Source of the DNA: Pseudomonadota bacterium
Lineage (GTDB): Bacteria; Desulfobacterota; Desulfobulbia; Desulfobulbales; Desulfocapsaceae
Length of the DNA stretch: 64,000 nt
Assembly: GCA_018821985.1 (NCBI GenBank)
Contig: JAHJKP010000033.1
Location: 1 to 64,000, forward strand
Direction: 5' to 3'
The translations under genes were made by a program, and so were the position numbers. Each line of letters starts with the position of its first letter. Within the stretch, counting starts at the first letter, position 1. Below are positions 1 through 64,000 of this stretch, in pieces. The notes under the pieces are model-generated. The model saw nothing but the letters and a program-made list of their open reading frames with translations, did not search any database and was not told the DNA's origin.

Positions 1-1153
1 AATATCTAATTTTTTTATTAATTTTTTTTTATAAATTAGACATTAAAATAAGGTTCCATACCTCGCGTCATTTTCTTTTTTTTCTCTCAAAATTTTAAAT
101 TTGGTTCCAACTCACTTTAAATATGCTTTCATCAATTTTTTATCAACAATTCTAATTCCTTTCCCAATATCTCCCACCTAATCCCATCATATCCCGCTGG
201 TTCCATACCTCACACCTCCTCACACGAGGCTACATTACAATCGTAACTCTCCAATCTTGTTTTCGATTTAAAAAAACAGCTTTCTCTATTGTACAGCCGC
301 CATATTGGTAACTCCGCTGACTATCTTGTTTTTCTGTAAAAGGTTGAAATTCGCCTTTTAGGCGTCTAGTTGTAGGTAGCGGTGTTTCTCTTTCTCTGCT
401 TCTTCCTTGGTTCGACACCCGACGGTGATGAGAGAGCTCTTGCTTGAGGATGCCCCAGAAGTCTTCAGCATGGATGTATTGGGTGCCAGTTGCAGAGCGT
501 GCTTTCCTTGTAGCCCTTTCCGGGGATAGAGGAAAAGCGGCCAGGAAATAGCTGAAGGTCAAAGATGAGAGACTGAATTGTGGAGAGGTCTTTTGCGCGT
601 AGTTTGGAGCTGTTCTACATGAAAAGGTTCCGGGATTTTTCTTTGTGGCCGTATGTTTCAACCCCTGTTTGATTCTTTGCGGCTCGGTAAAAAAATGATC
701 TCTTCCTGCCTCTGCTCCCTGCAAACATGATATAAAAATGGGGGGTGACAAAGGATAAGTGCGAAGAATACAAGAAGAGATGTTTTAAGGAAGCTGAGAG
801 ATTCTAAGAAATACGGGTTGAAAATCCGTCTCTTCCTGGTTATATTCTTGGCCCCTGCTTCTGGTTGTGATGACCTGTAAGTGCCGTGTGCATTTGAAGT
901 GCATGAGGGTGTTTAAATATCAATTTTTTTTGTGCTGGTTGCAGTGGTGGTACAGGTGCCTTTCTTTCTCTTGTGGTCTTTCTGGTAAATATGAAGAAAA
1001 GTACTGTACAAAGCGACGTTAGTTGGGTAATGTGTCTGATTTGTCTGTTTCTTGAATTTTAGTAATGTTTGGGGGAAGAGAGTAATCTTCAATGGTTTGT
1101 CGTTTTAAGTGGTCAGCTGTTTTTGGTGCCGCTTGTTGGTATATGTCCGTTGA
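1..1153. other. AT-rich leader region without a convincing gene
   Basis: No supported gene was found. The first ~230 bases are strongly AT-rich, unlike the rest of the window. They contain the motif GGTTCCATACCTC at 52-64 and 199-211 and a related GGTTCCAACTC at 103-113. A 173-codon open frame on the minus strand (230-751) has biased, low-complexity composition. It holds one short stretch (FWGILKQEL, then SHHRR) recalling the end of IS3-type transposases, but no other catalytic motif, so it is not called as a gene. Bases 752-1153 have no ORF of note on either strand. The region could be a decayed element or the leader of fusA. Confidence 0.5.
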
Positions 1154-1192
1154 ATGAGGAGTTGCAGCTTCTGTGGCTCCTTATTTTTTTTA
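1154..1192 (+). terminator. Strong intrinsic terminator or attenuator just upstream of fusA
   Basis: A 14-bp hairpin pairs 1154-1167 with 1171-1184 around a 3-base loop (CTT). All positions pair if G-U wobbles are allowed, and a run of T follows (1183-1191). This is textbook Rho-independent architecture on the plus strand. It lies only ~60 bases before the fusA start and no plus-strand gene precedes it. It either ends an unrecognised upstream RNA or acts as an attenuator in the fusA leader. Confidence 0.7.
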
Positions 1193-1250
1193 TTTTATCT
1201 TAGGTCGGCTTAGGACGGTCAGGAAGATTTAGGTGTAGAGGATAGCAATC

Positions 1251-3335
1251 ATGAGTGTAGATTTAAGTAATGTGCGGAATATAGGGATCAGTGCCCATAT
1301 TGATTCAGGGAAGACGACACTGACCGAGCGCATCCTGTTTTATACGGACCGGATTCATGCCATCCACGATGTTCGTGGTAAGGATGGTGTCGGCGCCAAA
1401 ATGGATTCCATGGAATTGGAAAGAGAGCGTGGTATTACCATTCAGTCTGCGGCCACGTTCTGCAATTGGAAGGGAAAAGACATCAATATCATCGATACTC
1501 CCGGCCATGTAGACTTTACCATTGAGGTTGAACGTGCCCTGCGGGTTTTAGATGGCGCTGTGCTGGTGCTTTGCTCTGTTGGTGGCGTGCAGTCGCAGTC
1601 TATCACCGTAAACCGGCAGATGACCCGTTATAAAGTTCCCCGTATCGCCTTTATCAATAAGTGTGACCGTACCGGTGCCAATCCTGAAAGGGTGACCGCC
1701 CAGTTGCGCGAGAAACTTGGGTTAAATGCACATATGGTCCAGCTACCCATCGGTCTGGAAAATGATCTGGTGGGAGTTGTTGATCTGGTTACCATGAAGG
1801 CTCTCTATTTTGAGGGTGACAATGGCGAGATTGTCCGCGAGGATGAGATCCCTGCAGCTCTCCAGGAACGGGCACAGGAAAAACGGGAAGAACTGCTTGA
1901 GGCTGTTTCCATGTTTTCCGATGATTTGATGGAAGTGATGCTGGAGGAAGGTGAGATTGATCCGGACCTGATCCGTGATGCTATACGTAAGGGGACTCTG
2001 TCTTTGGAATTCTCTCCTGTCTTTGTTGGCTCCGCCTATAAGAATAAAGGTGTGCAGCCCATGCTTGATGGAGTGAACGCCTATCTGCCCTGCCCCACTG
2101 ATGTTGAAAATATGGCGCTTGATCTCAGCAATGAGGAAAAGGAGTTTGCGGTTACCAATAATCCTGATGATCCGCTTATCATGCTGGCTTTCAAGCTTGA
2201 AGATGGACGTTATGGGCAGTTGACCTATGTGCGGACCTATCAGGGAACGGTCACCAAGGGAGATTCAGTTTTTAACAGCCGGACCGGCAAGAAGGTGAAG
2301 ATCGGTCGTCTGTGCCGGATGCATTCAGATGAGATGGAGGATATCGACCTCTGCGGATCCGGTGATATCGTAGCCCTTTTTGGGGTGGACTGTGCCTCTG
2401 GGGATACCTTTTGTTCAGGTGATATCTCCTGCTCCATGAGCTCCATGCATATCCCCGAGCCGGTAATCTCCTTGGCCATTGTTCCAGTGGACAACAAGGC
2501 GCAGATCAACATGTCCAAGGCACTGAATCGTTTTACCAAGGAAGATCCTACCTTCAAGACCTTTGTTGACCATGAGACCAACGAGACTATTATCTCCGGT
2601 ATGGGCGAGCTGCACTTGGAAGTCTATGTCGAGCGGATGAAGCGTGAATATAACGCCGAGGTTCAGGTGGGTGCGCCCCAGGTTGCCTATCGTGAGACCA
2701 TCACCGCACGAGCCGAGTTTAATTATACCCACAAGAAGCAGACAGGTGGTTCCGGCCAGTTTGGACGGGTGGCTGGGTATATGGAGCCGCTGGAAGAGGG
2801 TGAATATGAATTTGTCGATTCTATTGTCGGTGGTTCTATCCCCCGGGAATTTATTTCCTCTTGTGATAAAGGATTTCAGAAGAGTCTGGTCAAGGGTTCG
2901 CTCTGCGGCTCAGGAGTTACCGGTGTTCGTTGTGTTATCAACGACGGTGCCTTTCATGCCGTTGACTCCTCGGATGTGGCTTTCCAGCTGGCAGCTATTG
3001 GCGCCTTCAAGGAAGGGTATATGAAGGCAAAACCGGTGATCATGGAGCCGATCATGAAGGTCTCCGTGGAAGGTCCTACCGAGTTCCAGGGATCAATCAT
3101 GGGCAGTATCAATCAGCGCCGCGGCATGATCATCGGAACCATGGAAGAGGGCAATTATACCGTGGTTGAGGCCGATGTGCCTTTGTCTGAGATGTTTGGC
3201 TATTCAACCACCTTGCGCTCACTGACCCAAGGCAAGGCTGAATTTACCATGGAGTTTTCTGCCTTTAAGCAGGTGCCAAAGCTGGTGAACGACGAGCTGA
3301 TCAAGAAATATCAGAGTGAGAAGAAGAACGCATAG
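1251..3335 (+). CDS. fusA: Elongation factor G, mitochondrial/spd-EFG1-like type
   Basis: Translocation GTPase that moves tRNA and mRNA through the ribosome; cytosolic. At 694 residues it has the usual EF-G length. The G domain shows G1 AHIDSGKT (residues 15-22), RGITI (60-64), DTPGH (82-86) and NKCD (136-139). The rest covers EF-G domains II-V, including the domain IV/V portion near the end. The Ser in the P-loop (SGKT rather than the AGKT of ordinary bacterial EF-G) is characteristic of mitochondrial EF-G1 and of the duplicated spdEFG1 branch; that assignment is an inference. It stands alone, not in a str operon with rpsL, rpsG and tuf, which supports a second, specialised copy. A terminator-like hairpin sits in its leader. 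Confidence 0.95.
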
Positions 3336-3444
3336 TCTTTGTCTCTAGATGAAGAGTTGTTTTTATACCGGGCATGGGTTTCATGTCCGGCAGATCGTCC
3401 CTTTATGGACGAAGCAAATGAATAGATAAAAGAGGTACACGGCC

Positions 3445-4152
3445 ATGGGGAAAAAAAACCTGGTAATGAATAATCCGTTGCGAATTCTGGGACTTGAAAA
3501 AAAGGTTAAGGAAGATGGCGCCAGTATGGGGTTGGTCATGGCCCGTGCCGGTCTGGGCAAGACAGCTATCTTGGTACAGATTGCCCTTGATTCGATGCTC
3601 TGGGGCGATAAAGTACTGCATGTCTCAATCGGTGAGGGGTTTGACAAGACCCGTGCCTGGTATGATGATATCCTGCGTTTGATGGCCGCAGAAGAGAAAA
3701 GTGAGAGCTTTCAGACCACTGTTGCTGAAATCATGCCGAATCGGATGATCATGACCTTCAAGGAAAGTTCTTTCAGTCAGGCAAAGCTTGAAGAACGGCT
3801 GGATGATCTGGTGCAACAGAAAATCTATAAACCTGTCTGCCTGATTATTGACGGATACGATTTCCAGAAAGGGACTCATGCGGCCCTTGAGGAATTCAAG
3901 GAATTCATGGTGCGGCATGGCCTGAAGATGATCTGGTTCTCAGCAACCACTCATCGTGAGGATAAGCGTGAAAGTGCTATTGGGGTGCCTGCTCCTTGTC
4001 ATGATATCGATGATCTTTTTGATGTGGTCCTGATGATAGCACCCAAGGATGAGGCAATTGATCTGAAGATCCTTAAATGTGCCAGTGGTACGGTTGATAC
4101 CGGCACCTCGTTGACCCTTAATCCTTCTACTATGCTTATCCAGAAGGCATAG
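3445..4152 (+). CDS. Orphan RecA/KaiC-like P-loop ATPase, function unknown
   Basis: A 235-residue cytosolic protein with a Walker A motif ARAGLGKT (residues 33-40) and a Walker B-like hydrophobic strand ending in Asp, VCLIIDGYD (131-139). The region after Walker A reads as the first helix of a RecA-fold NTPase. No DNA-binding or partner domain is recognisable. It lies 109 bases downstream of fusA and is closed by its own terminator, so it could be cotranscribed with fusA. No named family was recognised with confidence. ATP binding is well supported; the biological role is not known. Confidence 0.85.
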   Translation: MGKKNLVMNNPLRILGLEKKVKEDGASMGLVMARAGLGKTAILVQIALDSMLWGDKVLHVSIGEGFDKTRAWYDDILRLMAAEEKSESFQTTVAEIMPNRMIMTFKESSFSQAKLEERLDDLVQQKIYKPVCLIIDGYDFQKGTHAALEEFKEFMVRHGLKMIWFSATTHREDKRESAIGVPAPCHDIDDLFDVVLMIAPKDEAIDLKILKCASGTVDTGTSLTLNPSTMLIQKA

Positions 4153-4221
4153 GCTGGCGGGAAGTGATCAGGATCAGGATGTTGCCGGACTTTTTTGGTG
4201 ATATCATTGAGTAAGCAGAGT

Positions 4222-4265
4222 GAAAACGGGTAGCTCCAAAAGGAGATGCCCGTTTTTTTTTTTTT
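4222..4265 (+). terminator. Rho-independent terminator after the P-loop ATPase gene
   Basis: AACGGG (4225-4230) pairs with CCCGTT (4249-4254), and an inner CTCC/GGAG stem closes on an AAAA loop. A run of 13 T follows. It separates the fusA/ATPase unit from hisA, whose start lies about 27 bases further on. Confidence 0.88.
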
Positions 4266-4291
4266 GGTATTAAACAGAGTGCTGGGGCATC

Positions 4292-5062
4292 ATGAAATTC
4301 AGACCTTGTATTGATCTCCATGATGGAAAGGTAAAGCAGATCGTCGGTTCAACATTGAATGACGAGCGGCCTGAGGAGTTGCGCACCAACTTTACCGCAA
4401 TTCATCCTTCTTCTTGGTTTGCTGAGCTCTACCGGCAAGACAATCTCACTGGCGGACATATTATCAAGCTGGGGCCGGGCAATGACGCTGCAGCCCTCGA
4501 AGCGCTTGATGCCTGGCCTGGTGGGATGCAGATCGGCGGTGCCATAACAGCAGATAACGGTGGATACTGGCTGGATCACGGGGCCTCTCATGTTATTGTG
4601 ACCTCTTATGTGTTTAGAGATGGGAAGGTTGATGAAGATCGTCTGCAGCGCCTCGTGCAGGCAGTGGGGCGGGAGCGGCTGGTGCTGGATCTGAGCTGCA
4701 GAAGACGGGATGATCACTATTATATCGTTACCGATCGTTGGCAGCGTTTTACTCAAGTTGTGATTAGTGAGGAGGTTCTGGCTCATTTTGCCGGCTCATG
4801 CGCTGAATTTCTCATTCATGCCGCCGACGTGGAAGGGCAGTGTCAGGGCGTAGAACAGGACTTGATTAAAAAACTTGCAGCCTGGTCACCGATTCCTGCA
4901 ACGTATGCCGGAGGTGTCCGTAATATTGCTGATCTTGAGCTGATTCGGGACCTGGGGCAGGGGCGATTGGATGCAACCGTGGGCAGTGCCTTGGATATCT
5001 TTGGCGGTACTGATATGACCTATGCCGAAGCCGTACGCTTCCACCAGGCTGAACAGCGTTGA
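4292..5062 (+). CDS. hisA: Eukaryotic-type HisA, ProFAR isomerase
   Basis: Phosphoribosylformimino-AICAR ribotide isomerase, the fourth step of histidine synthesis; a TIM barrel of 256 residues. The N-terminal strand CIDLHDGKVKQIVG (6-19) carries the catalytic Asp8. The second active-site strand is LDLSCRRR (132-139). HAADVEG (176-182) and the phosphate-binding Gly pair in AGGVRN (206-211) follow. The KQIVG sequence, the HAADVEG block and the LSCRRR strand match the fungal/plant HIS6 branch rather than ordinary bacterial HisA; this rests on remembered family features. No other his genes lie nearby. Its last bases may overlap the next small ORF, depending on that ORF's start. Confidence 0.88.
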   Translation: MKFRPCIDLHDGKVKQIVGSTLNDERPEELRTNFTAIHPSSWFAELYRQDNLTGGHIIKLGPGNDAAALEALDAWPGGMQIGGAITADNGGYWLDHGASHVIVTSYVFRDGKVDEDRLQRLVQAVGRERLVLDLSCRRRDDHYYIVTDRWQRFTQVVISEEVLAHFAGSCAEFLIHAADVEGQCQGVEQDLIKKLAAWSPIPATYAGGVRNIADLELIRDLGQGRLDATVGSALDIFGGTDMTYAEAVRFHQAEQR

Positions 5063-5072
5063 AGGGTTCCAG

Positions 5073-5273
5073 GTGGTAGAGGAAAAACACAAAGACTTGT
5101 GTCCTGAAGTGGTGGAAGCGTGTTCCCTGGTAGATCTGAAGATTCAGGTTCCGCAGGATCTTTATATCGCCTATCAACGGTGTTCATGGATTATTGTCAA
5201 TGAGACCGGTGCAAAGCCTCTTGAGGTGATGCAGGAGATGGTGCGTGATTTTTTGGTCAAACATGGGTGTTGA
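5073..5273 (+). CDS. Small conserved-looking protein of unknown function
   Basis: About 66 residues if translation begins at GTG 5073, which is preceded at good spacing by the purine run GAAGGG at 5060-5065 overlapping the hisA stop. An in-frame ATG at 5022 inside hisA would give 83 residues but lacks a better ribosome site. The sequence is soluble, has three Cys, and ends in a helix (VMQEMVRDFLVKHGC). No family was recognised. Tight packing behind hisA suggests cotranscription and possible translational coupling. It may be an acylphosphatase-sized accessory protein, but nothing in the sequence proves a function. Confidence 0.6.
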   Translation: MVEEKHKDLCPEVVEACSLVDLKIQVPQDLYIAYQRCSWIIVNETGAKPLEVMQEMVRDFLVKHGC

Positions 5274-5418
5274 ATAAGGTGGGAAAAACTGCCTTTTTGT
5301 CTTCTGTGCCGGATGTTTTCTTGACCTCTTGTCTGACATTAGATACAATTAATAATTCAGAAGAATTTTTGTTGTCTAATTGCTTGATATTAAAGTTTTT
5401 TTCAGGGGGTCGTGTGGT

Positions 5419-6306
5419 GTGGAGTTTGAGAGAGAAGACCAGCGGAAAAAGATAGAAAGATTCATTCAGAAAATGCCCAGCCTGTCAACAACAGTGGGCA
5501 AGGTTCTGGAGATCTGCAGTCGCACTGATGCTTCACCCAATGAGTTGAATAAGGTCATATCCCTTGATCCTGTTTTAACCGGCCAGGTGTTGAAGCTGAT
5601 CAATTCGGCTTATTATTCATTGATGAGCAAGGTGACGTCTCTGACTCGTGCCATTACCATGCTGGGGATGAATACGGTAAAGAATATGGCTCTCAGTACT
5701 GCCATTATCAATTCCGTTGCTAGTGCTAATAAATCAAAAGCCCTTCCTACCGCCAAGTTCTGGACCCATTCTATTGGAGTGGGGGTGAGTTCCAAGTTGC
5801 TCGCTGTGGCAAGTGGTGTCTCGCTTCAGGAACGGGAAGAGTTTTTTATAGCCGGGATGTTGCATGATCTTGGTAAGATTCCTTTTGGTGATGAGTATAT
5901 CCATGTATTGTCAATTGCTCGTCAGGAACAGAGGTCATTGATTGAGGTGGAACGTGAGCTTCTGGGGATTGATCACCAGGAAGTCGGGAAATTGATTGCT
6001 GCCAAATGGAAGTTAACCGGGTTCATGGCCAGTTGTATCTGTTGTCATCATGATATCGGCACGGCGGTTGGCCCTCCGAGTGAAGTGCCTCTGGGTGAGG
6101 AGGATCGTGCCAGGGTGGCCATTGTCACTTTGGCCAATATGTATATTAATATCCACGATATCGGCTATGCTGGAGATCCTTTTCCTGAGTACAGGAATGC
6201 TGAAATGTTGCTTGAGCTCACGGGGCTGGATTGGTCGGATCTTGCTGCCATCAGTGGTGTGGTGGAAGATGAGATTCAGAAGGCCCAGATCTTTTTACAG
6301 GTATGA
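5419..6306 (+). CDS. HDOD-domain signalling protein
   Basis: A soluble protein with an HDOD domain (metal-dependent hydrolase-related output domain common in signalling proteins). The signature runs from MPSLSTTVGKVLEI through SLDPVLTGQVLKLINSAYYS and the RAITMLGM turn to an HD-like MLHDLGKIPFGDE. The GTG at 5419 is chosen as start because AGGGGG (5404-5409) precedes it with 9-base spacing; an upstream TTG at 5380 in frame would add 13 residues. The stop overlaps the start of the following MBL-fold gene (ATGA at 6303-6306), so the two are translationally coupled. Typical HDOD roles are in motility and second-messenger pathways; the specific role here is unknown. Confidence 0.88.
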   Translation: MEFEREDQRKKIERFIQKMPSLSTTVGKVLEICSRTDASPNELNKVISLDPVLTGQVLKLINSAYYSLMSKVTSLTRAITMLGMNTVKNMALSTAIINSVASANKSKALPTAKFWTHSIGVGVSSKLLAVASGVSLQEREEFFIAGMLHDLGKIPFGDEYIHVLSIARQEQRSLIEVERELLGIDHQEVGKLIAAKWKLTGFMASCICCHHDIGTAVGPPSEVPLGEEDRARVAIVTLANMYINIHDIGYAGDPFPEYRNAEMLLELTGLDWSDLAAISGVVEDEIQKAQIFLQV

Positions 6307-7238
6307 GAGATAATATGACCATGAAAATTAGATTTTGGGGGGTGAGGGGTTCCATCCCCTGTCCCGGGCCATTGACGCAGAAATATGGGGGAAATGGGGC
6401 CTGTCTCGAACTGAGGGTTGGGGACGAGAACAGGCTTGTTATCATTGACGCCGGTTCCGGCATCAGGATGCTGGGAAACCAGTTGATGCAGCACGATCTG
6501 CCCAAGGGACCGATCCGGGCCGAGATTTTTCTCTCTCATACTCATTGGGATCATATCATGGGTTTCCCCTATTTTGTTCCTATCTATGTTCCCGGTACTG
6601 AATTGAAGGTGTATGGTCCTGTTTCTTTTGAGGATGAGCCGCTGGAGGATGTCGTCGGCGGACAGATGAGATATCGTTATTTCCCAGTCAATATGGGAGA
6701 GCTTAAATCAAAAATTGAGTATATCCGCTTGAGAGAAGAGTCCGGCAGAGATTATGGAGAGGGACTGGTATTGACCACCAAGTTTTTGAATCATCCCATT
6801 ACCGCCCTTGGCTATCGCTTTGACTATCAGGGAAAGTCGTTCTGCACCTGTTATGATTTTGAACCGTTCCGCAATCTGTTTATTACTGACCCTGATCATC
6901 CCGATTACGATGAGGCTATGGCCGTTGAGGGTGAGGAAGTGGCCAGGGAACAGAATCTGGCCATGGAGGCTTTTTTTGCCGGGGCTGATCTGCTGGTCCA
7001 TGACAGCCAATATACGGAGGAAGAGATGAAGATCCGGGTAGGTTGGGGGCATTCCAGCTTTGAATATGCCATCGCTGCGGCCAATCGGGCAGGTGTAAAA
7101 CGACTGGCCCTGTTTCACCATGACCCGGATCGGACCGATCAGCAGATAGATGAGATGGCCGCCCTTTATTGTGAGCCAGGTCGCTATGGTGCTACCGAGG
7201 TCTTTTTTGCCAGAGAAGGGCAGGTAATAGAGTTGTGA
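6303..7238 (+). CDS. MBL-fold metallo-hydrolase
   Basis: Metallo-beta-lactamase-fold hydrolase of 311 residues in the group beginning with FWGVRGSIPCPG (residues 11-22), related to RNase Z/PhnP-like phosphodiesterases. The zinc-binding motif is SHTHWDH (78-84). Further ligands are likely in CYDFEP, in HDSQY and near the C-terminus in GWGHSSFE and LFHHDP. It overlaps the upstream HDOD gene by 4 bases, which points to coupled synthesis and possibly a shared nucleotide-signalling role; the substrate cannot be read from sequence. An internal ATG (6315, MTMKIRFW) is an alternative start, but the 4-base overlap favours 6303. Confidence 0.9.
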   Translation: MRDNMTMKIRFWGVRGSIPCPGPLTQKYGGNGACLELRVGDENRLVIIDAGSGIRMLGNQLMQHDLPKGPIRAEIFLSHTHWDHIMGFPYFVPIYVPGTELKVYGPVSFEDEPLEDVVGGQMRYRYFPVNMGELKSKIEYIRLREESGRDYGEGLVLTTKFLNHPITALGYRFDYQGKSFCTCYDFEPFRNLFITDPDHPDYDEAMAVEGEEVAREQNLAMEAFFAGADLLVHDSQYTEEEMKIRVGWGHSSFEYAIAAANRAGVKRLALFHHDPDRTDQQIDEMAALYCEPGRYGATEVFFAREGQVIEL

Positions 7239-7248
7239 AAGAATTGGT

Positions 7249-8898
7249 ATGAAGATCGCCCTGATACAGATCAATCCTGTGATTGGTGATTTTACAGCAA
7301 ACTGTCGAGCCATAGCGTCTTTCGCCGAACAGGCACATGCCAATGGCTGTGAACTTGCTGTCTTTCCGGAGATGGTTGTCTCCGGCTATCCGCCCCAGGA
7401 CCTTCTGGAGCAACAGTCATTTCTCGAAGACCACGATCGTGCAGTTTCCCAACTAGTCAGAGATCTTCCACCTCTGGCGGTGATGTTTGGCTGTCTGGAG
7501 CGGCGGCGACCTGAAAATCAGGGTAAGCCCTTGTACAATTCCGTGGTGGTGGCCCGGGATGGAGCAATTGTGCATCGGGTGCGTAAGCAGTTGCTCCCGT
7601 CCTACGATGTCTTTGATGAGTCCCGTTATTTTGAGCCGGGGCCGGAGGCCGTGCCCTATCAGCTTGGCGATATGACCTTTGGCATAACCGTTTGTGAGGA
7701 TATCTGGCATCAAACTGCCGGATGTTATCGCTGCGACCCTGTAGAATCCTTGTTTTCCCGGGCGAAAGAACAGGGGAGCAGGATCGACTGTCTGATCAAT
7801 GTATCAGCCTCTCCTTTTCAGCGTGATAAAGAAGAGATTCGTCAGTCCATCTTCCGTTCTCTTTGTTCCCGTTATCATGTCCCTTTTTGCTATGTGAATC
7901 AGGTCGGGGGGCAAGATTCCTTGCTTTTTGACGGCCACAGTCTGGCCATGAATGCCGACTCTGAGATTGTTGCTCAATGCGCGGGTTTTGTCCCGGATAT
8001 GGTGGTGGTAGAAACAGAGGAATGGCGTGGGGAGAAGCATGGCCCTGATCAGGAAGAGCCTGTGGCCGCCGTCTATGCGGCCTTAGTTATGGGGGTCCGT
8101 GATTATGTGCGCAAATGCGGTTTTCGTTCCGTGGTCCTCGGCCTTTCCGGCGGCATCGATTCTGCCCTGACGGCAACTATTGCCGCTGACGCCCTTGGTG
8201 CGGAAAATGTTCTGGGGGTTGCCTTGCCCTCACCTTATAGTTCAGATGATTCCATGGAAGACGCAGAGGCACTGGCTGCAAATCTTGGTTGTGCCTTCAA
8301 GGTTATTCCCATCACTCCCCTGTTCTCCGCCTTTCAGTCATCCCTGCAACCTCTCTTTGCCGGTCTTGGTGAAGACCTCACCGAACAGAATCTTCAGGCT
8401 CGGATCCGGGGCAATCTGCTCATGGCACTGTCGAATAAGTTTGGTCATCTCCTCTTGTCAACCGGTAACAAAAGTGAGCTTGCAGTCGGCTACTGTACTC
8501 TCTATGGTGATATGAGTGGTGGTCTGGCCGTGATTTCCGATGTGCCCAAACAGATGGTGTATGAATTGGCCCGCTATGTGAATCGCGAGCAGGAGCGTAT
8601 TCCAGATCGAACCTTGACCAAGTTGCCCACAGCCGAGTTGAAGCCTGATCAATGTGATCAGGACGACCTGCCACCCTATGCGATTCTCGATCAGATCCTG
8701 GAGCTGCACTTGGAGCAGGGGCAGGGGTTGGTAGCGCTTGTTCGGGCTGGTTTTGATGAGTCGGTGGTGCGTGATGTTCTGCGTCGGATTCGTCTCAATG
8801 AGTATAAACGGAAGCAGTCAGCCATGGGGTTGAAGGTGACCAGCAAGGCATTCGGTTATGGCAGGCGTTATCCCAATGTCCACAATTATCAGGAATGA
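7249..8898 (+). CDS. nadE: Glutamine-dependent NAD+ synthetase
   Basis: Two-domain NAD synthetase of 549 residues that amidates deamido-NAD with glutamine nitrogen, the last step of NAD synthesis. The N-terminal half is a nitrilase-fold glutaminase: catalytic Glu in FPEMVVSGYPPQDL, Lys in RKQLLPSYDVFDE and Cys in TVCEDIW. The C-terminal half is the ammonia-dependent synthetase with the PP-loop SGGIDS near residue 301, followed by ALPSPYSS and STGNKSELAVGYCT. Length and domain order are normal for the fused form. It starts 11 bases after the MBL-fold gene and ends 4 bases before the cytochrome start, so this is likely one transcript. Confidence 0.96.
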   Translation: MKIALIQINPVIGDFTANCRAIASFAEQAHANGCELAVFPEMVVSGYPPQDLLEQQSFLEDHDRAVSQLVRDLPPLAVMFGCLERRRPENQGKPLYNSVVVARDGAIVHRVRKQLLPSYDVFDESRYFEPGPEAVPYQLGDMTFGITVCEDIWHQTAGCYRCDPVESLFSRAKEQGSRIDCLINVSASPFQRDKEEIRQSIFRSLCSRYHVPFCYVNQVGGQDSLLFDGHSLAMNADSEIVAQCAGFVPDMVVVETEEWRGEKHGPDQEEPVAAVYAALVMGVRDYVRKCGFRSVVLGLSGGIDSALTATIAADALGAENVLGVALPSPYSSDDSMEDAEALAANLGCAFKVIPITPLFSAFQSSLQPLFAGLGEDLTEQNLQARIRGNLLMALSNKFGHLLLSTGNKSELAVGYCTLYGDMSGGLAVISDVPKQMVYELARYVNREQERIPDRTLTKLPTAELKPDQCDQDDLPPYAILDQILELHLEQGQGLVALVRAGFDESVVRDVLRRIRLNEYKRKQSAMGLKVTSKAFGYGRRYPNVHNYQE

Positions 8899-8902
8899 AA
8901 GG

Positions 8903-10714
8903 ATGACCCCGGTGGAAGAAAAAAGTGCGAGGCGTAAGCTCTCCCGGTTGTGGCAACAGTTTGGACTGCTCCTGATTGTGGTGGTTGTTGTTCTGCTTGT
9001 TATCCGGGAAATCCGGACGAAGCGCTCTGATCAGGTCTATGTGACTACCAGTGGCCGTATTGATATGTGTCTTTTCTGTCACAAGGAAGAAAAGTTGGAC
9101 GCGGCCCATGATCCACGGGTGATCGGCTGTGCCTCCTGTCATCTCGGTGATGCCATGGCCATTGATAAGATAAAGGCCCATACAGGGATGGTTGTTAATC
9201 CCGGTGATTTACGAGTGGTCGAGAAGACCTGCGGGGTTGAAGGCTGTCATCCCACTGATGTCCAGAAAGTCAAGAATTCACTTATGGCCACCAACCGGGG
9301 GATTATTGGTACCCTGCTTTTTTACTGGGGTGAAAGTGACAGCCAGAATACGGATCTTACTGTTGAAAAATTACTGGCTGGTAATAAAAACTCTCTGGCC
9401 CTCGATTATTATCGAAAGCTATGCGCCACCTGTCATTTGTGGAAACAGAAAAATGACCTGCCTGGGGCCCCTGATTTTTTTAATGAGAAGGGAGGCGGCT
9501 GTTCCGCCTGCCATTTTGTTATGCCTGAAGGCACAGATCGTAAGGGGGTGACTGAGTTTGATGATGCCGCCAAGAGTGAGAAGCCCAAGGTCCATCCCTT
9601 GGTGATAAAAAAGGTACAGGATGTTAACTGTATCCGTTGTCATAATCGTTCCGGGCGAATTGGGATCTCCTATACCGGGGTCTTTGAATCGGAAGGGTAC
9701 GGAACGCCTTACGAGAAGGGGGGGCTGACCTCAAAACAACTACCAGGTTCCCGCTTTTATCTGGAGATTGCCGAGGATGTGCATCATAAAAAAGGTCTGG
9801 CCTGCATTGATTGTCATACCCGCAATGAAATCATGGGCGATGGGGTAAGTTATGCCCATTATGAGGAGCAAGTGGAGATCTCCTGTAAGATGTGTCATTC
9901 CGCAGACCCTGGGTTGACCCGTAAGGGGAAACCGGTGAATAATATTGGCAGCAAGGAAGGAAAATGGCAGTTGACCGGCAAATTGAACGAGAAGGTTCAT
10001 CCGCTGCAGCTACCAAAAAAAGGTGTGTGCGATTTCAATGGCCATAAACGTGTCACTTGTGAGGCCTGCCATTCCACCTGGGTGCCTCAGTGTTATGGCT
10101 GCCATGCCAAGCGGGATGCCGGGCAGTCTCATCTGGATAAGTTGACCCTTAAGGAGACTCCAGGGATGTGGGAGGAGGGGCGCTCCTATATTCGCTATGA
10201 AAAGCCGATGCTGGCAGTGTGGAAGGATGAGGTGGTAATCGTTACCCCTGGCTGCCAGGATATTGTGAGCCTGGTTGATGAAAAGGGGAAGGTTGAGGGT
10301 GGCTTTAACCGCTTTACCATGGCCGCGATTAATCCGCATACCACCCAGGCCAGGGGCAGAAGCTGTGCTGAGTGCCATACCTCAACCAAGGTGGTGGGCT
10401 TAGGCGAGGGAACAGTGTCGGAGAAGGATGGAAAATGGTCGTTCCGACCTCTGGATCAGGGGGTGGATACATTTGCTGGTAAAACAGTGGGCTTTGATGC
10501 CTATGTTACCATTGACGGCCAGCCGCTTCAGCACGGTTCCAGGCCGGACCTGCGGCCCTTCAACGGTGAGGAACTGCGCAATATCCTGCGGGTAGGGCTC
10601 TGCATCGAGTGCCATGGTGAATACAGTGATCCAGTGTGGAAGAAGTATAACTCAACGGTTCAATGCTCTGTGCAGAAATTAGAAGACAGAGGAGGAAAGA
10701 AGATCGGGTTGTAG
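8903..10714 (+). CDS. Membrane-anchored multihaem cytochrome c, about 12 haems
   Basis: Periplasmic electron carrier anchored by one N-terminal helix (LLLIVVVVVLLVI). Eleven CXXCH haem sites can be counted (CLFCH, CASCH, CATCH, CSACH, CIRCH, CIDCH, CKMCH, CEACH, CYGCH, CAECH, CIECH), plus one unusual CX4CH (CGVEGCH, about residues 110-116 from this start). The start at ATG 8903 is preferred because AGGAA (8891-8895) precedes it at 7-base spacing; a longer frame from 8858 lies inside nadE. The order of haems and 603-residue length do not match NrfA, NapC or OmcS types that I recognise. Its respiratory partner is unknown. The bond to nadE is positional only. Confidence 0.9.
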   Translation: MTPVEEKSARRKLSRLWQQFGLLLIVVVVVLLVIREIRTKRSDQVYVTTSGRIDMCLFCHKEEKLDAAHDPRVIGCASCHLGDAMAIDKIKAHTGMVVNPGDLRVVEKTCGVEGCHPTDVQKVKNSLMATNRGIIGTLLFYWGESDSQNTDLTVEKLLAGNKNSLALDYYRKLCATCHLWKQKNDLPGAPDFFNEKGGGCSACHFVMPEGTDRKGVTEFDDAAKSEKPKVHPLVIKKVQDVNCIRCHNRSGRIGISYTGVFESEGYGTPYEKGGLTSKQLPGSRFYLEIAEDVHHKKGLACIDCHTRNEIMGDGVSYAHYEEQVEISCKMCHSADPGLTRKGKPVNNIGSKEGKWQLTGKLNEKVHPLQLPKKGVCDFNGHKRVTCEACHSTWVPQCYGCHAKRDAGQSHLDKLTLKETPGMWEEGRSYIRYEKPMLAVWKDEVVIVTPGCQDIVSLVDEKGKVEGGFNRFTMAAINPHTTQARGRSCAECHTSTKVVGLGEGTVSEKDGKWSFRPLDQGVDTFAGKTVGFDAYVTIDGQPLQHGSRPDLRPFNGEELRNILRVGLCIECHGEYSDPVWKKYNSTVQCSVQKLEDRGGKKIGL

Positions 10715-10856
10715 GGGGATGAGCGTTAGTTTGGTAACCTAACTACCTCCTCGTTATCGGCATCAGTGTCGGATTACGCTGCTTGCTCGATCGGCCTCTC
10801 GGATCTACAGGGGTGATTGTTCTGTTTGTCTTGGCATTAGCCGTTGTTCTTATTCA

Positions 10857-11354
10857 CTACTTTTGGAGATGGAGCAGTGAGCTCGTCACCGGCCCATGCC
10901 ATACTGGCACGAGCCAATAGCATTCCGGTTTCTCTTGAATAGTGGTACGGAGGGTGTCACTGAGCCAGTGGCTGTCTTCCACCAGATTGTAAAGTACGGA
11001 ATCAGTGCCGAAAAAACCATCCAGCATGTGAGTCAGAATGTGCAGGACTTTGCTGGGGTAGCCTGGCTGTAGAGCAAGCAGACCTTCAAGCTGGGTCAGG
11101 CCGGTTGCTTGAAGTTCCTTCAGCAAATTACTACAGAATTCCCGGTTGGCGGCAATCCCATTTTCAATTTCCATCCAGAAATGTTCCCAAGTCCCGGATT
11201 GGATTTCTTTATCTTTTATGCTGATGGACTGGTAGGCAACAAGTTTTGTGGTAGCCATAAAATGGCTTGCCTGTTGACGGGCTTGTGTAAGAGTATTTCC
11301 GCTTGCAAGAAAAATGTGTCGACAGTCGTTGTTGTCTGGGGAGAGGGTAATCAT
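10857..11354 (-). CDS. Unknown small cytosolic protein
   Basis: About 165 residues from ATG 11354 (MITLSPDNND). The open frame continues to 11462, but that extension would run through the porin terminator hairpin, so the shorter start is preferred. The sequence has Cys and Trp residues but no signal peptide, membrane span or recognised motif. It lies just downstream of the porin on the same strand, beyond a strong terminator, and probably has its own promoter. No function assigned. Confidence 0.6.
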   Translation of the reverse strand: MITLSPDNNDCRHIFLASGNTLTQARQQASHFMATTKLVAYQSISIKDKEIQSGTWEHFWMEIENGIAANREFCSNLLKELQATGLTQLEGLLALQPGYPSKVLHILTHMLDGFFGTDSVLYNLVEDSHWLSDTLRTTIQEKPECYWLVPVWHGPVTSSLLHLQK

Positions 11355-11416
11355 GGTTCGCTCTGAGCGAGTGGATTTGATGATTTGTTTTCTTGGTAAT
11401 GCAGATTGCGGTCTAA

Positions 11417-11455
11417 TAAAAAAAAACTCCCCTGTCGAATGAACGACAGGGGAGT
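11417..11455 (-). terminator. Rho-independent terminator of the porin gene
   Basis: A perfect 12-bp stem pairs 11426-11437 with 11444-11455 around a 6-base loop. On the minus strand it is followed by a run of T (the A tract at 11418-11425), 30 bases after the porin stop. It is a clean terminator for the porin transcript. Confidence 0.93.
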
Positions 11456-11485
11456 AACGCACTACTTTTGATACGTCAAAACGTA

Positions 11486-12823
11486 TTAGAAGCTCATGGT
11501 CAGATGATGGCTTGCCAGGAAAATCTCGTTGGTCTCGACTGTTGTTCCCATCTTGAAGAAGTCGCCAGTATCAAAATAACCAAGGTGTACGGCATAGGTC
11601 AGGTTGTCAAGCAGTTTGTAGGCGGCGCCGACATTGTACTCAAAACCATAATCATTATCCCAACCAGCCATTTCTTTGTCTGCCTCGGCATAACCAAATC
11701 CTGCATGAAGAGTCAGATCCTGGGTGGCGGCAAAGTCTGCAGTCAGAACGAAGCCATTAGCACCAGCGGTTCTGGCAGGTGAACCAAAAAATGATGCTCC
11801 TTGATCCTGGTTCAGGATATTGCCAAATACACCGGTGAGGATGTAGAGGGGCTCAAAGTCAGAACCTGTACCACCGTAGCTTTCAAGGTCGCCATCACGT
11901 TCGCCATTGTCATCGCCACTGATATGAAAGTACATGGCATGGCCGGTAAGGGCATCCATGGTTCCGTTGAGGTCAGCGATAAAGGCAAATTTGCTGATAT
12001 CGGCATCTGTGAGGCTATTGCTGTTGTAGTCTTTGTCGCCAAACAGATAATCAAATTCTGTGTCAAAGCCCATGCTGCCGCCGATTTTTATCTGGGCAAC
12101 ACCCTTGATGCGATTGACAGTGGTGTCAAATCCAGTGTTAGGAACAAAGTCTTCGGTATTAGTGGTATTGTCCAGTGACAGACCATAGGCCAAAGAGGCA
12201 TTACCCCAGCCGCCTTTAAGCGAGCCGGCAACTTCGTAGTAGTCTTTGTCCATATTATCAGTCTCGGCCAAATAACCGTCAAGTTCCGTCATTTTCTGAT
12301 AAAAAGCATACATGGAAAATTCCTCGCCCATGAGCTTGCCGGATTTCCACATGATACGATCGCCAGCGGTTGCTTTGTCAACAAAAGAAAGTCCCCAGGC
12401 ACCGGCAGGACGGCGACCGATTTCCCATACACCGATGGGTGACTTGTAAACCATCCACAGTCTTTCAACAGACATGTTGCGAGCATTGTTGACATCGGTG
12501 TCATCTTGTGAACCCCAGACTGTACCCCAGTCAACCAGGCGGACCCGGCTCATCATGCTGACCTTGTCATTGACGACCATCTCGGCCTCAATGTTGAACA
12601 TGTGCTGCAACCAAGCGTCAGACTTGGCGTCAAAGCCAGGAGCATCGACCAGCATTAGCCCCTGACCACCTTCTCCATTGATAGCTGCGGCGCCGAGGCC
12701 GTCACTGATATAGAAACCGTCAACGGTATAATCGCCTTTTACTTTAAGTTCCAGCGCTGAGGCGCTTGTTGCAATGCCGGCCACCAGGCCGAGGGCAGCA
12801 ACAGTGGAAAGTATTTTCTTCAT
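11486..12823 (-). CDS. Outer-membrane porin, Desulfovibrio-type homotrimeric family
   Basis: A 445-residue beta-barrel protein with a clear Sec signal peptide (MKKILSTVAALGLVAGIATSASA, cleavage near residue 23). Alternating aromatic and polar strands rich in Gly and Asp fill the body, and the chain ends in Phe, the outer-membrane assembly signal. The opening LELKVKGDYTVDGFYISDG and the RLVDWGTVWG strand resemble the trimeric porins of Desulfovibrio and relatives (family assigned from memory). AAGGAG at 12831-12836 lies 7 bases before the ATG. It is transcribed alone and ends in a strong terminator, consistent with a highly expressed porin. Substrate specificity is not readable. Confidence 0.9.
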   Translation of the reverse strand: MKKILSTVAALGLVAGIATSASALELKVKGDYTVDGFYISDGLGAAAINGEGGQGLMLVDAPGFDAKSDAWLQHMFNIEAEMVVNDKVSMMSRVRLVDWGTVWGSQDDTDVNNARNMSVERLWMVYKSPIGVWEIGRRPAGAWGLSFVDKATAGDRIMWKSGKLMGEEFSMYAFYQKMTELDGYLAETDNMDKDYYEVAGSLKGGWGNASLAYGLSLDNTTNTEDFVPNTGFDTTVNRIKGVAQIKIGGSMGFDTEFDYLFGDKDYNSNSLTDADISKFAFIADLNGTMDALTGHAMYFHISGDDNGERDGDLESYGGTGSDFEPLYILTGVFGNILNQDQGASFFGSPARTAGANGFVLTADFAATQDLTLHAGFGYAEADKEMAGWDNDYGFEYNVGAAYKLLDNLTYAVHLGYFDTGDFFKMGTTVETNEIFLASHHLTMSF

Positions 12824-12836
12824 CTCTTTTCTCCTT

Positions 12837-13305
12837 AATATTCAGGATGATTTTGTTTCAGGCAACACGCTGCTGCCTGATGACTTTTTTAGACCAAGTA
12901 CAAAAATAGTATCCAGGTACAAAATTTTATACATACGATTTATATATAATGGTGAGGTGGGAAAGTCAAGCCCTAGATTCCTCCTTGTTTACTTTTTTTC
13001 AGAAAAATGTGTAAGGTATGAATAACGCATAGGTTCTGCATTGTTTTTTACACTTTTTTTCATGCTGGTTCAGGTATGCCGTGAGAGGTAAATTCTTTTT
13101 TTTAAAATAATCTTTTTGTTCACATGGCGAGCATGGCACATTGTACACTGAGGAAATGGTCAAAAATAGAGGTCTCTTTTAATAGAGGTGCCAAATAAGG
13201 GATGCTCTCAGGGGGCTGATATGATAGCTTGTTGCTCTCACTCTTATTTTCGTGCTGGGGATTGGAAATTAGAATCTTACACTCTGAAACTCTTTCTCTT
13301 CGTCT
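12837..13305. other. Intergenic region between divergent porin and MFS genes
   Basis: About 470 bases with no supported gene. It must carry promoters for both flanking genes. Two near-identical blocks, aagtacaaaa around 12896 and aggtacaaaa around 12918, sit in an AT-rich stretch upstream of the porin and could be an operator or the promoter region; this is not proven. Poly-T runs occur around 13046-13110. Nothing else was recognised. Confidence 0.5.
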
Positions 13306-14718
13306 TTGTCTATGTCACAGCCTGTTGCATCAAGACCCTGGCTTTTTTTCTGCATGGTTGCCACTGGGGTCTTTCTCTCCACCATGGACAGCAGCATGGT
13401 CAATGTGGCGCTGCCCACTATTATGCGCAGTTTTGCCACTACCCTGGCCCAAACAGAATGGGTGGCGCTGATCTACCTCCTTACCATCACCGTTACCCTG
13501 CTGATCTGGGGACGGCTCTCTGAACGTCTGGGAAAGGCTCAGATGTATTTGTTGGGGATGCTGGTGTTTAGCATCGGGTCGGTGGCCTGTTATCTCGCCT
13601 CGAGCCTGACCATGCTTATTTTCTGTCGTTTTATCCAGGCCTGTGGAGCTTCGATGATGATGTCCTCCGGTCCTGCTATCGTCAAGATGGTTTTTCCAGT
13701 GCATCAGTTGGGCAGAGCTCTCGGGTTTGTTGGCATTGCTACTTCCGTTGGCTTGATGAGCGGGCCGGTCATCAGTGGCTTTCTGATTCAGTTCTATTCC
13801 TGGCGAGTTCTTTTTCTGGTGACTGTGCCTGTCAGTGTGATCTGTTTCGGGGTTGGCTGGTTCTGGCTGCTGCCGACCATCCCTCCTCCTGCTGCCGGAA
13901 GTTTGAAAAAAACAGCCTTTGACTGGGCAGGCTTGTTTGTCTGGACTCTGCTTATCGTCCTGACTGTTCTGACCTCGACCCATCATGGTGCTTTTTCGGG
14001 GAAAACGGTGCTGGCTGGTTTGTTCGGCTTCTGTTTGCTCCTCTTTTTTTTCAAAGTGATCGAGCATAGGGCTGAGGCACCACTTCTGCCCCTGCTCCTG
14101 TTCAGAGATCGTCATTACGCCATTGCCATGAGCTGTGCCATGCTCTCGTTTGTCGTGCTCTTTGTGGTTCTGCTCCTTATTCCTTTTTATCTCGATTATG
14201 TGCTTCGACTCCCTGTTGACAGGATTGGTCTGGTGATGATGTCGGTGCCGTTGGCAGTTTTTGTGGTATCTCCTCTGTCCGGTTGGTTGTATGATAAAAT
14301 GGGTGCCAGATTGCTTACCACCACAGGACTTGCTATCTGTTGTCTTGCCCTGATCTGCCTCTGCTTTCTTGACGAGCAATCAACGGTGCTGGATGTTGCA
14401 TGGAGGATGGTTCTGTTGGGTGCTGGTCAGGCCTTGTTTCTTTCTCCCAATACGGCTTCTGTTCTGGCCACCGTTGATCCGCATCATATCGGCATCACTT
14501 CAGGTGTGCTGGCAACGGCCAGGAATGTCGGGATGCTGGCTGGAGTGACCCTTGCCGGTCTGGTATTTGGCGAGGTCTTTTCTTTGTTGAGCGGGGGGTT
14601 GGATCTGAAAGATTTTGGCTCAGTCCATACAACAGCCTTTATCCGCTCTCTGCAGATAAGTTTTGGCCTGACGGCGCTTGTGGCAATGAGTGGTGCGTTG
14701 CTGTCGGGTAGAAGGTGA
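13306..14718 (+). CDS. MFS multidrug exporter, EmrB/QacA (DHA2) family
   Basis: Inner-membrane proton-driven drug antiporter of 470 residues. The sequence is almost continuous hydrophobic segments, as in 14-helix DHA2 transporters. Family motifs seen are FLSTMDSSMVNVALPTI in helix 1, GRLSERLGKAQMYLLG (loop 2-3 motif A) and the late SPNTASVLATVDPHHIGITSG segment. No partner membrane-fusion protein or regulator lies next to it. It converges on the histidine kinase gene on the opposite strand. A long antisense frame through it is only a compositional shadow. Substrate unknown. Confidence 0.93.
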   Translation: MSMSQPVASRPWLFFCMVATGVFLSTMDSSMVNVALPTIMRSFATTLAQTEWVALIYLLTITVTLLIWGRLSERLGKAQMYLLGMLVFSIGSVACYLASSLTMLIFCRFIQACGASMMMSSGPAIVKMVFPVHQLGRALGFVGIATSVGLMSGPVISGFLIQFYSWRVLFLVTVPVSVICFGVGWFWLLPTIPPPAAGSLKKTAFDWAGLFVWTLLIVLTVLTSTHHGAFSGKTVLAGLFGFCLLLFFFKVIEHRAEAPLLPLLLFRDRHYAIAMSCAMLSFVVLFVVLLLIPFYLDYVLRLPVDRIGLVMMSVPLAVFVVSPLSGWLYDKMGARLLTTTGLAICCLALICLCFLDEQSTVLDVAWRMVLLGAGQALFLSPNTASVLATVDPHHIGITSGVLATARNVGMLAGVTLAGLVFGEVFSLLSGGLDLKDFGSVHTTAFIRSLQISFGLTALVAMSGALLSGRR

Positions 14719-14719
14719 T

Positions 14720-14740
14720 AAATAGCTCAGCTATTTTGAC
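14720..14740. terminator. Weak hairpin between convergent genes
   Basis: AAATAGC (14720-14726) pairs with GCTATTT (14730-14736) around a TCA loop, and a short T tract follows. It may serve as a weak terminator for the exporter gene. Confidence 0.4.
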
Positions 14741-14784
14741 TGTAGCTTAATGTCGGTAGGGGGGACAGTTTAAAAGACTGCACA

Positions 14785-16593
14785 CTATTTACTTGAGTGG
14801 TTACCCAGTGGTAAGGTTACGGTCGCAACGGTTCCGCTGATTGGGCCTAGTTGCAGGGAAAAAGTACCCTGGTGTTCGGCCACGATTTTCTTGACCAGGG
14901 TCAGCCCCATACCTGTGCCGTAGATCTTGGTGGTGAAAAAGGGGTCTGTCGCTTTGGGAATATTGCTATTGATGATTCCTGAGCCGCTGTCGGCAATGAT
15001 AATGGAGACACTGTCCGGGTTCTGTTTGACGTTGATATGGAGAAGGCCGCCATTGGGCATGGCCTCAATGGCATTGCGGATCAGGTGCAGGAACATTTGT
15101 CTGATCTTTTCGGCGTCGATGTAAAGAGAGGGGCCTGGATCATTGAGGTCGAGCTGATATCTGATCCCTTGTTTTTTCATGGTCCCATAGAGCAGCATCA
15201 CACTCTTGCGGATCAGCGGATAGAGGGGTTGGTTGGTTTTTTGAGGTTCATCTTCAGTGACAAAGTTGAAAAGATCTTCGAGAGTGGCTTCAATCTTGGC
15301 TGCATCATGGGCCATGATGTCGAGAAATTTAAGGATATCAGGATCAGTGACTCTCCTGGTAAGTAATCTTGCAGTGCCGCCAATTGAGGTGATGGGGTTA
15401 CGGATGGCATGGACCAGTTGGGCCGACATGTGGCCGAGGGCCGCATAGCGTTCGGCATCAACCAGCAGATCCTTGTTTTTTTCCAGCTCCTGGGTGACAG
15501 CCTCAAGTTCATGCATCTTGAAGACCATCTTGGTGTAGAGATAGCTGTGCTCAATGGCCAGGCTTGCCTGACTGGCAAAGATCTCCAGATCGGCAATATC
15601 TCTATCGCTGATTGGCCGCTGGGTGATAAAGTTGTCGGCGATGAGAACGCCAAGAGATTGACTGGGAGAAAAGAGGGGGACAATGATAAAGGTATCGTTC
15701 TGCAGCAGCTCAAAGAGCTGGGTGCTGACAGGGCAATCCAGGGCCTTGCCATTCTGGATGAGGACACTTCTTCGTTTGGCGCAGGCGCAAATGAGGGTAT
15801 GGTCAACGGCGGAAGCCGGGATGGAGAGTCCTTTGATGATCCGGTTTACTTCCTGGTTGGCGTCCATGAGGGAGTTTTTGAAATTCAGGATGATATCGTT
15901 CAGGTGCAGATCTTTTGTCCTGATGCCTTCCCAGACGCGGCCCGCCTCTTCCCGGGAGGAGGGGCCGATGGCCAGTCGCCCCTGCAGCACCTGATGCTCC
16001 AAGTCAAAGAGGGCAAGAAAGGCCCGGTTGAACTGCAGCCCCTCGCCAGCCGTTATTCCCACCAGAATGGCCTGAAGAATATCGTCGAGCTCCACGCTGC
16101 TTAGATAGGCCGTGTTCATCTTCAGATTGAGTTGATGGAGAAACTGGGTACGGAAATTGGTGGCTTCCAGTTGCTTCTGGTAGATACGGTTGTCAATCAC
16201 CAGGCGCCGTTTTTCCAGAGTAGTGTTTACGGCGTGATTAAAGTCTGCAAGATGCATTGGTTTGGTCAGGTAGTCATCGGCTCCCAGTCGCAGACAGAAA
16301 AGTGCGGTTTGCAGGTCGTCGGTGCCGGTGATCATGATAATGGCCGTATCTGGAAAGTTGAGGGCCAAGTCTGCCAGGAGCTCTGTACCTTTGCGATCGG
16401 GCAACTCTATGTCGAGCAGGGCGAGGGCAACCTTTCGGCTCTGCAGCAGTTGCAAGAATTCTGCGGCGGTCGGGGCATGGAGTACGGTAAACCCCTGTCT
16501 GCTGAGAAAATCCTGAAAGAGAATGAAAATATCCTGTGAGTCATCAACAACAACGATAACCTCATCAGAATCGACAAGTTGAGTTGGCTGCAT
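14785..16593 (-). CDS. Receiver-GAF-histidine kinase signal protein
   Basis: Cytosolic two-component protein of about 602 residues starting at ATG 16593 (MQPTQLVD). The open frame extends further upstream, but that part has no domain and would overlap the divergent gene. Order: an N-terminal receiver (VVVDDSQD at 15-22, phosphoacceptor Asp61 in LLDIELPD), a GAF domain in the middle, a coiled linker, then a HisKA domain with H-box LVHAIRNPITS and an HATPase domain with NAIEAMPNGG (N box), DSGSGI (G1) and GTGMGLTL (G2). A receiver ahead of the kinase suggests it is a downstream relay in a phosphotransfer chain. No membrane segment. No partner regulator adjacent. Confidence 0.92.
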   Translation of the reverse strand: MQPTQLVDSDEVIVVVDDSQDIFILFQDFLSRQGFTVLHAPTAAEFLQLLQSRKVALALLDIELPDRKGTELLADLALNFPDTAIIMITGTDDLQTALFCLRLGADDYLTKPMHLADFNHAVNTTLEKRRLVIDNRIYQKQLEATNFRTQFLHQLNLKMNTAYLSSVELDDILQAILVGITAGEGLQFNRAFLALFDLEHQVLQGRLAIGPSSREEAGRVWEGIRTKDLHLNDIILNFKNSLMDANQEVNRIIKGLSIPASAVDHTLICACAKRRSVLIQNGKALDCPVSTQLFELLQNDTFIIVPLFSPSQSLGVLIADNFITQRPISDRDIADLEIFASQASLAIEHSYLYTKMVFKMHELEAVTQELEKNKDLLVDAERYAALGHMSAQLVHAIRNPITSIGGTARLLTRRVTDPDILKFLDIMAHDAAKIEATLEDLFNFVTEDEPQKTNQPLYPLIRKSVMLLYGTMKKQGIRYQLDLNDPGPSLYIDAEKIRQMFLHLIRNAIEAMPNGGLLHINVKQNPDSVSIIIADSGSGIINSNIPKATDPFFTTKIYGTGMGLTLVKKIVAEHQGTFSLQLGPISGTVATVTLPLGNHSSK

Positions 16594-16711
16594 AGGGTAA
16601 TTTGTGGAAATGTAAGGGCTAATAATTAACCAAGAAAAATTTTTATTCTTATCATGATTTTTTTGATTGTACCGCCTTGGTTGAAAAATAAAAGGAAAAA
16701 TCGTATAAGCC

Positions 16712-17173
16712 ATGGGCAATGGATTTGTTTTTGTTGAAAGGTCTTTCTGTTTCAGAACAAAAGAGGATGTGGTGGTAGAGGTAAGTGACATAGAATTGAA
16801 GAAGGTGATCGGCGACTTTCTCGATATGGGGCATGTGGACAATATTGTTGCCATGTTCCGTCGGGAGCCGAGATACTATGCCTGGACCGGTGAGATCCTG
16901 AATGATCCGCGTTTTCAGGTACGGCTGGGGGTCTCTGTCCTTTTTGAGGAATTACGAGCTATTGATCCCGGCAAGATTGATCTGGCAACTCCCTCACTGC
17001 TGGCTCTTCTTCATTCTGTGCCATCCCCGCCATCGTATGTGCGGGGCGAGGCGGTCAGTGTCCTGGCCATTATCGGTAGTGATATGGCCATGGAAGGCGT
17101 GCGGGCCATGATGGGCGACTCTGATCCGCAGCTTGTTGAAGTGGCGAGGGATATCCTGGGAGAAGGTACGTGA
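16712..17173 (+). CDS. HEAT-repeat-like small protein
   Basis: Up to 153 residues; the middle and end look like alpha-helical HEAT/PBS-lyase repeats (RGEAVSVLAIIGSDMAMEGVRAMMGDSDPQLVEVARDIL pattern split across two repeats). The ATG at 16712 is kept, but a GTG at 16769 or 16772 behind AGAGG (16762-16766) is a credible later start. Its TGA overlaps the GTG start of the helicase gene (17170-17173), so the two are coupled. HEAT proteins usually mediate protein contacts; no specific role can be stated. Confidence 0.7.
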   Translation: MGNGFVFVERSFCFRTKEDVVVEVSDIELKKVIGDFLDMGHVDNIVAMFRREPRYYAWTGEILNDPRFQVRLGVSVLFEELRAIDPGKIDLATPSLLALLHSVPSPPSYVRGEAVSVLAIIGSDMAMEGVRAMMGDSDPQLVEVARDILGEGT

Positions 17174-19152
17174 AGAAAATTTTTGCCAGTGGTGGGCTGC
17201 TGGCGAGGCATCTGTCGGCCTTTGAACCGCGTTCAGGCCAGCTCAGGATGGCGGAGGCTGTACAGGCGACCCTGTCAGCGGATGAAAAAGTCGGGGCGGA
17301 GGGGCAGCGGGCAAATGTGCTGCTGGTTGAGGCGGAAACAGGCATCGGTAAGACGCTGGCGTATCTCATCCCGGCCCTGCTTTCTGGTCAGCGGGTGGTA
17401 GTCTCAACCGCTACCATAAATCTCCAGGATCAGATCTTGAATAAGGAAATCCCCTTGATAGAGCGGGTCTTGGGGCAATCGGCCTCGGCCCTCTGTGTCA
17501 AAGGGAGGCAGAATTATCTTTGTCTCTATCGTTGGAATCAGTTTCGCAGTTCACCGCAGCTTTCTCTGGTGGAGGATACCAATATCGGCAGGATTGAAAA
17601 ATGGCTGGAGGCAACCAGCAGTGGAGATCGGGCCGAACTCTCCTGGCTGGCCGATGGTTCACCCCTCTGGCCGAAGATCTCTGCGCAGTCCAGTCAGTGC
17701 CTGGGTGGTGACTGTCCTGATGGCGCTGCCTGTTTCGTCAATCGCTTGCGTAAACAGGCAGGATCAGCCCGACTTCTTATTGTTAATCATCATCTCTTCT
17801 TTTCTGATCTCGCTTTGCGTCAGGCCGGTTTTGCCGAGATCCTACCCCGCTACCAAGCGGTGATCTTTGATGAGGCTCATCATCTGGAGAGTGTGGCGAC
17901 TCAATTCTTCGGCAAGAACTTCAGTCAGTATCAGCTTCTTGACCTGGTCGCTGATATTGAGCGCCAGGTAGAGGCTGATCTGCCGGCCAAGAGTCGCGAT
18001 AAAATCAGCAGCTTTGCTCGCGGTCTCTTGCCGCGTATGGAGCGATTCGCCCTGCTTTTTCCTGCCCAGCGCGGCAGATACCCGCTGGCAGACCTCATTG
18101 CCGGTAATAGTTCCTGGCCCCAGGAGGTGGAGGGGGTGGCAACAGGGATTGATCAATTGGCCGAGCTGCTGGCTGGGCAGTCTTCTAAAGGTGAGGTCTG
18201 GAATACTCTTAGCGCGCGGGCAGTTGAGCTGGCAGCCAACCTCCGCCATATCTGTCTTCCACCGGAGAGATCCTCAGAGGATCGCTTTGTCCATTGGTAT
18301 GAACGGCGGGAGCGGACGATCACCCTTTCTGCCACTCCGGTTCGGATCGCCAGTGAACTGGAACGGACGCTTTATTCTTCAGTCCAGAGTTGCATCATGA
18401 CCTCTGCCACTCTCTCTGCCGGCGGTGACTTTTCCTATGTCAAAGAGCGCTTGGGTCTGGGTCCGGAGACAGAGACCCTGCAATTTCATTCCCCCTTTGA
18501 TTATGAGGGGCGAACGCTGGTCTATGTGCCGGAAAAAGGTTTTCCTGAGCCTGCCGATGCAAGCTATACAGACAAGGTCTGCCAGCAGGTACTCGAGCTT
18601 CTGCAGATCAGTCAGGGGCGGGCCCTTGTTCTTTTTACCAGTCTCAAGGCCATGGATGTGATGGCGGAATTTCTTGAGTCCCGAATATCCTATCCGGTCC
18701 TGGTGCAGGGCCGGGCCTCCAGGCAGGCCTTGTTGGCCCGTTTCAAAGAAACTACGGATTCGGTGCTGTTGGCGGTTGCCAGTTTCTGGGAAGGGGTGGA
18801 CGTGCCGGGTAACTCTCTGAGCTGCGTGATCATCGATAAACTTCCCTTTGAGGTGCCAAGTGATCCGGTGATTCAGGCCCGTATCCAGGCCATTACTGAT
18901 GGCGGTGGTAAGCCTTTTTTTGATTTTCAAGTGCCCAGAGCCATCCTCACCCTGCGTCAGGGGGTGGGGCGACTCATGCGGGCAGCTTCAGATTGCGGGG
19001 TCATCGCCATTATGGATGTTCGTCTGTTTAGCAAAGGCTATGGCCGCAGCTTTCGTGCCAGTCTGCCGCCTTCACCGGTGGTGCGGAGCTTATCGGATGT
19101 ACGGAATTTTTTTGAACAAAAGTGCGATTCGCATGATAATTCTGGGGGGTGA
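17170..19152 (+). CDS. dinG: DinG-family ATP-dependent DNA helicase
   Basis: Superfamily 2 helicase of the XPD/DinG group, 660 residues, acting on DNA in repair or R-loop removal. It has Walker A AETGIGKT (about residues 56-63), TATINLQDQIL (motif Ia), DEAHH (about 234-238) and GVGRLMRA (motif VI, about 597-604). Between motifs Ia and II are four Cys (CVKGRQNYLC, CLGGDC, CPDGAAC region) consistent with the 4Fe-4S cluster of this family. The start is GTG 17170, overlapping the previous stop; the stop overlaps the next gene by a base. Gene symbol is family-level. Confidence 0.9.
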   Translation: MKKIFASGGLLARHLSAFEPRSGQLRMAEAVQATLSADEKVGAEGQRANVLLVEAETGIGKTLAYLIPALLSGQRVVVSTATINLQDQILNKEIPLIERVLGQSASALCVKGRQNYLCLYRWNQFRSSPQLSLVEDTNIGRIEKWLEATSSGDRAELSWLADGSPLWPKISAQSSQCLGGDCPDGAACFVNRLRKQAGSARLLIVNHHLFFSDLALRQAGFAEILPRYQAVIFDEAHHLESVATQFFGKNFSQYQLLDLVADIERQVEADLPAKSRDKISSFARGLLPRMERFALLFPAQRGRYPLADLIAGNSSWPQEVEGVATGIDQLAELLAGQSSKGEVWNTLSARAVELAANLRHICLPPERSSEDRFVHWYERRERTITLSATPVRIASELERTLYSSVQSCIMTSATLSAGGDFSYVKERLGLGPETETLQFHSPFDYEGRTLVYVPEKGFPEPADASYTDKVCQQVLELLQISQGRALVLFTSLKAMDVMAEFLESRISYPVLVQGRASRQALLARFKETTDSVLLAVASFWEGVDVPGNSLSCVIIDKLPFEVPSDPVIQARIQAITDGGGKPFFDFQVPRAILTLRQGVGRLMRAASDCGVIAIMDVRLFSKGYGRSFRASLPPSPVVRSLSDVRNFFEQKCDSHDNSGG

Positions 19153-20183
19153 TGGAGATGGGGGCAACAGAACAATTTGCCGGAGGGACTGACGGGGCAG
19201 GGTTGATGGCAGCCATTGGACCTGATCTGGCCAGGATTGAACAGGCGATGCAGGCCGATCTGACCACGCTGAGCACTGATACGGCAGCGCTGCTTACTGA
19301 AGTCTTGCGCTATGGTCTTTTTAATGGAGGCAAGCGGATCCGGCCACTGCTCACTGTGCTTTGCTGCCGCCTGTGCGGCGGCAGGGACGTGGATGTCGTT
19401 CCCCTTTCCATTGCCTTCGAGTATCTCCATTGTGCGACCCTGTTCCATGACGATGTGATAGATCAGGCCCTGACCCGTCGGGGGCGGCCGGCAGTCAATG
19501 TGGCCTTTGGAGAGACGGCGGCGATCCTGGCGGGTGATTTCCTGCATGCCCGATCGATGCTGCTGGTGGGGAGAGGGGGAGGGGTACAGGCCCTGGAGAT
19601 CTTCTGCGGGGCCACAACCGCCATGGTGGATGGTGAATTCCTGCAGCTCCATAATGCCAGCAATTACAATCTGGCGGAAGCGGATTATTTTGCGGTGATC
19701 ATGGGCAAGACGGCCCGACTGATTGGCGCAACCTGTGAGATCGGAGCCCTGGCTGGAGGTGCCGGCAGAGAGGAGCAACAGGCGCTGCGCAACTATGGCC
19801 TGCATCTTGGCTGTGCCTTTCAGATCATCGATGACCTCCTTGATTATCTTGGGGATGAAATCAACACAGGGAAGTCAGTTGGCAATGATTTTCGTGAAGG
19901 AAAGATGACCCTGCCTTTGATTATCGCCACGGCCAGGGCTGAAGAAAAGGACAGGGAACGATTATTGACTATGCTGACAAGTGTGGAGCAACGGTCCAGC
20001 GGCTTTGCTGAGGCCAGTGCCCTGATCGCCCGTTATGATGGTTTTACCCTTGCCCGTCAGAAGGCCGAAACAATCATTGCCGATGCCCTTGTCCAGTTGC
20101 GTATCTTTGATCAGGCTGCGGTTCAACAGGAAGTGGCGGTGTTGGAAGGATTGGCCTACTATGTCTTGAACCGGAAAAAATAG
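19152..20183 (+). CDS. ispB: Polyprenyl diphosphate synthase (octaprenyl type)
   Basis: Trans-isoprenyl synthase of 343 residues that extends IPP onto allylic diphosphates, probably making the menaquinone side chain. The first Asp-rich motif is HDDVIDQALTRRGRP (near residue 99) and the second is DDLLDYLGDE (near residue 227). GGKRIRPLLT, GEFLQL and GNDFREGKMTLP match the family. The start ATG 19152 overlaps the dinG stop and follows a G-rich ribosome site (19144-19149). Chain length cannot be fixed from sequence; ispB is the nearest name. It would fit with the mqn genes in this window. Confidence 0.88.
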   Translation: MEMGATEQFAGGTDGAGLMAAIGPDLARIEQAMQADLTTLSTDTAALLTEVLRYGLFNGGKRIRPLLTVLCCRLCGGRDVDVVPLSIAFEYLHCATLFHDDVIDQALTRRGRPAVNVAFGETAAILAGDFLHARSMLLVGRGGGVQALEIFCGATTAMVDGEFLQLHNASNYNLAEADYFAVIMGKTARLIGATCEIGALAGGAGREEQQALRNYGLHLGCAFQIIDDLLDYLGDEINTGKSVGNDFREGKMTLPLIIATARAEEKDRERLLTMLTSVEQRSSGFAEASALIARYDGFTLARQKAETIIADALVQLRIFDQAAVQQEVAVLEGLAYYVLNRKK

Positions 20184-20259
20184 GGACATCTTGTTTGTCC
20201 TGTTGAAATAACAGGTAATTAATGGTCGCGACCGGGAGCGGTTCGTGCTTGAGGCGGAG

Positions 20260-20466
20260 ATGGAGAGAAAAAAGATTGTCAGGAAAAGAAGTGCCGGATC
20301 TAAAAAAAGAAAAAGAAACTGGCTGAATGCCCGGAAAATTATTCCTTTTTTCTTACTCCTCTTTTTGCTGCTCTTCTCAATGGCAGCGGCTGGTTATGTG
20401 ATTTTCTTCCGAGCCGTTCCGAGCCAGGTGTCCGCTGTTTTTTCGGTGGTGCAGGTCAGGGAATAG
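20260..20466 (+). CDS. Small single-pass membrane protein, unknown
   Basis: About 68 residues from ATG 20260 (MERKKIVRKR); an earlier GTG at 20245 would add five. A very basic N-terminus (RKKIVRKRSAGSKKRKR) precedes one strong membrane helix (IIPFFLLLFLLLFSMAAAGYVIFF), so the short C-terminus is probably periplasmic. Spaced 76 bases after the prenyl synthase. No family recognised. Another frame just past the stop reads as a further coding-looking stretch, so a frameshift is possible; I cannot confirm it. Confidence 0.5.
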   Translation: MERKKIVRKRSAGSKKRKRNWLNARKIIPFFLLLFLLLFSMAAAGYVIFFRAVPSQVSAVFSVVQVRE

Positions 20467-20585
20467 GAAAACGTCAAGTCTTTTCTGGTGGAGATTTCCA
20501 GGCCCATGCCCTTCATGTCGGCACTAATCGCTACGGATTGGTTCCTTCATCGTATGGGAAACAGCTGCGGGTCAGCAGAGAGAGA

Positions 20586-20623
20586 TTGGGTTATGGCGCA
20601 TATTGTTTTGCGCCATAACCCAA
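20586..20623. terminator. Perfect 15-bp hairpin between convergent genes
   Basis: 20586-20600 pairs perfectly with 20609-20623 around the 8-base loop TATTGTTT. No T tract follows in either direction. It sits 60 bases beyond the stop of the minus-strand AICAR transformylase gene and 120 past the small membrane protein gene, so it may end transcripts from both sides or protect their 3' ends. Confidence 0.65.
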
Positions 20624-20682
20624 CAAAGGTTTGTTGTTGTATGGGGTGCTGTTAGGTGACCAAAAGGACCAATAATCCGGGA

Positions 20683-21972
20683 TCAGTGCTTGAATGAGCG
20701 CTGGCCGGTGAACATCATGGCCACCTTGGGGTTGGCCTCGTTACAGGCCTGGATGGTCTCATAATCGCGCATGGAGCCGCCGGCCTGGAGAATGGCGGTG
20801 ATCCCCTGGCTGATCCCCACATCCGCTCCGTCCCGGAAGGGGAAGAAGGCATCCGAGATCATTACTGAACCGGGGAGTCCGGCCCGATCGGCCTGGACCT
20901 TGGCGTCAATGGCCTCCTGGTCTCCCTTGGCCCGTTTGCCCTGGGCGATCTGCAGTGCCAGGTCGGCGTAGGGAATCCCGTACTGGTCAAAGCAGAGGAT
21001 GTCCGCGTATTTGATGTAGGCCTTGTGCACAGCGATCTCGGCCACACCGACCCGGTCCTGTTCGCCGGTGCCGATGCCCACGGTGCAGCCATCCTTGACA
21101 TAGAGTACTGAGTTGGAGGTGACTCCGTGTTCCACGGCCCAGCCGAAGATCATGTCGTCAATTTCCTGCTGGCTCGGGGTGCGGTCACAGGTGAAGGTCT
21201 CCCCTTTCCAGGTGGCAGTGGCCGGTTTCAAATCATCAATGGAGCGGATCGAATTGACGGCCGATTGTTGGGCAATGATGCCGCCGTCGATCAGGCTCTT
21301 GAAGTCCACAAAGCGGAATTTCTCAAACTCGGCCAGACGGTCCATGCGGCTGATCTGGATGACCCGCAGGTTCTTGCTTTTCTTCAGGATCTCCAGGCTT
21401 CCCTCTTCAAATGAGGGGGCGCACACTACTTCCAGATAGTTCTGCGAAAGTAGCTTGGCGGTCTCATTGTCGCAGGCCCGGCTCATGACCACGGCCCCAC
21501 CAAAGGCGGCGATGCGGTCGCAGCGGTTGGCGCGGTCAAAGGCATGGGCCAGGGTGTCGCCGTAGGCAGCGCCGCAGGGGTTGTTGTGTTTGAGGATGAC
21601 TGCGGCTGGCCTGTCTGTCAGATATTTGAGGATATTGAGACCGTTGTCAATGTCGGTGAGATTGATCTTGCCGGGGTGTTTTCCCACCTGGAGCATATCC
21701 TCCACGCGGATTCCAGAGACCAGGCCATTGCCGGGCTCGATGAAGGTGCATTCCCCCAGGGTCAGATTGCCGTTGACCAACTCATAGAGGGCGGCCTCCT
21801 GATCCGGGTTCTCACCATAGCGAACGCCGCGCTCGTCAATGGAACCATCTTCCTGCTTGATTCCCCAAGTTCGCTTACGATAAACCAGTTTCTGGTCGCC
21901 AAAGGAAATGGTCATATCCATGGGGAAGTGATCGCCCAGGATGGTGGTGTACATTTTTTTCAGATCGCTCAT
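20683..21972 (-). CDS. purH: Stand-alone AICAR transformylase (PurH C-terminal domain only)
   Basis: Catalyses formyl transfer from 10-formyl-THF to AICAR, the penultimate step of IMP synthesis. The 429 residues align to the AICARFT domain: RYGENPDQEAALY, ILKHNNPCGAAYG, AFGGAVVMSRACD and PFRDGADVGISQG. The N-terminal MGS-like IMP cyclohydrolase domain that precedes it in bifunctional PurH (~520 residues) is absent; the chain starts directly at the transformylase part. IMP cyclisation must therefore be supplied elsewhere. No other pur gene lies nearby. Gene symbol used in the family sense only. Confidence 0.88.
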   Translation of the reverse strand: MSDLKKMYTTILGDHFPMDMTISFGDQKLVYRKRTWGIKQEDGSIDERGVRYGENPDQEAALYELVNGNLTLGECTFIEPGNGLVSGIRVEDMLQVGKHPGKINLTDIDNGLNILKYLTDRPAAVILKHNNPCGAAYGDTLAHAFDRANRCDRIAAFGGAVVMSRACDNETAKLLSQNYLEVVCAPSFEEGSLEILKKSKNLRVIQISRMDRLAEFEKFRFVDFKSLIDGGIIAQQSAVNSIRSIDDLKPATATWKGETFTCDRTPSQQEIDDMIFGWAVEHGVTSNSVLYVKDGCTVGIGTGEQDRVGVAEIAVHKAYIKYADILCFDQYGIPYADLALQIAQGKRAKGDQEAIDAKVQADRAGLPGSVMISDAFFPFRDGADVGISQGITAILQAGGSMRDYETIQACNEANPKVAMMFTGQRSFKH

Positions 21973-22022
21973 GATCGCTCCATGTAGGTTGAAAAGTTAT
22001 GGTTTTGTATAAAAAAACTAGC

Positions 22023-22064
22023 TGGCTAAGTAAAAATGTCAAAAGACGAGCAACAAAGGATCTG
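22023..22064. repeat. Half-copy of a palindromic repeat
   Basis: This segment starts GGCTAAGTAAAAA and goes on to AAAGACGAG and ACAAAG, matching one arm of the long palindrome at 25932-26052. It lies between the thiH stop and the AICAR transformylase start. Confidence 0.55.
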
Positions 22065-22081
22065 GCATTTTGGCTTGGCCG

Positions 22082-23188
22082 TTAATTTTGAAATGCGCTG
22101 TCCCAGTCCTTGCTGACCGGGTCACATCCCTTGGCCGCGATGGCCAGGCTTACCTCTTCCATGGTTCGCAGGTCACCGACGCTGAACTGCTCCCCGTCGG
22201 TGAGATCGGGATGGGAGTATCCGCCGGGGGCGGTACAGGAACCGGCTGAGTAGCGGGTGGGGCCAAGGCCCAGCATTCCGTCTCGATAGCGTGCTTCTTC
22301 CCGGGTGGAGAGGACAAGTCCCACATCCGGATCAAAGAGACGCAGTCCAAAGATGAGCTGGCTCAGATTCTTCTCGGAGACCGGGACCAGTGGGGAAAAG
22401 GCTCCGGCGGCAGGACGCAGGCGCGGGAAGGAAACGGTGACTCCGGTACTCCAGAAATTCTTGCGCAGCCAAGCCAGATGCAGGCCGATGGCCAGTCCCT
22501 CGGCCCGCCAGTCGGTCAGACCGAGCAAAGCCCCGATCCCCACCTCGCGCATACCGGCTGCCGCCACCCTGGCCGGGGTCTCCAGCCGGTAGTGATAATC
22601 AGTCTTTTTGCCGGAAAGATGGACCTGTTTATACATCTCCTGGTCGTAGGTCTCTTGGTAGACCGCCACTGCGGTGATACCGGCCTTGAAGAGCCGGGCG
22701 TAGTGAGCGGTGGAAAGCGGTTGGACCTCGATGGAGACTGCGGCAAAGCGGCCCCGCAGTCTGAGAGCGATGGTCTCCAGATACTCCACGTCAACGGCCG
22801 ATTCCGCCTCGCCGGAAACCAGCAGGATATGCTGAAAGCCTCGTTTATGGAGGATGTCGGCCTCTGCCTCTGCCTCATCAAAGGTCAGGCACCTGCGGGC
22901 AATGCGGTTGTCAGCGGAAAAGCCGCAATAGGCGCAGCGGTTGGTACAGTAATTCGAAAGATAGATCGGGGCGTAAAGCTGGATGGTCCTGCCGAAACGC
23001 TGGGCAGTGAGGAGCGCGGAACGGCGGGCCATCTCCTCCATGAAGGGTTCGGCTGCTGGCGAGATGAGCGCCGCCAGATCAAGGATGCCAGGATGTCTGG
23101 ATGTCAGAGCCTGCTCCACATCGGTGCTGGTGCAGTGCTGGATCGTCTGTTGGAGTTGCTGAAACTCAGGCAGGCTAAAGAGGGTCAT
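22082..23188 (-). CDS. thiH: 2-iminoacetate synthase
   Basis: Radical SAM tyrosine lyase that supplies dehydroglycine for the thiamin thiazole ring. The 4Fe-4S motif CX3CX2C is C81-C85-C88 in [10 protein letters not shown]. Later blocks VYQETYD and SFPRLRPA match ThiH. At 368 residues it has normal length. It overlaps thiG by 4 bases (23185-23188) and is the last gene of thiS-thiG-thiH on this strand. ThiH rather than ThiO is the oxygen-sensitive option, in keeping with an anaerobe. It is followed by a stretch that includes the repeat half-copy at 22023. Confidence 0.95.
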
Positions 23189-23967
23189 GCCAGAAATCCA
23201 AGGTCTGTGGCGAGGGTCCCTGTAAGGGGTGAAGAGGCCTGGGCCTGTTTGCTTCGGCTACCCATGCCGGCCACAAAGGCGGTGCGGCCGGCCTCGACTG
23301 CCTGGGCAAAGGCGCGGGCCATGGCCACCGGATCACCGGCTACCGAGATGGCCGTGTTGACGAGCACCGCGTCGGCACCCATCTCCATGGCCAGGGCGGC
23401 GTGCGATGGGGCGCCGATCCCGGCGTCAACCACCACAGGTACCCGGGCCTGATTGATGATGATTTCAATCTGAAAGGCGGTGAGAATACCCTGGTTGGTG
23501 CCGATGGGAGAGCCCAGGGGCATGACCGCCGCGGCTCCCACGTCCTGCAGACGCAGGGCCAGGATAGGGTCGGCGTTCATGTAAGGCAGGACGATGAAAC
23601 CAGCCCGCACCAGCTCCTCTGTTGCCTTCAGGGTCTCAACCGGGTCCGGAAGCAGGGTGCGGGGATCCGGGGTCACCTCCAGCTTGAGCCAGCTTGAACC
23701 GGATGCCGCCCGCGCCAGATGGGCCAGACGAATGGCCTCTTCGGCATTTCTGGCCCCGGAGGTGTTGGGGAGAAAGACGCATTTGTCCCGGTCGAGGGCG
23801 CTCATGATATCATCTTGCGGATTTTCCAGGTCGACCCGGCGCAGGGCCACGGTCACCATCTCGGTGCCGGAGGCCTCAATGGCCTGTTTCATCACCGTTG
23901 ATGAGGAGAATTTGCCGGTGCCGAGAAAAAGCCGGGAGTTGAATGTATGTCCACCAATGGTCAGCAT
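23185..23967 (-). CDS. thiG: Thiazole synthase
   Basis: TIM-barrel enzyme of 260 residues that joins DXP, ThiS-thiocarboxylate sulfur and dehydroglycine into the thiazole phosphate. The Schiff-base lysine is K95 in WLKLEV. The opening [27 protein letters not shown] and [17 protein letters not shown] match the family. It lies 1 base after thiS and overlaps thiH by 4 bases, so synthesis is coupled. Length is typical. Confidence 0.97.
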
Positions 23968-23968
23968 G

Positions 23969-24169
23969 TCAGCCGCCTCCTACAAATCGGATGAGTTCCA
24001 TTTGGTCATTGTCCTGGAAAGAAGTAGTCGCATAGCAGTCCGGCTGTATAATAGTTTTGTTCAGTTCAACAACCACGGACGTGGATGGAACACCCAACTC
24101 GTGCAAAAGCATGGCCACGGTCGTTGAATCGGTGATGGTTTTTGGACTGCCGTTCAGGTGGATCTGCAT
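23969..24169 (-). CDS. thiS: Sulfur carrier protein ThiS
   Basis: Ubiquitin-like carrier of 66 residues. The beta-grasp pattern is visible (MQIHLNGS start, ELNKTII turn) and the chain ends in GGG, the C-terminal Gly pair that is adenylated and thiocarboxylated. No thiF is adjacent in this window. No TPP riboswitch core (CUGAGA plus the conserved second block) was found in the upstream 290 bases; a 10-base palindrome TAACCGGTTA at 24201-24210 is the only notable upstream site. Confidence 0.92.
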
Positions 24170-24459
24170 GATACAATGATTCGTGGAAAAGAAAAAAGCG
24201 TAACCGGTTAACCGTCATTCCGATGTTTCCAAGGATTGATGTTAAACCTGAGAATATCTGAGTTGACTATCTTAATCCCTTAATAATAACTTGCCAACAT
24301 TGTTTTACGGTAGTTGACAGATGAAGTCATGGGCGTTAAATTATTAAATACACTCTTTGAGTGCAGAGAAACAGGAAGATACGCTCCGACTTGGAAGGAT
24401 TTTGCTCCTGTTGGGGTTTTGATGGGAAAGTGAATATTTGTCAGGGATGGAGTAGAAAA

Positions 24460-24729
24460 ATGCCAGTTTATGAGTATGAATGTGATACCTGTCGTAAGTC
24501 TTTTGAGGTTCAGCAACGTATGGCGGATGCGCCATTGAGCAGCTGTCCTGAATGTGAAGGGGCGGTAAAAAAAGTGATGTCTATGAGCTCGTTTCAGCTC
24601 AAGGGTGGTGGCTGGTATGCCGATGGCTATGCCAGTACCCAGAAAGGGGCGGCTGCCGGCAGTTCGAGTGCAACCCCGGCACCGTGTTCCTCCGGTGGCT
24701 GTGCTAAATGTCCGGCTTCCGCTGGTTGA
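24460..24729 (+). CDS. FmdB-family zinc-ribbon protein
   Basis: A 89-residue protein starting MPVYEYECDTC, the hallmark of the FmdB/CxxC regulator group. Two Cys pairs (C8/C11 and C29/C32) form one zinc ribbon. A Ser/Ala/Gly-rich tail follows. ATG 24460 is chosen because GGAG (24448-24451) lies 8 bases upstream; the longer frame from 24361 adds an unrelated segment. FmdB proteins are thought to act in regulation, but the target is unknown. Confidence 0.88.
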   Translation: MPVYEYECDTCRKSFEVQQRMADAPLSSCPECEGAVKKVMSMSSFQLKGGGWYADGYASTQKGAAAGSSSATPAPCSSGGCAKCPASAG

Positions 24730-24768
24730 GTGCCTGTCAGAATTTTTTAATATTTTCCGCTTTGTCAG

Positions 24769-24797
24769 GCGCTTGCAGCTTTCTCTGCAAGCGCTTA
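24769..24797. terminator. Bidirectional terminator between fmdB-like gene and queA
   Basis: GCGCTTGCAG (24769-24778) pairs perfectly with CTGCAAGCGC (24785-24794) around CTTTCT. It abuts the queA stop codon on the minus strand and follows the zinc-ribbon gene on the plus strand; TTATTT follows on the plus side. Confidence 0.8.
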
Positions 24798-25901
24798 TTT
24801 CATGATAGCCATGGCGTCGCCATAGGAATAAAATCTGTAACCTTGGGCAATTGCCTGCCGGTAACAGTCCAATAGCCTTTCCCGGCCGCAGAGAGCGGAG
24901 ACCAGAAAGAGCAGGGACGACTGGGGGAGGTGAAAATTGGTGATCAGGTTGTCAATGACCTTGAAACGGTAGCCCGGTAAGATATAGAGGTCGCACCAAC
25001 CATCTGTTGGCTGGACTTCTCCTTGTTCATTCCCCGCGAATTCAAGAGCTCGCACTGTGGTTGTGCCCACGGCCCAGATCTTTCCCCCCCGTTGTCGAAC
25101 TGTATTGATTGTGTCAGCATTCTCCTTGGAGATATGGACGTACTCCTGATGAATGGTATGGTCCAGGATGGCCTCGGTTCGTACCGGGGCGAAGGTTCCA
25201 TATCCCACATGTAGGGTGATCCTGGCGATGAGTATGCCTTTTTCGCTGATTTTTTCTAACAGCTCCTCGGAAAAGTGGAGACCGGCGGTGGGCGCGGCTA
25301 CTGCTCCTGGTTGGCTGGCATAAACGGTCTGGTACCGTTTGCTGTCTTCGGCGGTGCTGCCGTTGTTCCTCTCAATATAAGGGGGGAGCGGGATCTGTCC
25401 ATGATCTTTGAGGGCTTCGGCCAAGCCCTTTTCTTGCTTGTAGTGGAGCATGATTTTGACCCTGCCTTCACCTAGTCTCTCGAGGATCGTGCAGGAAAGG
25501 TCTGCATTGATGTTAATCGTTGATCCTGGTCGAGGAGGTTTTGAACTTTTGATCAGGGCGGTGGCTGTGGCGGTCGTAACAGCAGTGGTGTCGACCTTGT
25601 CTGCTGTTTCTGCCACAGCCTCTGTTGTCTGCGGATAGGAAAGAAGAAACACCTCTGCTTTGCCGCCCGTATCTTTGCGGCCCAGCAATCTGGCTGGAAA
25701 GACCTTGGTGTCATTGACCACCAGCAGGTCGCCTTTTTGCAGCAGATCAACAATATCGCTGAAGTGCCGGTGCTCTCGTACATCGCTCTGGCGGTGCAGT
25801 ATAAAGAGTCTTGAATCTTCCCGTCTGTCCGCTGGATGTTGGGCGATATTTTCCGGCGGCAGGGGATAGTCATATGCCTTGAGTGTGAAATCCTGTTGCA
25901 T
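24795..25901 (-). CDS. queA: S-adenosylmethionine:tRNA ribosyltransferase-isomerase
   Basis: Transfers the ribosyl moiety of SAM to preQ1-tRNA to make epoxyqueuosine. ATG 25901 (MQQDFTLKAYDYPLP) is the normal QueA start; 23 more codons of open frame upstream are ignored. Family blocks are AQHPADRREDSRLF, LLVVNDTKVFPARL, PPYIER, AAPTAGLHF and NFHLPQSSLLFLV. Odd: around residues 90-122 a low-complexity insertion rich in Thr, Ala, Val and Ser replaces the usual short loop. It is in frame and the domain resumes after it. Confidence 0.95.
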   Translation of the reverse strand: MQQDFTLKAYDYPLPPENIAQHPADRREDSRLFILHRQSDVREHRHFSDIVDLLQKGDLLVVNDTKVFPARLLGRKDTGGKAEVFLLSYPQTTEAVAETADKVDTTAVTTATATALIKSSKPPRPGSTININADLSCTILERLGEGRVKIMLHYKQEKGLAEALKDHGQIPLPPYIERNNGSTAEDSKRYQTVYASQPGAVAAPTAGLHFSEELLEKISEKGILIARITLHVGYGTFAPVRTEAILDHTIHQEYVHISKENADTINTVRQRGGKIWAVGTTTVRALEFAGNEQGEVQPTDGWCDLYILPGYRFKVIDNLITNFHLPQSSLLFLVSALCGRERLLDCYRQAIAQGYRFYSYGDAMAIMK

Positions 25902-25931
25902 GGCTGTTCTGTTTTGCAGTAAAGAGATGAT

Positions 25932-26052
25932 GACTAAGTAAAAACCCCCAAATACTTCGTTGCACTGCATCCTTCGTCATTGCGGCGTACCAAAAAGTAC
26001 GCCGCAGTCCTCAGGCTTTGTGCACCTCGTCTTTGGTCCTTTTTATTTAGCC
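25932..26052. repeat. Long imperfect palindrome, possible REP/MITE-like element
   Basis: The centre is a perfect 10-bp hairpin (25981-25990 with 25997-26006, loop CAAAAA). Outside it the arms stay similar for about 50 more bases with gaps: the outer ends read GACTAAGTAAAAA on the left and, on the right arm read in reverse complement, GGCTAAATAAAAA. A related half-copy is at 22023-22064. Placed between queA and mqnB. Confidence 0.7.
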
Positions 26053-26137
26053 ATCCATTGATGACTTTAGACCTTGCCATCAAGAGATGGATGATGTTGA
26101 ATTTTAGACTTAAGTCTTTAGCCTTGAACTACCTACC

Positions 26138-26839
26138 ATGATCCTTGCTGTTGCTGCAACTGAATTTGAGATGAACCCCTTTCTACAGCTGTTGGCGGAG
26201 GATGGGGAAGATTCTTCCCAAGAAGGTGTGAAGCCTTCCTGTTTTACCCTGATTGCTGGGGTAGGGCCGGTGGAGACAACCCTGCGCCTGACCCGTTATC
26301 TGGAAAGATGCGATCCGCGGATTGATAAGGTCCTTAACTTTGGAGTGGCCGGGGCTTATCTCTGTGAATCGTCGTCGAAGGGTGACAATGCCTCGATTCT
26401 TGACCTCTGTTTGGCCGAACAGGAGAGCTTAGGGGATTTCGGGATCTGTTTTGCGGATCATCTTGAGGTCCTCGATGAAAAATTGGGTGCCAGCACGGTA
26501 TTCCCTCTGGATCAGTCGCTGCTTCACCTGGCCGGAAAGATACTGGCCCATCATCAGATTGCATACCACTGTGGCAATTTTGTGACCGTTTCTGCCGCCA
26601 GTGCCACCCGTCAGCGAGGCGCGATGCTGGCAGCAAGATTTCAGGGGCTCTGTGAGAATATGGAAGGGGCGGCAGCGGCCAGGGTCTGTGCCGAGTTTTC
26701 TCTTCCCCTGCTTGAAGTGCGAGCGGTCTCTAATCTGGTGGAAGATCGGGACCTGAAGGGCTGGAAGATGGCGGAGGCCTGTTCCATGGCGGCCAGGGCG
26801 GCAGCCTTACTGGTCCGGGAAATAGGGGGGAGAGGATGA
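26138..26839 (+). CDS. mqnB: Futalosine hydrolase
   Basis: Nucleosidase of 233 residues that splits futalosine to hypoxanthine and dehypoxanthine futalosine in the alternative menaquinone pathway. The phosphorylase/MTAN-like fold shows GVGPVETTLRL, NFGVAGAY and ENMEGAAAARVC with the ribose-binding Glu-Met-Glu region. Its stop overlaps the mqnD start (ATGA at 26836-26839), which strongly supports the assignment. MqnA, MqnC and MqnE are not in this window. Confidence 0.9.
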   Translation: MILAVAATEFEMNPFLQLLAEDGEDSSQEGVKPSCFTLIAGVGPVETTLRLTRYLERCDPRIDKVLNFGVAGAYLCESSSKGDNASILDLCLAEQESLGDFGICFADHLEVLDEKLGASTVFPLDQSLLHLAGKILAHHQIAYHCGNFVTVSAASATRQRGAMLAARFQGLCENMEGAAAARVCAEFSLPLLEVRAVSNLVEDRDLKGWKMAEACSMAARAAALLVREIGGRG

Positions 26840-27690
26840 AACCATTAACAAGACACGTGACCATCGGCTATTCGCCCTGTCCTAATGATACCTTTATCTT
26901 TTATGCGTTGACGCACGGCAAGATCGATCTGCCGGGAGTCGAGCTCGCAGATCCGGTGCTGGAAGACGTGGAAACCCTCAATGGCTGGGCTCTGGAGCAC
27001 AGGCTGGACGTCACTAAACTTTCTTTCCATGCCCTGGGGCATGTGCTTGATGAATATTGTGTCTTATCGTCAGGTAGCGCCCTGGGCCGTGGGTGCGGAC
27101 CCTTGCTGGTGGCGCGACGTCCCCTTGATCTGAGCAGTCCGGTCCGTTATAAAATAGCCATTCCCGGGCGCCTGACCACCGCGGCCCTCCTTTTCCGTCT
27201 CTTTCTGCCAGGCTGCCCGGAGCTGGTGGAGATGCGCTTTGATACCATTATGAATGCGGTGCAGCAGGGGGAGGTGGACGCCGGGGTCATTATCCATGAG
27301 AGCCGCTTCACCTATCAGCAGATGGGCTTGGTCTGCCTTCAGGATCTCGGCCAGTGGTGGGAGCAGACCACTGGCTATCCCATCCCTCTGGGTTGTATCG
27401 CCGCCCGGCGCTCACTGGGCCGAAAACGGATTGCAGCGATTGATCAGGCGATCCGTGCCTCTATTGATTGGGCTTCTGCCCATCCTGAGCAGTGTCTGCC
27501 CTATATCAGAGAACATGCTCAGGAGTTGGAAGACAGGGTCGTTCAGGATCATATCGGGCTCTATGTTAATAATTTTTCCCGGGAGCTGGGAGTGGAAGGA
27601 ATGGCTGCCATTGATGCTTTTCTGGAACGGGGAAGGTCTGCCGGCATCCTGCCGCACTCTTGTCTGGGTCTGCAGTGTGGGCCGGAGTGA
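26836..27690 (+). CDS. mqnD: 1,4-dihydroxy-6-naphthoate synthase
   Basis: Periplasmic-binding-protein-fold enzyme of 284 residues that forms 1,4-dihydroxy-6-naphthoate from cyclic dehypoxanthine futalosine. Family markers are TIGYSPCPNDTFIFYAL at the start, VDAGVIIHESRFTY in the middle and QTTGYPIPLG. There is no signal peptide, as expected for a cytosolic member. It is coupled to mqnB by a 4-base overlap and is followed after 9 bases by mobBA. Confidence 0.95.
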   Translation: MKPLTRHVTIGYSPCPNDTFIFYALTHGKIDLPGVELADPVLEDVETLNGWALEHRLDVTKLSFHALGHVLDEYCVLSSGSALGRGCGPLLVARRPLDLSSPVRYKIAIPGRLTTAALLFRLFLPGCPELVEMRFDTIMNAVQQGEVDAGVIIHESRFTYQQMGLVCLQDLGQWWEQTTGYPIPLGCIAARRSLGRKRIAAIDQAIRASIDWASAHPEQCLPYIREHAQELEDRVVQDHIGLYVNNFSRELGVEGMAAIDAFLERGRSAGILPHSCLGLQCGPE

Positions 27691-27699
27691 GAGGAAAAA

Positions 27700-28833
27700 A
27701 TGAAGACTATGAAAGAGCAAAATTTTAAGAAGAAGAGCAGTCAAATCCCCCTACGTCCCACAACAAGGATGCCGATTTTTGGGATCTGCGGACTCTCCGG
27801 ATCCGGGAAGACTACTCTTATTGAGGCCATATTGCCGGAACTTGTTCAACGCGGGCTGCGGGTGGCCGTTGTCAAACATGATTGCCGAAATCTGGTGGTG
27901 GACCTCCCCGGAAAGGACAGCGATCGCATGTATCGGGCGGGAGCAGATGTCTTTCTTCTGGGCGGCGAAGAGTTCGTTCGGTTGCATGGAGATGATGGAA
28001 GTAGTTTCGGCTTTCAGCTTGATCAGCTTGGCCGTCATTATGATTTGGTGTTGGTTGAGGGGCATGCTCAGACACCAGTCCCGAAGCTCTGGCTTCTGGC
28101 TGATGACGGGGTCGGGCCGCCTGCGGATACCGATGGTGAAGGGAATGCTGTACTCAGAGTCTTCCCGCGAGGTGAGGCCACTGCCGTGCAGGTGCTTGAC
28201 TTTCTTCTGTACTGGCTGCAGGAGATCTGGCTTCAGGTGCCGGTCTGGGCCTGTGTTTTGATCGGGGGCCGCAGTTCCAGAATGGGACGGCCAAAACATC
28301 TGATTGAGAAGGAGGAATCAACCACCGCCACCACCTGGCTGGAACATACGGTTGCTCTCCTGCAACCCCTGATCGGTGAAAATATTGCCCTTTCGGGTGC
28401 AGGGTTTGTGCCTGAATCCCTGGCCCATTTCCCCCGGCTCCCCGATATCCCGGAGGCTCGCGGCCCCTTGACCGGGATTCTGGCTGCCATGCGCTGGCAG
28501 CCAGCGGTATCCTGGCTGCTCATTGCCTGTGATATGCCTGATATCAGTACCGAGGCCCTGAGCTGGCTGCTGGCTCGTCGCCGGCCGGGATACTGGGGAA
28601 CTGTGCCCTGTCTCCATGAAGACGGTTACGTGGAGCCTTTGCTGGCCCATTATGATTACCGCTGCGCCCCTCTTTTTGAACGGCTCCTTACTTCCGGTTC
28701 TCTGCGCATTGGCCAGATCGCCCGGCAAAACAAGATCGAGACCCCGCTCATTCCTCTTCACCTCAGGTCGTCCTGGCATAATATCAATACCCCCCAGGAA
28801 TTGGCCAAGTTGCGACACCTCAAACCTTGTTGA
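27700..28833 (+). CDS. mobBA: Fused MobB-MobA, molybdopterin guanine dinucleotide synthesis
   Basis: Two molybdenum-cofactor proteins in one 377-residue chain. The N-terminal third is MobB, a GTP-binding adaptor with Walker A GLSGSGKTT (31-39), VVKHD and GEEFV-LGG blocks. From about residue 180 it is MobA, the guanylyltransferase, with GGRSSRMGRPK (about 189-199), DIPEARGPLTGI and CDMPD. MGD cofactor serves enzymes such as formate dehydrogenase and DMSO-reductase-family oxidoreductases. It starts 9 bases after mqnD, suggesting a shared transcript. Confidence 0.93.
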   Translation: MKTMKEQNFKKKSSQIPLRPTTRMPIFGICGLSGSGKTTLIEAILPELVQRGLRVAVVKHDCRNLVVDLPGKDSDRMYRAGADVFLLGGEEFVRLHGDDGSSFGFQLDQLGRHYDLVLVEGHAQTPVPKLWLLADDGVGPPADTDGEGNAVLRVFPRGEATAVQVLDFLLYWLQEIWLQVPVWACVLIGGRSSRMGRPKHLIEKEESTTATTWLEHTVALLQPLIGENIALSGAGFVPESLAHFPRLPDIPEARGPLTGILAAMRWQPAVSWLLIACDMPDISTEALSWLLARRRPGYWGTVPCLHEDGYVEPLLAHYDYRCAPLFERLLTSGSLRIGQIARQNKIETPLIPLHLRSSWHNINTPQELAKLRHLKPC

Positions 28834-29320
28834 AGCTATCTCTGAACATTGCTTATGTGATCTGAACTGGCCAAGAAAAAATGGCACTTTTGTTAAGCGG
28901 ATTTTTTTAAAAACCACAGCTTCTGCAATTCTCTCTGGCGTGTAGTTTGAACAAAGACCTTTCAGTCTTTAAATTGCCGAAAAAATTTTATGCCACTCCA
29001 TTGTCCCAATAATTACCTGTCCGGTCTCCTGCCCCCACCCTCCTCCAAAAAAAACTGCCAATTTAACCAATTTGGAGCAATCACCACGTACTGATTACTG
29101 TTTGTAGTGGCTTTAAATCTCCGTCTCTGCATTTTCTTTGACACCTCCTTGCGGGATATCTTTATCCACTCTTAGAAAAATTTCCACACGTACCCCTGTC
29201 AGGTCATCAGGCGGATAATGGATATGAATGAACAGTCAAGAAAAATTCCTTTTTTTGGAAAATGGATATACAATACGGTATGAAAAGGTTGCCCAAAAGA
29301 GGTCGGATCTGGAGTGAACT
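28834..29320. other. Intergenic region before gdhA
   Basis: About 490 bases without a supported gene. It probably contains the gdhA promoter. A TGGCAC at 28882-28887 is followed at sigma-54-like spacing by TTAAG rather than TTGCA, so it is not called. No hairpin or repeat of note. Confidence 0.5.
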
Positions 29321-30691
29321 ATGAATGTAAGGATATCATCTGTGGATGAGATAATGAGTCGGGTGCACGAGAGGGATCCTGATCAGCAGGAGTTTCATCA
29401 GGCAGTGCACGGGGTGTTCGAGACGATTGGACCGGTACTGGAGCGCAATCCCGGATATCGCCGGCTGGCAGTGCTGGAGCGGATCATTGAGCCGGAGCGG
29501 ATCATTGTGTTCCGGGTGCCCTGGATGGATGATGCTGGTCAGGTACAGGTGAATCGTGGTTACCGGGTGCAGATGAGCAGTGTCCTTGGTCCGTACAAGG
29601 GTGGCCTTCGTTTCCATCCTTCTGTTAATCTGAGTGTCGTAAAATTTCTGGCATTTGAACAGGTGTTCAAGAATGCGTTGACACCTTTAGCCTTGGGCGG
29701 GGCAAAGGGTGGGGCTGATTTTGATCCCAAGGGAAGATCCGACGGGGAGGTCATGCGTTTCTGCCAGGCCTTTATGTCGGAGCTCTACCGCCATATAGGG
29801 CCCGACACCGATGTGCCGGCCGGTGATATTGGGGTGGGGAGCCGGGAGATCGGCTATCTCTTTGGGATGTATAAAAAGCTGAGTAATGAGTTCACCGGGG
29901 TTTTTACCGGCAAGGGGTTGGTCTGGGGCGGCAGCCTGATCCGTCCTGAGGCCGCGGGGTACGGAGTGGTTTACTTTGCCGCCGAGATGCTTGCTACCCG
30001 TGGAAAGACGTTGGAGGGCAGGCGCTGCCTGATCTCCGGGGCGGGCGACGTGGCTCTTTTTACCGCGGAAAAGGTCCTGGCGCTTGGGGGGCGGGTGGTG
30101 ACCCTTTCTGATTCAACAGGTCTCATCTATGATGAGCAGGGGCTTGATTCCGAAAAACTTGCCTTTGTTAAGGAACTGAAAAATGTACGGCGGGGACGGC
30201 TGAAGGAATATAAAGAGCGCTATCCTGATGTCGTGTATCTCCCCTGTGATCCGCTGTTGGATCATAACTCCTTGTGGAGTTTTCCGGCGGATTGTGCCTT
30301 TCCCTGTGCCACCCACAATGAGCTCAACGCCAAGGATGCAGAGCGGCTTCTGGCCGGTGGCGTCGATCTGGTCTGTGAAGGGGCCAATATGCCGTCCACA
30401 TCTGCAGCCGTGCAGATCTTTCTGGCACAGAAAATCCTTTACGGCCCGGGTAAGGCAGCAAATGCCGGCGGGGTGGCGGTCTCAGGTCTGGAGATGGCCC
30501 AGAATTCTATGCGCCTTTCCTGGCCCAGAGAAGAGGTGGATGCCAGACTCAAGTTGATTATGAAGATTATTCATAAGAGTTGTCTTGACATTGCTCATGA
30601 CTATGGAGTGCCGGGAAATTATGTTGCCGGCGCCAATATTTCCGGATTCATCAAGGTGTCTCGCGCCATGGTGGAACAGGGACTGGTATAG
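29321..30691 (+). CDS. gdhA: NADP-type glutamate dehydrogenase
   Basis: Converts 2-oxoglutarate and ammonia to glutamate. The 456-residue length and PYKGGLRFHPSV, EQVFKNALT, LGGAKGGADFDPKG (substrate-binding Lys in GGAKGG, about residues 126-134) and SGAGDVA (Rossmann loop) fit the hexameric small GdhA. C-terminal SGLEMAQNSMRL and GNYVAGANISGF match as well. It stands alone behind a long leader, so its own promoter is likely. NADP preference is inferred from the family subgroup. Confidence 0.95.
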   Translation: MNVRISSVDEIMSRVHERDPDQQEFHQAVHGVFETIGPVLERNPGYRRLAVLERIIEPERIIVFRVPWMDDAGQVQVNRGYRVQMSSVLGPYKGGLRFHPSVNLSVVKFLAFEQVFKNALTPLALGGAKGGADFDPKGRSDGEVMRFCQAFMSELYRHIGPDTDVPAGDIGVGSREIGYLFGMYKKLSNEFTGVFTGKGLVWGGSLIRPEAAGYGVVYFAAEMLATRGKTLEGRRCLISGAGDVALFTAEKVLALGGRVVTLSDSTGLIYDEQGLDSEKLAFVKELKNVRRGRLKEYKERYPDVVYLPCDPLLDHNSLWSFPADCAFPCATHNELNAKDAERLLAGGVDLVCEGANMPSTSAAVQIFLAQKILYGPGKAANAGGVAVSGLEMAQNSMRLSWPREEVDARLKLIMKIIHKSCLDIAHDYGVPGNYVAGANISGFIKVSRAMVEQGLV

Positions 30692-30720
30692 GGAAGGGAT
30701 TAAGGTCCCTTGATCTTATT

Positions 30721-31464
30721 ATGACTCAATACGATCAACAATGCGCTTTGGAATTTGAGGAGCTGCAACACCGTTTTGATGATTATTTTGTCGCGATGGC
30801 AGTGGAGTGTCCGTATCATCTACCCTATACTGCGGTTTTTTATCAGGCCTTGTTTGCTCCTGTCCCCGAGCGGATTATGGAGCTGTTTTTGGCATCCGGC
30901 TATCGCCGGAACGGGAATTGTCTCTATTGTATGCGCTGTGATGATTGTTCCGCCTGTATTCCCATCCGCCTGCATCCGCAGGAACTGCGGCTCAATCGCA
31001 ATCAGCGCCGGGTGATGAAAAAGAACCTTGATCTGGATATTGAATTTGGACCGGTGCAGCTCAGTCCGGAAAATCTGGCTTTGTGTCAGAAGTTTCTGTC
31101 GGCTCGTTACCCTCATAAAAACAATCAGTCCGAGAGTTATTATTCCGGTTTTTTTCTGACCTCCATTGTCTCCTGTATGGAGATTCGTTACCGGTTGGAT
31201 GGAAGACTTGTCGGCTGTGCCATTGTTGATGTCGGCGAAAATTGGATGAACGCTGTCTATTTTTATTTTGATCCTGACGAGGCCGGCCGGAGCTTGGGCA
31301 CCTTTAATATCCTGACTATGGCGGAGATTTGCCTCAATCATCAGGTTTATTATCTGTATCTTGGGTATTATATTCAGTCAGTGGCGGCCATGAATTATAA
31401 AAGCCGCTTTAGTCCCCACTATCTCTATCTTGATGGCGGGTGGCAACAGGGGCGGATGCCCTGA
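30721..31464 (+). CDS. bpt: Aspartate/glutamate leucyltransferase (N-end rule)
   Basis: Transfers leucine from Leu-tRNA to proteins with N-terminal Asp or Glu, marking them for degradation. The 247-residue protein has the Ate/Bpt Cys cluster C67, C70, C73, C76 and C79 (CLYCMRCDDCSACIP), then RNQRRV and the GNAT-like C-terminal part with YYIQSVAAMNYKSRFSP. The family name follows that set. It lies 29 bases after gdhA and could be cotranscribed. Confidence 0.92.
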   Translation: MTQYDQQCALEFEELQHRFDDYFVAMAVECPYHLPYTAVFYQALFAPVPERIMELFLASGYRRNGNCLYCMRCDDCSACIPIRLHPQELRLNRNQRRVMKKNLDLDIEFGPVQLSPENLALCQKFLSARYPHKNNQSESYYSGFFLTSIVSCMEIRYRLDGRLVGCAIVDVGENWMNAVYFYFDPDEAGRSLGTFNILTMAEICLNHQVYYLYLGYYIQSVAAMNYKSRFSPHYLYLDGGWQQGRMP

Positions 31465-31636
31465 AATTATGTCTTTTCGTTTCATCTCAGCGTTGTTGTC
31501 AAATTGTTATCCTCGGGAGATTTCCATATGTCTGTCTGTGGTAAATTTTTTTCAACGCCTTGAGTCTAAACGAAGAACCTGATTTTTCAACGCACCCGCT
31601 GTGTAGGATAAATTTAAATGTCTGGAGGCTCTTCTG

Positions 31637-32650
31637 ATGCATGAGGCGCAATTGTACAGCCAGGGTAATGATGGTGAGGTGATCTGTGAGCTTTGCGCCC
31701 ATCACTGTCGGATCAAGGATGGACATCGGGGTATCTGCGGGGTACGTGAGAACAGAAGTGGGATTCTTGTCAGTCTCGTTTATGGGTATTTGGTGGCTGA
31801 GCATGTGGACCCGGTGGAGAAAAAACCTCTCTATCATTTTTTGCCTGGAAGCGGCTCCTATTCTATCTCTACGGTTGGCTGTAATTTTCGCTGTCGTCAT
31901 TGCCAGAATTTCTCTATCTCCCAACCGGGTAAATTTGCTGCGGATGCACCCCCTGGAATCCTGCGATCACCTGAATATGTGGTGGCAGAGGCTATGCGCA
32001 GCGGTTGCCAATCGATCAGCTATACCTATGTGGAGCCGACGATCTTTTTCGAGTTTGCCTATGATTGCTCTGTGCTGGCCCGGGAGCAGGGGCTGAAGAA
32101 TATCTTTGTCTCCAATGGTTATATGAGCGAGAAGACAACCCGGAAACTGGCGCCGCTGCTCGATGCCATTAACATTGACATCAAGGCCTTCACTGAGGAT
32201 TTTTACCACAAGATCTGCGGTGCCCGGCTGCAGCCGGTGCTCGATACGGTGCGGCTTATGCATGAGCTTGGGGTGTGGGTGGAGCTCACCACCCTGCTTA
32301 TTCCCGGGCTCAATGACAGCGATGCCGAGCTGACGGAGATCGCTGAGTTTATCGTCTCCCTTGACCCCTCCATCCCCTGGCATGTGACCGCCTTTTATCC
32401 TACCTACAAGATGACGGACAGGCCGGCCACATCGGTGCACTCTCTGCAGAAGGCCAGGAAAATCGGACTGGCGGCCGGACTCCGTTATGTTTATGAAGGC
32501 AATGTCCCCGGTTCAGGAGGAGAAAACAGTTCCTGTCCGTCCTGTCAGGCCAGGCTTATCACTCGTTTTGGGTTTATTATCGAGGAAAACAGGCTGGTTC
32601 ATGGCTGCTGCCCGCAATGCGGGGCACAGATTGCCGGAGTATGGCGATGA
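31637..32650 (+). CDS. amrS: AmmeMemoRadiSam system radical SAM enzyme
   Basis: Radical SAM protein of 337 residues in the AmrS/PflA-like group. The cluster motif is C82-C86-C89 in GCNFRCRHCQN. An N-terminal Cys-rich segment (C17, C20, C24, C34) and a C-terminal Cys ribbon (CPSC and CPQC) flank it. TGGAGG (31623-31628) gives the start at 31637. The system's other members (AmmeMemo AMMECR1-like and MEMO-like proteins) are not in this window. The reaction is not known for the family. Confidence 0.9.
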   Translation: MHEAQLYSQGNDGEVICELCAHHCRIKDGHRGICGVRENRSGILVSLVYGYLVAEHVDPVEKKPLYHFLPGSGSYSISTVGCNFRCRHCQNFSISQPGKFAADAPPGILRSPEYVVAEAMRSGCQSISYTYVEPTIFFEFAYDCSVLAREQGLKNIFVSNGYMSEKTTRKLAPLLDAINIDIKAFTEDFYHKICGARLQPVLDTVRLMHELGVWVELTTLLIPGLNDSDAELTEIAEFIVSLDPSIPWHVTAFYPTYKMTDRPATSVHSLQKARKIGLAAGLRYVYEGNVPGSGGENSSCPSCQARLITRFGFIIEENRLVHGCCPQCGAQIAGVWR

Positions 32651-32683
32651 CCAGAAGAAAGCTCTTGGCGGAGTGAATTCTGA

Positions 32684-32742
32684 TCTCGCGCAGAGGCGCA
32701 GAGGAAATCTTTCCTTGTCCTTTTCCGCGCCTCTGCGCGAGA
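32684..32742. repeat. Perfect 16-bp inverted repeat
   Basis: 32684-32699 and 32727-32742 are exact reverse complements (TCTCGCGCAGAGGCGC), with a 27-base spacer. It lies 34 bases past amrS (+) and 40 bases past the stop of the RluA-type gene (-). It may be a bidirectional terminator or a member of the repeat family built on the gcagaggcgcagagg sequence seen in many bacteria. Confidence 0.75.
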
Positions 32743-32781
32743 AATATCATGGAATAACGTTTAATACGAAATGACGAAGTG

Positions 32782-33666
32782 TTATCTTTCCTTCTTTTTT
32801 GAAAAAAGCATGTGAAATTTCCCTGGGGTCGGGATCTCAAATTCCATCCGTTTCTCCGGGCTGGTCGGATGGTTGAAGGAGAGGTGATAGGCATGCAGGG
32901 CCAGCCGGTGCAGGGGATTGGTCTTGGCGCCATATTTTTTGTCGCCGGCAATGGGGTGGCCTATGTCGGCCATGTGGACGCGGATCTGGTTCTTGCGTCC
33001 GGTGAGCAGAGTGATATCGAGCAGGGCGTAGGCGTCACTTTCTTTGATCACCTTGTAATTGGTCCTCGCCTCTTTTCCTTCCTCGCTTGTACCTCTGACG
33101 GTATAGACTCGCAGGGCCTTTGACTCGGAGAGTGTGCTTGCAATCTGTCCCTCTTTTTCTCTGGGAACCCCTTCAACAATAGCAGTGTACCGCTTGTCAG
33201 CGTGCTCCCAGCCATCCTGAAGAATCTGTTTTACCGCTTCATTTTTGGCAAACACCAGCAGGCCGGATGTCCCCTGGTCCAGTCGGTGGACGATGAAGAT
33301 CCGAGCTTTCGTCGATTTAGCCCGCTCCTTGAGGTATGAACTGAGCAGGTAATAAGCGGTTTTTCTTTTTTCTTTTTCAGTGGCAATGGTCAGCAGGCCT
33401 GCCGGTTTGTCGATGACAATGATGGCCTCGTCTTCGTAGATTATCGAAAGTCCCGGGCAGCTCTTGGCCTGCTCGCGCATCTCCTGTTCTGAACGAACGC
33501 AGACCAGTTTTCCTGCCGATACAAGCTGGTCAGCACGTGTCGCCTCTTTATCGCCTACGGCAACGGCTCCATGTTTAACCAGTTGTTTGGCCTTGGTCTT
33601 GGAGTAGCCGGAATCAGTAAGAAGGGTCAGCAGGTCTGCTTCATTTTTGGTCAGGATTTTTTTCAT
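32782..33666 (-). CDS. RluA-family RNA pseudouridine synthase
   Basis: Isomerises uridine to pseudouridine in RNA. ATG 33666 (MKKILTKNEADL) is preferred over an upstream extension that lies inside DUF1456; it overlaps that gene by 4 bases (33663-33666). An S4-like N-terminal segment (SKTKAKQLVKHGAVAV) precedes the catalytic domain with VIDKPAGLLT, catalytic Asp in HRLDQGTSGLLVFAK and LLTGRKNQIRVHMADIGHPI. The target site (RluC or RluD type) cannot be fixed. About 294 residues, normal length. Confidence 0.92.
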   Translation of the reverse strand: MKKILTKNEADLLTLLTDSGYSKTKAKQLVKHGAVAVGDKEATRADQLVSAGKLVCVRSEQEMREQAKSCPGLSIIYEDEAIIVIDKPAGLLTIATEKEKRKTAYYLLSSYLKERAKSTKARIFIVHRLDQGTSGLLVFAKNEAVKQILQDGWEHADKRYTAIVEGVPREKEGQIASTLSESKALRVYTVRGTSEEGKEARTNYKVIKESDAYALLDITLLTGRKNQIRVHMADIGHPIAGDKKYGAKTNPLHRLALHAYHLSFNHPTSPEKRMEFEIPTPGKFHMLFSKKKER

Positions 33667-34166
33667 GAATGGGCTTGTTTCTCTGGGCGGGATGCGTCTT
33701 TTTGATCTCTGAAGCGAATGGTGAGTCCTTTCAGGAAGCTTCTGAGGAACTGATTGCCGCATTCTTTGTAATTTTTATGGCCTTCCTTTCTGAACAAGGC
33801 GCTCAGCTTGGCCTTGGTAATAGTGGCGTGGGCCAATCCCAGGATCTCCAGCAGGGCATCTTCTTTCAGTTCCAGGGCGATACGAAGTTTTTTGAGGATG
33901 ATATTGTTGGTGATGGGCGATATGCTATGTTCTTGGTCGGCCTTGCCTTCTTTCTGGCCTCTTTTATGAATAATAAGACCATCGAGAAAAGCATTCATGG
34001 CCGGATCACTGCATGCAAGGTAGCCTTCCTCGTCTTCCTTTTTCAGGAAGGCAGTAACTGAAGTCTTTTCCAGTTCGTGTCCTCCGAGTTTGCACATCTC
34101 AACGATTGTTGCGTCGTGGAGGTCAAGTGCATATCTGATTCTGCGGAGAATATCATTGTTGGTCAT
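33663..34166 (-). CDS. DUF1456 family protein (YehS-like)
   Basis: A 167-residue soluble protein made of two similar helical repeats. The first covers about residues 1-75 (NDILRRIRYALDLHDATIVEM) and the second about 85-155 (NIILKKLRIALELKEDALLEI). This double repeat is the DUF1456 signature. Its stop overlaps the start of the RluA-type gene, so the two are coupled, but no functional link is known. Confidence 0.9.
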   Translation of the reverse strand: MTNNDILRRIRYALDLHDATIVEMCKLGGHELEKTSVTAFLKKEDEEGYLACSDPAMNAFLDGLIIHKRGQKEGKADQEHSISPITNNIILKKLRIALELKEDALLEILGLAHATITKAKLSALFRKEGHKNYKECGNQFLRSFLKGLTIRFRDQKDASRPEKQAHS

Positions 34167-34227
34167 GGGCTGTTCCTGATGAATCCTGGTCGGTTATTTG
34201 TCTGTATATTGAGGGCTGTCTGAGCTG

Positions 34228-34545
34228 TTATTTGTGGCTGTCAGCGGGTGCTGGTGCTTCCTGGGGCGTGGTTGTTTTTTCTTTAACCTGCTCGTTGTCT
34301 TTCTGGATGCTGGCGCTCATGTCACTTGCCGCCTTTCGAGCGGCATCCTTGATCTCTTCTGCCTTCTCAACGATGGATTTGGAGGCGGTTGCTGTCTTGT
34401 CAATAACTTCATGGGCCTTGTCAGCCGCAGCCTGAATGGCTTGGTTTGTTGAATCCTTTACTGGCTGTTCCTTGGGCTCTTCACTACTGCATCCGGCGGA
34501 GATGATCAAGCTGGCAAATATGGCGATCATAATAATCTTTTTCAT
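34228..34545 (-). CDS. Small Ala/Lys-rich lipoprotein
   Basis: A 105-residue secreted lipoprotein. The signal peptide ends in the lipobox ISAGC with acylation at C19. The mature part is charged and helical (SIVEKAEEIKDAARKAASDM) with a Pro/Ala tail. It probably sits in a membrane facing the periplasm. No family beyond small helical lipoproteins was recognised. Not in an obvious operon. Confidence 0.85.
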   Translation of the reverse strand: MKKIIMIAIFASLIISAGCSSEEPKEQPVKDSTNQAIQAAADKAHEVIDKTATASKSIVEKAEEIKDAARKAASDMSASIQKDNEQVKEKTTTPQEAPAPADSHK

Positions 34546-34625
34546 GCTTTCTTTACCTGTTGTTGAGTGTTGACAGTGAATTTAAGATAACATTGTAACC
34601 TACAACATATCTTGCAAGATGGATA

Positions 34626-36011
34626 CTAACTATTTTGGCCTTCTGAAAGGTCAGAGGCAGCGACTTGGCTGGCCGCTTCCAAGGCACGTCGGCTTTGTCG
34701 GCCGCCTTCAGTGTCAGAAGTATCAGTGCCCAGAATGGCCTTGACGATAGCGCCTTGATCTAATTTTTCGGCTGGCAGGGTTGGAAAGAGGGATTGATTT
34801 TTGCTGTCGATGTGGATGATGCCCGCGGCAAACAGTTGCTCAAGTGTCGATGCCAGGAGAGATGGCATGTGTCCAGGGCAGAGTACAGGGAGCATTTTGA
34901 CTGTCAGTCGCTGCTGTTTGTCAAAAAATAAAAAGATCTGATGGGTGACGTCAAAGGCGGCGCTCAGTTGTTGAGCAGGTGTTGGTGGTATTGCGAGCAG
35001 TTGATAGCCGTGATGAGTTTGGCAGGCAAAGGCGACCTGGGCTCCGGTGAGGATGAAAATCCAGCCAAGGTATAACCAGACCAGGAACAAGGGAAGTGTG
35101 GCAAAAGAGCCATAGATGGCGTTGTAGTTGGAGACTCCAATCTGCAGGCTGATGTAGATATTCTGGGTGACAAACCAGAGAGAGCCGGCCAGGAGTGCTC
35201 CAATGAATGCCGGTACCGAGCGTACTTTGGTATTGGGAAAGACCATGTAACTGATTGATAAGGCCAGAGTGATGAACAAGATGGGCAGCAGGAGAAAAAA
35301 AATACTCTGCAGCCGGATCACTGGTAGGAATGGTTCAATCCTGACCAGCAAGGTTGGGTTTTTGATAACAGTGGTGGCCGCAAAGCCAATATTGATGGCA
35401 ACCGGCATGAGGATCAGTAGGGCCAGATAATCAGTGATCTTACGAAGCGCCGAGCGGCCGGATGGCACCTGCCAGATGGTGTTCATTGCCTTTTCAATGG
35501 TGTCAAAGACCATGATGATGGTGATCAGCATGACAAGAACACCGATGGAGCCTAGGGTGGTAAAATCTGTTTTGTCAACATAGTCGAAAAGTTTATCCGC
35601 AGCCGATCGAAGATGTGCGGTCAGAGTTGTACTGGTGTTGTCTTTGTTATCGGTTTCTGTGGCAGTTGTTCCATCAAATTGGGAGGGGGTAGGTTCCGTG
35701 GTGTTTGAGCTTTGTTCAAGGGCTTCGATGTAGCCATACACAACCTGTTGCAACTGATTGTCACCACCAAGTCCTTTGATCAGGGCGGTGCTCATGGCCA
35801 ACATGGGTACCAGGGAGAGGAGAATGGTGTAGGTGAGGGCGCTGGCGCGCAATGAAAGCTCGTTCTTGCGAAATTCTCTGGCCGTAATTAAGAGTACTCG
35901 GACGAAGGTGTGGAGTGCCTGTTTCAGAACGGACAATGTGGTGTTTTGTTGGTTCGCCCAGATTAGGATCCGCTTGCTTATCGACATTTTAGTGTGGCTG
36001 TGAATGGTCAT
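34626..36011 (-). CDS. YihY/BrkB-family inner-membrane protein
   Basis: Integral membrane protein of about 461 residues from ATG 36011 (MTIHSHTKMS). Another ATG at 35987 is possible. The N-terminal half matches BrkB: RASALTYTILLSLVPMLAMSTAL, then four or more further hydrophobic segments. The C-terminal third (from about residue 350) is a soluble, helical part that could be a winged-helix-like domain. It follows the hybrid kinase on the same strand. BrkB is sometimes called a virulence factor, but the name does not establish the role here. Confidence 0.88.
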   Translation of the reverse strand: MTIHSHTKMSISKRILIWANQQNTTLSVLKQALHTFVRVLLITAREFRKNELSLRASALTYTILLSLVPMLAMSTALIKGLGGDNQLQQVVYGYIEALEQSSNTTEPTPSQFDGTTATETDNKDNTSTTLTAHLRSAADKLFDYVDKTDFTTLGSIGVLVMLITIIMVFDTIEKAMNTIWQVPSGRSALRKITDYLALLILMPVAINIGFAATTVIKNPTLLVRIEPFLPVIRLQSIFFLLLPILFITLALSISYMVFPNTKVRSVPAFIGALLAGSLWFVTQNIYISLQIGVSNYNAIYGSFATLPLFLVWLYLGWIFILTGAQVAFACQTHHGYQLLAIPPTPAQQLSAAFDVTHQIFLFFDKQQRLTVKMLPVLCPGHMPSLLASTLEQLFAAGIIHIDSKNQSLFPTLPAEKLDQGAIVKAILGTDTSDTEGGRQSRRALEAASQVAASDLSEGQNS

Positions 36012-36036
36012 GGTCTGTTTAATGGCAACCCTGGTA

Positions 36037-38196
36037 TCAATGATTCCCGTAGAGTCTTTCTTCAAGGATCTTGAAGACGATTTCACGCTTGATTGGTTTG
36101 CTTATATAATCATTCATGCCGGCTTCAAGACATTTTTCACGGTCACCTTTCATGGCATTGGCGGTCATGGCCACAATGGGAATATCGGTAAAACCCTTTT
36201 CCCGGATCTGGCGGGTGGCTTCGAAGCCGTCCATCTCGGGCATCTGGATATCCATGAGGATGAGGTCATACTGATCGGAATTCCGGGTAAAGGTTTCAAC
36301 AGCCAGACGGCCATTGGGGACGACCTGAACCGTATATCCCGCCTTGCTGAGCATCATGGTTGCCAGTTTTTGGTTGACCAGATTGTCTTCCGCCAGGAGG
36401 ATCCTGCTTGAGTGTTTCATCTCCTCACGAATTGAATATTGGGTGACGAGTTCTTTTTCTTCCTTGGGGATGCTGCTGTCCTCCGAACTGCTCAAGATTT
36501 TTGCCAAGGTCTTGAGCAGCATGGCACGCCGGGTTGGTTTGGTGAGAAAAGCGTTAAAGCCGGCATCTCGGCAGCGGCTGGCGATTTTTTCCGTGCTGGA
36601 GGTGTATGCAAGGAGAGGGATGTTGTGACTTTTCGTATCTGTCCCGCGGATCTTCCTGGCAAGGTCAAATCCTGAGATAACAGGGAGTTGCAGGTCCAGG
36701 ATCGCGGCATCAAAGGAGGTGCCGTTCCGGTCTGCAGAAATCAGGGTCGCTATGGTCTGAGTTTCATCTACGAGTGCGGTGCTTTGGATGCCATACTGTT
36801 GGAAAATCTTGAGCAGGATGTCAATGTTTGTTCTGTTGTCATCGACAAGGAGAATACGTGTATTTTTTACGGTGCTGATATCCGCAGTTTTTGGCCTGAC
36901 ACGGTCGGATTTTTTCATCGTGGCTGTAAAATGGAAAATGGATCCCTTACCAGGAGTGCTTTCCGCCCAGACCTGTCCTTTCATTAACTGTGCTATTTTT
37001 TTACATATTGACAGGCCGAGACCGGTGCCGCCATATTTTCTGGTGGTTGAACCGTCTGCCTGCTTGAAGGCTTCAAAAATGGTGTCTGTTTTGGAAGGAT
37101 CAATACCAATACCGGTGTCCCGGATCTTGCTGTGGAGGATAATTGTGTCTTCTGTTTCTTCTTCAACTTCTATGGAGAGTTCCAGTTCTCCTTTTTCCGT
37201 AAATTTGACGGAATTGCCAAGGAGATTGATCAGGACTTGACGGAATCTTCCAGGGTCACCCATGACATTTGCCGGCAATCGTTCGTCAATGCGACAGAGC
37301 AGCTCAATGGGTTTACCTGCAATTTTGGGGCGCACCATATCGCAGACATCATGTGCTGTTATTTCCGGGTCAAAATCAATGGCTTCGATTTCCATATGCC
37401 CGGCCTCAACCTTGGAGAAATCGAGGATATTGTTGATGAGGGCAAGTAGGGCTTCGCCGCTGCGTTTAATGGTAAAGGCGCTTTCTTTTTGTTCTTCATC
37501 AAGTTCAGATGTCAGCAACATATCGGTAAAGCCAATGATGCCGTTCATGGGAGTTCTGATCTCATGACTCATTGAGGCAAGAAATTCACTCTTGGCAATA
37601 TTGGCTGCCTCAGCCGCTGCCGTGGCTTCGCGTAATTGTTTGGTCTGGATCTCGATCTCGGACTGCAGAGTTTTGGAATAATTATCCTGTTGCTCCTTGA
37701 TAGTCTGGTAACTTTTTTCATTTTCCTCAAGGATGGTCTGGTATTTTTTTTCCAGGACTGAAAATTTACGATCAAACTGTTTCTTCTGAATATCAAGATG
37801 TTGTAATGTCTTTTTGTGCTCTTGCTGGCTTCGGAATAGGGCCAGACAAAGCTTGACGGTCCGGCAGATATTTGATGGCCGTGTCTCATGGCAGCCATCA
37901 TCACTGCTGAAGAGCAGTGTGGCTTTGAAATCGGGCAAGGCGAGGGCGTGATAGGAGCCAGTGCTATTGGTCCATAAGGATTGGGTGTCCAGTCCCGTTT
38001 TTATTTGGGAGCTGATCTCCTCCATGATCTGTGGGGTCGGATGCAGAGAAGGCAGCCCTGCACTCTGCAGTTTTCCCTCATGATCAATGCAGCAGTAAAA
38101 ATGGTCTTGGTCGGAGTCGGCCAAGAGGACAAGAAGTTCTTGAATCTCGGTGGTAAAGGTTATCGTCTGGTTAAAAACTGCAAAACTGTTATCCAT
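36037..38196 (-). CDS. Hybrid sensor histidine kinase with two receiver domains
   Basis: A 719-residue cytosolic kinase. A poorly characterised N-terminal region (1-120) and a coiled coil (about 120-200) precede HisKA with phosphoacceptor His211 in [12 protein letters not shown], then HATPase with [10 protein letters not shown] and [10 protein letters not shown]. Two receivers follow, one with LLVDDNRTN and Asp in AILDLQLP, the other with LLAEDNLVN and Asp in [13 protein letters not shown]. Order is HK-REC-REC, without a histidine phosphotransfer domain. It is flanked by HDOD and BrkB genes on the same strand. Confidence 0.94.
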
Positions 38197-38244
38197 ACTT
38201 GGGCTCCTGTACGGTGTGCCAAATAACCTTGTTTTTTGCGACCT

Positions 38245-39084
38245 CTAAGTTTCGTAAATATCCAGGGCCTTTGCTATCTCTTCCGGTAAATCATCAATCA
38301 GCACCTTGTATTCAGCCATGTTTTCCTGCAGGTGGAGCACCAGAGAGGGAGAAAGGGGTGACGTAATATCGGGCAGGGAGCTGTAACCCATTTGCCCGGT
38401 AATATACTGGGCGATCTGGAGAATGCTGGTCAGGTTGCTCGGGTCTGCATTTTCCAACAGGGTGTGATGATCGCGGATGGCCTCTTGGATGGCGGGAGAC
38501 ATCCCCCAATCCTGGGCAAGAAGGTAGCCGATTTCACAATGATCGGTTCCGAGAAAATGATGTTCATGTTCAATAAGTGAGTCTGTAGGTTGGCATGCCT
38601 CACAGGCGGCAAGAAAATCGTCTGTGGCGATCTGCTCCTCAATTATTTTCCCGAAATCATGAAGGATTCCACAGAGGTAAGCGTCGTCGCCGTTGATGCC
38701 GAAGATCCTTTCGGCAAGAATTTTGCTGCATGTGCTGACAACGGCACAGTGCAGCCAGAGACGTTTCCTGGAGAAAATACCAGCGCTGACCTTCTCTTTG
38801 AAGATATTTTGCAGGGCATCGGTGACGGCTAGGCTACGAAGGTTGCGCATTCCCAGGAAGGCCACGGCTCTATCGATGGAAGTTACCTGTTGTGAAAGTC
38901 CGTAGAAGGCACTGTTGACAAGGTGAAGCAGACGTGCCACCAGGGTGGGGTCCATCTTGATAATGTCTTCAAAGTCTTTCATGGTTGTGTTGTCATCGGA
39001 GATCAATCGTGAAAGCTCGGTGACAACGTACGGCAGTGTTTTTACATCCTTGAATTTTTTGACAAATTGTTCAGCGCTAAGCAT
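38245..39084 (-). CDS. HDOD-domain signalling protein
   Basis: Second HDOD protein in the window, 279 residues. It begins MLSAEQFVKKFKDVKTLPYV and carries DPTLVARLLHLVNSAFYGLSQ, RAVAFLGM and an HD-like LHDFGKI and HHFLGTDHCEIG. It lies 48 bases upstream of the hybrid kinase on the same strand, so it is likely cotranscribed and might act in the same signalling chain. No second-messenger enzyme domain is present. Confidence 0.9.
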   Translation of the reverse strand: MLSAEQFVKKFKDVKTLPYVVTELSRLISDDNTTMKDFEDIIKMDPTLVARLLHLVNSAFYGLSQQVTSIDRAVAFLGMRNLRSLAVTDALQNIFKEKVSAGIFSRKRLWLHCAVVSTCSKILAERIFGINGDDAYLCGILHDFGKIIEEQIATDDFLAACEACQPTDSLIEHEHHFLGTDHCEIGYLLAQDWGMSPAIQEAIRDHHTLLENADPSNLTSILQIAQYITGQMGYSSLPDITSPLSPSLVLHLQENMAEYKVLIDDLPEEIAKALDIYET

Positions 39085-39258
39085 ATTGGTCCTGTGGATG
39101 AAAGTTCTGAGTCTGTTTCTTCATGCTCTCTTCGTTACAACTCTGTATCCTGTCCTACCTAAAAATAATCCGTGGGTATTTTTGCATTCCTGGATCTCGT
39201 TGAATGATTACTCAATTCCGCTGAATGAAAGTCCTTGTTGCTTAATACGCTGATTTCT

Positions 39259-39624
39259 TTAGCCAATGATGATTTCTTTCTTGGTCATAGCCTCCGCCTT
39301 GACCCGGTCAAGAAGTTCTGCCAGAACAGGTTTGATGTGTTCGCGAATGTCACCGGCGACGATGAGAAAGAGAAGGTCTTCTCCTGGCTGAAACTCTCCG
39401 CTTTTGGCCTCGATAACAATATCAAAAATGCCATCCCGTTGGAGAAATTCCTGGCGAAGGGCCTCTATTTTGGTAAGATCAGGGGTGACTTCCAGCGCTT
39501 TGACTTTGCTCTTATCTTTTCTGGACCAATTTCGTACCACGCCGTTGTGGATGAGGATCATCCCTACATTGTCCTGGAATCCAGGTTGTTTTTTCATTTC
39601 AGCAATTCTTTTTGAGATATCCAT
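39259..39624 (-). CDS. MoaE-like protein (divergent molybdopterin synthase large subunit)
   Basis: A 121-residue protein resembling molybdopterin synthase subunit MoaE: HNGVVRNWSRKDKSKVKALE corresponds to the GRVRD region and RDGIFDIVIEAKSGEFQPGED to the family core. The family's usual catalytic Lys positions are not clearly seen, so activity is doubtful. No moaD is near. It sits 70 bases upstream of no other mo gene; mobBA is far away. Alternative: a paralog with another sulfur-carrier role. Confidence 0.6.
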   Translation of the reverse strand: MDISKRIAEMKKQPGFQDNVGMILIHNGVVRNWSRKDKSKVKALEVTPDLTKIEALRQEFLQRDGIFDIVIEAKSGEFQPGEDLLFLIVAGDIREHIKPVLAELLDRVKAEAMTKKEIIIG

Positions 39625-39693
39625 GGAAGGCTCCTTGTCTTGAAGTAAACAGATGGTTAAGTGTTGTTTGGAAAGAGACTTGTTGTCAGCAAA

Positions 39694-40926
39694 TTATTGT
39701 AAGTAAATACGATTTTTGGTGATATTCTGGTTTGCTTTTATTGTAATGGCCTGTTTGGTCTGGTTCTGGGCCGTGACGGGAAGTTTCAGTTGATATCCCT
39801 GGGGAAGTCGTTGTTTTCCCTGGAAGGCCGATGCTTTGATGGCGGGATTAAGCGCCTTGATCGTATTGATGTTGACCTTGAAATTACGACTGATGGTAGC
39901 TACTGATGCATGTTTTTTGAGGCGGACGGTGGTTGTTGGTGTTGGTTTGTGGCGACGCAGGGACGGATCCTGTTCAATCTTTTGAGCGACCCTGAGGGCG
40001 GCAAGAAATTCCGGATAAAAATTGCGGGAGGCAAATTTGAAGTACCCCTCCTGATATCCCAGAAAGATCTTTTCATAGGAACCCTTGTCTCTTTTTGCCC
40101 GCATCATTCCTGATGTTCCATAATTGTAGGCAGTAAGGGCCAGGGGCCAACTCTCAAGAAGTGTATGATTCTTTTTTAAAAATTTTGCCGCGGCGTGACT
40201 TGCAATAATTGGATCCTGGCGCTCATCAATAAGATTGTCGATGCGCATATAGGCCTTTCCGGTTGATCGGGTGAACTGCCAGAGGCCGGAGGCCCCGACT
40301 TTACTGTAGGCGTCAGGGTTAAAGGAAGACTCCACATGGGGCAGGTAGGCGAGTTCCTCGGGGAGATTGTATGAGCGGAATATCCTTCTGATCTCAGACA
40401 GGTAGGCGCCGGATCTTATAACCCCCTCCCTGAATCGTTCTTTCTGGCCAATCTGAGCACGGATTGACTCCCTTGCCTTGAGAAGTTGTGATTTTCTGGC
40501 GCCTTTATACATGGCGGCGATGCGATGTTCTTCCTTGGAGCGGGGAGGATTTCCTTGTGCAAGATGGTTCAGGATTGCCGAATATCTCAGCTTTGCTGTC
40601 TCCAGAATGGGTTTGTTGAGCTGCCCGGCTCCGGGCAGCAGATAGTCAATTATAGGGATCACCCCATAGATTTTTGTTAAATCATGTTTGTCATGGATAA
40701 CGGCCTCACTGGTGGAGTATGTTGAATAAATTTTTTCCCAGAAAGTGACATTGGCCTGGATGGCGGGAGCTATGGGAAAATTTTTGTTGTGGACAGTCGC
40801 GCCCAGATAGGAAACATTACCTGCAAGATTGAGAAACAAGATGGCGGCAATCAAAAAGGATGCCTTGAATTTTGGGGTGCAGGCATGTCGGATGCGGACA
40901 AAAGTATATGAACTGTCTGATTTCAT
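39694..40926 (-). CDS. mltD: Lytic transglycosylase with LysM-like tail
   Basis: Periplasmic peptidoglycan lyase of about 410 residues. An N-terminal hydrophobic segment (FLIAAILFLNLAG) is a signal or anchor. The SLT domain holds catalytic Glu199 in PHVESSFNPDAYSKVGASGLWQF. The C-terminus (about 340-395) resembles LysM repeats (ISRNFKVNINTIKALNP). The domain order is like MltD; gene symbol is by resemblance only. The lipobox of true MltD was not seen. Confidence 0.85.
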   Translation of the reverse strand: MKSDSSYTFVRIRHACTPKFKASFLIAAILFLNLAGNVSYLGATVHNKNFPIAPAIQANVTFWEKIYSTYSTSEAVIHDKHDLTKIYGVIPIIDYLLPGAGQLNKPILETAKLRYSAILNHLAQGNPPRSKEEHRIAAMYKGARKSQLLKARESIRAQIGQKERFREGVIRSGAYLSEIRRIFRSYNLPEELAYLPHVESSFNPDAYSKVGASGLWQFTRSTGKAYMRIDNLIDERQDPIIASHAAAKFLKKNHTLLESWPLALTAYNYGTSGMMRAKRDKGSYEKIFLGYQEGYFKFASRNFYPEFLAALRVAQKIEQDPSLRRHKPTPTTTVRLKKHASVATISRNFKVNINTIKALNPAIKASAFQGKQRLPQGYQLKLPVTAQNQTKQAITIKANQNITKNRIYLQ

Positions 40927-41079
40927 GCTGTTAAAGTTAAAAAGTGAAATTTAAAAGTTTTCCCTGCTTCCCCAGCTTAACGAGGCGAGGCCGAAACTGT
41001 TTTCCCGGCTGATGAGGCAGTCATGCCGTGTGAACGAACTAAGGGCATTTTATCTCTATTTAATCATAAGGAGGAGATG

Positions 41080-41571
41080 ATGTACACTCCAATATTGGCA
41101 ACACTTGGTTTTATTCTCTCTCGAGATGGTAAAAAAACATTAATGATTCATAGAAATAAACGGCTTGGTGATCCCCATTATGGGAAATATAATGGTCTTG
41201 GAGGCAAGATGGAACGGCAGGAGGATGTTTTCTCGTGTCTCAAGCGTGAGGTTTATGAGGAGGCCGGCCTCTTGTGTGAGGAGGCCACCTTGCGTGGGAC
41301 TGTAAATTGGCCTGGCTTTGGTTCCAAGGGTGAAGACTGGTTTGGTTTTATTTATCGAATAGATGGTTTCAGTGGGGTGCTCCAGGCGTCGAATGTGGAA
41401 GGTGATTTACAATGGTGCCGATTGGATGAGTTGCATCTGTTGCCTATGTGGGAGGGGGATAAATATTTTCTCGATATGGTCTTCGATGATGATCCCCGGC
41501 CATTCCATGGCTGTATGCCTTACTGTGATGGACGTCCATTGAGCTGGAATTATTCCAGGGGTAGAAAGTAG
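41080..41571 (+). CDS. Nudix hydrolase, 8-oxo-dGTPase-like
   Basis: A 163-residue pyrophosphohydrolase. The Nudix box is complete (GX5EX7REUXEEXGU) at about residues 41-64: GGKMERQEDV, then REVYEEAGL. AAGGAGG (41068-41074) precedes ATG 41080 by five bases and decides this start over 41077 and an upstream frame from 41023. The N-terminal LMIHRNKRLGDPHYGKYNG resembles MutT/YtkD-type 8-oxo-dGTP diphosphatases; the substrate is inferred. Confidence 0.9.
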   Translation: MYTPILATLGFILSRDGKKTLMIHRNKRLGDPHYGKYNGLGGKMERQEDVFSCLKREVYEEAGLLCEEATLRGTVNWPGFGSKGEDWFGFIYRIDGFSGVLQASNVEGDLQWCRLDELHLLPMWEGDKYFLDMVFDDDPRPFHGCMPYCDGRPLSWNYSRGRK

Positions 41572-41719
41572 TCACGGTTCATTGCAGGGTTTATGGTATT
41601 TTGATGAGGATATTGTTCTGTGGTAATAGCTTAATGCTTGCGGAGAATAAAGGGCATGGGTATATTGAACGCTATGAAATAGTTGTGCATTTATTATAAT
41701 AAATACAGGAGTAAATGAT

Positions 41720-42019
41720 ATGATGCAGGATAGTGAGTTAGGGCGTCTTGAGAATTTTGTTTCCAAGCTGCTGGACAGATTTAATGCCTTGCAGGCAGAG
41801 AAAAAGAGAGTTGACGAGTTGTTGTTGCAACGGGAGGAGACAATTGCAACGCTGCAGGACGAGTTGGCCTCTCTCAAAGATGAAAGAGGGGAGATCAGCA
41901 ACAGGGTGTCTGGGCTTTTGGATCGTATTGAAGAATGGGAGGCGGGCGATATGGAGAGTGGAGATGCCGGTAAGACCAGTCGTAATGCTGAGGGTGGTGT
42001 GCAGGGCAGTCTTTTTTAA
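41720..42019 (+). CDS. ZapB-like coiled-coil protein
   Basis: A 99-residue acidic protein, nearly all coiled coil over residues 5-70 with heptad Leu (LENFVSKLLDRFNALQAEKKRVDELL) and a Gly/Ser tail. It directly precedes zapA by 67 bases. ZapB is a short coiled coil that binds ZapA at the Z-ring. The size, coil and place support a ZapB-like role, but the sequence itself is not diagnostic. Confidence 0.6.
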   Translation: MMQDSELGRLENFVSKLLDRFNALQAEKKRVDELLLQREETIATLQDELASLKDERGEISNRVSGLLDRIEEWEAGDMESGDAGKTSRNAEGGVQGSLF

Positions 42020-42086
42020 GATCTTTGTTGAAACGTGCTTTTTGAGAAGAATATTATGCAAATCCTGACAGTCGTGGGGGATTGAC

Positions 42087-42392
42087 TTGGAAAGGCTTGT
42101 TCGGTTTCAGCTTTTAGGTCAGGAGTATACTTTTTATACCGGGGCTCCAGAGAGTGAGGTGGCAGATATCCTTGATCTCGTGAAAGAACTGGTAGAGGAA
42201 AATATGTCTGGAAGTGCGGGAACGATACCGGTGAGCAAGGTGGCTGTGTTAGTAAGTTTGAATATAGCATCCAGGTATTTTGAACTAAAGTCTAAATTTG
42301 ATATATATAGAGCAGACACAGAGCAGAGGATAAGCAGCTTGACAAAGCAGATTGATTCGGGGCTTTCTCCAGAAAAAGGAGAGGAGGGTTGA
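42087..42392 (+). CDS. zapA: Cell division protein ZapA
   Basis: A 101-residue FtsZ-ring-associated protein that stabilises FtsZ protofilaments. It begins with the TTG at 42087 (MERLVRFQLLGQEYTF), after a G-rich stretch at 42076-42080. The beta-strand start, the conserved ALVSLNIASRYFELK helix block and the coiled C-terminus match ZapA. It follows the ZapB-like gene and precedes the 6S RNA, the arrangement seen in many proteobacteria. Confidence 0.85.
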   Translation: MERLVRFQLLGQEYTFYTGAPESEVADILDLVKELVEENMSGSAGTIPVSKVAVLVSLNIASRYFELKSKFDIYRADTEQRISSLTKQIDSGLSPEKGEEG

Positions 42393-42490
42393 TAATTCTC
42401 TTTTGTTTGCTCAAAATTCTGCTATAGTTGGTTGTAGTCGATGAGTATTGTGAAATTTGCTTTCTGTAGAATGGTTTTTGTTAAAAATCT

Positions 42491-42666
42491 GTTTCCCTGC
42501 CCTGTTGGTGATCTTCAGAATGTTGAGCCAACTCTCACAAAAAGGGTACCTCCTCTGTTTTCGAAAAGAAGATTGCTTAGCACTCTTCCGGATGAGAATA
42601 TGAGTTTGCCCACCTATTTAATAGGTTTAATCATCCTGTAGACACGGCAGGGTGGGGATTTTTTAT
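42491..42666 (+). ncRNA. ssrS: 6S RNA
   Basis: Regulatory RNA that binds the housekeeping RNA polymerase. The closing stem pairs 42494-42504 (TCCCTGCCCTG) with 42648-42658 (CAGGGTGGGGA), 11 consecutive pairs counting two G-U. Between them are the TTGAGCC element typical of the 5' side of the bubble, a small hairpin ACCTAT-TTA-ATAGGT (42612-42626) matching the 3'-side bubble hairpin of known 6S RNAs, and a T tract (42659-42664). The total of ~175 bases is right. Position downstream of zapA is the classic 6S location. Confidence 0.82.
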
Positions 42667-43191
42667 TCTCGGGATAATATATGTTATTCCGTTTTTTATA
42701 TCCAGGGCGCTTTGGGAAAGAACTTGTTGAGTCATTGTAGATAGTGGCCAATGGAGACTGAGGCGAGTTGACTGGAATTCATCAGCAAAATTATTGATTG
42801 CAGATGGAATGACGCTGAACAAGATTACGAAATTCGGGAAGAAAAACTGCGTTTATATTCTCAGTCACTGCTGTAGAGGAAATTTTATTTTTTGCAAAAT
42901 CCTCTGAGCTGTGGGCTGGTTTCATATGGAAAATTTAGTATTCATCTCCCCTGATTCAGGGTGTTGCCGACAGGCGTTGCGTGATTCAGGTACGAATGTG
43001 ATTGTCTGGATATTAAATTCTGTGATAATTTTACAGAGTTGACTGCTACTGGTCCCCCTGGATCTTTGTTGCTGCTTTGATCGCCCCCACTTTCGTTTTT
43101 TTGTTTCTCTTCTGCGGTACGGTACTTGTATCGTCTGCTGTCATGTTCCTTTCCTGCTTAATCAGATATTGCCTACCAGGATTAGAGTGTT
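42667..43191. other. Intergenic region between 6S RNA and rny
   Basis: About 525 bases with no supported gene. In many proteobacteria a 5-formyltetrahydrofolate cyclo-ligase gene follows 6S RNA, but no such ORF is visible here. Small open frames lack good starts. It likely carries the rny promoter. Confidence 0.5.
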
Positions 43192-44757
43192 ATGGAGATA
43201 TTTAATCAGTCAGTTTTACTGTTACCCATTGGGTTACTGCTTGGCATAATAGGCGGTTTTCTTATAAGAAAACGCTTTGTTGAGAACCATCGGGCCAACA
43301 TAGAAAGCCAGGGGAAACAGCTTATCGAGAATGCTATTCTTGAAGCGGAGCGCATCAAGAAAGAAGCTGTGCTGCAAAGTAAAGAGGCTGTATATCAACT
43401 GAAACAGGCTGTTGAAGAGGAAATCCGGGCTGATAAGGCCGATCTGAAAGATGAAAGACGGCAGCTCAGTGAGAAAAAAGAGCAGTTGAAAAGAGAAGCA
43501 GAGAGCCTAGATAAACGACAGAATGAAATTCAGAACGGTGAGATGCGGCTGCGACAGCAGGAAGAGGGCTTGCAGAAAAAAAATAATGAGGCGGAGCAAC
43601 TGGTATTCCGTCAGCGTGATGAGCTGGAGAAGATAGCAGGGATCAGTCGGGAAGAGGCAAGAAAGTTGCTCATGGATTCAATGGAGAGTGAGGCGCGCAT
43701 GCATGCCGCCAAAAAACTTGCTCGCATTGAAAATGAGATGAAAATGGAGGCCGACAAAAAAGGCAAGAATATCCTGGCCCTTGCCATCTCGCGATATGCC
43801 GGCGATTATGTCGCCGATAGAACCGTTTCTATGGTTCCTCTGCCTAATGATGAGATGAAAGGCAGGATCATCGGGCGTGAGGGGAGAAATATTCGCGCCA
43901 TTGAGGCTGCCACCGGTATTGACATCATCATTGACGATACCCCGGAGGCAGTCATTCTTTCAGGATTTAATCCGGTACGACGCGAGGTCGCCCGTCTTGC
44001 CCTGCTACAGCTTATTAATGACGGTCGTATACATCCGGCCCGTATAGAAGAGGTGGTTGCCAAGGTTACCAAGGAACTTGAGGTTAGCATGCGGGAGGCT
44101 GGAGAACAAGCCACCTTTGATGTGGGTGCCCATGGGGTTCATGTGGAGTTGATTAATCTCCTTGGCAGGTTGAAATTTCGAACCAGTTATGGCCAGAATG
44201 TCCTTCAGCATTCCCTGGAGGTGGCATTCCTTTGTGGCATTATGGCAGCAGAGTTGGGTATTGATGTGAAAATGGCCAAGCGGGCTGGTCTGCTTCATGA
44301 TATCGGCAAGGCTGTTGATCATGAGGTGGAAGGATCACATGCGATCATTGGACGTGACTTGGCTAAGAAATATGGAGAGCCTGAGGAAGTGGTGTACGCC
44401 ATTGGCGCTCATCATGAAGACCTGCCGCCGCAAAGTGTCCTTGATATCCTGGTACAGTCGGCCGACGCCTTGTCCGGTGCCAGGCCTGGCGCTCGGAAAG
44501 AGATGCTGCAGACCTATGTCAAGCGGCTGGAGGATCTTGAAAATATAGCAAACGCATTTGATGGTGTTGAAAAATCATACGCTATTCAGGCAGGACGTGA
44601 TTTGCGAATCATTGTTGATGCCAAAAAGATTCAGGATGCAGAGGCCATTCTCTTGAGCCAGGATATTGCTAAAAACATTGAGGCGCAACTGACCTATCCT
44701 GGACAGATACGGGTCACAGTGATTCGAGAGACCAGGGCCGTAGAGTTTGCCAGATAG
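43192..44757 (+). CDS. rny: Ribonuclease Y
   Basis: Membrane-anchored endoribonuclease that starts mRNA decay, 521 residues. An N-terminal helix ([17 protein letters not shown]) anchors it; a long coiled coil follows to about residue 200. The KH domain has [19 protein letters not shown] (near 224) and the HD domain has [15 protein letters not shown] (near 367). Usual length. It is followed after 81 bases by tyrS. Confidence 0.96.
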
Positions 44758-44838
44758 AAGATGACTGAGTGCTGACAGCAGGATTGCTGTTGTTGTATTA
44801 TATATAGACCAACTGTTGGAGAAGAGAGCAAGAGAACC

Positions 44839-46050
44839 ATGCCTTCCATTGATGAACAGATAAAACTTATTGAGCGGGGAGTCGTTGATTGTATTTCCCG
44901 CGAAGAACTTGTTAAAAAACTGGAAAAATCTGCGGCAACCGGAATTCCGCTGCGGGTGAAGGCTGGTTTTGATCCAACTGCTCCTGATCTGCATCTGGGC
45001 CATACTGTCCTGTTGCAGAAATTGAAACATTTTCAGGATCTTGGCCATGATGTGTACTTCCTGATCGGTGACTTTACCGGTATGATCGGTGATCCGACAG
45101 GCAAGTCTGAGACCCGCAAGGCCCTGACCCGTGAGGATGTGGCCAAAAATGCGGAAAGTTACAAGGAACAGGTTTTCAAAATCCTTGATCCTGAAAAAAC
45201 CAAGGTTGTCTTTAACAGTCAGTGGCTTGCTGAGCTTGACTCCTTTGCCATGATCAGGCTTGCCTCAGAACTTACCGTGGCCAGGATGCTGGAACGGGAA
45301 GATTTCAAGGTTCGTTTCAGGGAGGGAACTCCTATCTCTATCCATGAGTTTCTCTATCCGCTCATCCAGGGCTATGACTCGGTGGCCATCCAGGCGGATG
45401 TGGAACTTGGTGGCACGGACCAGCTTTTTAATCTGCTCATGGGGCGCGATCTCCAGCGTTCTCGTAATCAGGCCCCCCAGGTGGTACTCACCCTCCCCCT
45501 TCTTGAGGGTTTAGATGGGGTGAATAAGATGAGTAAGTCTCTGGGAAATTATATCGGCATTACTGAGTCAGCCAATGATATCTACGGCAAGATCCTTTCC
45601 ATTTCTGATCAGTTGATGTTCCGTTATTATGACTTGCTCAGTGATCTGGGCACGGAAGATGTGGCCGTCTTGAAGAAAGAAATGGAAAGTGGTGCTCGCC
45701 ATCCCAAGGAGATCAAAAAACAGCTGGCCAGGGAGTTGACGGCACGTTTTCATTCAGAAGAGGCGGCCTTGCAGGCAGAACAGAATTTTGAAAAAGTCTT
45801 CCAGAAAGGTGGGCTGCCTGATGATATTCTGGAGAGGCAGGTCGCAGCCACTGAAGACATATGGCTTCCGCAGTTGCTGGTTGATGTGGAGCTTGTTGCA
45901 TCCACATCAGACGGACGGCGGATGATCAAGCAGAACGCTGTTTCTCTCAATGGAGAAAAGGTGACAGATGTTAATGCGCTGGTGAAACCCCAGGGTGAGG
46001 TGTTGCTGAAAGTGGGGAAGCTGCGTTATTGTAAAGTTTGTTTTCAGTAA
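44839..46050 (+). CDS. tyrS: Tyrosyl-tRNA synthetase
   Basis: Class I aminoacyl-tRNA synthetase of 403 residues. HLGH (residues 52-55) is the HIGH motif, KMSKS (about 230-234) the second signature; a C-terminal S4-like domain ([14 protein letters not shown]) binds t[16 protein letters not shown] groups it with the longer TyrRS branch. It ends in a shared hairpin with the convergent fur gene. Confidence 0.96.
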
Positions 46051-46060
46051 AGAACATTTG

Positions 46061-46126
46061 AAGCTCTTAACGCAAAAAAGGGTTGCAACCTTGTAAGGTT
46101 ACAACCCTTTTTTGCGTTAAGAGCTT
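46061..46126. terminator. Perfect 25-bp bidirectional terminator
   Basis: 46061-46085 pairs without a mismatch to 46102-46126. The intervening 16 bases form a smaller AACCTT/AAGGTT stem. A-tracts and T-tracts lie inside the stem, so the hairpin could terminate tyrS (+), ending 11 bases before it, and the regulator gene (-), ending 14 bases beyond it. Confidence 0.92.
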
Positions 46127-46139
46127 GTGTGGCCGCTGA

Positions 46140-46559
46140 TCAGTTAATACTTGTCCCCTGGTGAGATGATTTTCCGCAATCAGCACAGAGTCCTGTGAAT
46201 TCGATATGATGGCCGAGGATTTGATAATGGCTGGCTTTGGCTGCTATTTCATTGATATCTTGTTGTAATGGAATCTTGAGGTCATCTACTTTACCGCACT
46301 CCATGCAGCGCACATGATAATGAGGGGATACGGTTGCATCAAAACGCTTCTGGGTTCCACCTACCTCCAGTTTGAGAATCATTCCTGTCTCTGACATCAG
46401 TTCAAGATTTCTATAGACAGTTCCCAGACCTATGCGAGGAAGGCGTTTACGCACCATGTCATAGACTTCATTGGCGGTTGGATGTGAGGTAACTTTTAAA
46501 AGTTCCTCAAGAATAATCTGACGTTGGGTAGTGATACGCATCGGGTTATGTTCTTGCAT
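46140..46559 (-). CDS. Fur/PerR-family metalloregulator
   Basis: A 139-residue DNA-binding repressor. A winged helix at the N-terminus (RQIILEELLKVTSHPTANEVYD, GLGTVYRNLELM) precedes the dimer domain. The structural zinc Cys pairs are C85/C88 and C125/C128; His80 and His82 are probable regulatory ligands. The length and four Cys fit Fur or PerR. Which metal or peroxide signal it senses cannot be told. Convergent to tyrS. Confidence 0.92.
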   Translation of the reverse strand: MQEHNPMRITTQRQIILEELLKVTSHPTANEVYDMVRKRLPRIGLGTVYRNLELMSETGMILKLEVGGTQKRFDATVSPHYHVRCMECGKVDDLKIPLQQDINEIAAKASHYQILGHHIEFTGLCADCGKSSHQGTSIN

Positions 46560-46703
46560 GGGATATCCTGTTTCAAGCGGAGATGATTATAGGAGGTTTT
46601 ATTAATCAGTAATATATATCAGAACAAGTAAAAAAACAAGAAAGAAATAAGTCGCTCTTGGTAACTCATTATTTGTTCTGTGCAGTTCAAGATTCTTTAT
46701 AAC

Positions 46704-47990
46704 TTAGCTGAGAAAAGGATTGAAGTAGCCAAGGCGGAGAGTGGGGAATCTTTTTTGTAGTATGCGCAGCCAAGTGCGCATACCCATTGGACTTTCAGTT
46801 GAATGGAAGTCCAGGGTTTGTAGATACCACTCGGGATCCATGTTCAGATTGCGTAACTGGATCAGGTCAGGGCGATACTTTTCCACCAAAGCGGTGAGGG
46901 CCTCAAACTCTTCCCTGGAGTCTGTAACGCCAGGCTGGATAAAATAGTTGAGAGAAACAAACCGATCGGCCTCTTTCATTATCCTGATGGATTCCTTGGC
47001 ATCGGCCAGAGTGAAACCAACAGGTCGATAGTATCGGCTGTGGAGCGACTCCTGGGCTGAATTTAGGCTGACTCGGAGACTGTTCAATCCCGCCCGTACC
47101 AGCCGTTCCACTGCCAGCGGTAGACTGGCGTTGGAGTTGAGGTTGATGGTCCCGCGTTCTGTCTTCCTGCGGATGAGGAGGATGGCCTCTTCGATAACCT
47201 GGGCCTGAAGTAGAGGTTCTCCTTCACATCCCTGGCCAAAGCTGACGATGGCATGTTCAGCAGTTTGCAGATGGGCTATGGCCACTTCAGCGATTTCCTC
47301 GGCGGTGGGAACAAAACGAATGCGATCCTGGGTTGCCGAACAGGAGCCGGCAGGTTGCAGGGAGATGCAGCCGACACATCGAGCATTGCAGATGGGGGAA
47401 GTAGGAAGTGGGGCTTCCCAGCGACCAAGAAAATAATTACGGGCCGCCGGACAGCCATAGGTAAGGCAGCATTTTCCTAAATGTTGCACCAGCCTGTTGT
47501 TGCTGTATTTGTTCAGCTTTGTTCCGGTTTTTTGGATGATCTCTTTCTGGTCAAATTGGCAGCTATCCTGACGTTTATCTGGATCGCTGCGAAAGGCCGT
47601 AACCCAGAAACGTCCTTGATGCCAACCTACAGATGTATAGGCAAAGAGCGGCAGGCGCGGGGCGTGTCTGTCTCGCGTTTGATAGGCGCTGTTAAATATA
47701 GCCGTGTATGCCGGAGACATGAAGGCGGCGACGGCCTGCACTGCTGCTCCTGCTTGATAAGGATCCTCTTCCAGGAGCAGAGGTTCACCGGACTCAGGGT
47801 CACAACCCACTGGCAAACGACCTGGCAGGACAAAAAGTTCACTCCCCTCAGGAAGTGGAATCAGATCGTCAATGCTTGGTTGAAAAAACTGGCCGCCACT
47901 CATGCCAGCCATGTTCAGAGAAGAAAAATCAGTAATGTTACCCTGATGATCGGCAAAAACCAGTGAAGGAAGTGTCTTTGGATGAATCAC
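46704..47990 (-). CDS. Radical SAM protein with extra N-terminal domain, unknown function
   Basis: A 428-residue protein. The radical SAM 4Fe-4S motif is C201-C205-C208 in CNARCVGC. A ~200-residue N-terminal region precedes it without a recognised domain and has extra Cys at 174, 175 and 180 (KCCLTYGCP) just ahead of the cluster, possibly an added cluster or zinc site. The C-terminal barrel includes SFGQGCEGEPLL, LNSNASLP and RVSLNSAQE. It overlaps the upstream unknown gene by 4 bases (47987-47990), forming a coupled pair. Substrate unknown. Confidence 0.85.
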   Translation of the reverse strand: MIHPKTLPSLVFADHQGNITDFSSLNMAGMSGGQFFQPSIDDLIPLPEGSELFVLPGRLPVGCDPESGEPLLLEEDPYQAGAAVQAVAAFMSPAYTAIFNSAYQTRDRHAPRLPLFAYTSVGWHQGRFWVTAFRSDPDKRQDSCQFDQKEIIQKTGTKLNKYSNNRLVQHLGKCCLTYGCPAARNYFLGRWEAPLPTSPICNARCVGCISLQPAGSCSATQDRIRFVPTAEEIAEVAIAHLQTAEHAIVSFGQGCEGEPLLQAQVIEEAILLIRRKTERGTINLNSNASLPLAVERLVRAGLNSLRVSLNSAQESLHSRYYRPVGFTLADAKESIRIMKEADRFVSLNYFIQPGVTDSREEFEALTALVEKYRPDLIQLRNLNMDPEWYLQTLDFHSTESPMGMRTWLRILQKRFPTLRLGYFNPFLS

Positions 47991-48412
47991 TGGGGGCGGA
48001 GTGTTTTAAAAATAGAATCTGTGGTCAGATAGATCTCCAGATCCTCTCCATAAATATCCTGGATCGCTGAATGATTGATCAGGTCTTCGATGATAAATTG
48101 GGTGAGATAGAGACTGATAATGTTCGGATCCGGGACCAGGGTTCGTATAGGTGCAACCTTCAGCTGAATTTCAAACTCATCCAGATTGGCCAGTTTCTTG
48201 AGTTGTTCTTCAAAGGTGTCATGCAGGCTTTGAACGGAAGTTGTCTCCACGATTCCTTTGTCGATCAGTCGTTGCACCAACTTTGCTGCAAATTCGTCGG
48301 CATTTTCTCTGGCCTTCTGGAGCATAAATCGTCTTTCTTGCTCACGTTTGCGGTCAATGCTTCGTATTGTTTTGTCAGTGGCGTTATTGGGGCTGATATG
48401 AGCTTTTGCCAT
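47987..48412 (-). CDS. Unknown protein coupled to the radical SAM gene
   Basis: A 141-residue soluble, mostly helical protein with no Cys and no recognised domain. The N-terminus is basic (TIRSIDRKREQERRFMLQKAREN) and the middle rich in Leu helices (VQSLHDTFEEQLKKLANLDEFEIQLK). Its stop region overlaps the radical SAM start, so the two are made together; this suggests a substrate or partner role for it, which is inference only. Confidence 0.7.
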   Translation of the reverse strand: MAKAHISPNNATDKTIRSIDRKREQERRFMLQKARENADEFAAKLVQRLIDKGIVETTSVQSLHDTFEEQLKKLANLDEFEIQLKVAPIRTLVPDPNIISLYLTQFIIEDLINHSAIQDIYGEDLEIYLTTDSIFKTLRPQ

Positions 48413-48717
48413 TATGATATACTCTCCGGTTAGCGTTCTGTGAGTAAAGGGACTTGAAGAATACCGTCAGTCTCTTTTATGGTATAAGATGAAAATATGT
48501 GTGTAAAATCCTGGCTGCACAATGGTTATGATTATGGATCTGTTGCAGGGATTTTCGGGGGAAGAACAAACCCTTCACCGATCTTATTTTCACTAAAAGT
48601 AAGTTACGAAACCTACTGCATCTGTACTAATCTTCCAATAAAAAACTCAATCCTTGTCACAAAATAACGTTATTGCTTGATGACAAAAAATGGAATGATG
48701 AGCTTTCGTGACGACGC
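48413..48717. other. Intergenic region after glgP
   Basis: About 305 bases, no gene. A 12-base palindrome AATAACGTTATT (48663-48674) lies inside a TTGTCA/TGACAA inverted pair (48654-48659, 48681-48686), close to the glgP stop; it may help end the glgP transcript. Confidence 0.4.
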
Positions 48718-50919
48718 CTAACTGTTACTGTCGTAAAGAGAACGGAAATAGTGCATCTCCTGCTTTTGCTCTTCAGGCAGCCGCAATTCATATTTGGTCA
48801 GATATTCAGCCGCCATACGATGGGTGTTGAATATAGGAATATTGAGGGCGAGGTTCATGACCGCCTTGTCAAGAAAAGCAGAATTGTTGCTGGTCTGGTA
48901 AAATTCCTTGAGTATGGTCGGCAGTGTCTGATAAAAAGAGGCCGAGTCTTCACTATAGAGTAGCGTTTCTGGTGACTCACTGAGATTGGCCTCTTCAACA
49001 GGTCCTTCGAGTCCAAATTTCCATCCGGTCTGACCATCGTGATACCCCTCCGCCCACCAGCCATCCATAATGGAGATATTGGGGACACCATTCATGGCCG
49101 CTTTCATGCCACTGGTGCCGGAGGCTTCCAGCGGACGTTTAGGACTGTTGAGCCAGGCATGGACTCCGGCAACCATCATTTTGGCGATTCTCATGTCATA
49201 GTTTGGAATAAAAATTAAATTGGCAAGCCCATTGCTCTTCTTGTGCAGCTCCTGCTGGTAGTCGAGGATCAGCTTGATGACTGATTTGCCAGGCTCGTCG
49301 GCAGGGTGGGCCTTACCGGCAAAAATAAAGTTTATGGGCCAGTTGTTGCTTACCAGAATCTCGCAGAGGGTGTCCAGATTGTCAAAAATCAGGTCCGCAC
49401 GCTTGTAGGTAGAAAAGCGTCTGGCAAAACCCACAGTGAAGACCGTGGGGTTCATTTGAGTGTTGCGGTCAATGAGAGAAGAGAAGAAATTTGGAGGATC
49501 GATCCAGGTCTCGAGTTTCTGATTTCGGTGCTGCACGAGCATGGTGTTGATGAAATCGAAGAGGATTGCCGTGTCTTTTTTCCACGCTTCGCTCAGGTAG
49601 CTGCGAAATCTTGGGTCTTGGGTCAGGGGGCCCAACTTGGCGAAAACACCGGGGTCGTGCTGCCAGTTTCGCAACTCTGGAAAAATATTGAAGACCTCGG
49701 CCCTGGCGTCACTGATCCAAGTAAGATGATGGACGCCATTAGTGATGGCCGAAATTTTACGGGCAAATTGAGGAAACTGTTTATGGGTGACATCGCGATG
49801 CAACTTGCTGACGCTGTTAGCGGCCCTGTTCACTTTCATGGCCATGGTTGTGAAATTGTATGTATGGGGATTTTCCTCGTCGTGGGCAAGCAGATCCAGA
49901 ATCCGCTGACAAGATGTATGGCTGATGCCTGCGTAGAGTGATTTGTCAAAACGATCGTGTCCGGCTTTGACCGGTGTGTGGATGGTATAGATTGTTCGGA
50001 GGGCCACCTTGTCAGTGGCCTCCATGATCTGTTGGTCAGTGGCCTTGCTGAGATCAGGATACCCGGCGACCCCATGCAATTCTTCAGCGATCAGCTGGAG
50101 TATGGCCATGACACCGTGCTGCTCGTTTAAGTGATAGGTCTTTGAAGTAATGCCCAATTTTCGCAGTGCGGGGATGATGCCAGTGCCGAGCATGCGTCGT
50201 TGCAGGGCTTTTACCATGGAGGTTTCTGAATTGTAGAGTTGTCCGGCAGCCATCTTAAATAGTTCTGGTGTCTCCGGCAGGGAAAAATCGAGGAGGATTT
50301 CCGGGATGAAAAAGTCAAGGGAATGGTTGATCTCCATCTTCATCCAGACCTGGGCTTTTATCACTGTCATCTGATCATCGGCGTTGTGAAATGGTATTTC
50401 GATGTGCAGTGGTTTTTTATGATTTTGAGGGTCACGTAAGAGGTAAAGTCCGTGGGTATCCTCCGGTTGCCATTTGACTGTCTGGACGATCTGGCCAAGC
50501 TTTGAATCAACGATTTGGCAAAAGTATCCCTGTCGATAGAGGAGGCTGATGGCGACCACAGGAATCTTGCAATCAGAAAAGCTTTTGAGGGTATCCCCTG
50601 CCAGAACCCCGAGGCCGCCGCTGTAGGTGGGTATTTTTTCAGGTCCCAGGAAAAGTTTTTTAATAAAACCTTTCAGTCTTTTGTCCATTGAGCTGGTGCG
50701 TTCAAGGTCAATAAGCCTTTGTTTTACCGGATTATACACATCGGGATCAGCGCCAATCTCCATTGAGATGTAGGCGACCGAATTTCCATCCGGATGGGTC
50801 AGATTCGACCATACTGCGTCCAGGACCTTTTGGTGAACGCCAAAAAAAGTACCAAATTGATTGGATGCTATCAGGCTATGAATGTTGGCGGCGTTGATGC
50901 TATGGTTTGTATGGAGCAT
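48718..50919 (-). CDS. glgP: Alpha-glucan phosphorylase
   Basis: Pyridoxal-phosphate enzyme of 733 residues that releases glucose-1-phosphate from glycogen or related glucans. The short alpha-glucan phosphorylase subfamily fits the length and GNSVAYISMEIGADP start. Family blocks are IPTYSGGLGVLAGDTLKSF, AITNGVHHLTW and, near residue 600, GTSGMKAAMNG with the PLP lysine. No other glycogen genes lie nearby. Transcribed alone in the opposite direction to pal. Confidence 0.94.
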   Translation of the reverse strand: MLHTNHSINAANIHSLIASNQFGTFFGVHQKVLDAVWSNLTHPDGNSVAYISMEIGADPDVYNPVKQRLIDLERTSSMDKRLKGFIKKLFLGPEKIPTYSGGLGVLAGDTLKSFSDCKIPVVAISLLYRQGYFCQIVDSKLGQIVQTVKWQPEDTHGLYLLRDPQNHKKPLHIEIPFHNADDQMTVIKAQVWMKMEINHSLDFFIPEILLDFSLPETPELFKMAAGQLYNSETSMVKALQRRMLGTGIIPALRKLGITSKTYHLNEQHGVMAILQLIAEELHGVAGYPDLSKATDQQIMEATDKVALRTIYTIHTPVKAGHDRFDKSLYAGISHTSCQRILDLLAHDEENPHTYNFTTMAMKVNRAANSVSKLHRDVTHKQFPQFARKISAITNGVHHLTWISDARAEVFNIFPELRNWQHDPGVFAKLGPLTQDPRFRSYLSEAWKKDTAILFDFINTMLVQHRNQKLETWIDPPNFFSSLIDRNTQMNPTVFTVGFARRFSTYKRADLIFDNLDTLCEILVSNNWPINFIFAGKAHPADEPGKSVIKLILDYQQELHKKSNGLANLIFIPNYDMRIAKMMVAGVHAWLNSPKRPLEASGTSGMKAAMNGVPNISIMDGWWAEGYHDGQTGWKFGLEGPVEEANLSESPETLLYSEDSASFYQTLPTILKEFYQTSNNSAFLDKAVMNLALNIPIFNTHRMAAEYLTKYELRLPEEQKQEMHYFRSLYDSNS

Positions 50920-51171
50920 GATTTGTTGTCAGAGTCATAACGTGTTGAATTTGGACGAATACTGTAAGAACCTATCCGTATGAGATAGTTGTAAGTATGT
51001 ATATGTAGATGTGTAGGCCTTTTTTTTCAAGCAAAAACGCTTGTGTTAAAAAAAATCATGACGAAGAGCTATTTCCTTTTTTATGAAGGAGGTGTATAGT
51101 CGCCACTATAGTAAGAGGAGCCCTATTTCAGGGTATCAAAATAACAAATTGCCTTATTGAAGGTGCGTGTG

Positions 51172-51678
51172 ATGAGCAGGATGCAAAATGTATTGTCGGT
51201 TGTTCTTGGTTTGTTGATGTTGACTCTGGTTGGTTGTGCTGACAAGGGAAAAACAGGTGAGGAAATGAAGGGCGGGCAGGAAGGTGCCATGGGTGCTCAA
51301 GAATCATTGGATTCAGAGCCGATTGGTATTTTGGAAGGCCGTACCTCAGGGCCTATGGTACCACTCTATTTTGATTTTGATTCTTCTGCTGTTCGTCAGG
51401 ATCAGATTGCCCGTATGGATGCCAATGCTGATTTCTTGAAATCAAAATCTGTTTCTATCAGGATTGAAGGCAACTGTGACCCGCGTGGTACTCAGGAATA
51501 TAATATGGCGCTTGGGGAGCGTCGTGCCCTGAGCGCTGAGAAGTATCTTGCGGATAAAGGTGTTGCTAGAGAGAATATGACGACCATCAGTTATGGCGCG
51601 GAGCAACTTTTATTGCAAGGGCATGATGAGTTGTCCTGGGCTCAGAACAGGCGTGCTGATTTCGTCATCGTTAAATAA
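51172..51678 (+). CDS. pal: Peptidoglycan-associated lipoprotein
   Basis: Outer-membrane lipoprotein of 168 residues linking the membrane to peptidoglycan in the Tol-Pal system. ATG 51172 is chosen because GAAGG (51159-51163) lies 8 bases upstream; the frame opens earlier at TTG 51157. The signal peptide ends in LVGC with acylation at C22. The OmpA-like domain shows LYFDFDSSAVR, EGNCDPRGTQEYN, LGERRALSAEKYL and NRRADFVI. tolQRAB are not in the window. Confidence 0.93.
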   Translation: MSRMQNVLSVVLGLLMLTLVGCADKGKTGEEMKGGQEGAMGAQESLDSEPIGILEGRTSGPMVPLYFDFDSSAVRQDQIARMDANADFLKSKSVSIRIEGNCDPRGTQEYNMALGERRALSAEKYLADKGVARENMTTISYGAEQLLLQGHDELSWAQNRRADFVIVK

Positions 51679-51717
51679 GAACCCAGATAGGTTTAAGAAA
51701 AAATGAAAGGAAAAAAA

Positions 51718-52254
51718 ATGATGTTAAGACCTATAGCTTTTATTGGATTATTATTTCTCGTGATCAGCTTTGGTGGCCAGAACGTCACTGCTGCCAGTGC
51801 CGCAGAGCTGAAAATAGGCGTGATGAATGTTCAGAAGGTGCTTCTTGATTCTGTGTCTGGGAAATCTGCCAAGAATTTGTTTGAGGCAAAGGCCAAGGAG
51901 CTTAAAGGAAAGTTCCAGAACGATGAGAACGCCTTGTCCGCCATGCAGCAGGAAATTGAAAAAAAGAGTTCTGCCTGGAGCGCTGAGAAAAAAGAGGCCC
52001 AGGTTCGTGAGTATCAGAAAAAGGGACGTGAATATCAGGTGAAGACCGAGGATGCCCGTTTTGAGCTCAAGCAGTTGCAGGATAAAGAGCTTGAGCCGAT
52101 TTTGAAGACCTTACAGTCCGTAGTTGAGGCCTATGGCAAGAAAAACGGTTACACCGTAATTCTTGATTCCAAGGCTGGTGTTTTGTATGCCAATAGTGCT
52201 GTTGATATCAGCGCTGACTTAACCAAGGCCCTTGATCAGGCAATGAAGAAGTAA
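51718..52254 (+). CDS. ompH: OmpH/Skp-family periplasmic chaperone
   Basis: A 178-residue periplasmic chaperone for outer-membrane proteins. The ATG at 51718 follows AAAGGA (51705-51710); an ATG at 51703 in frame is the alternative. A signal peptide ends near ASAAELKIG. The long charged helix core with Lys/Glu/Gln repeats and KIGVMNVQKVLLDSVSG fit Skp/OmpH. It follows pal by 39 bases and ends in a terminator. Confidence 0.9.
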   Translation: MMLRPIAFIGLLFLVISFGGQNVTAASAAELKIGVMNVQKVLLDSVSGKSAKNLFEAKAKELKGKFQNDENALSAMQQEIEKKSSAWSAEKKEAQVREYQKKGREYQVKTEDARFELKQLQDKELEPILKTLQSVVEAYGKKNGYTVILDSKAGVLYANSAVDISADLTKALDQAMKK

Positions 52255-52297
52255 TCCTTTCGATATGGGTATATAGCTGGGCACAGTTGTATGTGTG

Positions 52298-52351
52298 CAA
52301 CAAAAAAACGATGCCAAGGGAGATGACGCCTTTTGCATCGTTTTTTTGTTG
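52298..52351 (+). terminator. Rho-independent terminator after ompH
   Basis: 52298-52314 pairs perfectly with 52335-52351 (17 bp) around a 20-base loop. The descending arm contains seven T. It ends the pal-ompH transcript. Confidence 0.9.
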
Positions 52352-52436
52352 TTTCCTTTTTGATTTCTGACTTTCCATCTTAAAATTCATACCTCAGCGG
52401 GAATGCCATTGGGGTACAGACTCTTAATCTAACGAA

Positions 52437-53261
52437 TTGCAACCCCTGGAATTTATAAAGTTTACCCCGAGGACGAATTGCGGGGAATGTGGTTATGCCG
52501 CCTGCTTGGCCTTTGCTGCAGCCGTGACCAAAGGTGGAGAGAATCCCGGGAAGTGTCCTTTTGTGGATTTAAAACGTCTTGGTGATGAATTTACCGTCAC
52601 TGACTATGGGAGTGGCGGGCTGTCTGGTGTTGCCGGACTTCTGGATGAAAAAGATATGGCCCTGGTGACCCACTTGAAAGGTAAAGTCAGAGAGGTGAAT
52701 TTCTCTGCTGTGGCGTCAAATCTTGGATGTGATTGGTCAGGGGTGGAAACAAATCTTCTACATTTTCGCTATCTCGGGCATGATGTTACCCTCTCCTGTG
52801 AGGGTGTATTTTTTGGTGGAAAAGAGGTCCAGGATCCTCGTGATCAGATTCTTTTATATAATTATGTCTATTATGGCGGTGGGGATGTCCGCTCTGGTGA
52901 ATGGGTGGGAATGGAATCCTTACCTAACTCCATTTCCAAGGTGCGCACCCTCAGGGTCTATTGTGAGGAGCGTATTGCCCGCCAATTTTGTGGGAAAGAG
53001 GCCTTGCTCAGGGAATGTGCCGGCAGGATTGATGCGGTGCCAAGAGTTGACCTGGAACAGAGTTGTACTGCCGCCTTTCAGGTAGCAGTGCTGCCGCGTT
53101 TGCCTCTTGTTATCCTTTTCTGGGATGAAGATCGGGAAGACGGTTTTCCTCCCAGGGTCAAGGTCCTCTATGATAAAAATGTATTGAGTGTCCTGGATCT
53201 AGAGTCGCTGGTTTTTGCCTCGGAGCGAATGGCTGAACGATTAGAAGCCGTTGCGAAATAA
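52437..53261 (+). CDS. DUF3786 protein with N-terminal 4Fe-4S domain
   Basis: A 274-residue soluble protein. The N-terminal motif CX2CX4CX16C at C15, C18, C23 and C40 (CGECGYAACLAF to GKC) resembles the 4Fe-4S domain of corrinoid Fe-S protein and related anaerobic enzymes. The rest corresponds to DUF3786 (NFSAVASNLGCDWSGVETN, SLPNSISKVRTLRVYCEERIAR). The start is TTG 52437 without a clear ribosome site, so it is provisional. Such proteins are typical of anaerobes; the role is unknown. Confidence 0.85.
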   Translation: MQPLEFIKFTPRTNCGECGYAACLAFAAAVTKGGENPGKCPFVDLKRLGDEFTVTDYGSGGLSGVAGLLDEKDMALVTHLKGKVREVNFSAVASNLGCDWSGVETNLLHFRYLGHDVTLSCEGVFFGGKEVQDPRDQILLYNYVYYGGGDVRSGEWVGMESLPNSISKVRTLRVYCEERIARQFCGKEALLRECAGRIDAVPRVDLEQSCTAAFQVAVLPRLPLVILFWDEDREDGFPPRVKVLYDKNVLSVLDLESLVFASERMAERLEAVAK

Positions 53262-53440
53262 TTTGTCTTTTTATATCCATTTCGTGACCCCTGTCCAAAA
53301 TGGCCTAGTGTCGCACATGGAGTGGAGATCCTGCAGGATATGCCCTTGGGGTATGGATGAAAAGCGAACGGTTCCTTATACCGTTCTGCCGACCCAGATG
53401 TCCATGTTCTTTTTTACAACGGTTTAGTGGAGTTGAGTGG

Positions 53441-54439
53441 ATGAATACCCATCTAGTTAAATATGTACCGCAGTTTGCCGGAACCAGGATCCTGGTGATT
53501 GGCGATATTATTGTTGATCATTTTATCTGGGGGACGGTCAGCAGGATCTCGCCAGAGGCCCCGGTGCCCGTGGTGAATGTGACCAGAGAAGAGATGTTGC
53601 TGGGTGGTGGCGCCAATGTCTTGCATAATATTTATTCTCTGGGGGGGGAGGCCGTACTCTGCGGTATTATCGGCAATGATGAGATGGGTGGCCGACTGCA
53701 ACAACTGCTGACAGATCTTGGTGCCTCGAGTCAGGGGCTGGTGCAGGGAAAGAGGCCGACTACCGTCAAGACCAGGGTGGTTGCCCAAGGACAGCAGGTC
53801 GTCCGTTTTGACCGTGAGCAGACCGGCGTCCCTTCAGAGCAGACCATTGCTGTTATGCTTGATTTTATTGACAAGAATCTTGCTGGTTTTGATGTGGTTA
53901 TCGTCTCTGATTATTATAAGGGGGTTATCTCACAACCCCTGATGAGCCATCTGCTGCAAAAGGTGCATGAGGTGGAACAGGAATGTGGCCGTAGGATTCC
54001 GGTGGTCGTTGATCCAAAACCTGATCAGCCGGACAGGTTTAAAGGGGCAACCATTATTACCCCGAATCATCTGGAGGCTGAGAAGATGTCGGGCCAGCAG
54101 ATCACGAGCGATGAGGACTTGGCTCAGGCGGCAGAAATCCTGCGGACTAAATTTTCCTGTGAGGCCGTGCTCATTACCCGTGGAGAGGCTGGGATGTCCT
54201 TGCTGGAGAGGGGGCAGGGTATCGTTACCATTCCCACCATGGCCCGTGAGGTCTTTGATGTGACGGGCGCAGGCGATACGGTGATTGCAACCCTGGCGCT
54301 TGGTCTTGCGGCCGGGGCTTCTTTTACCGAGGCGGCAACCCTTGCCAATGTTGCGGCGGGGATTGTGGTAGGTAAAATCGGAACGGCGACGGTGAGTAGT
54401 GCAGAGATTCTGGCTGAGCTCCAAGGAGAGCTGCCTTAA
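53441..54439 (+). CDS. rfaE1: D-beta-D-heptose 7-phosphate kinase
   Basis: PfkB-type sugar kinase of 332 residues phosphorylating heptose-7-phosphate for LPS core heptose. ATG 53441 follows GGAG (53429-53432), so a longer frame from 53357 is ignored. Marks are VIGDIIVDHFIWGTVSRISPEAP, GGGANVLHNI and the ATP/Mg motif TGAGDTVIAT (GAGD about 276-279). It contains only the kinase domain I; no adenylyltransferase domain follows in the chain. Confidence 0.93.
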   Translation: MNTHLVKYVPQFAGTRILVIGDIIVDHFIWGTVSRISPEAPVPVVNVTREEMLLGGGANVLHNIYSLGGEAVLCGIIGNDEMGGRLQQLLTDLGASSQGLVQGKRPTTVKTRVVAQGQQVVRFDREQTGVPSEQTIAVMLDFIDKNLAGFDVVIVSDYYKGVISQPLMSHLLQKVHEVEQECGRRIPVVVDPKPDQPDRFKGATIITPNHLEAEKMSGQQITSDEDLAQAAEILRTKFSCEAVLITRGEAGMSLLERGQGIVTIPTMAREVFDVTGAGDTVIATLALGLAAGASFTEAATLANVAAGIVVGKIGTATVSSAEILAELQGELP

Positions 54440-54457
54440 GAGAGGAATGGAGGGAAA

Positions 54458-55339
54458 ATGGCCTGTAAGAGTATGACCGGTTTTGGCCGGGGTGAGGTTG
54501 CCTCTGGCGGACGGGTGTGGATGGCGGAGCTGCGTTGTGTCAATAACCGTTATCTTGACCTGAAGATCAAGATACCCCAAGGCTATGCCGCGCTCGAGGA
54601 GCAGGTCCGGAAAAAGGTGAGCGCTTTTCACCAGCGTGGTCGTGTTGACCTGTTGCTGGCTATGAGCGGTGATTCTTCTGATCTGGTGAAGATGCATGTG
54701 AATATGGAGCTGGTCAGGGCCTATAAACATGCCATGGAGCAGATTGCCCGGGAACTGGGCCGGGAGGCTATACCTGATCTGGCCTTTGTGGCCTCTCGTC
54801 CCGAGGTTCTGGTTCAGCAACAGCAAGGTGAAGATATGGAGGCTGTCTGGCCGCATCTGGAGCAGGCTCTTGACCAGGCCCTGGTCGCTTGTGAAACCAT
54901 GCGCCAGCAGGAAGGAGCGGCCCTGGTCCGAGATCTGTCAGCGCGCTTGCAGGTGTTTACTCTGACTATTGAAAAGATTCAGGCTGGAATCCCTGAACTT
55001 CTCCGGCAGCGAGAGCAGGTACTTGGTGAACGTTTGCAGAAACTGCTGGGCAATGTACAGCTTGATGAACAACGTTTATGTCAGGAGGTAGCAATTCTAG
55101 CCGACAAAACCGATGTCACAGAAGAGATTGTCAGGCTGCAAAGTCATATCGGCCAGTTTCAGTCCTTTCTTACTGAGAAGGAGGCCGTTGGCAGAAAGCT
55201 GGATTTTCTCCTTCAGGAATTTCTGCGGGAGGTCAATACCATTGCCTCCAAGATCAATGACGCGGCCGTCGCCTATCTCGCGGTCGAGTTGAAGAGTGAA
55301 CTGGAGAAGATGCGGGAGCAGATTCAGAATATTGAATAG
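54458..55339 (+). CDS. yicC: YicC/YloC-family endoribonuclease
   Basis: A 293-residue protein of the YicC family, recently tied to RNA cleavage. The start MACKSMTGFGRGE and the RCVNNRYLDLKIKIP block are diagnostic. The C-terminal end LDFLLQEFLREVNTIASKINDAAVAYLAVELKSELEKMREQIQNIE pattern (given in parts) is also typical. It lies 18 bases after rfaE1 and is followed by remA and gmk, the same order as Bacillus yloC-remA-gmk. Confidence 0.95.
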   Translation: MACKSMTGFGRGEVASGGRVWMAELRCVNNRYLDLKIKIPQGYAALEEQVRKKVSAFHQRGRVDLLLAMSGDSSDLVKMHVNMELVRAYKHAMEQIARELGREAIPDLAFVASRPEVLVQQQQGEDMEAVWPHLEQALDQALVACETMRQQEGAALVRDLSARLQVFTLTIEKIQAGIPELLRQREQVLGERLQKLLGNVQLDEQRLCQEVAILADKTDVTEEIVRLQSHIGQFQSFLTEKEAVGRKLDFLLQEFLREVNTIASKINDAAVAYLAVELKSELEKMREQIQNIE

Positions 55340-55372
55340 CTCTCGATGATACTCAAGAAAAGGTGACCATCG

Positions 55373-55672
55373 ATGAAACTTCTGAATATAGGTTTTGGCA
55401 ATACTGTTTCTATTGAGCGGATAATTGCCGTGATTAATGCAGGCTCTTCACCCTCCAGGAAATTGAAAGAACTGGCAAAACAAGAGGGGAAACTGATTGA
55501 TGTGACGGAGGGCAGAAGGACTCGTTCCATGCTGGTGATGGATTCGAATCATCTGATTCTCTCTTCGGTGCAGCCTGATACCATTGGCCAGCGTCTGGCG
55601 GCGCTGGAGGTTGAGTATCATCTTTCAGAATATCAACAGCCACAGAAACAGGGAAAACAGGACAAGTCATGA
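55373..55672 (+). CDS. remA: RemA-like DUF370 regulatory protein
   Basis: A 99-residue DUF370 protein. The N-terminus KLLNIGFGNTVSIERIIAVI and the R-T-R-S-M-L-V block match RemA, the DNA-binding regulator of Bacillus matrix genes. Its stop overlaps the gmk start by 4 bases (55669-55672). In a Gram-negative anaerobe the regulatory target is unknown. Confidence 0.92.
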   Translation: MKLLNIGFGNTVSIERIIAVINAGSSPSRKLKELAKQEGKLIDVTEGRRTRSMLVMDSNHLILSSVQPDTIGQRLAALEVEYHLSEYQQPQKQGKQDKS

Positions 55673-56283
55673 CCACCGGAAAGTTGTTTATCCTGTCAGC
55701 ACCATCAGGGGCTGGCAAGACCACATTGTTGAAGAGGGTGATGGCGGACCTGCCAGGTCTGGCCTTCTCTGTTTCCCATACCACCCGGCTGCCCCGTGCA
55801 GGTGAAGTGGATGGGGTTGATTATCATTTCATCACCCGTGACCAGTTTGAGGCCATGCGGGAACATGGCACTTTTCTGGAATGGGCCGAGGTCCATGGCA
55901 ATCTCTATGGAACCAGCAGGCCGGCGGTGCTTGCCCAACTGGCAACAGGGGTGGATGTTATCCTGGATATAGATGTCCAGGGTGCTGCAATTTTGCGAAA
56001 ATCTGCGACCATCCCCGCTGCCTCTCTCTTTATTAGCCCCCCCTCTTTGCGGGAGCTTGAACGGCGTCTGCGTGGTCGGGGAACCGACAGTGAAGAGACA
56101 ATTCTCCTCAGGTTGAAGAATGCCAAGATAGAAATGGAGGCAGCGCTTGATTATGAGTATCTGATTGTCAATGATCGTCTGGAACAGGCCATTGATACCC
56201 TGAGAGCTGTTGTGATTGCCGAGCGCAGTCGGGGACACCGTCTGCCGACAGGGCAGGCCATCGAGATTCTGGGTGAGCTATGA
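55669..56283 (+). CDS. gmk: Guanylate kinase
   Basis: Phosphorylates GMP to GDP; 204 residues. The P-loop SAPSGAGKTT (10-19), SHTTRLPRAGEVDG and YGTSRPAV (GMP binding) are clear. Its stop overlaps the rlmB start by 4 bases (56280-56283). Normal length. Confidence 0.97.
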   Translation: MTTGKLFILSAPSGAGKTTLLKRVMADLPGLAFSVSHTTRLPRAGEVDGVDYHFITRDQFEAMREHGTFLEWAEVHGNLYGTSRPAVLAQLATGVDVILDIDVQGAAILRKSATIPAASLFISPPSLRELERRLRGRGTDSEETILLRLKNAKIEMEAALDYEYLIVNDRLEQAIDTLRAVVIAERSRGHRLPTGQAIEILGEL

Positions 56284-57083
56284 AAGAGAAAAAGGTTGAG
56301 AGAGCCGGGCAGAGTCGTACTCTGCGTATGGATGAGGATCTGCTCTGGGGTACACATCCCGTTTATGAGGCCTTGCAGCAGGAACCGGAGAGGATCAGTG
56401 AAGTCATTCTTCATAATGATCGTAAAGGGGCCAAACGGGAAGAGATTATTACGCTGGCCAAAGGGGCAGGGATAAAACTCTCTTTTGTCACCACTATTCA
56501 TCTGACCGGCCCTGATGCGGCCCAGGCCCGTCATCAGGGCGTGGTGGCCAGGACCAGTCAGGTGCCCTTACTCCCTTTTGATACCCTCTTGGCCAATTTT
56601 GCGGCTAAGGTTGAACAAGGTGAGTCGCCCCGTCTGATTGTCCTCGATTCCATGCAGGACCCTCATAATCTGGGAGCAATTATCCGTTCAGCCCATGCCG
56701 CAGGTATTGGTGGGGTCTTGATCACCAGAGAGCGTTCCGCCCCTCTGGGCGGAATCGCAGCCAAATCCTCTGCCGGGGCCATTTCCCATATCGACATCTG
56801 CCAAGTGGTCAATCTAGCGACTGCCCTGCAGAAATTAAAGAAGGCCGGGGCCTGGATCTTTGGGGCGGTAAAGGATGAAGCGGCCCAGTCAATCTATAAG
56901 ACAGATTTTAAGCTTCCGGCCTGCGTGGTCGTCGGCAGTGAGGGGCAGGGGATCAGACCCCTGGTGCGGCAGCAGTGTGATGTGTTGATCTCCATTCCCA
57001 TGGAGGGAAGTCTGGACTCCCTCAACAGCTCTGTAGCTGCCGGTGTGATCATGTTTGAGATGCTCAGGCAGAGAAGTGGGTAA
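56280..57083 (+). CDS. rlmB: TrmH-family 23S rRNA 2'-O-methyltransferase
   Basis: SPOUT-class RNA methyltransferase of 267 residues, probably modifying G2251 of 23S rRNA. The N-terminal RNA-binding part (WGTHPVYEALQ) precedes SPOUT motifs DPHNLGAIIRSAHAAG, VVGSEGQGI and MEGSLDSLNSSVAAGVIMFE. The last gene of the cluster from rfaE1; ends before a strong hairpin. Confidence 0.93.
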   Translation: MKEKKVERAGQSRTLRMDEDLLWGTHPVYEALQQEPERISEVILHNDRKGAKREEIITLAKGAGIKLSFVTTIHLTGPDAAQARHQGVVARTSQVPLLPFDTLLANFAAKVEQGESPRLIVLDSMQDPHNLGAIIRSAHAAGIGGVLITRERSAPLGGIAAKSSAGAISHIDICQVVNLATALQKLKKAGAWIFGAVKDEAAQSIYKTDFKLPACVVVGSEGQGIRPLVRQQCDVLISIPMEGSLDSLNSSVAAGVIMFEMLRQRSG

Positions 57084-57138
57084 GCGGTTTGATACTGTTG
57101 TCTTTAATTTTGTAAAGTCAGTTTACGATTTAATTTTT

Positions 57139-57197
57139 GAAAGCGCCATCCAGACAATGATATTTTATATTAATACCATTGTCTGGATGGCGCTTTC
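57139..57197. terminator. Perfect 21-bp hairpin between convergent genes
   Basis: 57139-57159 pairs without mismatch to 57177-57197 around a 17-base AT-rich loop. It is 56 bases past rlmB (+) and 24 bases past the CsgG-like gene (-). No clear T tract outside the stem. Confidence 0.8.
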
Positions 57198-57220
57198 TCT
57201 TGTGGGGATGGCTACTGGTC

Positions 57221-58072
57221 TCAGTTACCTACTTTCAGCTGACCGCCTTTACCCAACCCGCCCTTGATTTCCTGGGCCTTGTAGTTGCGCAGGGAGCGAA
57301 CGATATTGTTGTAGGCGTCCATAAAGGCTGCGGCAATGACCTTGCCCTGTGGGGTGTTGGTGTAACCGCCAAGTCCTCCGCCCCCTGCCACGTTTCCGGC
57401 CCCGCCGAATACGCTGCCAAATCCGCCGATATCGGTCTTGGAGGCGCTGCCTTCGGCGGCGGCGATCTGCACACTGGAACGGTTGTCGATCATGGTCAGC
57501 AGGGCGCTGGCCTCACGGGTCTTGGTGTTGACACCGGCTGAACTGACAAGAGCGCCGGCATGGCCGCCAATCATCCCACCAATAACTGATCCCACAGCAC
57601 CTGACATCCCGCCGGTGTCTTCACTGAACACGATTTCCGGGTAAAGGGCATAATCGGAGGAGACCATCTGCCCTTTACCGAAGTTACTGCCTTGACGCAT
57701 CTCGCCTGATTCTTGCAAGGCCCGTTCACGGGACATGGCATTCATCCCGGCCGCGCTTCTTTCTACCACCACAAAGCAGTTAGACTGCTGAATCAGCAGG
57801 CGCAGAAGATTGGCGGTGGGTGGAAGGCGGTATTCGTTGGTCAGGATCGTGTACCAGCCTGCTGACTGGTTTTCGATCAATGAAATGGTACCCAGTGGCG
57901 CGGCACATTTTTCCAGGGCGGAACTTTCACCGCTGGTGGAGCTGCCTGCGGCACTGCCTGTGGCCGCGGTTTTAGCGCTTTGGCTGCCCATCTGCATGCC
58001 AGTTTCCACGCAGGAGGAGGAGAGGAGTGCGATTGCGGTAAGGCCGAGTAGCGTGAGTTTGGCAATGGTCAT
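57221..58072 (-). CDS. CsgG/HfaB-like lipoprotein
   Basis: A 283-residue outer-membrane lipoprotein. The signal peptide ends in LLSSSC with acylation at C21. The body resembles CsgG-type proteins: LRLLIQQSNCFVVVERSAAGM, GGMIGGHAGALVSSAGVNTKTREASALLTMID. A Gly-rich segment (residues 220-250) and a C-terminal helix follow. CsgG proteins form secretion pores, but no curli genes lie nearby, so that role is not assumed. Confidence 0.8.
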   Translation of the reverse strand: MTIAKLTLLGLTAIALLSSSCVETGMQMGSQSAKTAATGSAAGSSTSGESSALEKCAAPLGTISLIENQSAGWYTILTNEYRLPPTANLLRLLIQQSNCFVVVERSAAGMNAMSRERALQESGEMRQGSNFGKGQMVSSDYALYPEIVFSEDTGGMSGAVGSVIGGMIGGHAGALVSSAGVNTKTREASALLTMIDNRSSVQIAAAEGSASKTDIGGFGSVFGGAGNVAGGGGLGGYTNTPQGKVIAAAFMDAYNNIVRSLRNYKAQEIKGGLGKGGQLKVGN

Positions 58073-58281
58073 TGGTGCCTCCGTGGATTATGTGGATGAT
58101 GTTGTTGCCGCCGGATCCTTAAAAAAGGTTATGCTACCCCAGAGGGAAAATCAACAGATATTTGAGAACTCCTTATCATTTCTGTCAGTCTCTTTCTCCA
58201 GCCTTTTGACCCTAAACCGTCGTTCAACAAGAACTGTAATGTTTGATGGTGTGTGCCTATAAGGACATGAGAAAAAGATTG

Positions 58282-59490
58282 TTATTTAGAACGGTTCTTA
58301 AGTTTTTCCTGGAGCAAGGCTCCCAGGCTGCCGACAGCCTCTTCCTGTTTTTTTACCGATTTCTTCTCTGAGATGAATTTCTTATATTCGTCCTTCTCGG
58401 CCGTTTCTTCAGACTCGCTGCTGACATAGTCAGTGGGTGCCAGGCTGATCTTTCTGGTTTCATTGTCAATCCCCTCTATCTTGACCTCAATCTCCTGTCC
58501 TTCTTCCAACACCTCGCGTGGGTGATTGATGCGACGGCCACCGCCAAGTCTGGAGATATGGATCAGGCCATCAACGCCGGGGGCCAGGGTGACGAAGGCC
58601 CCAAAGGTGGTCAGGCGGGCTACAATTCCACTATGGGTTGATCCCTCGGTAAAGTCTTCCCGGGCCGCGTCCCAGGGATTTGGCAGGGTTTCTTTGAGGC
58701 TCAGGGTGATGCGTCCTGCCTTCCAATCCAGCTTTTTGATTACTGCGGTGACCTCCTGGCCCACGCTGAGGTGCTCTTTGATATCCTCTACGCGGCTCCA
58801 GCCGATCTCCGAGATCGGGATCAATCCATCCACACCACCAATATCGACGAAGGCTCCGAAGTCACGGATGGAGCTGATGGTGCCATGAACGGTGCCACCT
58901 TCCTCAAGGCTTTCCTGCAGGGCTTCTTTCTGCTGTTCTCGTTCCTGTTCAAGCAAGGCCCTGGCAGAGACCACGATATTGCGGCCATTTTCTTCAAAGC
59001 GGGTGATGAGGAAGGTCATGTGGCGGCCAGTGTACTCAGCTCCAGCGTCATCAACCCGGTGCAGTCCCATCTGGGAAAAAGGGCAGAAGGCGCGCACTGA
59101 GCCGCCAAGGGTAATGTCAAAACCACCCTTGATTTCTTCTTTGACCAGGCCTTCAACCGGAATAGCGTTGCGCCAGGCCTCTTCCAGATGGGTCGTATTT
59201 TTTCCACCGCCCAGCTTGATGGTGAAGAGCTTTGCGCCACCGGTAGACTTGAGGAAATAGACCTCCACCTTGTCGCCAATGGTGGCGGAGAGCTCGCCTT
59301 CTTTATTCATTAATTCTGAGCTGTCGAGGATCCCTTCATTTTTACCACCGACATCAAGAAAGACCGAGTTTCCGCTATGGCCAACAATGGTGGCAGTTAT
59401 TTTCTGGCCTGGTTCCAGACGGCGCAGGGATTTTGATGAACTTTCCTGGAACAGATCGGCAAAACTTGGTTCGGTTGTTTCCTGATTCAT
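58282..59490 (-). CDS. S1-domain RNA-binding protein, S1-like
   Basis: A 402-residue protein with four S1 domains: about residues 26-90, 110-180, 195-265 and 280-350, with repeated patterns such as GTISSIRDFGAFVDIGGVDGLIPISEI and GIVARLTTFGAFVTLAPGVDGLIHISRL. Ribosomal protein S1 of Gammaproteobacteria has six, so this is a shorter relative. It probably binds mRNA during translation or decay. It stands alone between the CsgG-like gene and the radical SAM gene. Confidence 0.9.
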   Translation of the reverse strand: MNQETTEPSFADLFQESSSKSLRRLEPGQKITATIVGHSGNSVFLDVGGKNEGILDSSELMNKEGELSATIGDKVEVYFLKSTGGAKLFTIKLGGGKNTTHLEEAWRNAIPVEGLVKEEIKGGFDITLGGSVRAFCPFSQMGLHRVDDAGAEYTGRHMTFLITRFEENGRNIVVSARALLEQEREQQKEALQESLEEGGTVHGTISSIRDFGAFVDIGGVDGLIPISEIGWSRVEDIKEHLSVGQEVTAVIKKLDWKAGRITLSLKETLPNPWDAAREDFTEGSTHSGIVARLTTFGAFVTLAPGVDGLIHISRLGGGRRINHPREVLEEGQEIEVKIEGIDNETRKISLAPTDYVSSESEETAEKDEYKKFISEKKSVKKQEEAVGSLGALLQEKLKNRSK

Positions 59491-59585
59491 GGGTAATACC
59501 CTTGCGTAGATGTTTGATATGATAACGAGTGAATAAATGCGAATATACTACCATCAAAATGAAGAAAGTTAAAAACAAAAAGAGG

Positions 59586-61406
59586 TTATGGGGTGAAGGC
59601 CGGGATCGCCAGGGCCAGCACTTGGTCTTCTTCCTGGAAGAGGAGCCGTTTGCTGATCAGATCGGCCAGAAAATCGTTCATGGCCTTGGACGGAATGGTT
59701 GGGAATTGTTGGACCAGATCTTTTCGATTCCGGATCTCCTGGCAGTAGAGGTAGATTGCTCTGGACGTTCCGCGCAGTCGGTGCTGCAGGCAGGGGGTGT
59801 TTATTTGTTCCTGCCGGATGATGAGAAAAGAGCCGCCGTCCCGGTAGCTGAGCGCTGGGATTCCATGAAGATCGCGATGGGTGTGGAAGGCCTGCCATTG
59901 GGCAATTTTTTGAGATACAGGCTGCCAGAGTCGGTGCTGCAAGGTCCGGTCGCCCCGATGCCCTTTGATCAACATCTCCATTCCGGCAAGGAACTCTTGA
60001 GGAAAAAGCCTGCGGTTTTTGGGGTGCTGGATTACAGCTGAGATACCGAATTCTTTTGGATTATTGCAGACAGGTGAGCCGTGTCCAAGGAAAAAAGAGG
60101 CGGCGGTAAGCGGGGTGAAGGGAAGGACGAAATCTAAATTATAAAGGGTCTCAGCCACTTCTTCCTCGGTACTGCCGGGGAATTCGGTGATCAGGTTACC
60201 ATCAAGCTGCATGTGGCACAATCGGCTTTGTTTCATGGCAGCGATATTGTCCATGACCGTGGTGCCTTTTTCCATTCTGGCGAGCAGGGAAGTGGAGAGG
60301 GCCTCAATGCCGACCTGGACCGAAGAGAGGCCGCCGCGGCGGTAGGCGGCCAGTTTGTCACCATCGCTGATCACCCGAATCTCGGCAAAGAAGTCATAGT
60401 CGATCTTCTCTTCTGCCATGGTCTGAAAAAAGAGATCAGCCTCTTTTGGCGGCAGGGCATTGTCGGTAAAGGTAAAATCAAGGCAGCCATGGCGAAGGGA
60501 TTGTTCTGCCACCTCGCCTGCCACCTTGTCGCTTTTTTTCCAGCGGTATCCCTGCCATTGCAAGTTCAGGTTGCAGAAGGTGCAGCGGTTCCACCAGCAG
60601 CCCCTGGAGAATTCAAGGGGTAGAATGGGGATGAAGGGTTGACCGGGGAAGGTGTCCTGCATCTGCTGAAAGTAAGGGGAGTAATCTGGGGTCGGCAGTC
60701 TGTTCAGATCAATAATACCCCGGCAGGGGCCTTCGCTGAAAGGTCGCCTCCGCAGGATGATCTGTGGCGGCAGGGTCTCCAGGTCCTTGTTCTGTTGCAG
60801 ACAATGACAGAGCTGGGTCAGGGCTTCTTCTCCTTCCCCGGAAATCACATAGTCAATCTGAGAAAAGTTTTCCAGCAGAGATGCACCTATCGTCCCGACA
60901 CATCCGGAACCACCAATCACTATGGGCAGGGAGGGGTGGAGATTTTTGATGCGCTGTGCAGCCGTCAGTGAAGAGAGCAGCTGATTGAAGCAGATGGAAA
61001 ATCCGATCAGGTGAAAGCTGGCAAGATCAAGGCCCGCCAGCCACTGGTCGAGGGAGAGGTCAAGGAGCTGGACGGTTTGATCAAAATCAAGTCTGCGCAG
61101 CTCCTTCTTGCCTTTGCAGCACTCGTCAAAAAGGCGTGCTGCCTGTGGTCGTTGTTCAGGAAAGAGCAGAGGGCTGTAGAGGGCCTCACCGGCCCAGCTG
61201 TTCCTGGCCAGATGGTGATAGGCCTCAGTCCCAAGCGCCTTGGCAACCTCGAGGTAAGGGTGAAAGGTGTGGGTCTGGATAGCGTCATCACGATCCAGCC
61301 AAGCCTTAAGGGCACCGAGCTGCATGGAAGGCCGATTCAAGATCGACCAGGGCATGGAGATCAGGGCAACCCGAAAGAGATCTGCCGCCGGCGCCTGGGT
61401 CTTCAT
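59586..61406 (-). CDS. B12-type radical SAM enzyme of the RiPP maturase (C-methyltransferase-like) group
   Basis: A 606-residue radical SAM protein. The N-terminus LISMPWSILNRPSMQLG and the SRGCWWNRCTFCNL block match the TIGR03975-like peptide-maturase group, with Cys at 270, 275 and 278 (CX4CX2C rather than CX3CX2C). A Rossmann-like region at about 130-235 (GFSICF, VIGGSGCVG, ISGEGE) is consistent with a cobalamin-binding domain. The C-terminus (NDFLADLISKRLLFQEEDQ) is typical of the group. It overlaps lolA by 4 bases and so is in the murI-lolA operon. No precursor peptide gene was found next to it, so the substrate is unknown. Function is inferred from family memory. Confidence 0.8.
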   Translation of the reverse strand: MKTQAPAADLFRVALISMPWSILNRPSMQLGALKAWLDRDDAIQTHTFHPYLEVAKALGTEAYHHLARNSWAGEALYSPLLFPEQRPQAARLFDECCKGKKELRRLDFDQTVQLLDLSLDQWLAGLDLASFHLIGFSICFNQLLSSLTAAQRIKNLHPSLPIVIGGSGCVGTIGASLLENFSQIDYVISGEGEEALTQLCHCLQQNKDLETLPPQIILRRRPFSEGPCRGIIDLNRLPTPDYSPYFQQMQDTFPGQPFIPILPLEFSRGCWWNRCTFCNLNLQWQGYRWKKSDKVAGEVAEQSLRHGCLDFTFTDNALPPKEADLFFQTMAEEKIDYDFFAEIRVISDGDKLAAYRRGGLSSVQVGIEALSTSLLARMEKGTTVMDNIAAMKQSRLCHMQLDGNLITEFPGSTEEEVAETLYNLDFVLPFTPLTAASFFLGHGSPVCNNPKEFGISAVIQHPKNRRLFPQEFLAGMEMLIKGHRGDRTLQHRLWQPVSQKIAQWQAFHTHRDLHGIPALSYRDGGSFLIIRQEQINTPCLQHRLRGTSRAIYLYCQEIRNRKDLVQQFPTIPSKAMNDFLADLISKRLLFQEEDQVLALAIPAFTP

Positions 61407-62161
61407 TGATAAATGATTTCTGTTCCCTCAGGCGGGGTATAGCTAAACAGCGCATCCATGGCCTTTGGGTCATCGGTGGGCAGGGTGTTGGTCTTCAAAT
61501 TACTGAATTCAAGGGTAGTCCTGGTGTCAAAATGGTCCAGGATCTCCATGCGCTGGATCAGTGAATCCGGGGTCACCCATAGATGGATCTCGCTTACCTG
61601 AGACTGATTTTCCTTAGGGATGAGCTTGATGACCTTGTAATGGTCAGCGTCCTCTTCTTTTGGATTCAACTCTGGGTTGGTGGGGGCAGAGATGGAGAAA
61701 TCTTTGAGCAGATTGCCGGAGCCGGTGAAAAAAGCGTAGGTGATGTCCGTTTTCATGGTATCGGCAGGGCTGATGATCATCTGTTCAAGTTTGGCAAAGT
61801 ACATGGAAAAATTTACGCCATCACTGACCAGGACCTGTTTGTCCGGGCTGGTGTAGTCCCAGCGCATCTTGCCGACGGTGCCGGGAGGTTCTTGGTTTTT
61901 TTTCTCTTTGACAAACCAGGCGGTACCGCTTCCCTGCTGCGGTCTGCCGCTGAGTTCCCCTTCGGTGCTCTGGGTGAAGTGAAAGCTGAGACTTCTGATC
62001 TGGTCATAGTTCAATTGCAGTCTCCTGGCGATATCCTCCGGGGCCTCATTCACGTTCTGGCCGGCAAAGAGTGGCTGATGCAGGAGCAGGGAAAGGAGTG
62101 CGGTGAGCGACAGCAAAAGTGCGCGGGCTCCAATGGCTGTTTGGGTCAGAAAAGGTTTCAT
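61403..62161 (-). CDS. lolA: LolA, outer-membrane lipoprotein carrier
   Basis: Periplasmic chaperone of 252 residues carrying lipoproteins from inner to outer membrane. A signal peptide (about 1-33) with a long hydrophobic core precedes the LolA fold (LNYDQIRSLSFHFTQ, RWDYTSPDKQVLVSDG, MEILDHFDTRTTLEFSNLK). It overlaps murI by 4 bases upstream and the radical SAM gene by 4 bases downstream, so the three are coupled. Confidence 0.92.
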   Translation of the reverse strand: MKPFLTQTAIGARALLLSLTALLSLLLHQPLFAGQNVNEAPEDIARRLQLNYDQIRSLSFHFTQSTEGELSGRPQQGSGTAWFVKEKKNQEPPGTVGKMRWDYTSPDKQVLVSDGVNFSMYFAKLEQMIISPADTMKTDITYAFFTGSGNLLKDFSISAPTNPELNPKEEDADHYKVIKLIPKENQSQVSEIHLWVTPDSLIQRMEILDHFDTRTTLEFSNLKTNTLPTDDPKAMDALFSYTPPEGTEIIYQ

Positions 62162-62940
62162 GTAAGGATCAGCTCCAGGGGGCGTTCAAATATTTTCCGG
62201 GCAACTTGTTGCGCGGAATCGGTCAGGTCGGAGACATAGTAGTGGTGGGTGGCTATGCCGTGGTCTTTTTTGGCGACGAGGTGCGGTTGCTCAGTCAGCA
62301 GGTCTCTGACATAATGAGCGGTCTCCACCGAGGAGTCAATAAGGGTGACTCGTTTGCCCACCCTTGTCTGGATCAGCTTTGTGAGCAGAGGATAGTGGGT
62401 GCAGCCGAGTACCAGGGTGTCGATCTGTTTATCTCTCAAGGGGTGCAGGTAGCGCCGGAGAATCATCTTGGTCTCCTGCTTGTTTGTCCACCCTTCTTCC
62501 ACCAGCGGGACGAGCAGAGGGCAGGCCTCGGAGAATACATGAAAATCAGGACGTTGACCACAGATGGTCTGTTCGTACACCCCGCTTCTGATGGTGGCTC
62601 TGGTGCCGATGACCCCGATCCTGCCTGTTTTACTGGTGGCAACGGCTTTGTTAGCGGCCGGGGTGATCACCTCAATGATCGGTACCTGAAATTCCCGGCG
62701 TAAGGCCTCGGTCGCTACACTGGAGGCGGTGTTGCAGGCAATGATGATGATCTCCGCCCCTTTCTGCAGCAGGAACTCAGTGTTCCGCAGGGAGTAGTCG
62801 GTGATGGTTGCCGCGCTTTTTGAACCATAGGGGGTGCGGGCAATATCACCAAAATAAACAATGGAGTAATCGGGCAGCAGTTGTTCCACTGCCCGTGCCA
62901 CGGTCATGCCGCCAATACCTGAGTCAAAGATGCCTATCAT
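62158..62940 (-). CDS. murI: Glutamate racemase
   Basis: Makes D-glutamate for peptidoglycan; 260 residues. The catalytic cysteines are C69 (IACNTASS) and C180 (LGCTHYP). The start IGIFDSGIGGMTV and PYGSKSAATI match MurI. Heads the murI-lolA-radical SAM operon, with a 4-base overlap into lolA. Confidence 0.97.
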   Translation of the reverse strand: MIGIFDSGIGGMTVARAVEQLLPDYSIVYFGDIARTPYGSKSAATITDYSLRNTEFLLQKGAEIIIIACNTASSVATEALRREFQVPIIEVITPAANKAVATSKTGRIGVIGTRATIRSGVYEQTICGQRPDFHVFSEACPLLVPLVEEGWTNKQETKMILRRYLHPLRDKQIDTLVLGCTHYPLLTKLIQTRVGKRVTLIDSSVETAHYVRDLLTEQPHLVAKKDHGIATHHYYVSDLTDSAQQVARKIFERPLELILT

Positions 62941-63051
62941 GAGGGAAGAACACGTGTCTGTAGTGAAAGTGAAGAGGAAAAGATCTTTTATGAAAAAACT
63001 TACCTTTTATACCAGAATCAGCACGAAACAACAACGTCGATGGCTCGTGTC

Positions 63052-64000
63052 CTAGCCATCAGTTCTTTTTAACTTCCGCAGATAAAACTTCTTCCCTTGA
63101 TAAACAGTTGCAAAGATACGGTCCCGGGTAATCAGCTTGTCGATGAGTTGCCAATCGACCCCGGCCTTTACCAGAAAGGCCTGTACAGCCTCCTCCTGCA
63201 TTGGATGGACGGCAATAATGTTTAACAGCTCTTCTTCGATATCTCCTGTTAAAGAAAAAGCATTCCCCTCGTAGCCAAATAAGCATTCAACATTATTAAC
63301 CTGCTGACTGACAATCTGATAGGCCATGTTCATGACATTCTCTGCCGGAGGATGAACCCAGGTTTCGGTCGGCGGTCTTGTGGGAATGGATAGATATGCC
63401 TTGGCTGGTTTCAGTCTTGCCAAAAAATCTGCCACCTCTGTGAGAGTCCGTGGGCTGTCATTGACCCCGTGGACAAGCATTGTCTCAGTGACCAGCTTTC
63501 CCTCATATTCTCGGGCAAACTGGAGCATTGCCTCCAGGACGATGGAGAGATCAAGGTCGCGGTGCGGCCGATTGATGTACCGCCAGATCTCTTTTGTTAC
63601 ACTATCAATCTTGAGCGAGACCCAATCCGCCTTGGCCAGATCGTTTCTGACGCTTTCCTGCCAGAGAAGAGAACCGTTGCTGATCACGGCAATATTTACT
63701 CCCATAGGCCGTAACAGGTCAATTGTCCTGCCGAGCTTTATATCCAAGGTCGGTTCACCATCCGGGACAAAGGCGAGAAAGTCAATGGATTCCCCTAATT
63801 CCATGACCTCGCTTATCTTCCTTTTAACATCTGTCAAAATGGTCTGGGGATCATAAAATGGTTGCCTGGTAATTTGTATCGTATCCGTCCTGCCTGCCTG
63901 GCAATATATGCACGAGTAGGAGCATACCTTTGGAGGGATATTGTTAATCCCCAGGCTACGGCCGAGGCGCCGGGATGGAACAGGGCCAAATGTAATGTTA
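63052..64000 (-). CDS. Radical SAM protein, COG0731-like, 5' end beyond the window
   Basis: Partial gene: the frame runs open from the window edge to the stop at 63052. The visible upstream part reads FGPVPSRRLGRSLGINN and then the radical SAM motif CSYSCIYC (CX3CX2C) close to the edge. The rest has FVPDGEPTLD, VISNGSLL and VSLKIDSV. An internal ATG at 63837 would miss the cluster, so the true start is further upstream. It belongs with the wyosine-type or related Fe-S oxidoreductases; substrate unknown. Confidence 0.85.
   Translation of the reverse strand, partial: NITFGPVPSRRLGRSLGINNIPPKVCSYSCIYCQAGRTDTIQITRQPFYDPQTILTDVKRKISEVMELGESIDFLAFVPDGEPTLDIKLGRTIDLLRPMGVNIAVISNGSLLWQESVRNDLAKADWVSLKIDSVTKEIWRYINRPHRDLDLSIVLEAMLQFAREYEGKLVTETMLVHGVNDSPRTLTEVADFLARLKPAKAYLSIPTRPPTETWVHPPAENVMNMAYQIVSQQVNNVECLFGYEGNAFSLTGDIEEELLNIIAVHPMQEEAVQAFLVKAGVDWQLIDKLITRDRIFATVYQGKKFYLRKLKRTDG

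Follow-up and report, generated by a model that had tools for sequence, protein, structure and literature searches.

The stretch of DNA analysed here (the window, 64,000 nucleotides) comes from a Desulfocapsaceae bacterium and contained a full-length match to the 6S RNA family between zapA and rny, in the gene order zapB, zapA, 6S RNA, rny and tyrS (Table 1). The host, a relative of Desulfocapsa, is a sulfur-cycling bacterium; among named rny loci, the nearest were those of Desulfocapsa sp. and of Desulfocapsaceae MAGs, with 97-98% protein identity. 6S RNA is a small RNA by which RNA polymerase is shut down when cells are at rest; members of the family are abundant RNAs of about 160-200 nt, often with a peak in stationary phase.

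Table 1. Genes and RNA features at the 6S RNA locus, in window coordinates
Feature	Position	Strand	Evidence
zapB, upstream neighbour	41720-42019	+	PF06005, E 6.3e-9, over cut-off
zapA (TTG start), immediate upstream neighbour	42087-42392	+	PF05164, E 1.3e-12, over cut-off
Candidate 6S promoter, CTTTTG-17-TATAGT, extended -10 TGCTATAGT	42400-42428	+	Conserved motif; putative promoter role
6S RNA (ssrS)	42491-42662	+	RF00013, 64.9 bits (gathering cut-off 46.4); order-level model R1, 176.1 bits (this sequence belongs to the R1 training set)
Closing stem, 5' arm	42494-42507	+	Minimum-energy fold, covariation
TTGAGCC, 5' central bubble motif, putative template region for pRNA	42523-42529	+	Pairs with GGTTTAA 42624-42630 in minimum-energy fold
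Apical (internal) arm, putative contact region resembling a -35	42544-42611	+	Double changes at 18 pairs in helices 4-6
3' central-bubble hairpin ACCTATTTAATAGGT	42612-42626	+	4 core pairs 100% paired
Closing stem, 3' arm	42645-42658	+	Helix 1 pairs in 92.3% of cells; double changes at 7 pairs
T-tract after closing stem, first terminator-like end	42659-42664	+	Terminator-like site 42631-42655 plus T-tract
Second terminator-like hairpin CGGGATAATATATGTTATTCCG + TTTTTT	42670-42698 (hairpin to 42691)	+	Genus-conserved, compensatory changes
rny (RNase Y), downstream neighbour	43192-44757	+	PF12072, E 1.3e-45, plus KH and HD domains
tyrS, next gene in conserved order	44839-46050	+	PF00579, E 2.5e-85

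When the whole window was compared with all Rfam families by cmscan, the only match above a gathering score was to RF00013 (E = 1.4e-10), and the alignment covered model positions 1-187 of 187. The initial annotation had placed a 6S RNA at 42491-42666 and had proposed a search with the Rfam 6S covariance model as one way to refute it; that search found the RNA at 42491-42662 with a score well over the curated cut-off, and the assignment was correct. The element is 172 nt long, which fits the family size, and a search of the whole genome showed it to be present in a single copy.

The predicted fold of the RNA had an energy of -61.5 kcal/mol, compared with -42.7 ± 3.8 kcal/mol in 200 dinucleotide shuffles, none of which was as stable (z = -4.9). 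A closing stem had been recognized in the initial annotation and was present, but in the minimum-energy fold it consisted of 14 contiguous pairs (42494-42507 with 42645-42658) rather than the 11 described. The central TTGAGCC, the small hairpin on the 3' side and the T tract that had been noted were all found.

Conservation of the structure was evaluated by aligning 51 homologues found in the order and counting the alignment against both fold states. For the first state, the share of paired cells was 87.2%, versus 43-47% when slid by 1-3 columns. This state had 32 pairs with double changes (shuffles, 25.0) and a covariation score of 0.315 (shuffles, 0.167); none of these three values was reached in any of 500 shuffles, a control that overstates significance because the alignment includes close relatives, while the slid controls are free of this fault. 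The rod, made up of the closing stem, central bubble and apical stem-loop, and the 3' hairpin were thus supported by covariation. Helix 3, the pairing of TTGAGCC with GGTTTAA, was formed in 93.7% of cells and showed a double change from U-A to C-G in 10 sequences. In the ACCTATTTAATAGGT hairpin, two pairs beyond the core were doubly changed in 21 and 16 sequences, respectively. The motifs GCC, AGGG, CCCACCT and AGGTT were invariant across all 51 sequences. Both the hairpin core and the central helix claim the two G of AGGTT, so that a local exchange between the two states is possible. The family identity and the structure of this 6S RNA were both demonstrated by the analysis.

Directly after zapA, the sequence TTCTGCTATAGT at 42417-42428 forms an extended -10; a spacer of 17 bases separates its TATAGT from a conserved upstream CTTTTG. 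This motif, the -35 of which is weak, was found ahead of the 6S RNA in all 17 loci from the same genus, and many loci of the family had a looser version, with 22 to 173 nt between it and the RNA. It occurred once in the window, where 0.15 occurrences were expected with one mismatch. Because relatives differ in the distance between motif and RNA, the 5' end of the 6S RNA is uncertain, and the mature RNA probably arises by 5' trimming of a precursor. The precursor is predicted to start near 42435. At the other end, the closing stem with its T-tract, followed by the second hairpin, looks like a terminator.

The initial annotation had described this as the classic zapA location, which was right, as the gene directly upstream of the 6S RNA encodes a PF05164 protein. 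It had further remarked that the usual 5-FCL gene was missing and that rny followed instead. This is true of the locus, but the oddity that it implied did not hold up, since 6S RNA followed by rny is standard in the phylum. A 6S RNA was identified by Rfam in 53 of the 58 relatives, and in two more with R1. In two of the remaining three (G022 and G049) the contig carrying rny ends about 300 nt or less upstream of rny, and in the third (G056) neither 6S nor rny was found; these absences are best read as a matter of assembly, from contig ends or incomplete genomes. In all of the loci examined in the order, the 6S RNA was followed by rny, with a gap of 331-1035 nt, and 5-FCL was present in none of these gaps. 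A second check was anchored on rny and independent of 6S anchoring, though some contigs were shared with the first set: 76 of 80 named rny loci had a 6S match of 113-178 bits upstream of rny. The other four (L163, L183, L189 and L219) had less than 270 nt of sequence upstream of rny; the 6S RNA was just before rny in 76 of the 76 with enough upstream sequence. In the phylum sample, rny was downstream and on the same strand in 82 of the 90 6S loci, and 14 of these 82 had 5-FCL between the two. These counts indicate that 5-FCL is an optional or variable part and that the 6S-rny order is old. In other words, zapA-6S-(5-FCL)-rny is the phylum-wide order, and the synteny may serve as a marker for finding weak 6S genes.

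These results can be compared with reports that ygfA (5-FCL) adjoins 6S in only some δ-Proteobacteria (PMC9130861) and can be missing from zapA-6S arrays (PMC7641849). In the open literature searched, a scope without Barrick 2005 and Wehner 2014, the 6S-rny linkage was not mentioned. The 5-FCL gene was not near the 6S locus; the single copy in this genome is on another contig (G000:C47:18303-18845). A remnant of 5-FCL in the 6S-rny gap was also considered and rejected: an HMM built from 15 FCL proteins, 14 from phylum loci and one from the source genome, had no match in any of the order's gaps, its only matches being in the 14 phylum loci that carry the gene.

The strong match to the 6S model, the terminator-like end and second terminator-like hairpin before rny, the length of the gap, and the 14 phylum loci in which 5-FCL intervenes all argue against the element being a structured leader or cis-element of the rny mRNA that resembles 6S RNA by chance, an explanation that we consider very improbable even though rny follows on the same strand in every locus examined in the order and nearly always in the phylum. 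It is harder still to credit that the element is a pseudogene of 6S RNA or a degenerate duplicate, as its Rfam score of 64.9 bits, below that of many phylum members (up to 124.8), might suggest, because there is no other 6S RNA in the genome, the invariant motifs are all kept, the helices are intact through compensation, and the whole order scores in the same range. The locus is almost certainly a canonical 6S RNA gene (ssrS), predicted to encode a promoter mimic that is released by pRNA synthesis. The finding itself is correct but ordinary, with a neighbourhood that is normal for the phylum; it gives the Desulfocapsaceae a confirmed 6S RNA with structural support, a new member of a known family.

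Members of the 6S family mimic an open promoter, block sigma70-RNA polymerase, and are released when pRNA is synthesized and the bubble refolds (PMC8876501). Given family membership and the intact elements, a similar mechanism may be proposed here, and from knowledge of the family we infer that the RNA is expressed, binds RNA polymerase and serves as a template for pRNA. Transcription of ssrS would begin at its own extended -10 promoter just past zapA, giving a primary transcript that would carry a leader about 55 nt long and end at the closing stem and T-tract, and this precursor would be trimmed to the RNA of about 172 nt. The rod with its central bubble would mimic an open promoter and, in non-growing cells, would bind and block the housekeeping sigma70-RNA polymerase. 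The polymerase would then copy the 5' bubble into a short pRNA, leading to release of the 6S RNA; the pRNA would displace the TTGAGCC:GGTTTAA pairing and free the GG for the 3' hairpin. By analogy with U44 of E. coli, the pRNA probably starts near C42532, with an expected 5' sequence of 5'-GUUGGCUCAAC.

The position of the 6S RNA before rny is inherited within the phylum, and a functional role for it is only a possibility. It seems rather unlikely that the linkage is functional, with RNase Y trimming the 6S leader or turning over 6S:pRNA hybrids, or with readthrough from the 6S gene coupling rny to the growth state. The question of whether 6S RNA is processed by RNase Y could be addressed at this locus.

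In size, this RNA agrees with the E. coli 6S RNA and with RF00013. It also shares with them the rod built of closing stem, central bubble and apical arm, the GAGCC motif at the centre, the 3'-bubble hairpin and the upstream zapA. It differs from E. coli in that rny rather than ygfA is downstream, and in that the 3'-bubble hairpin has about 6 pairs, compared with 9 reported for E. coli (PMC8876501). The architecture is also that of B. subtilis 6S-1, and the predicted pRNA starts with G, as in 6S-1 (PMC8876501), whereas the genomic neighbours are different. The zapB-zapA-6S order with an optional ygfA is shared with the zapB-zapA-ssrS-(ygfA)-EVE arrays of β- and γ-Proteobacteria, but those arrays end in EVE, while here the order runs on into rny-tyrS (PMC7641849).

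Several other observations were made on the 6S loci and the sequences around them. One genome of the phylum (G114) had three 6S matches (L131, L141 and L142), none of them followed by rny. The G008 draft genome had two 6S copies (C60:1-170 and C70:431-603), one of which was at a contig end; this may be a case of assembly duplication. In Desulfobulbaceae UBA2276 (L027:1501-1622 in G013, the same as L153, DDWW01000008.1), a 6S RNA of only 122 nt was found in the normal place, with the apical arm reduced to a 5-pair hairpin (GGGTA...TACCC) and the rest intact. Since artificially truncated B. subtilis 6S-1 RNAs keep working in vitro (PMC8876501), this could be a natural mini-6S; it could also be an assembly error.

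The 6S-rny gap (42663-43191 in the window) is long for a bacterial intergenic region in every relative from the order, with no evident gene. Within it, a block at 42695-42870 was strongly conserved in all 17 genomes of the genus and was not found in other genera at the level of blastn. The block was rejected as a small protein, as 33 of 300 column shuffles reached its codon-substitution score and the reading frame was broken in two loci (L034 and L044). It was likewise rejected as a structured RNA: it can be folded, but its covariation equals that of shuffles (0.154 vs 0.152). In L034, the block was interrupted by an insert about 80 nt long that carried a long inverted repeat (AGATTATTTTCTTG/CAAGAAAATAATCT). 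A sequence matching this insert was present upstream of the 6S RNA in L041; together these look like a mobile repeat of the MITE type.
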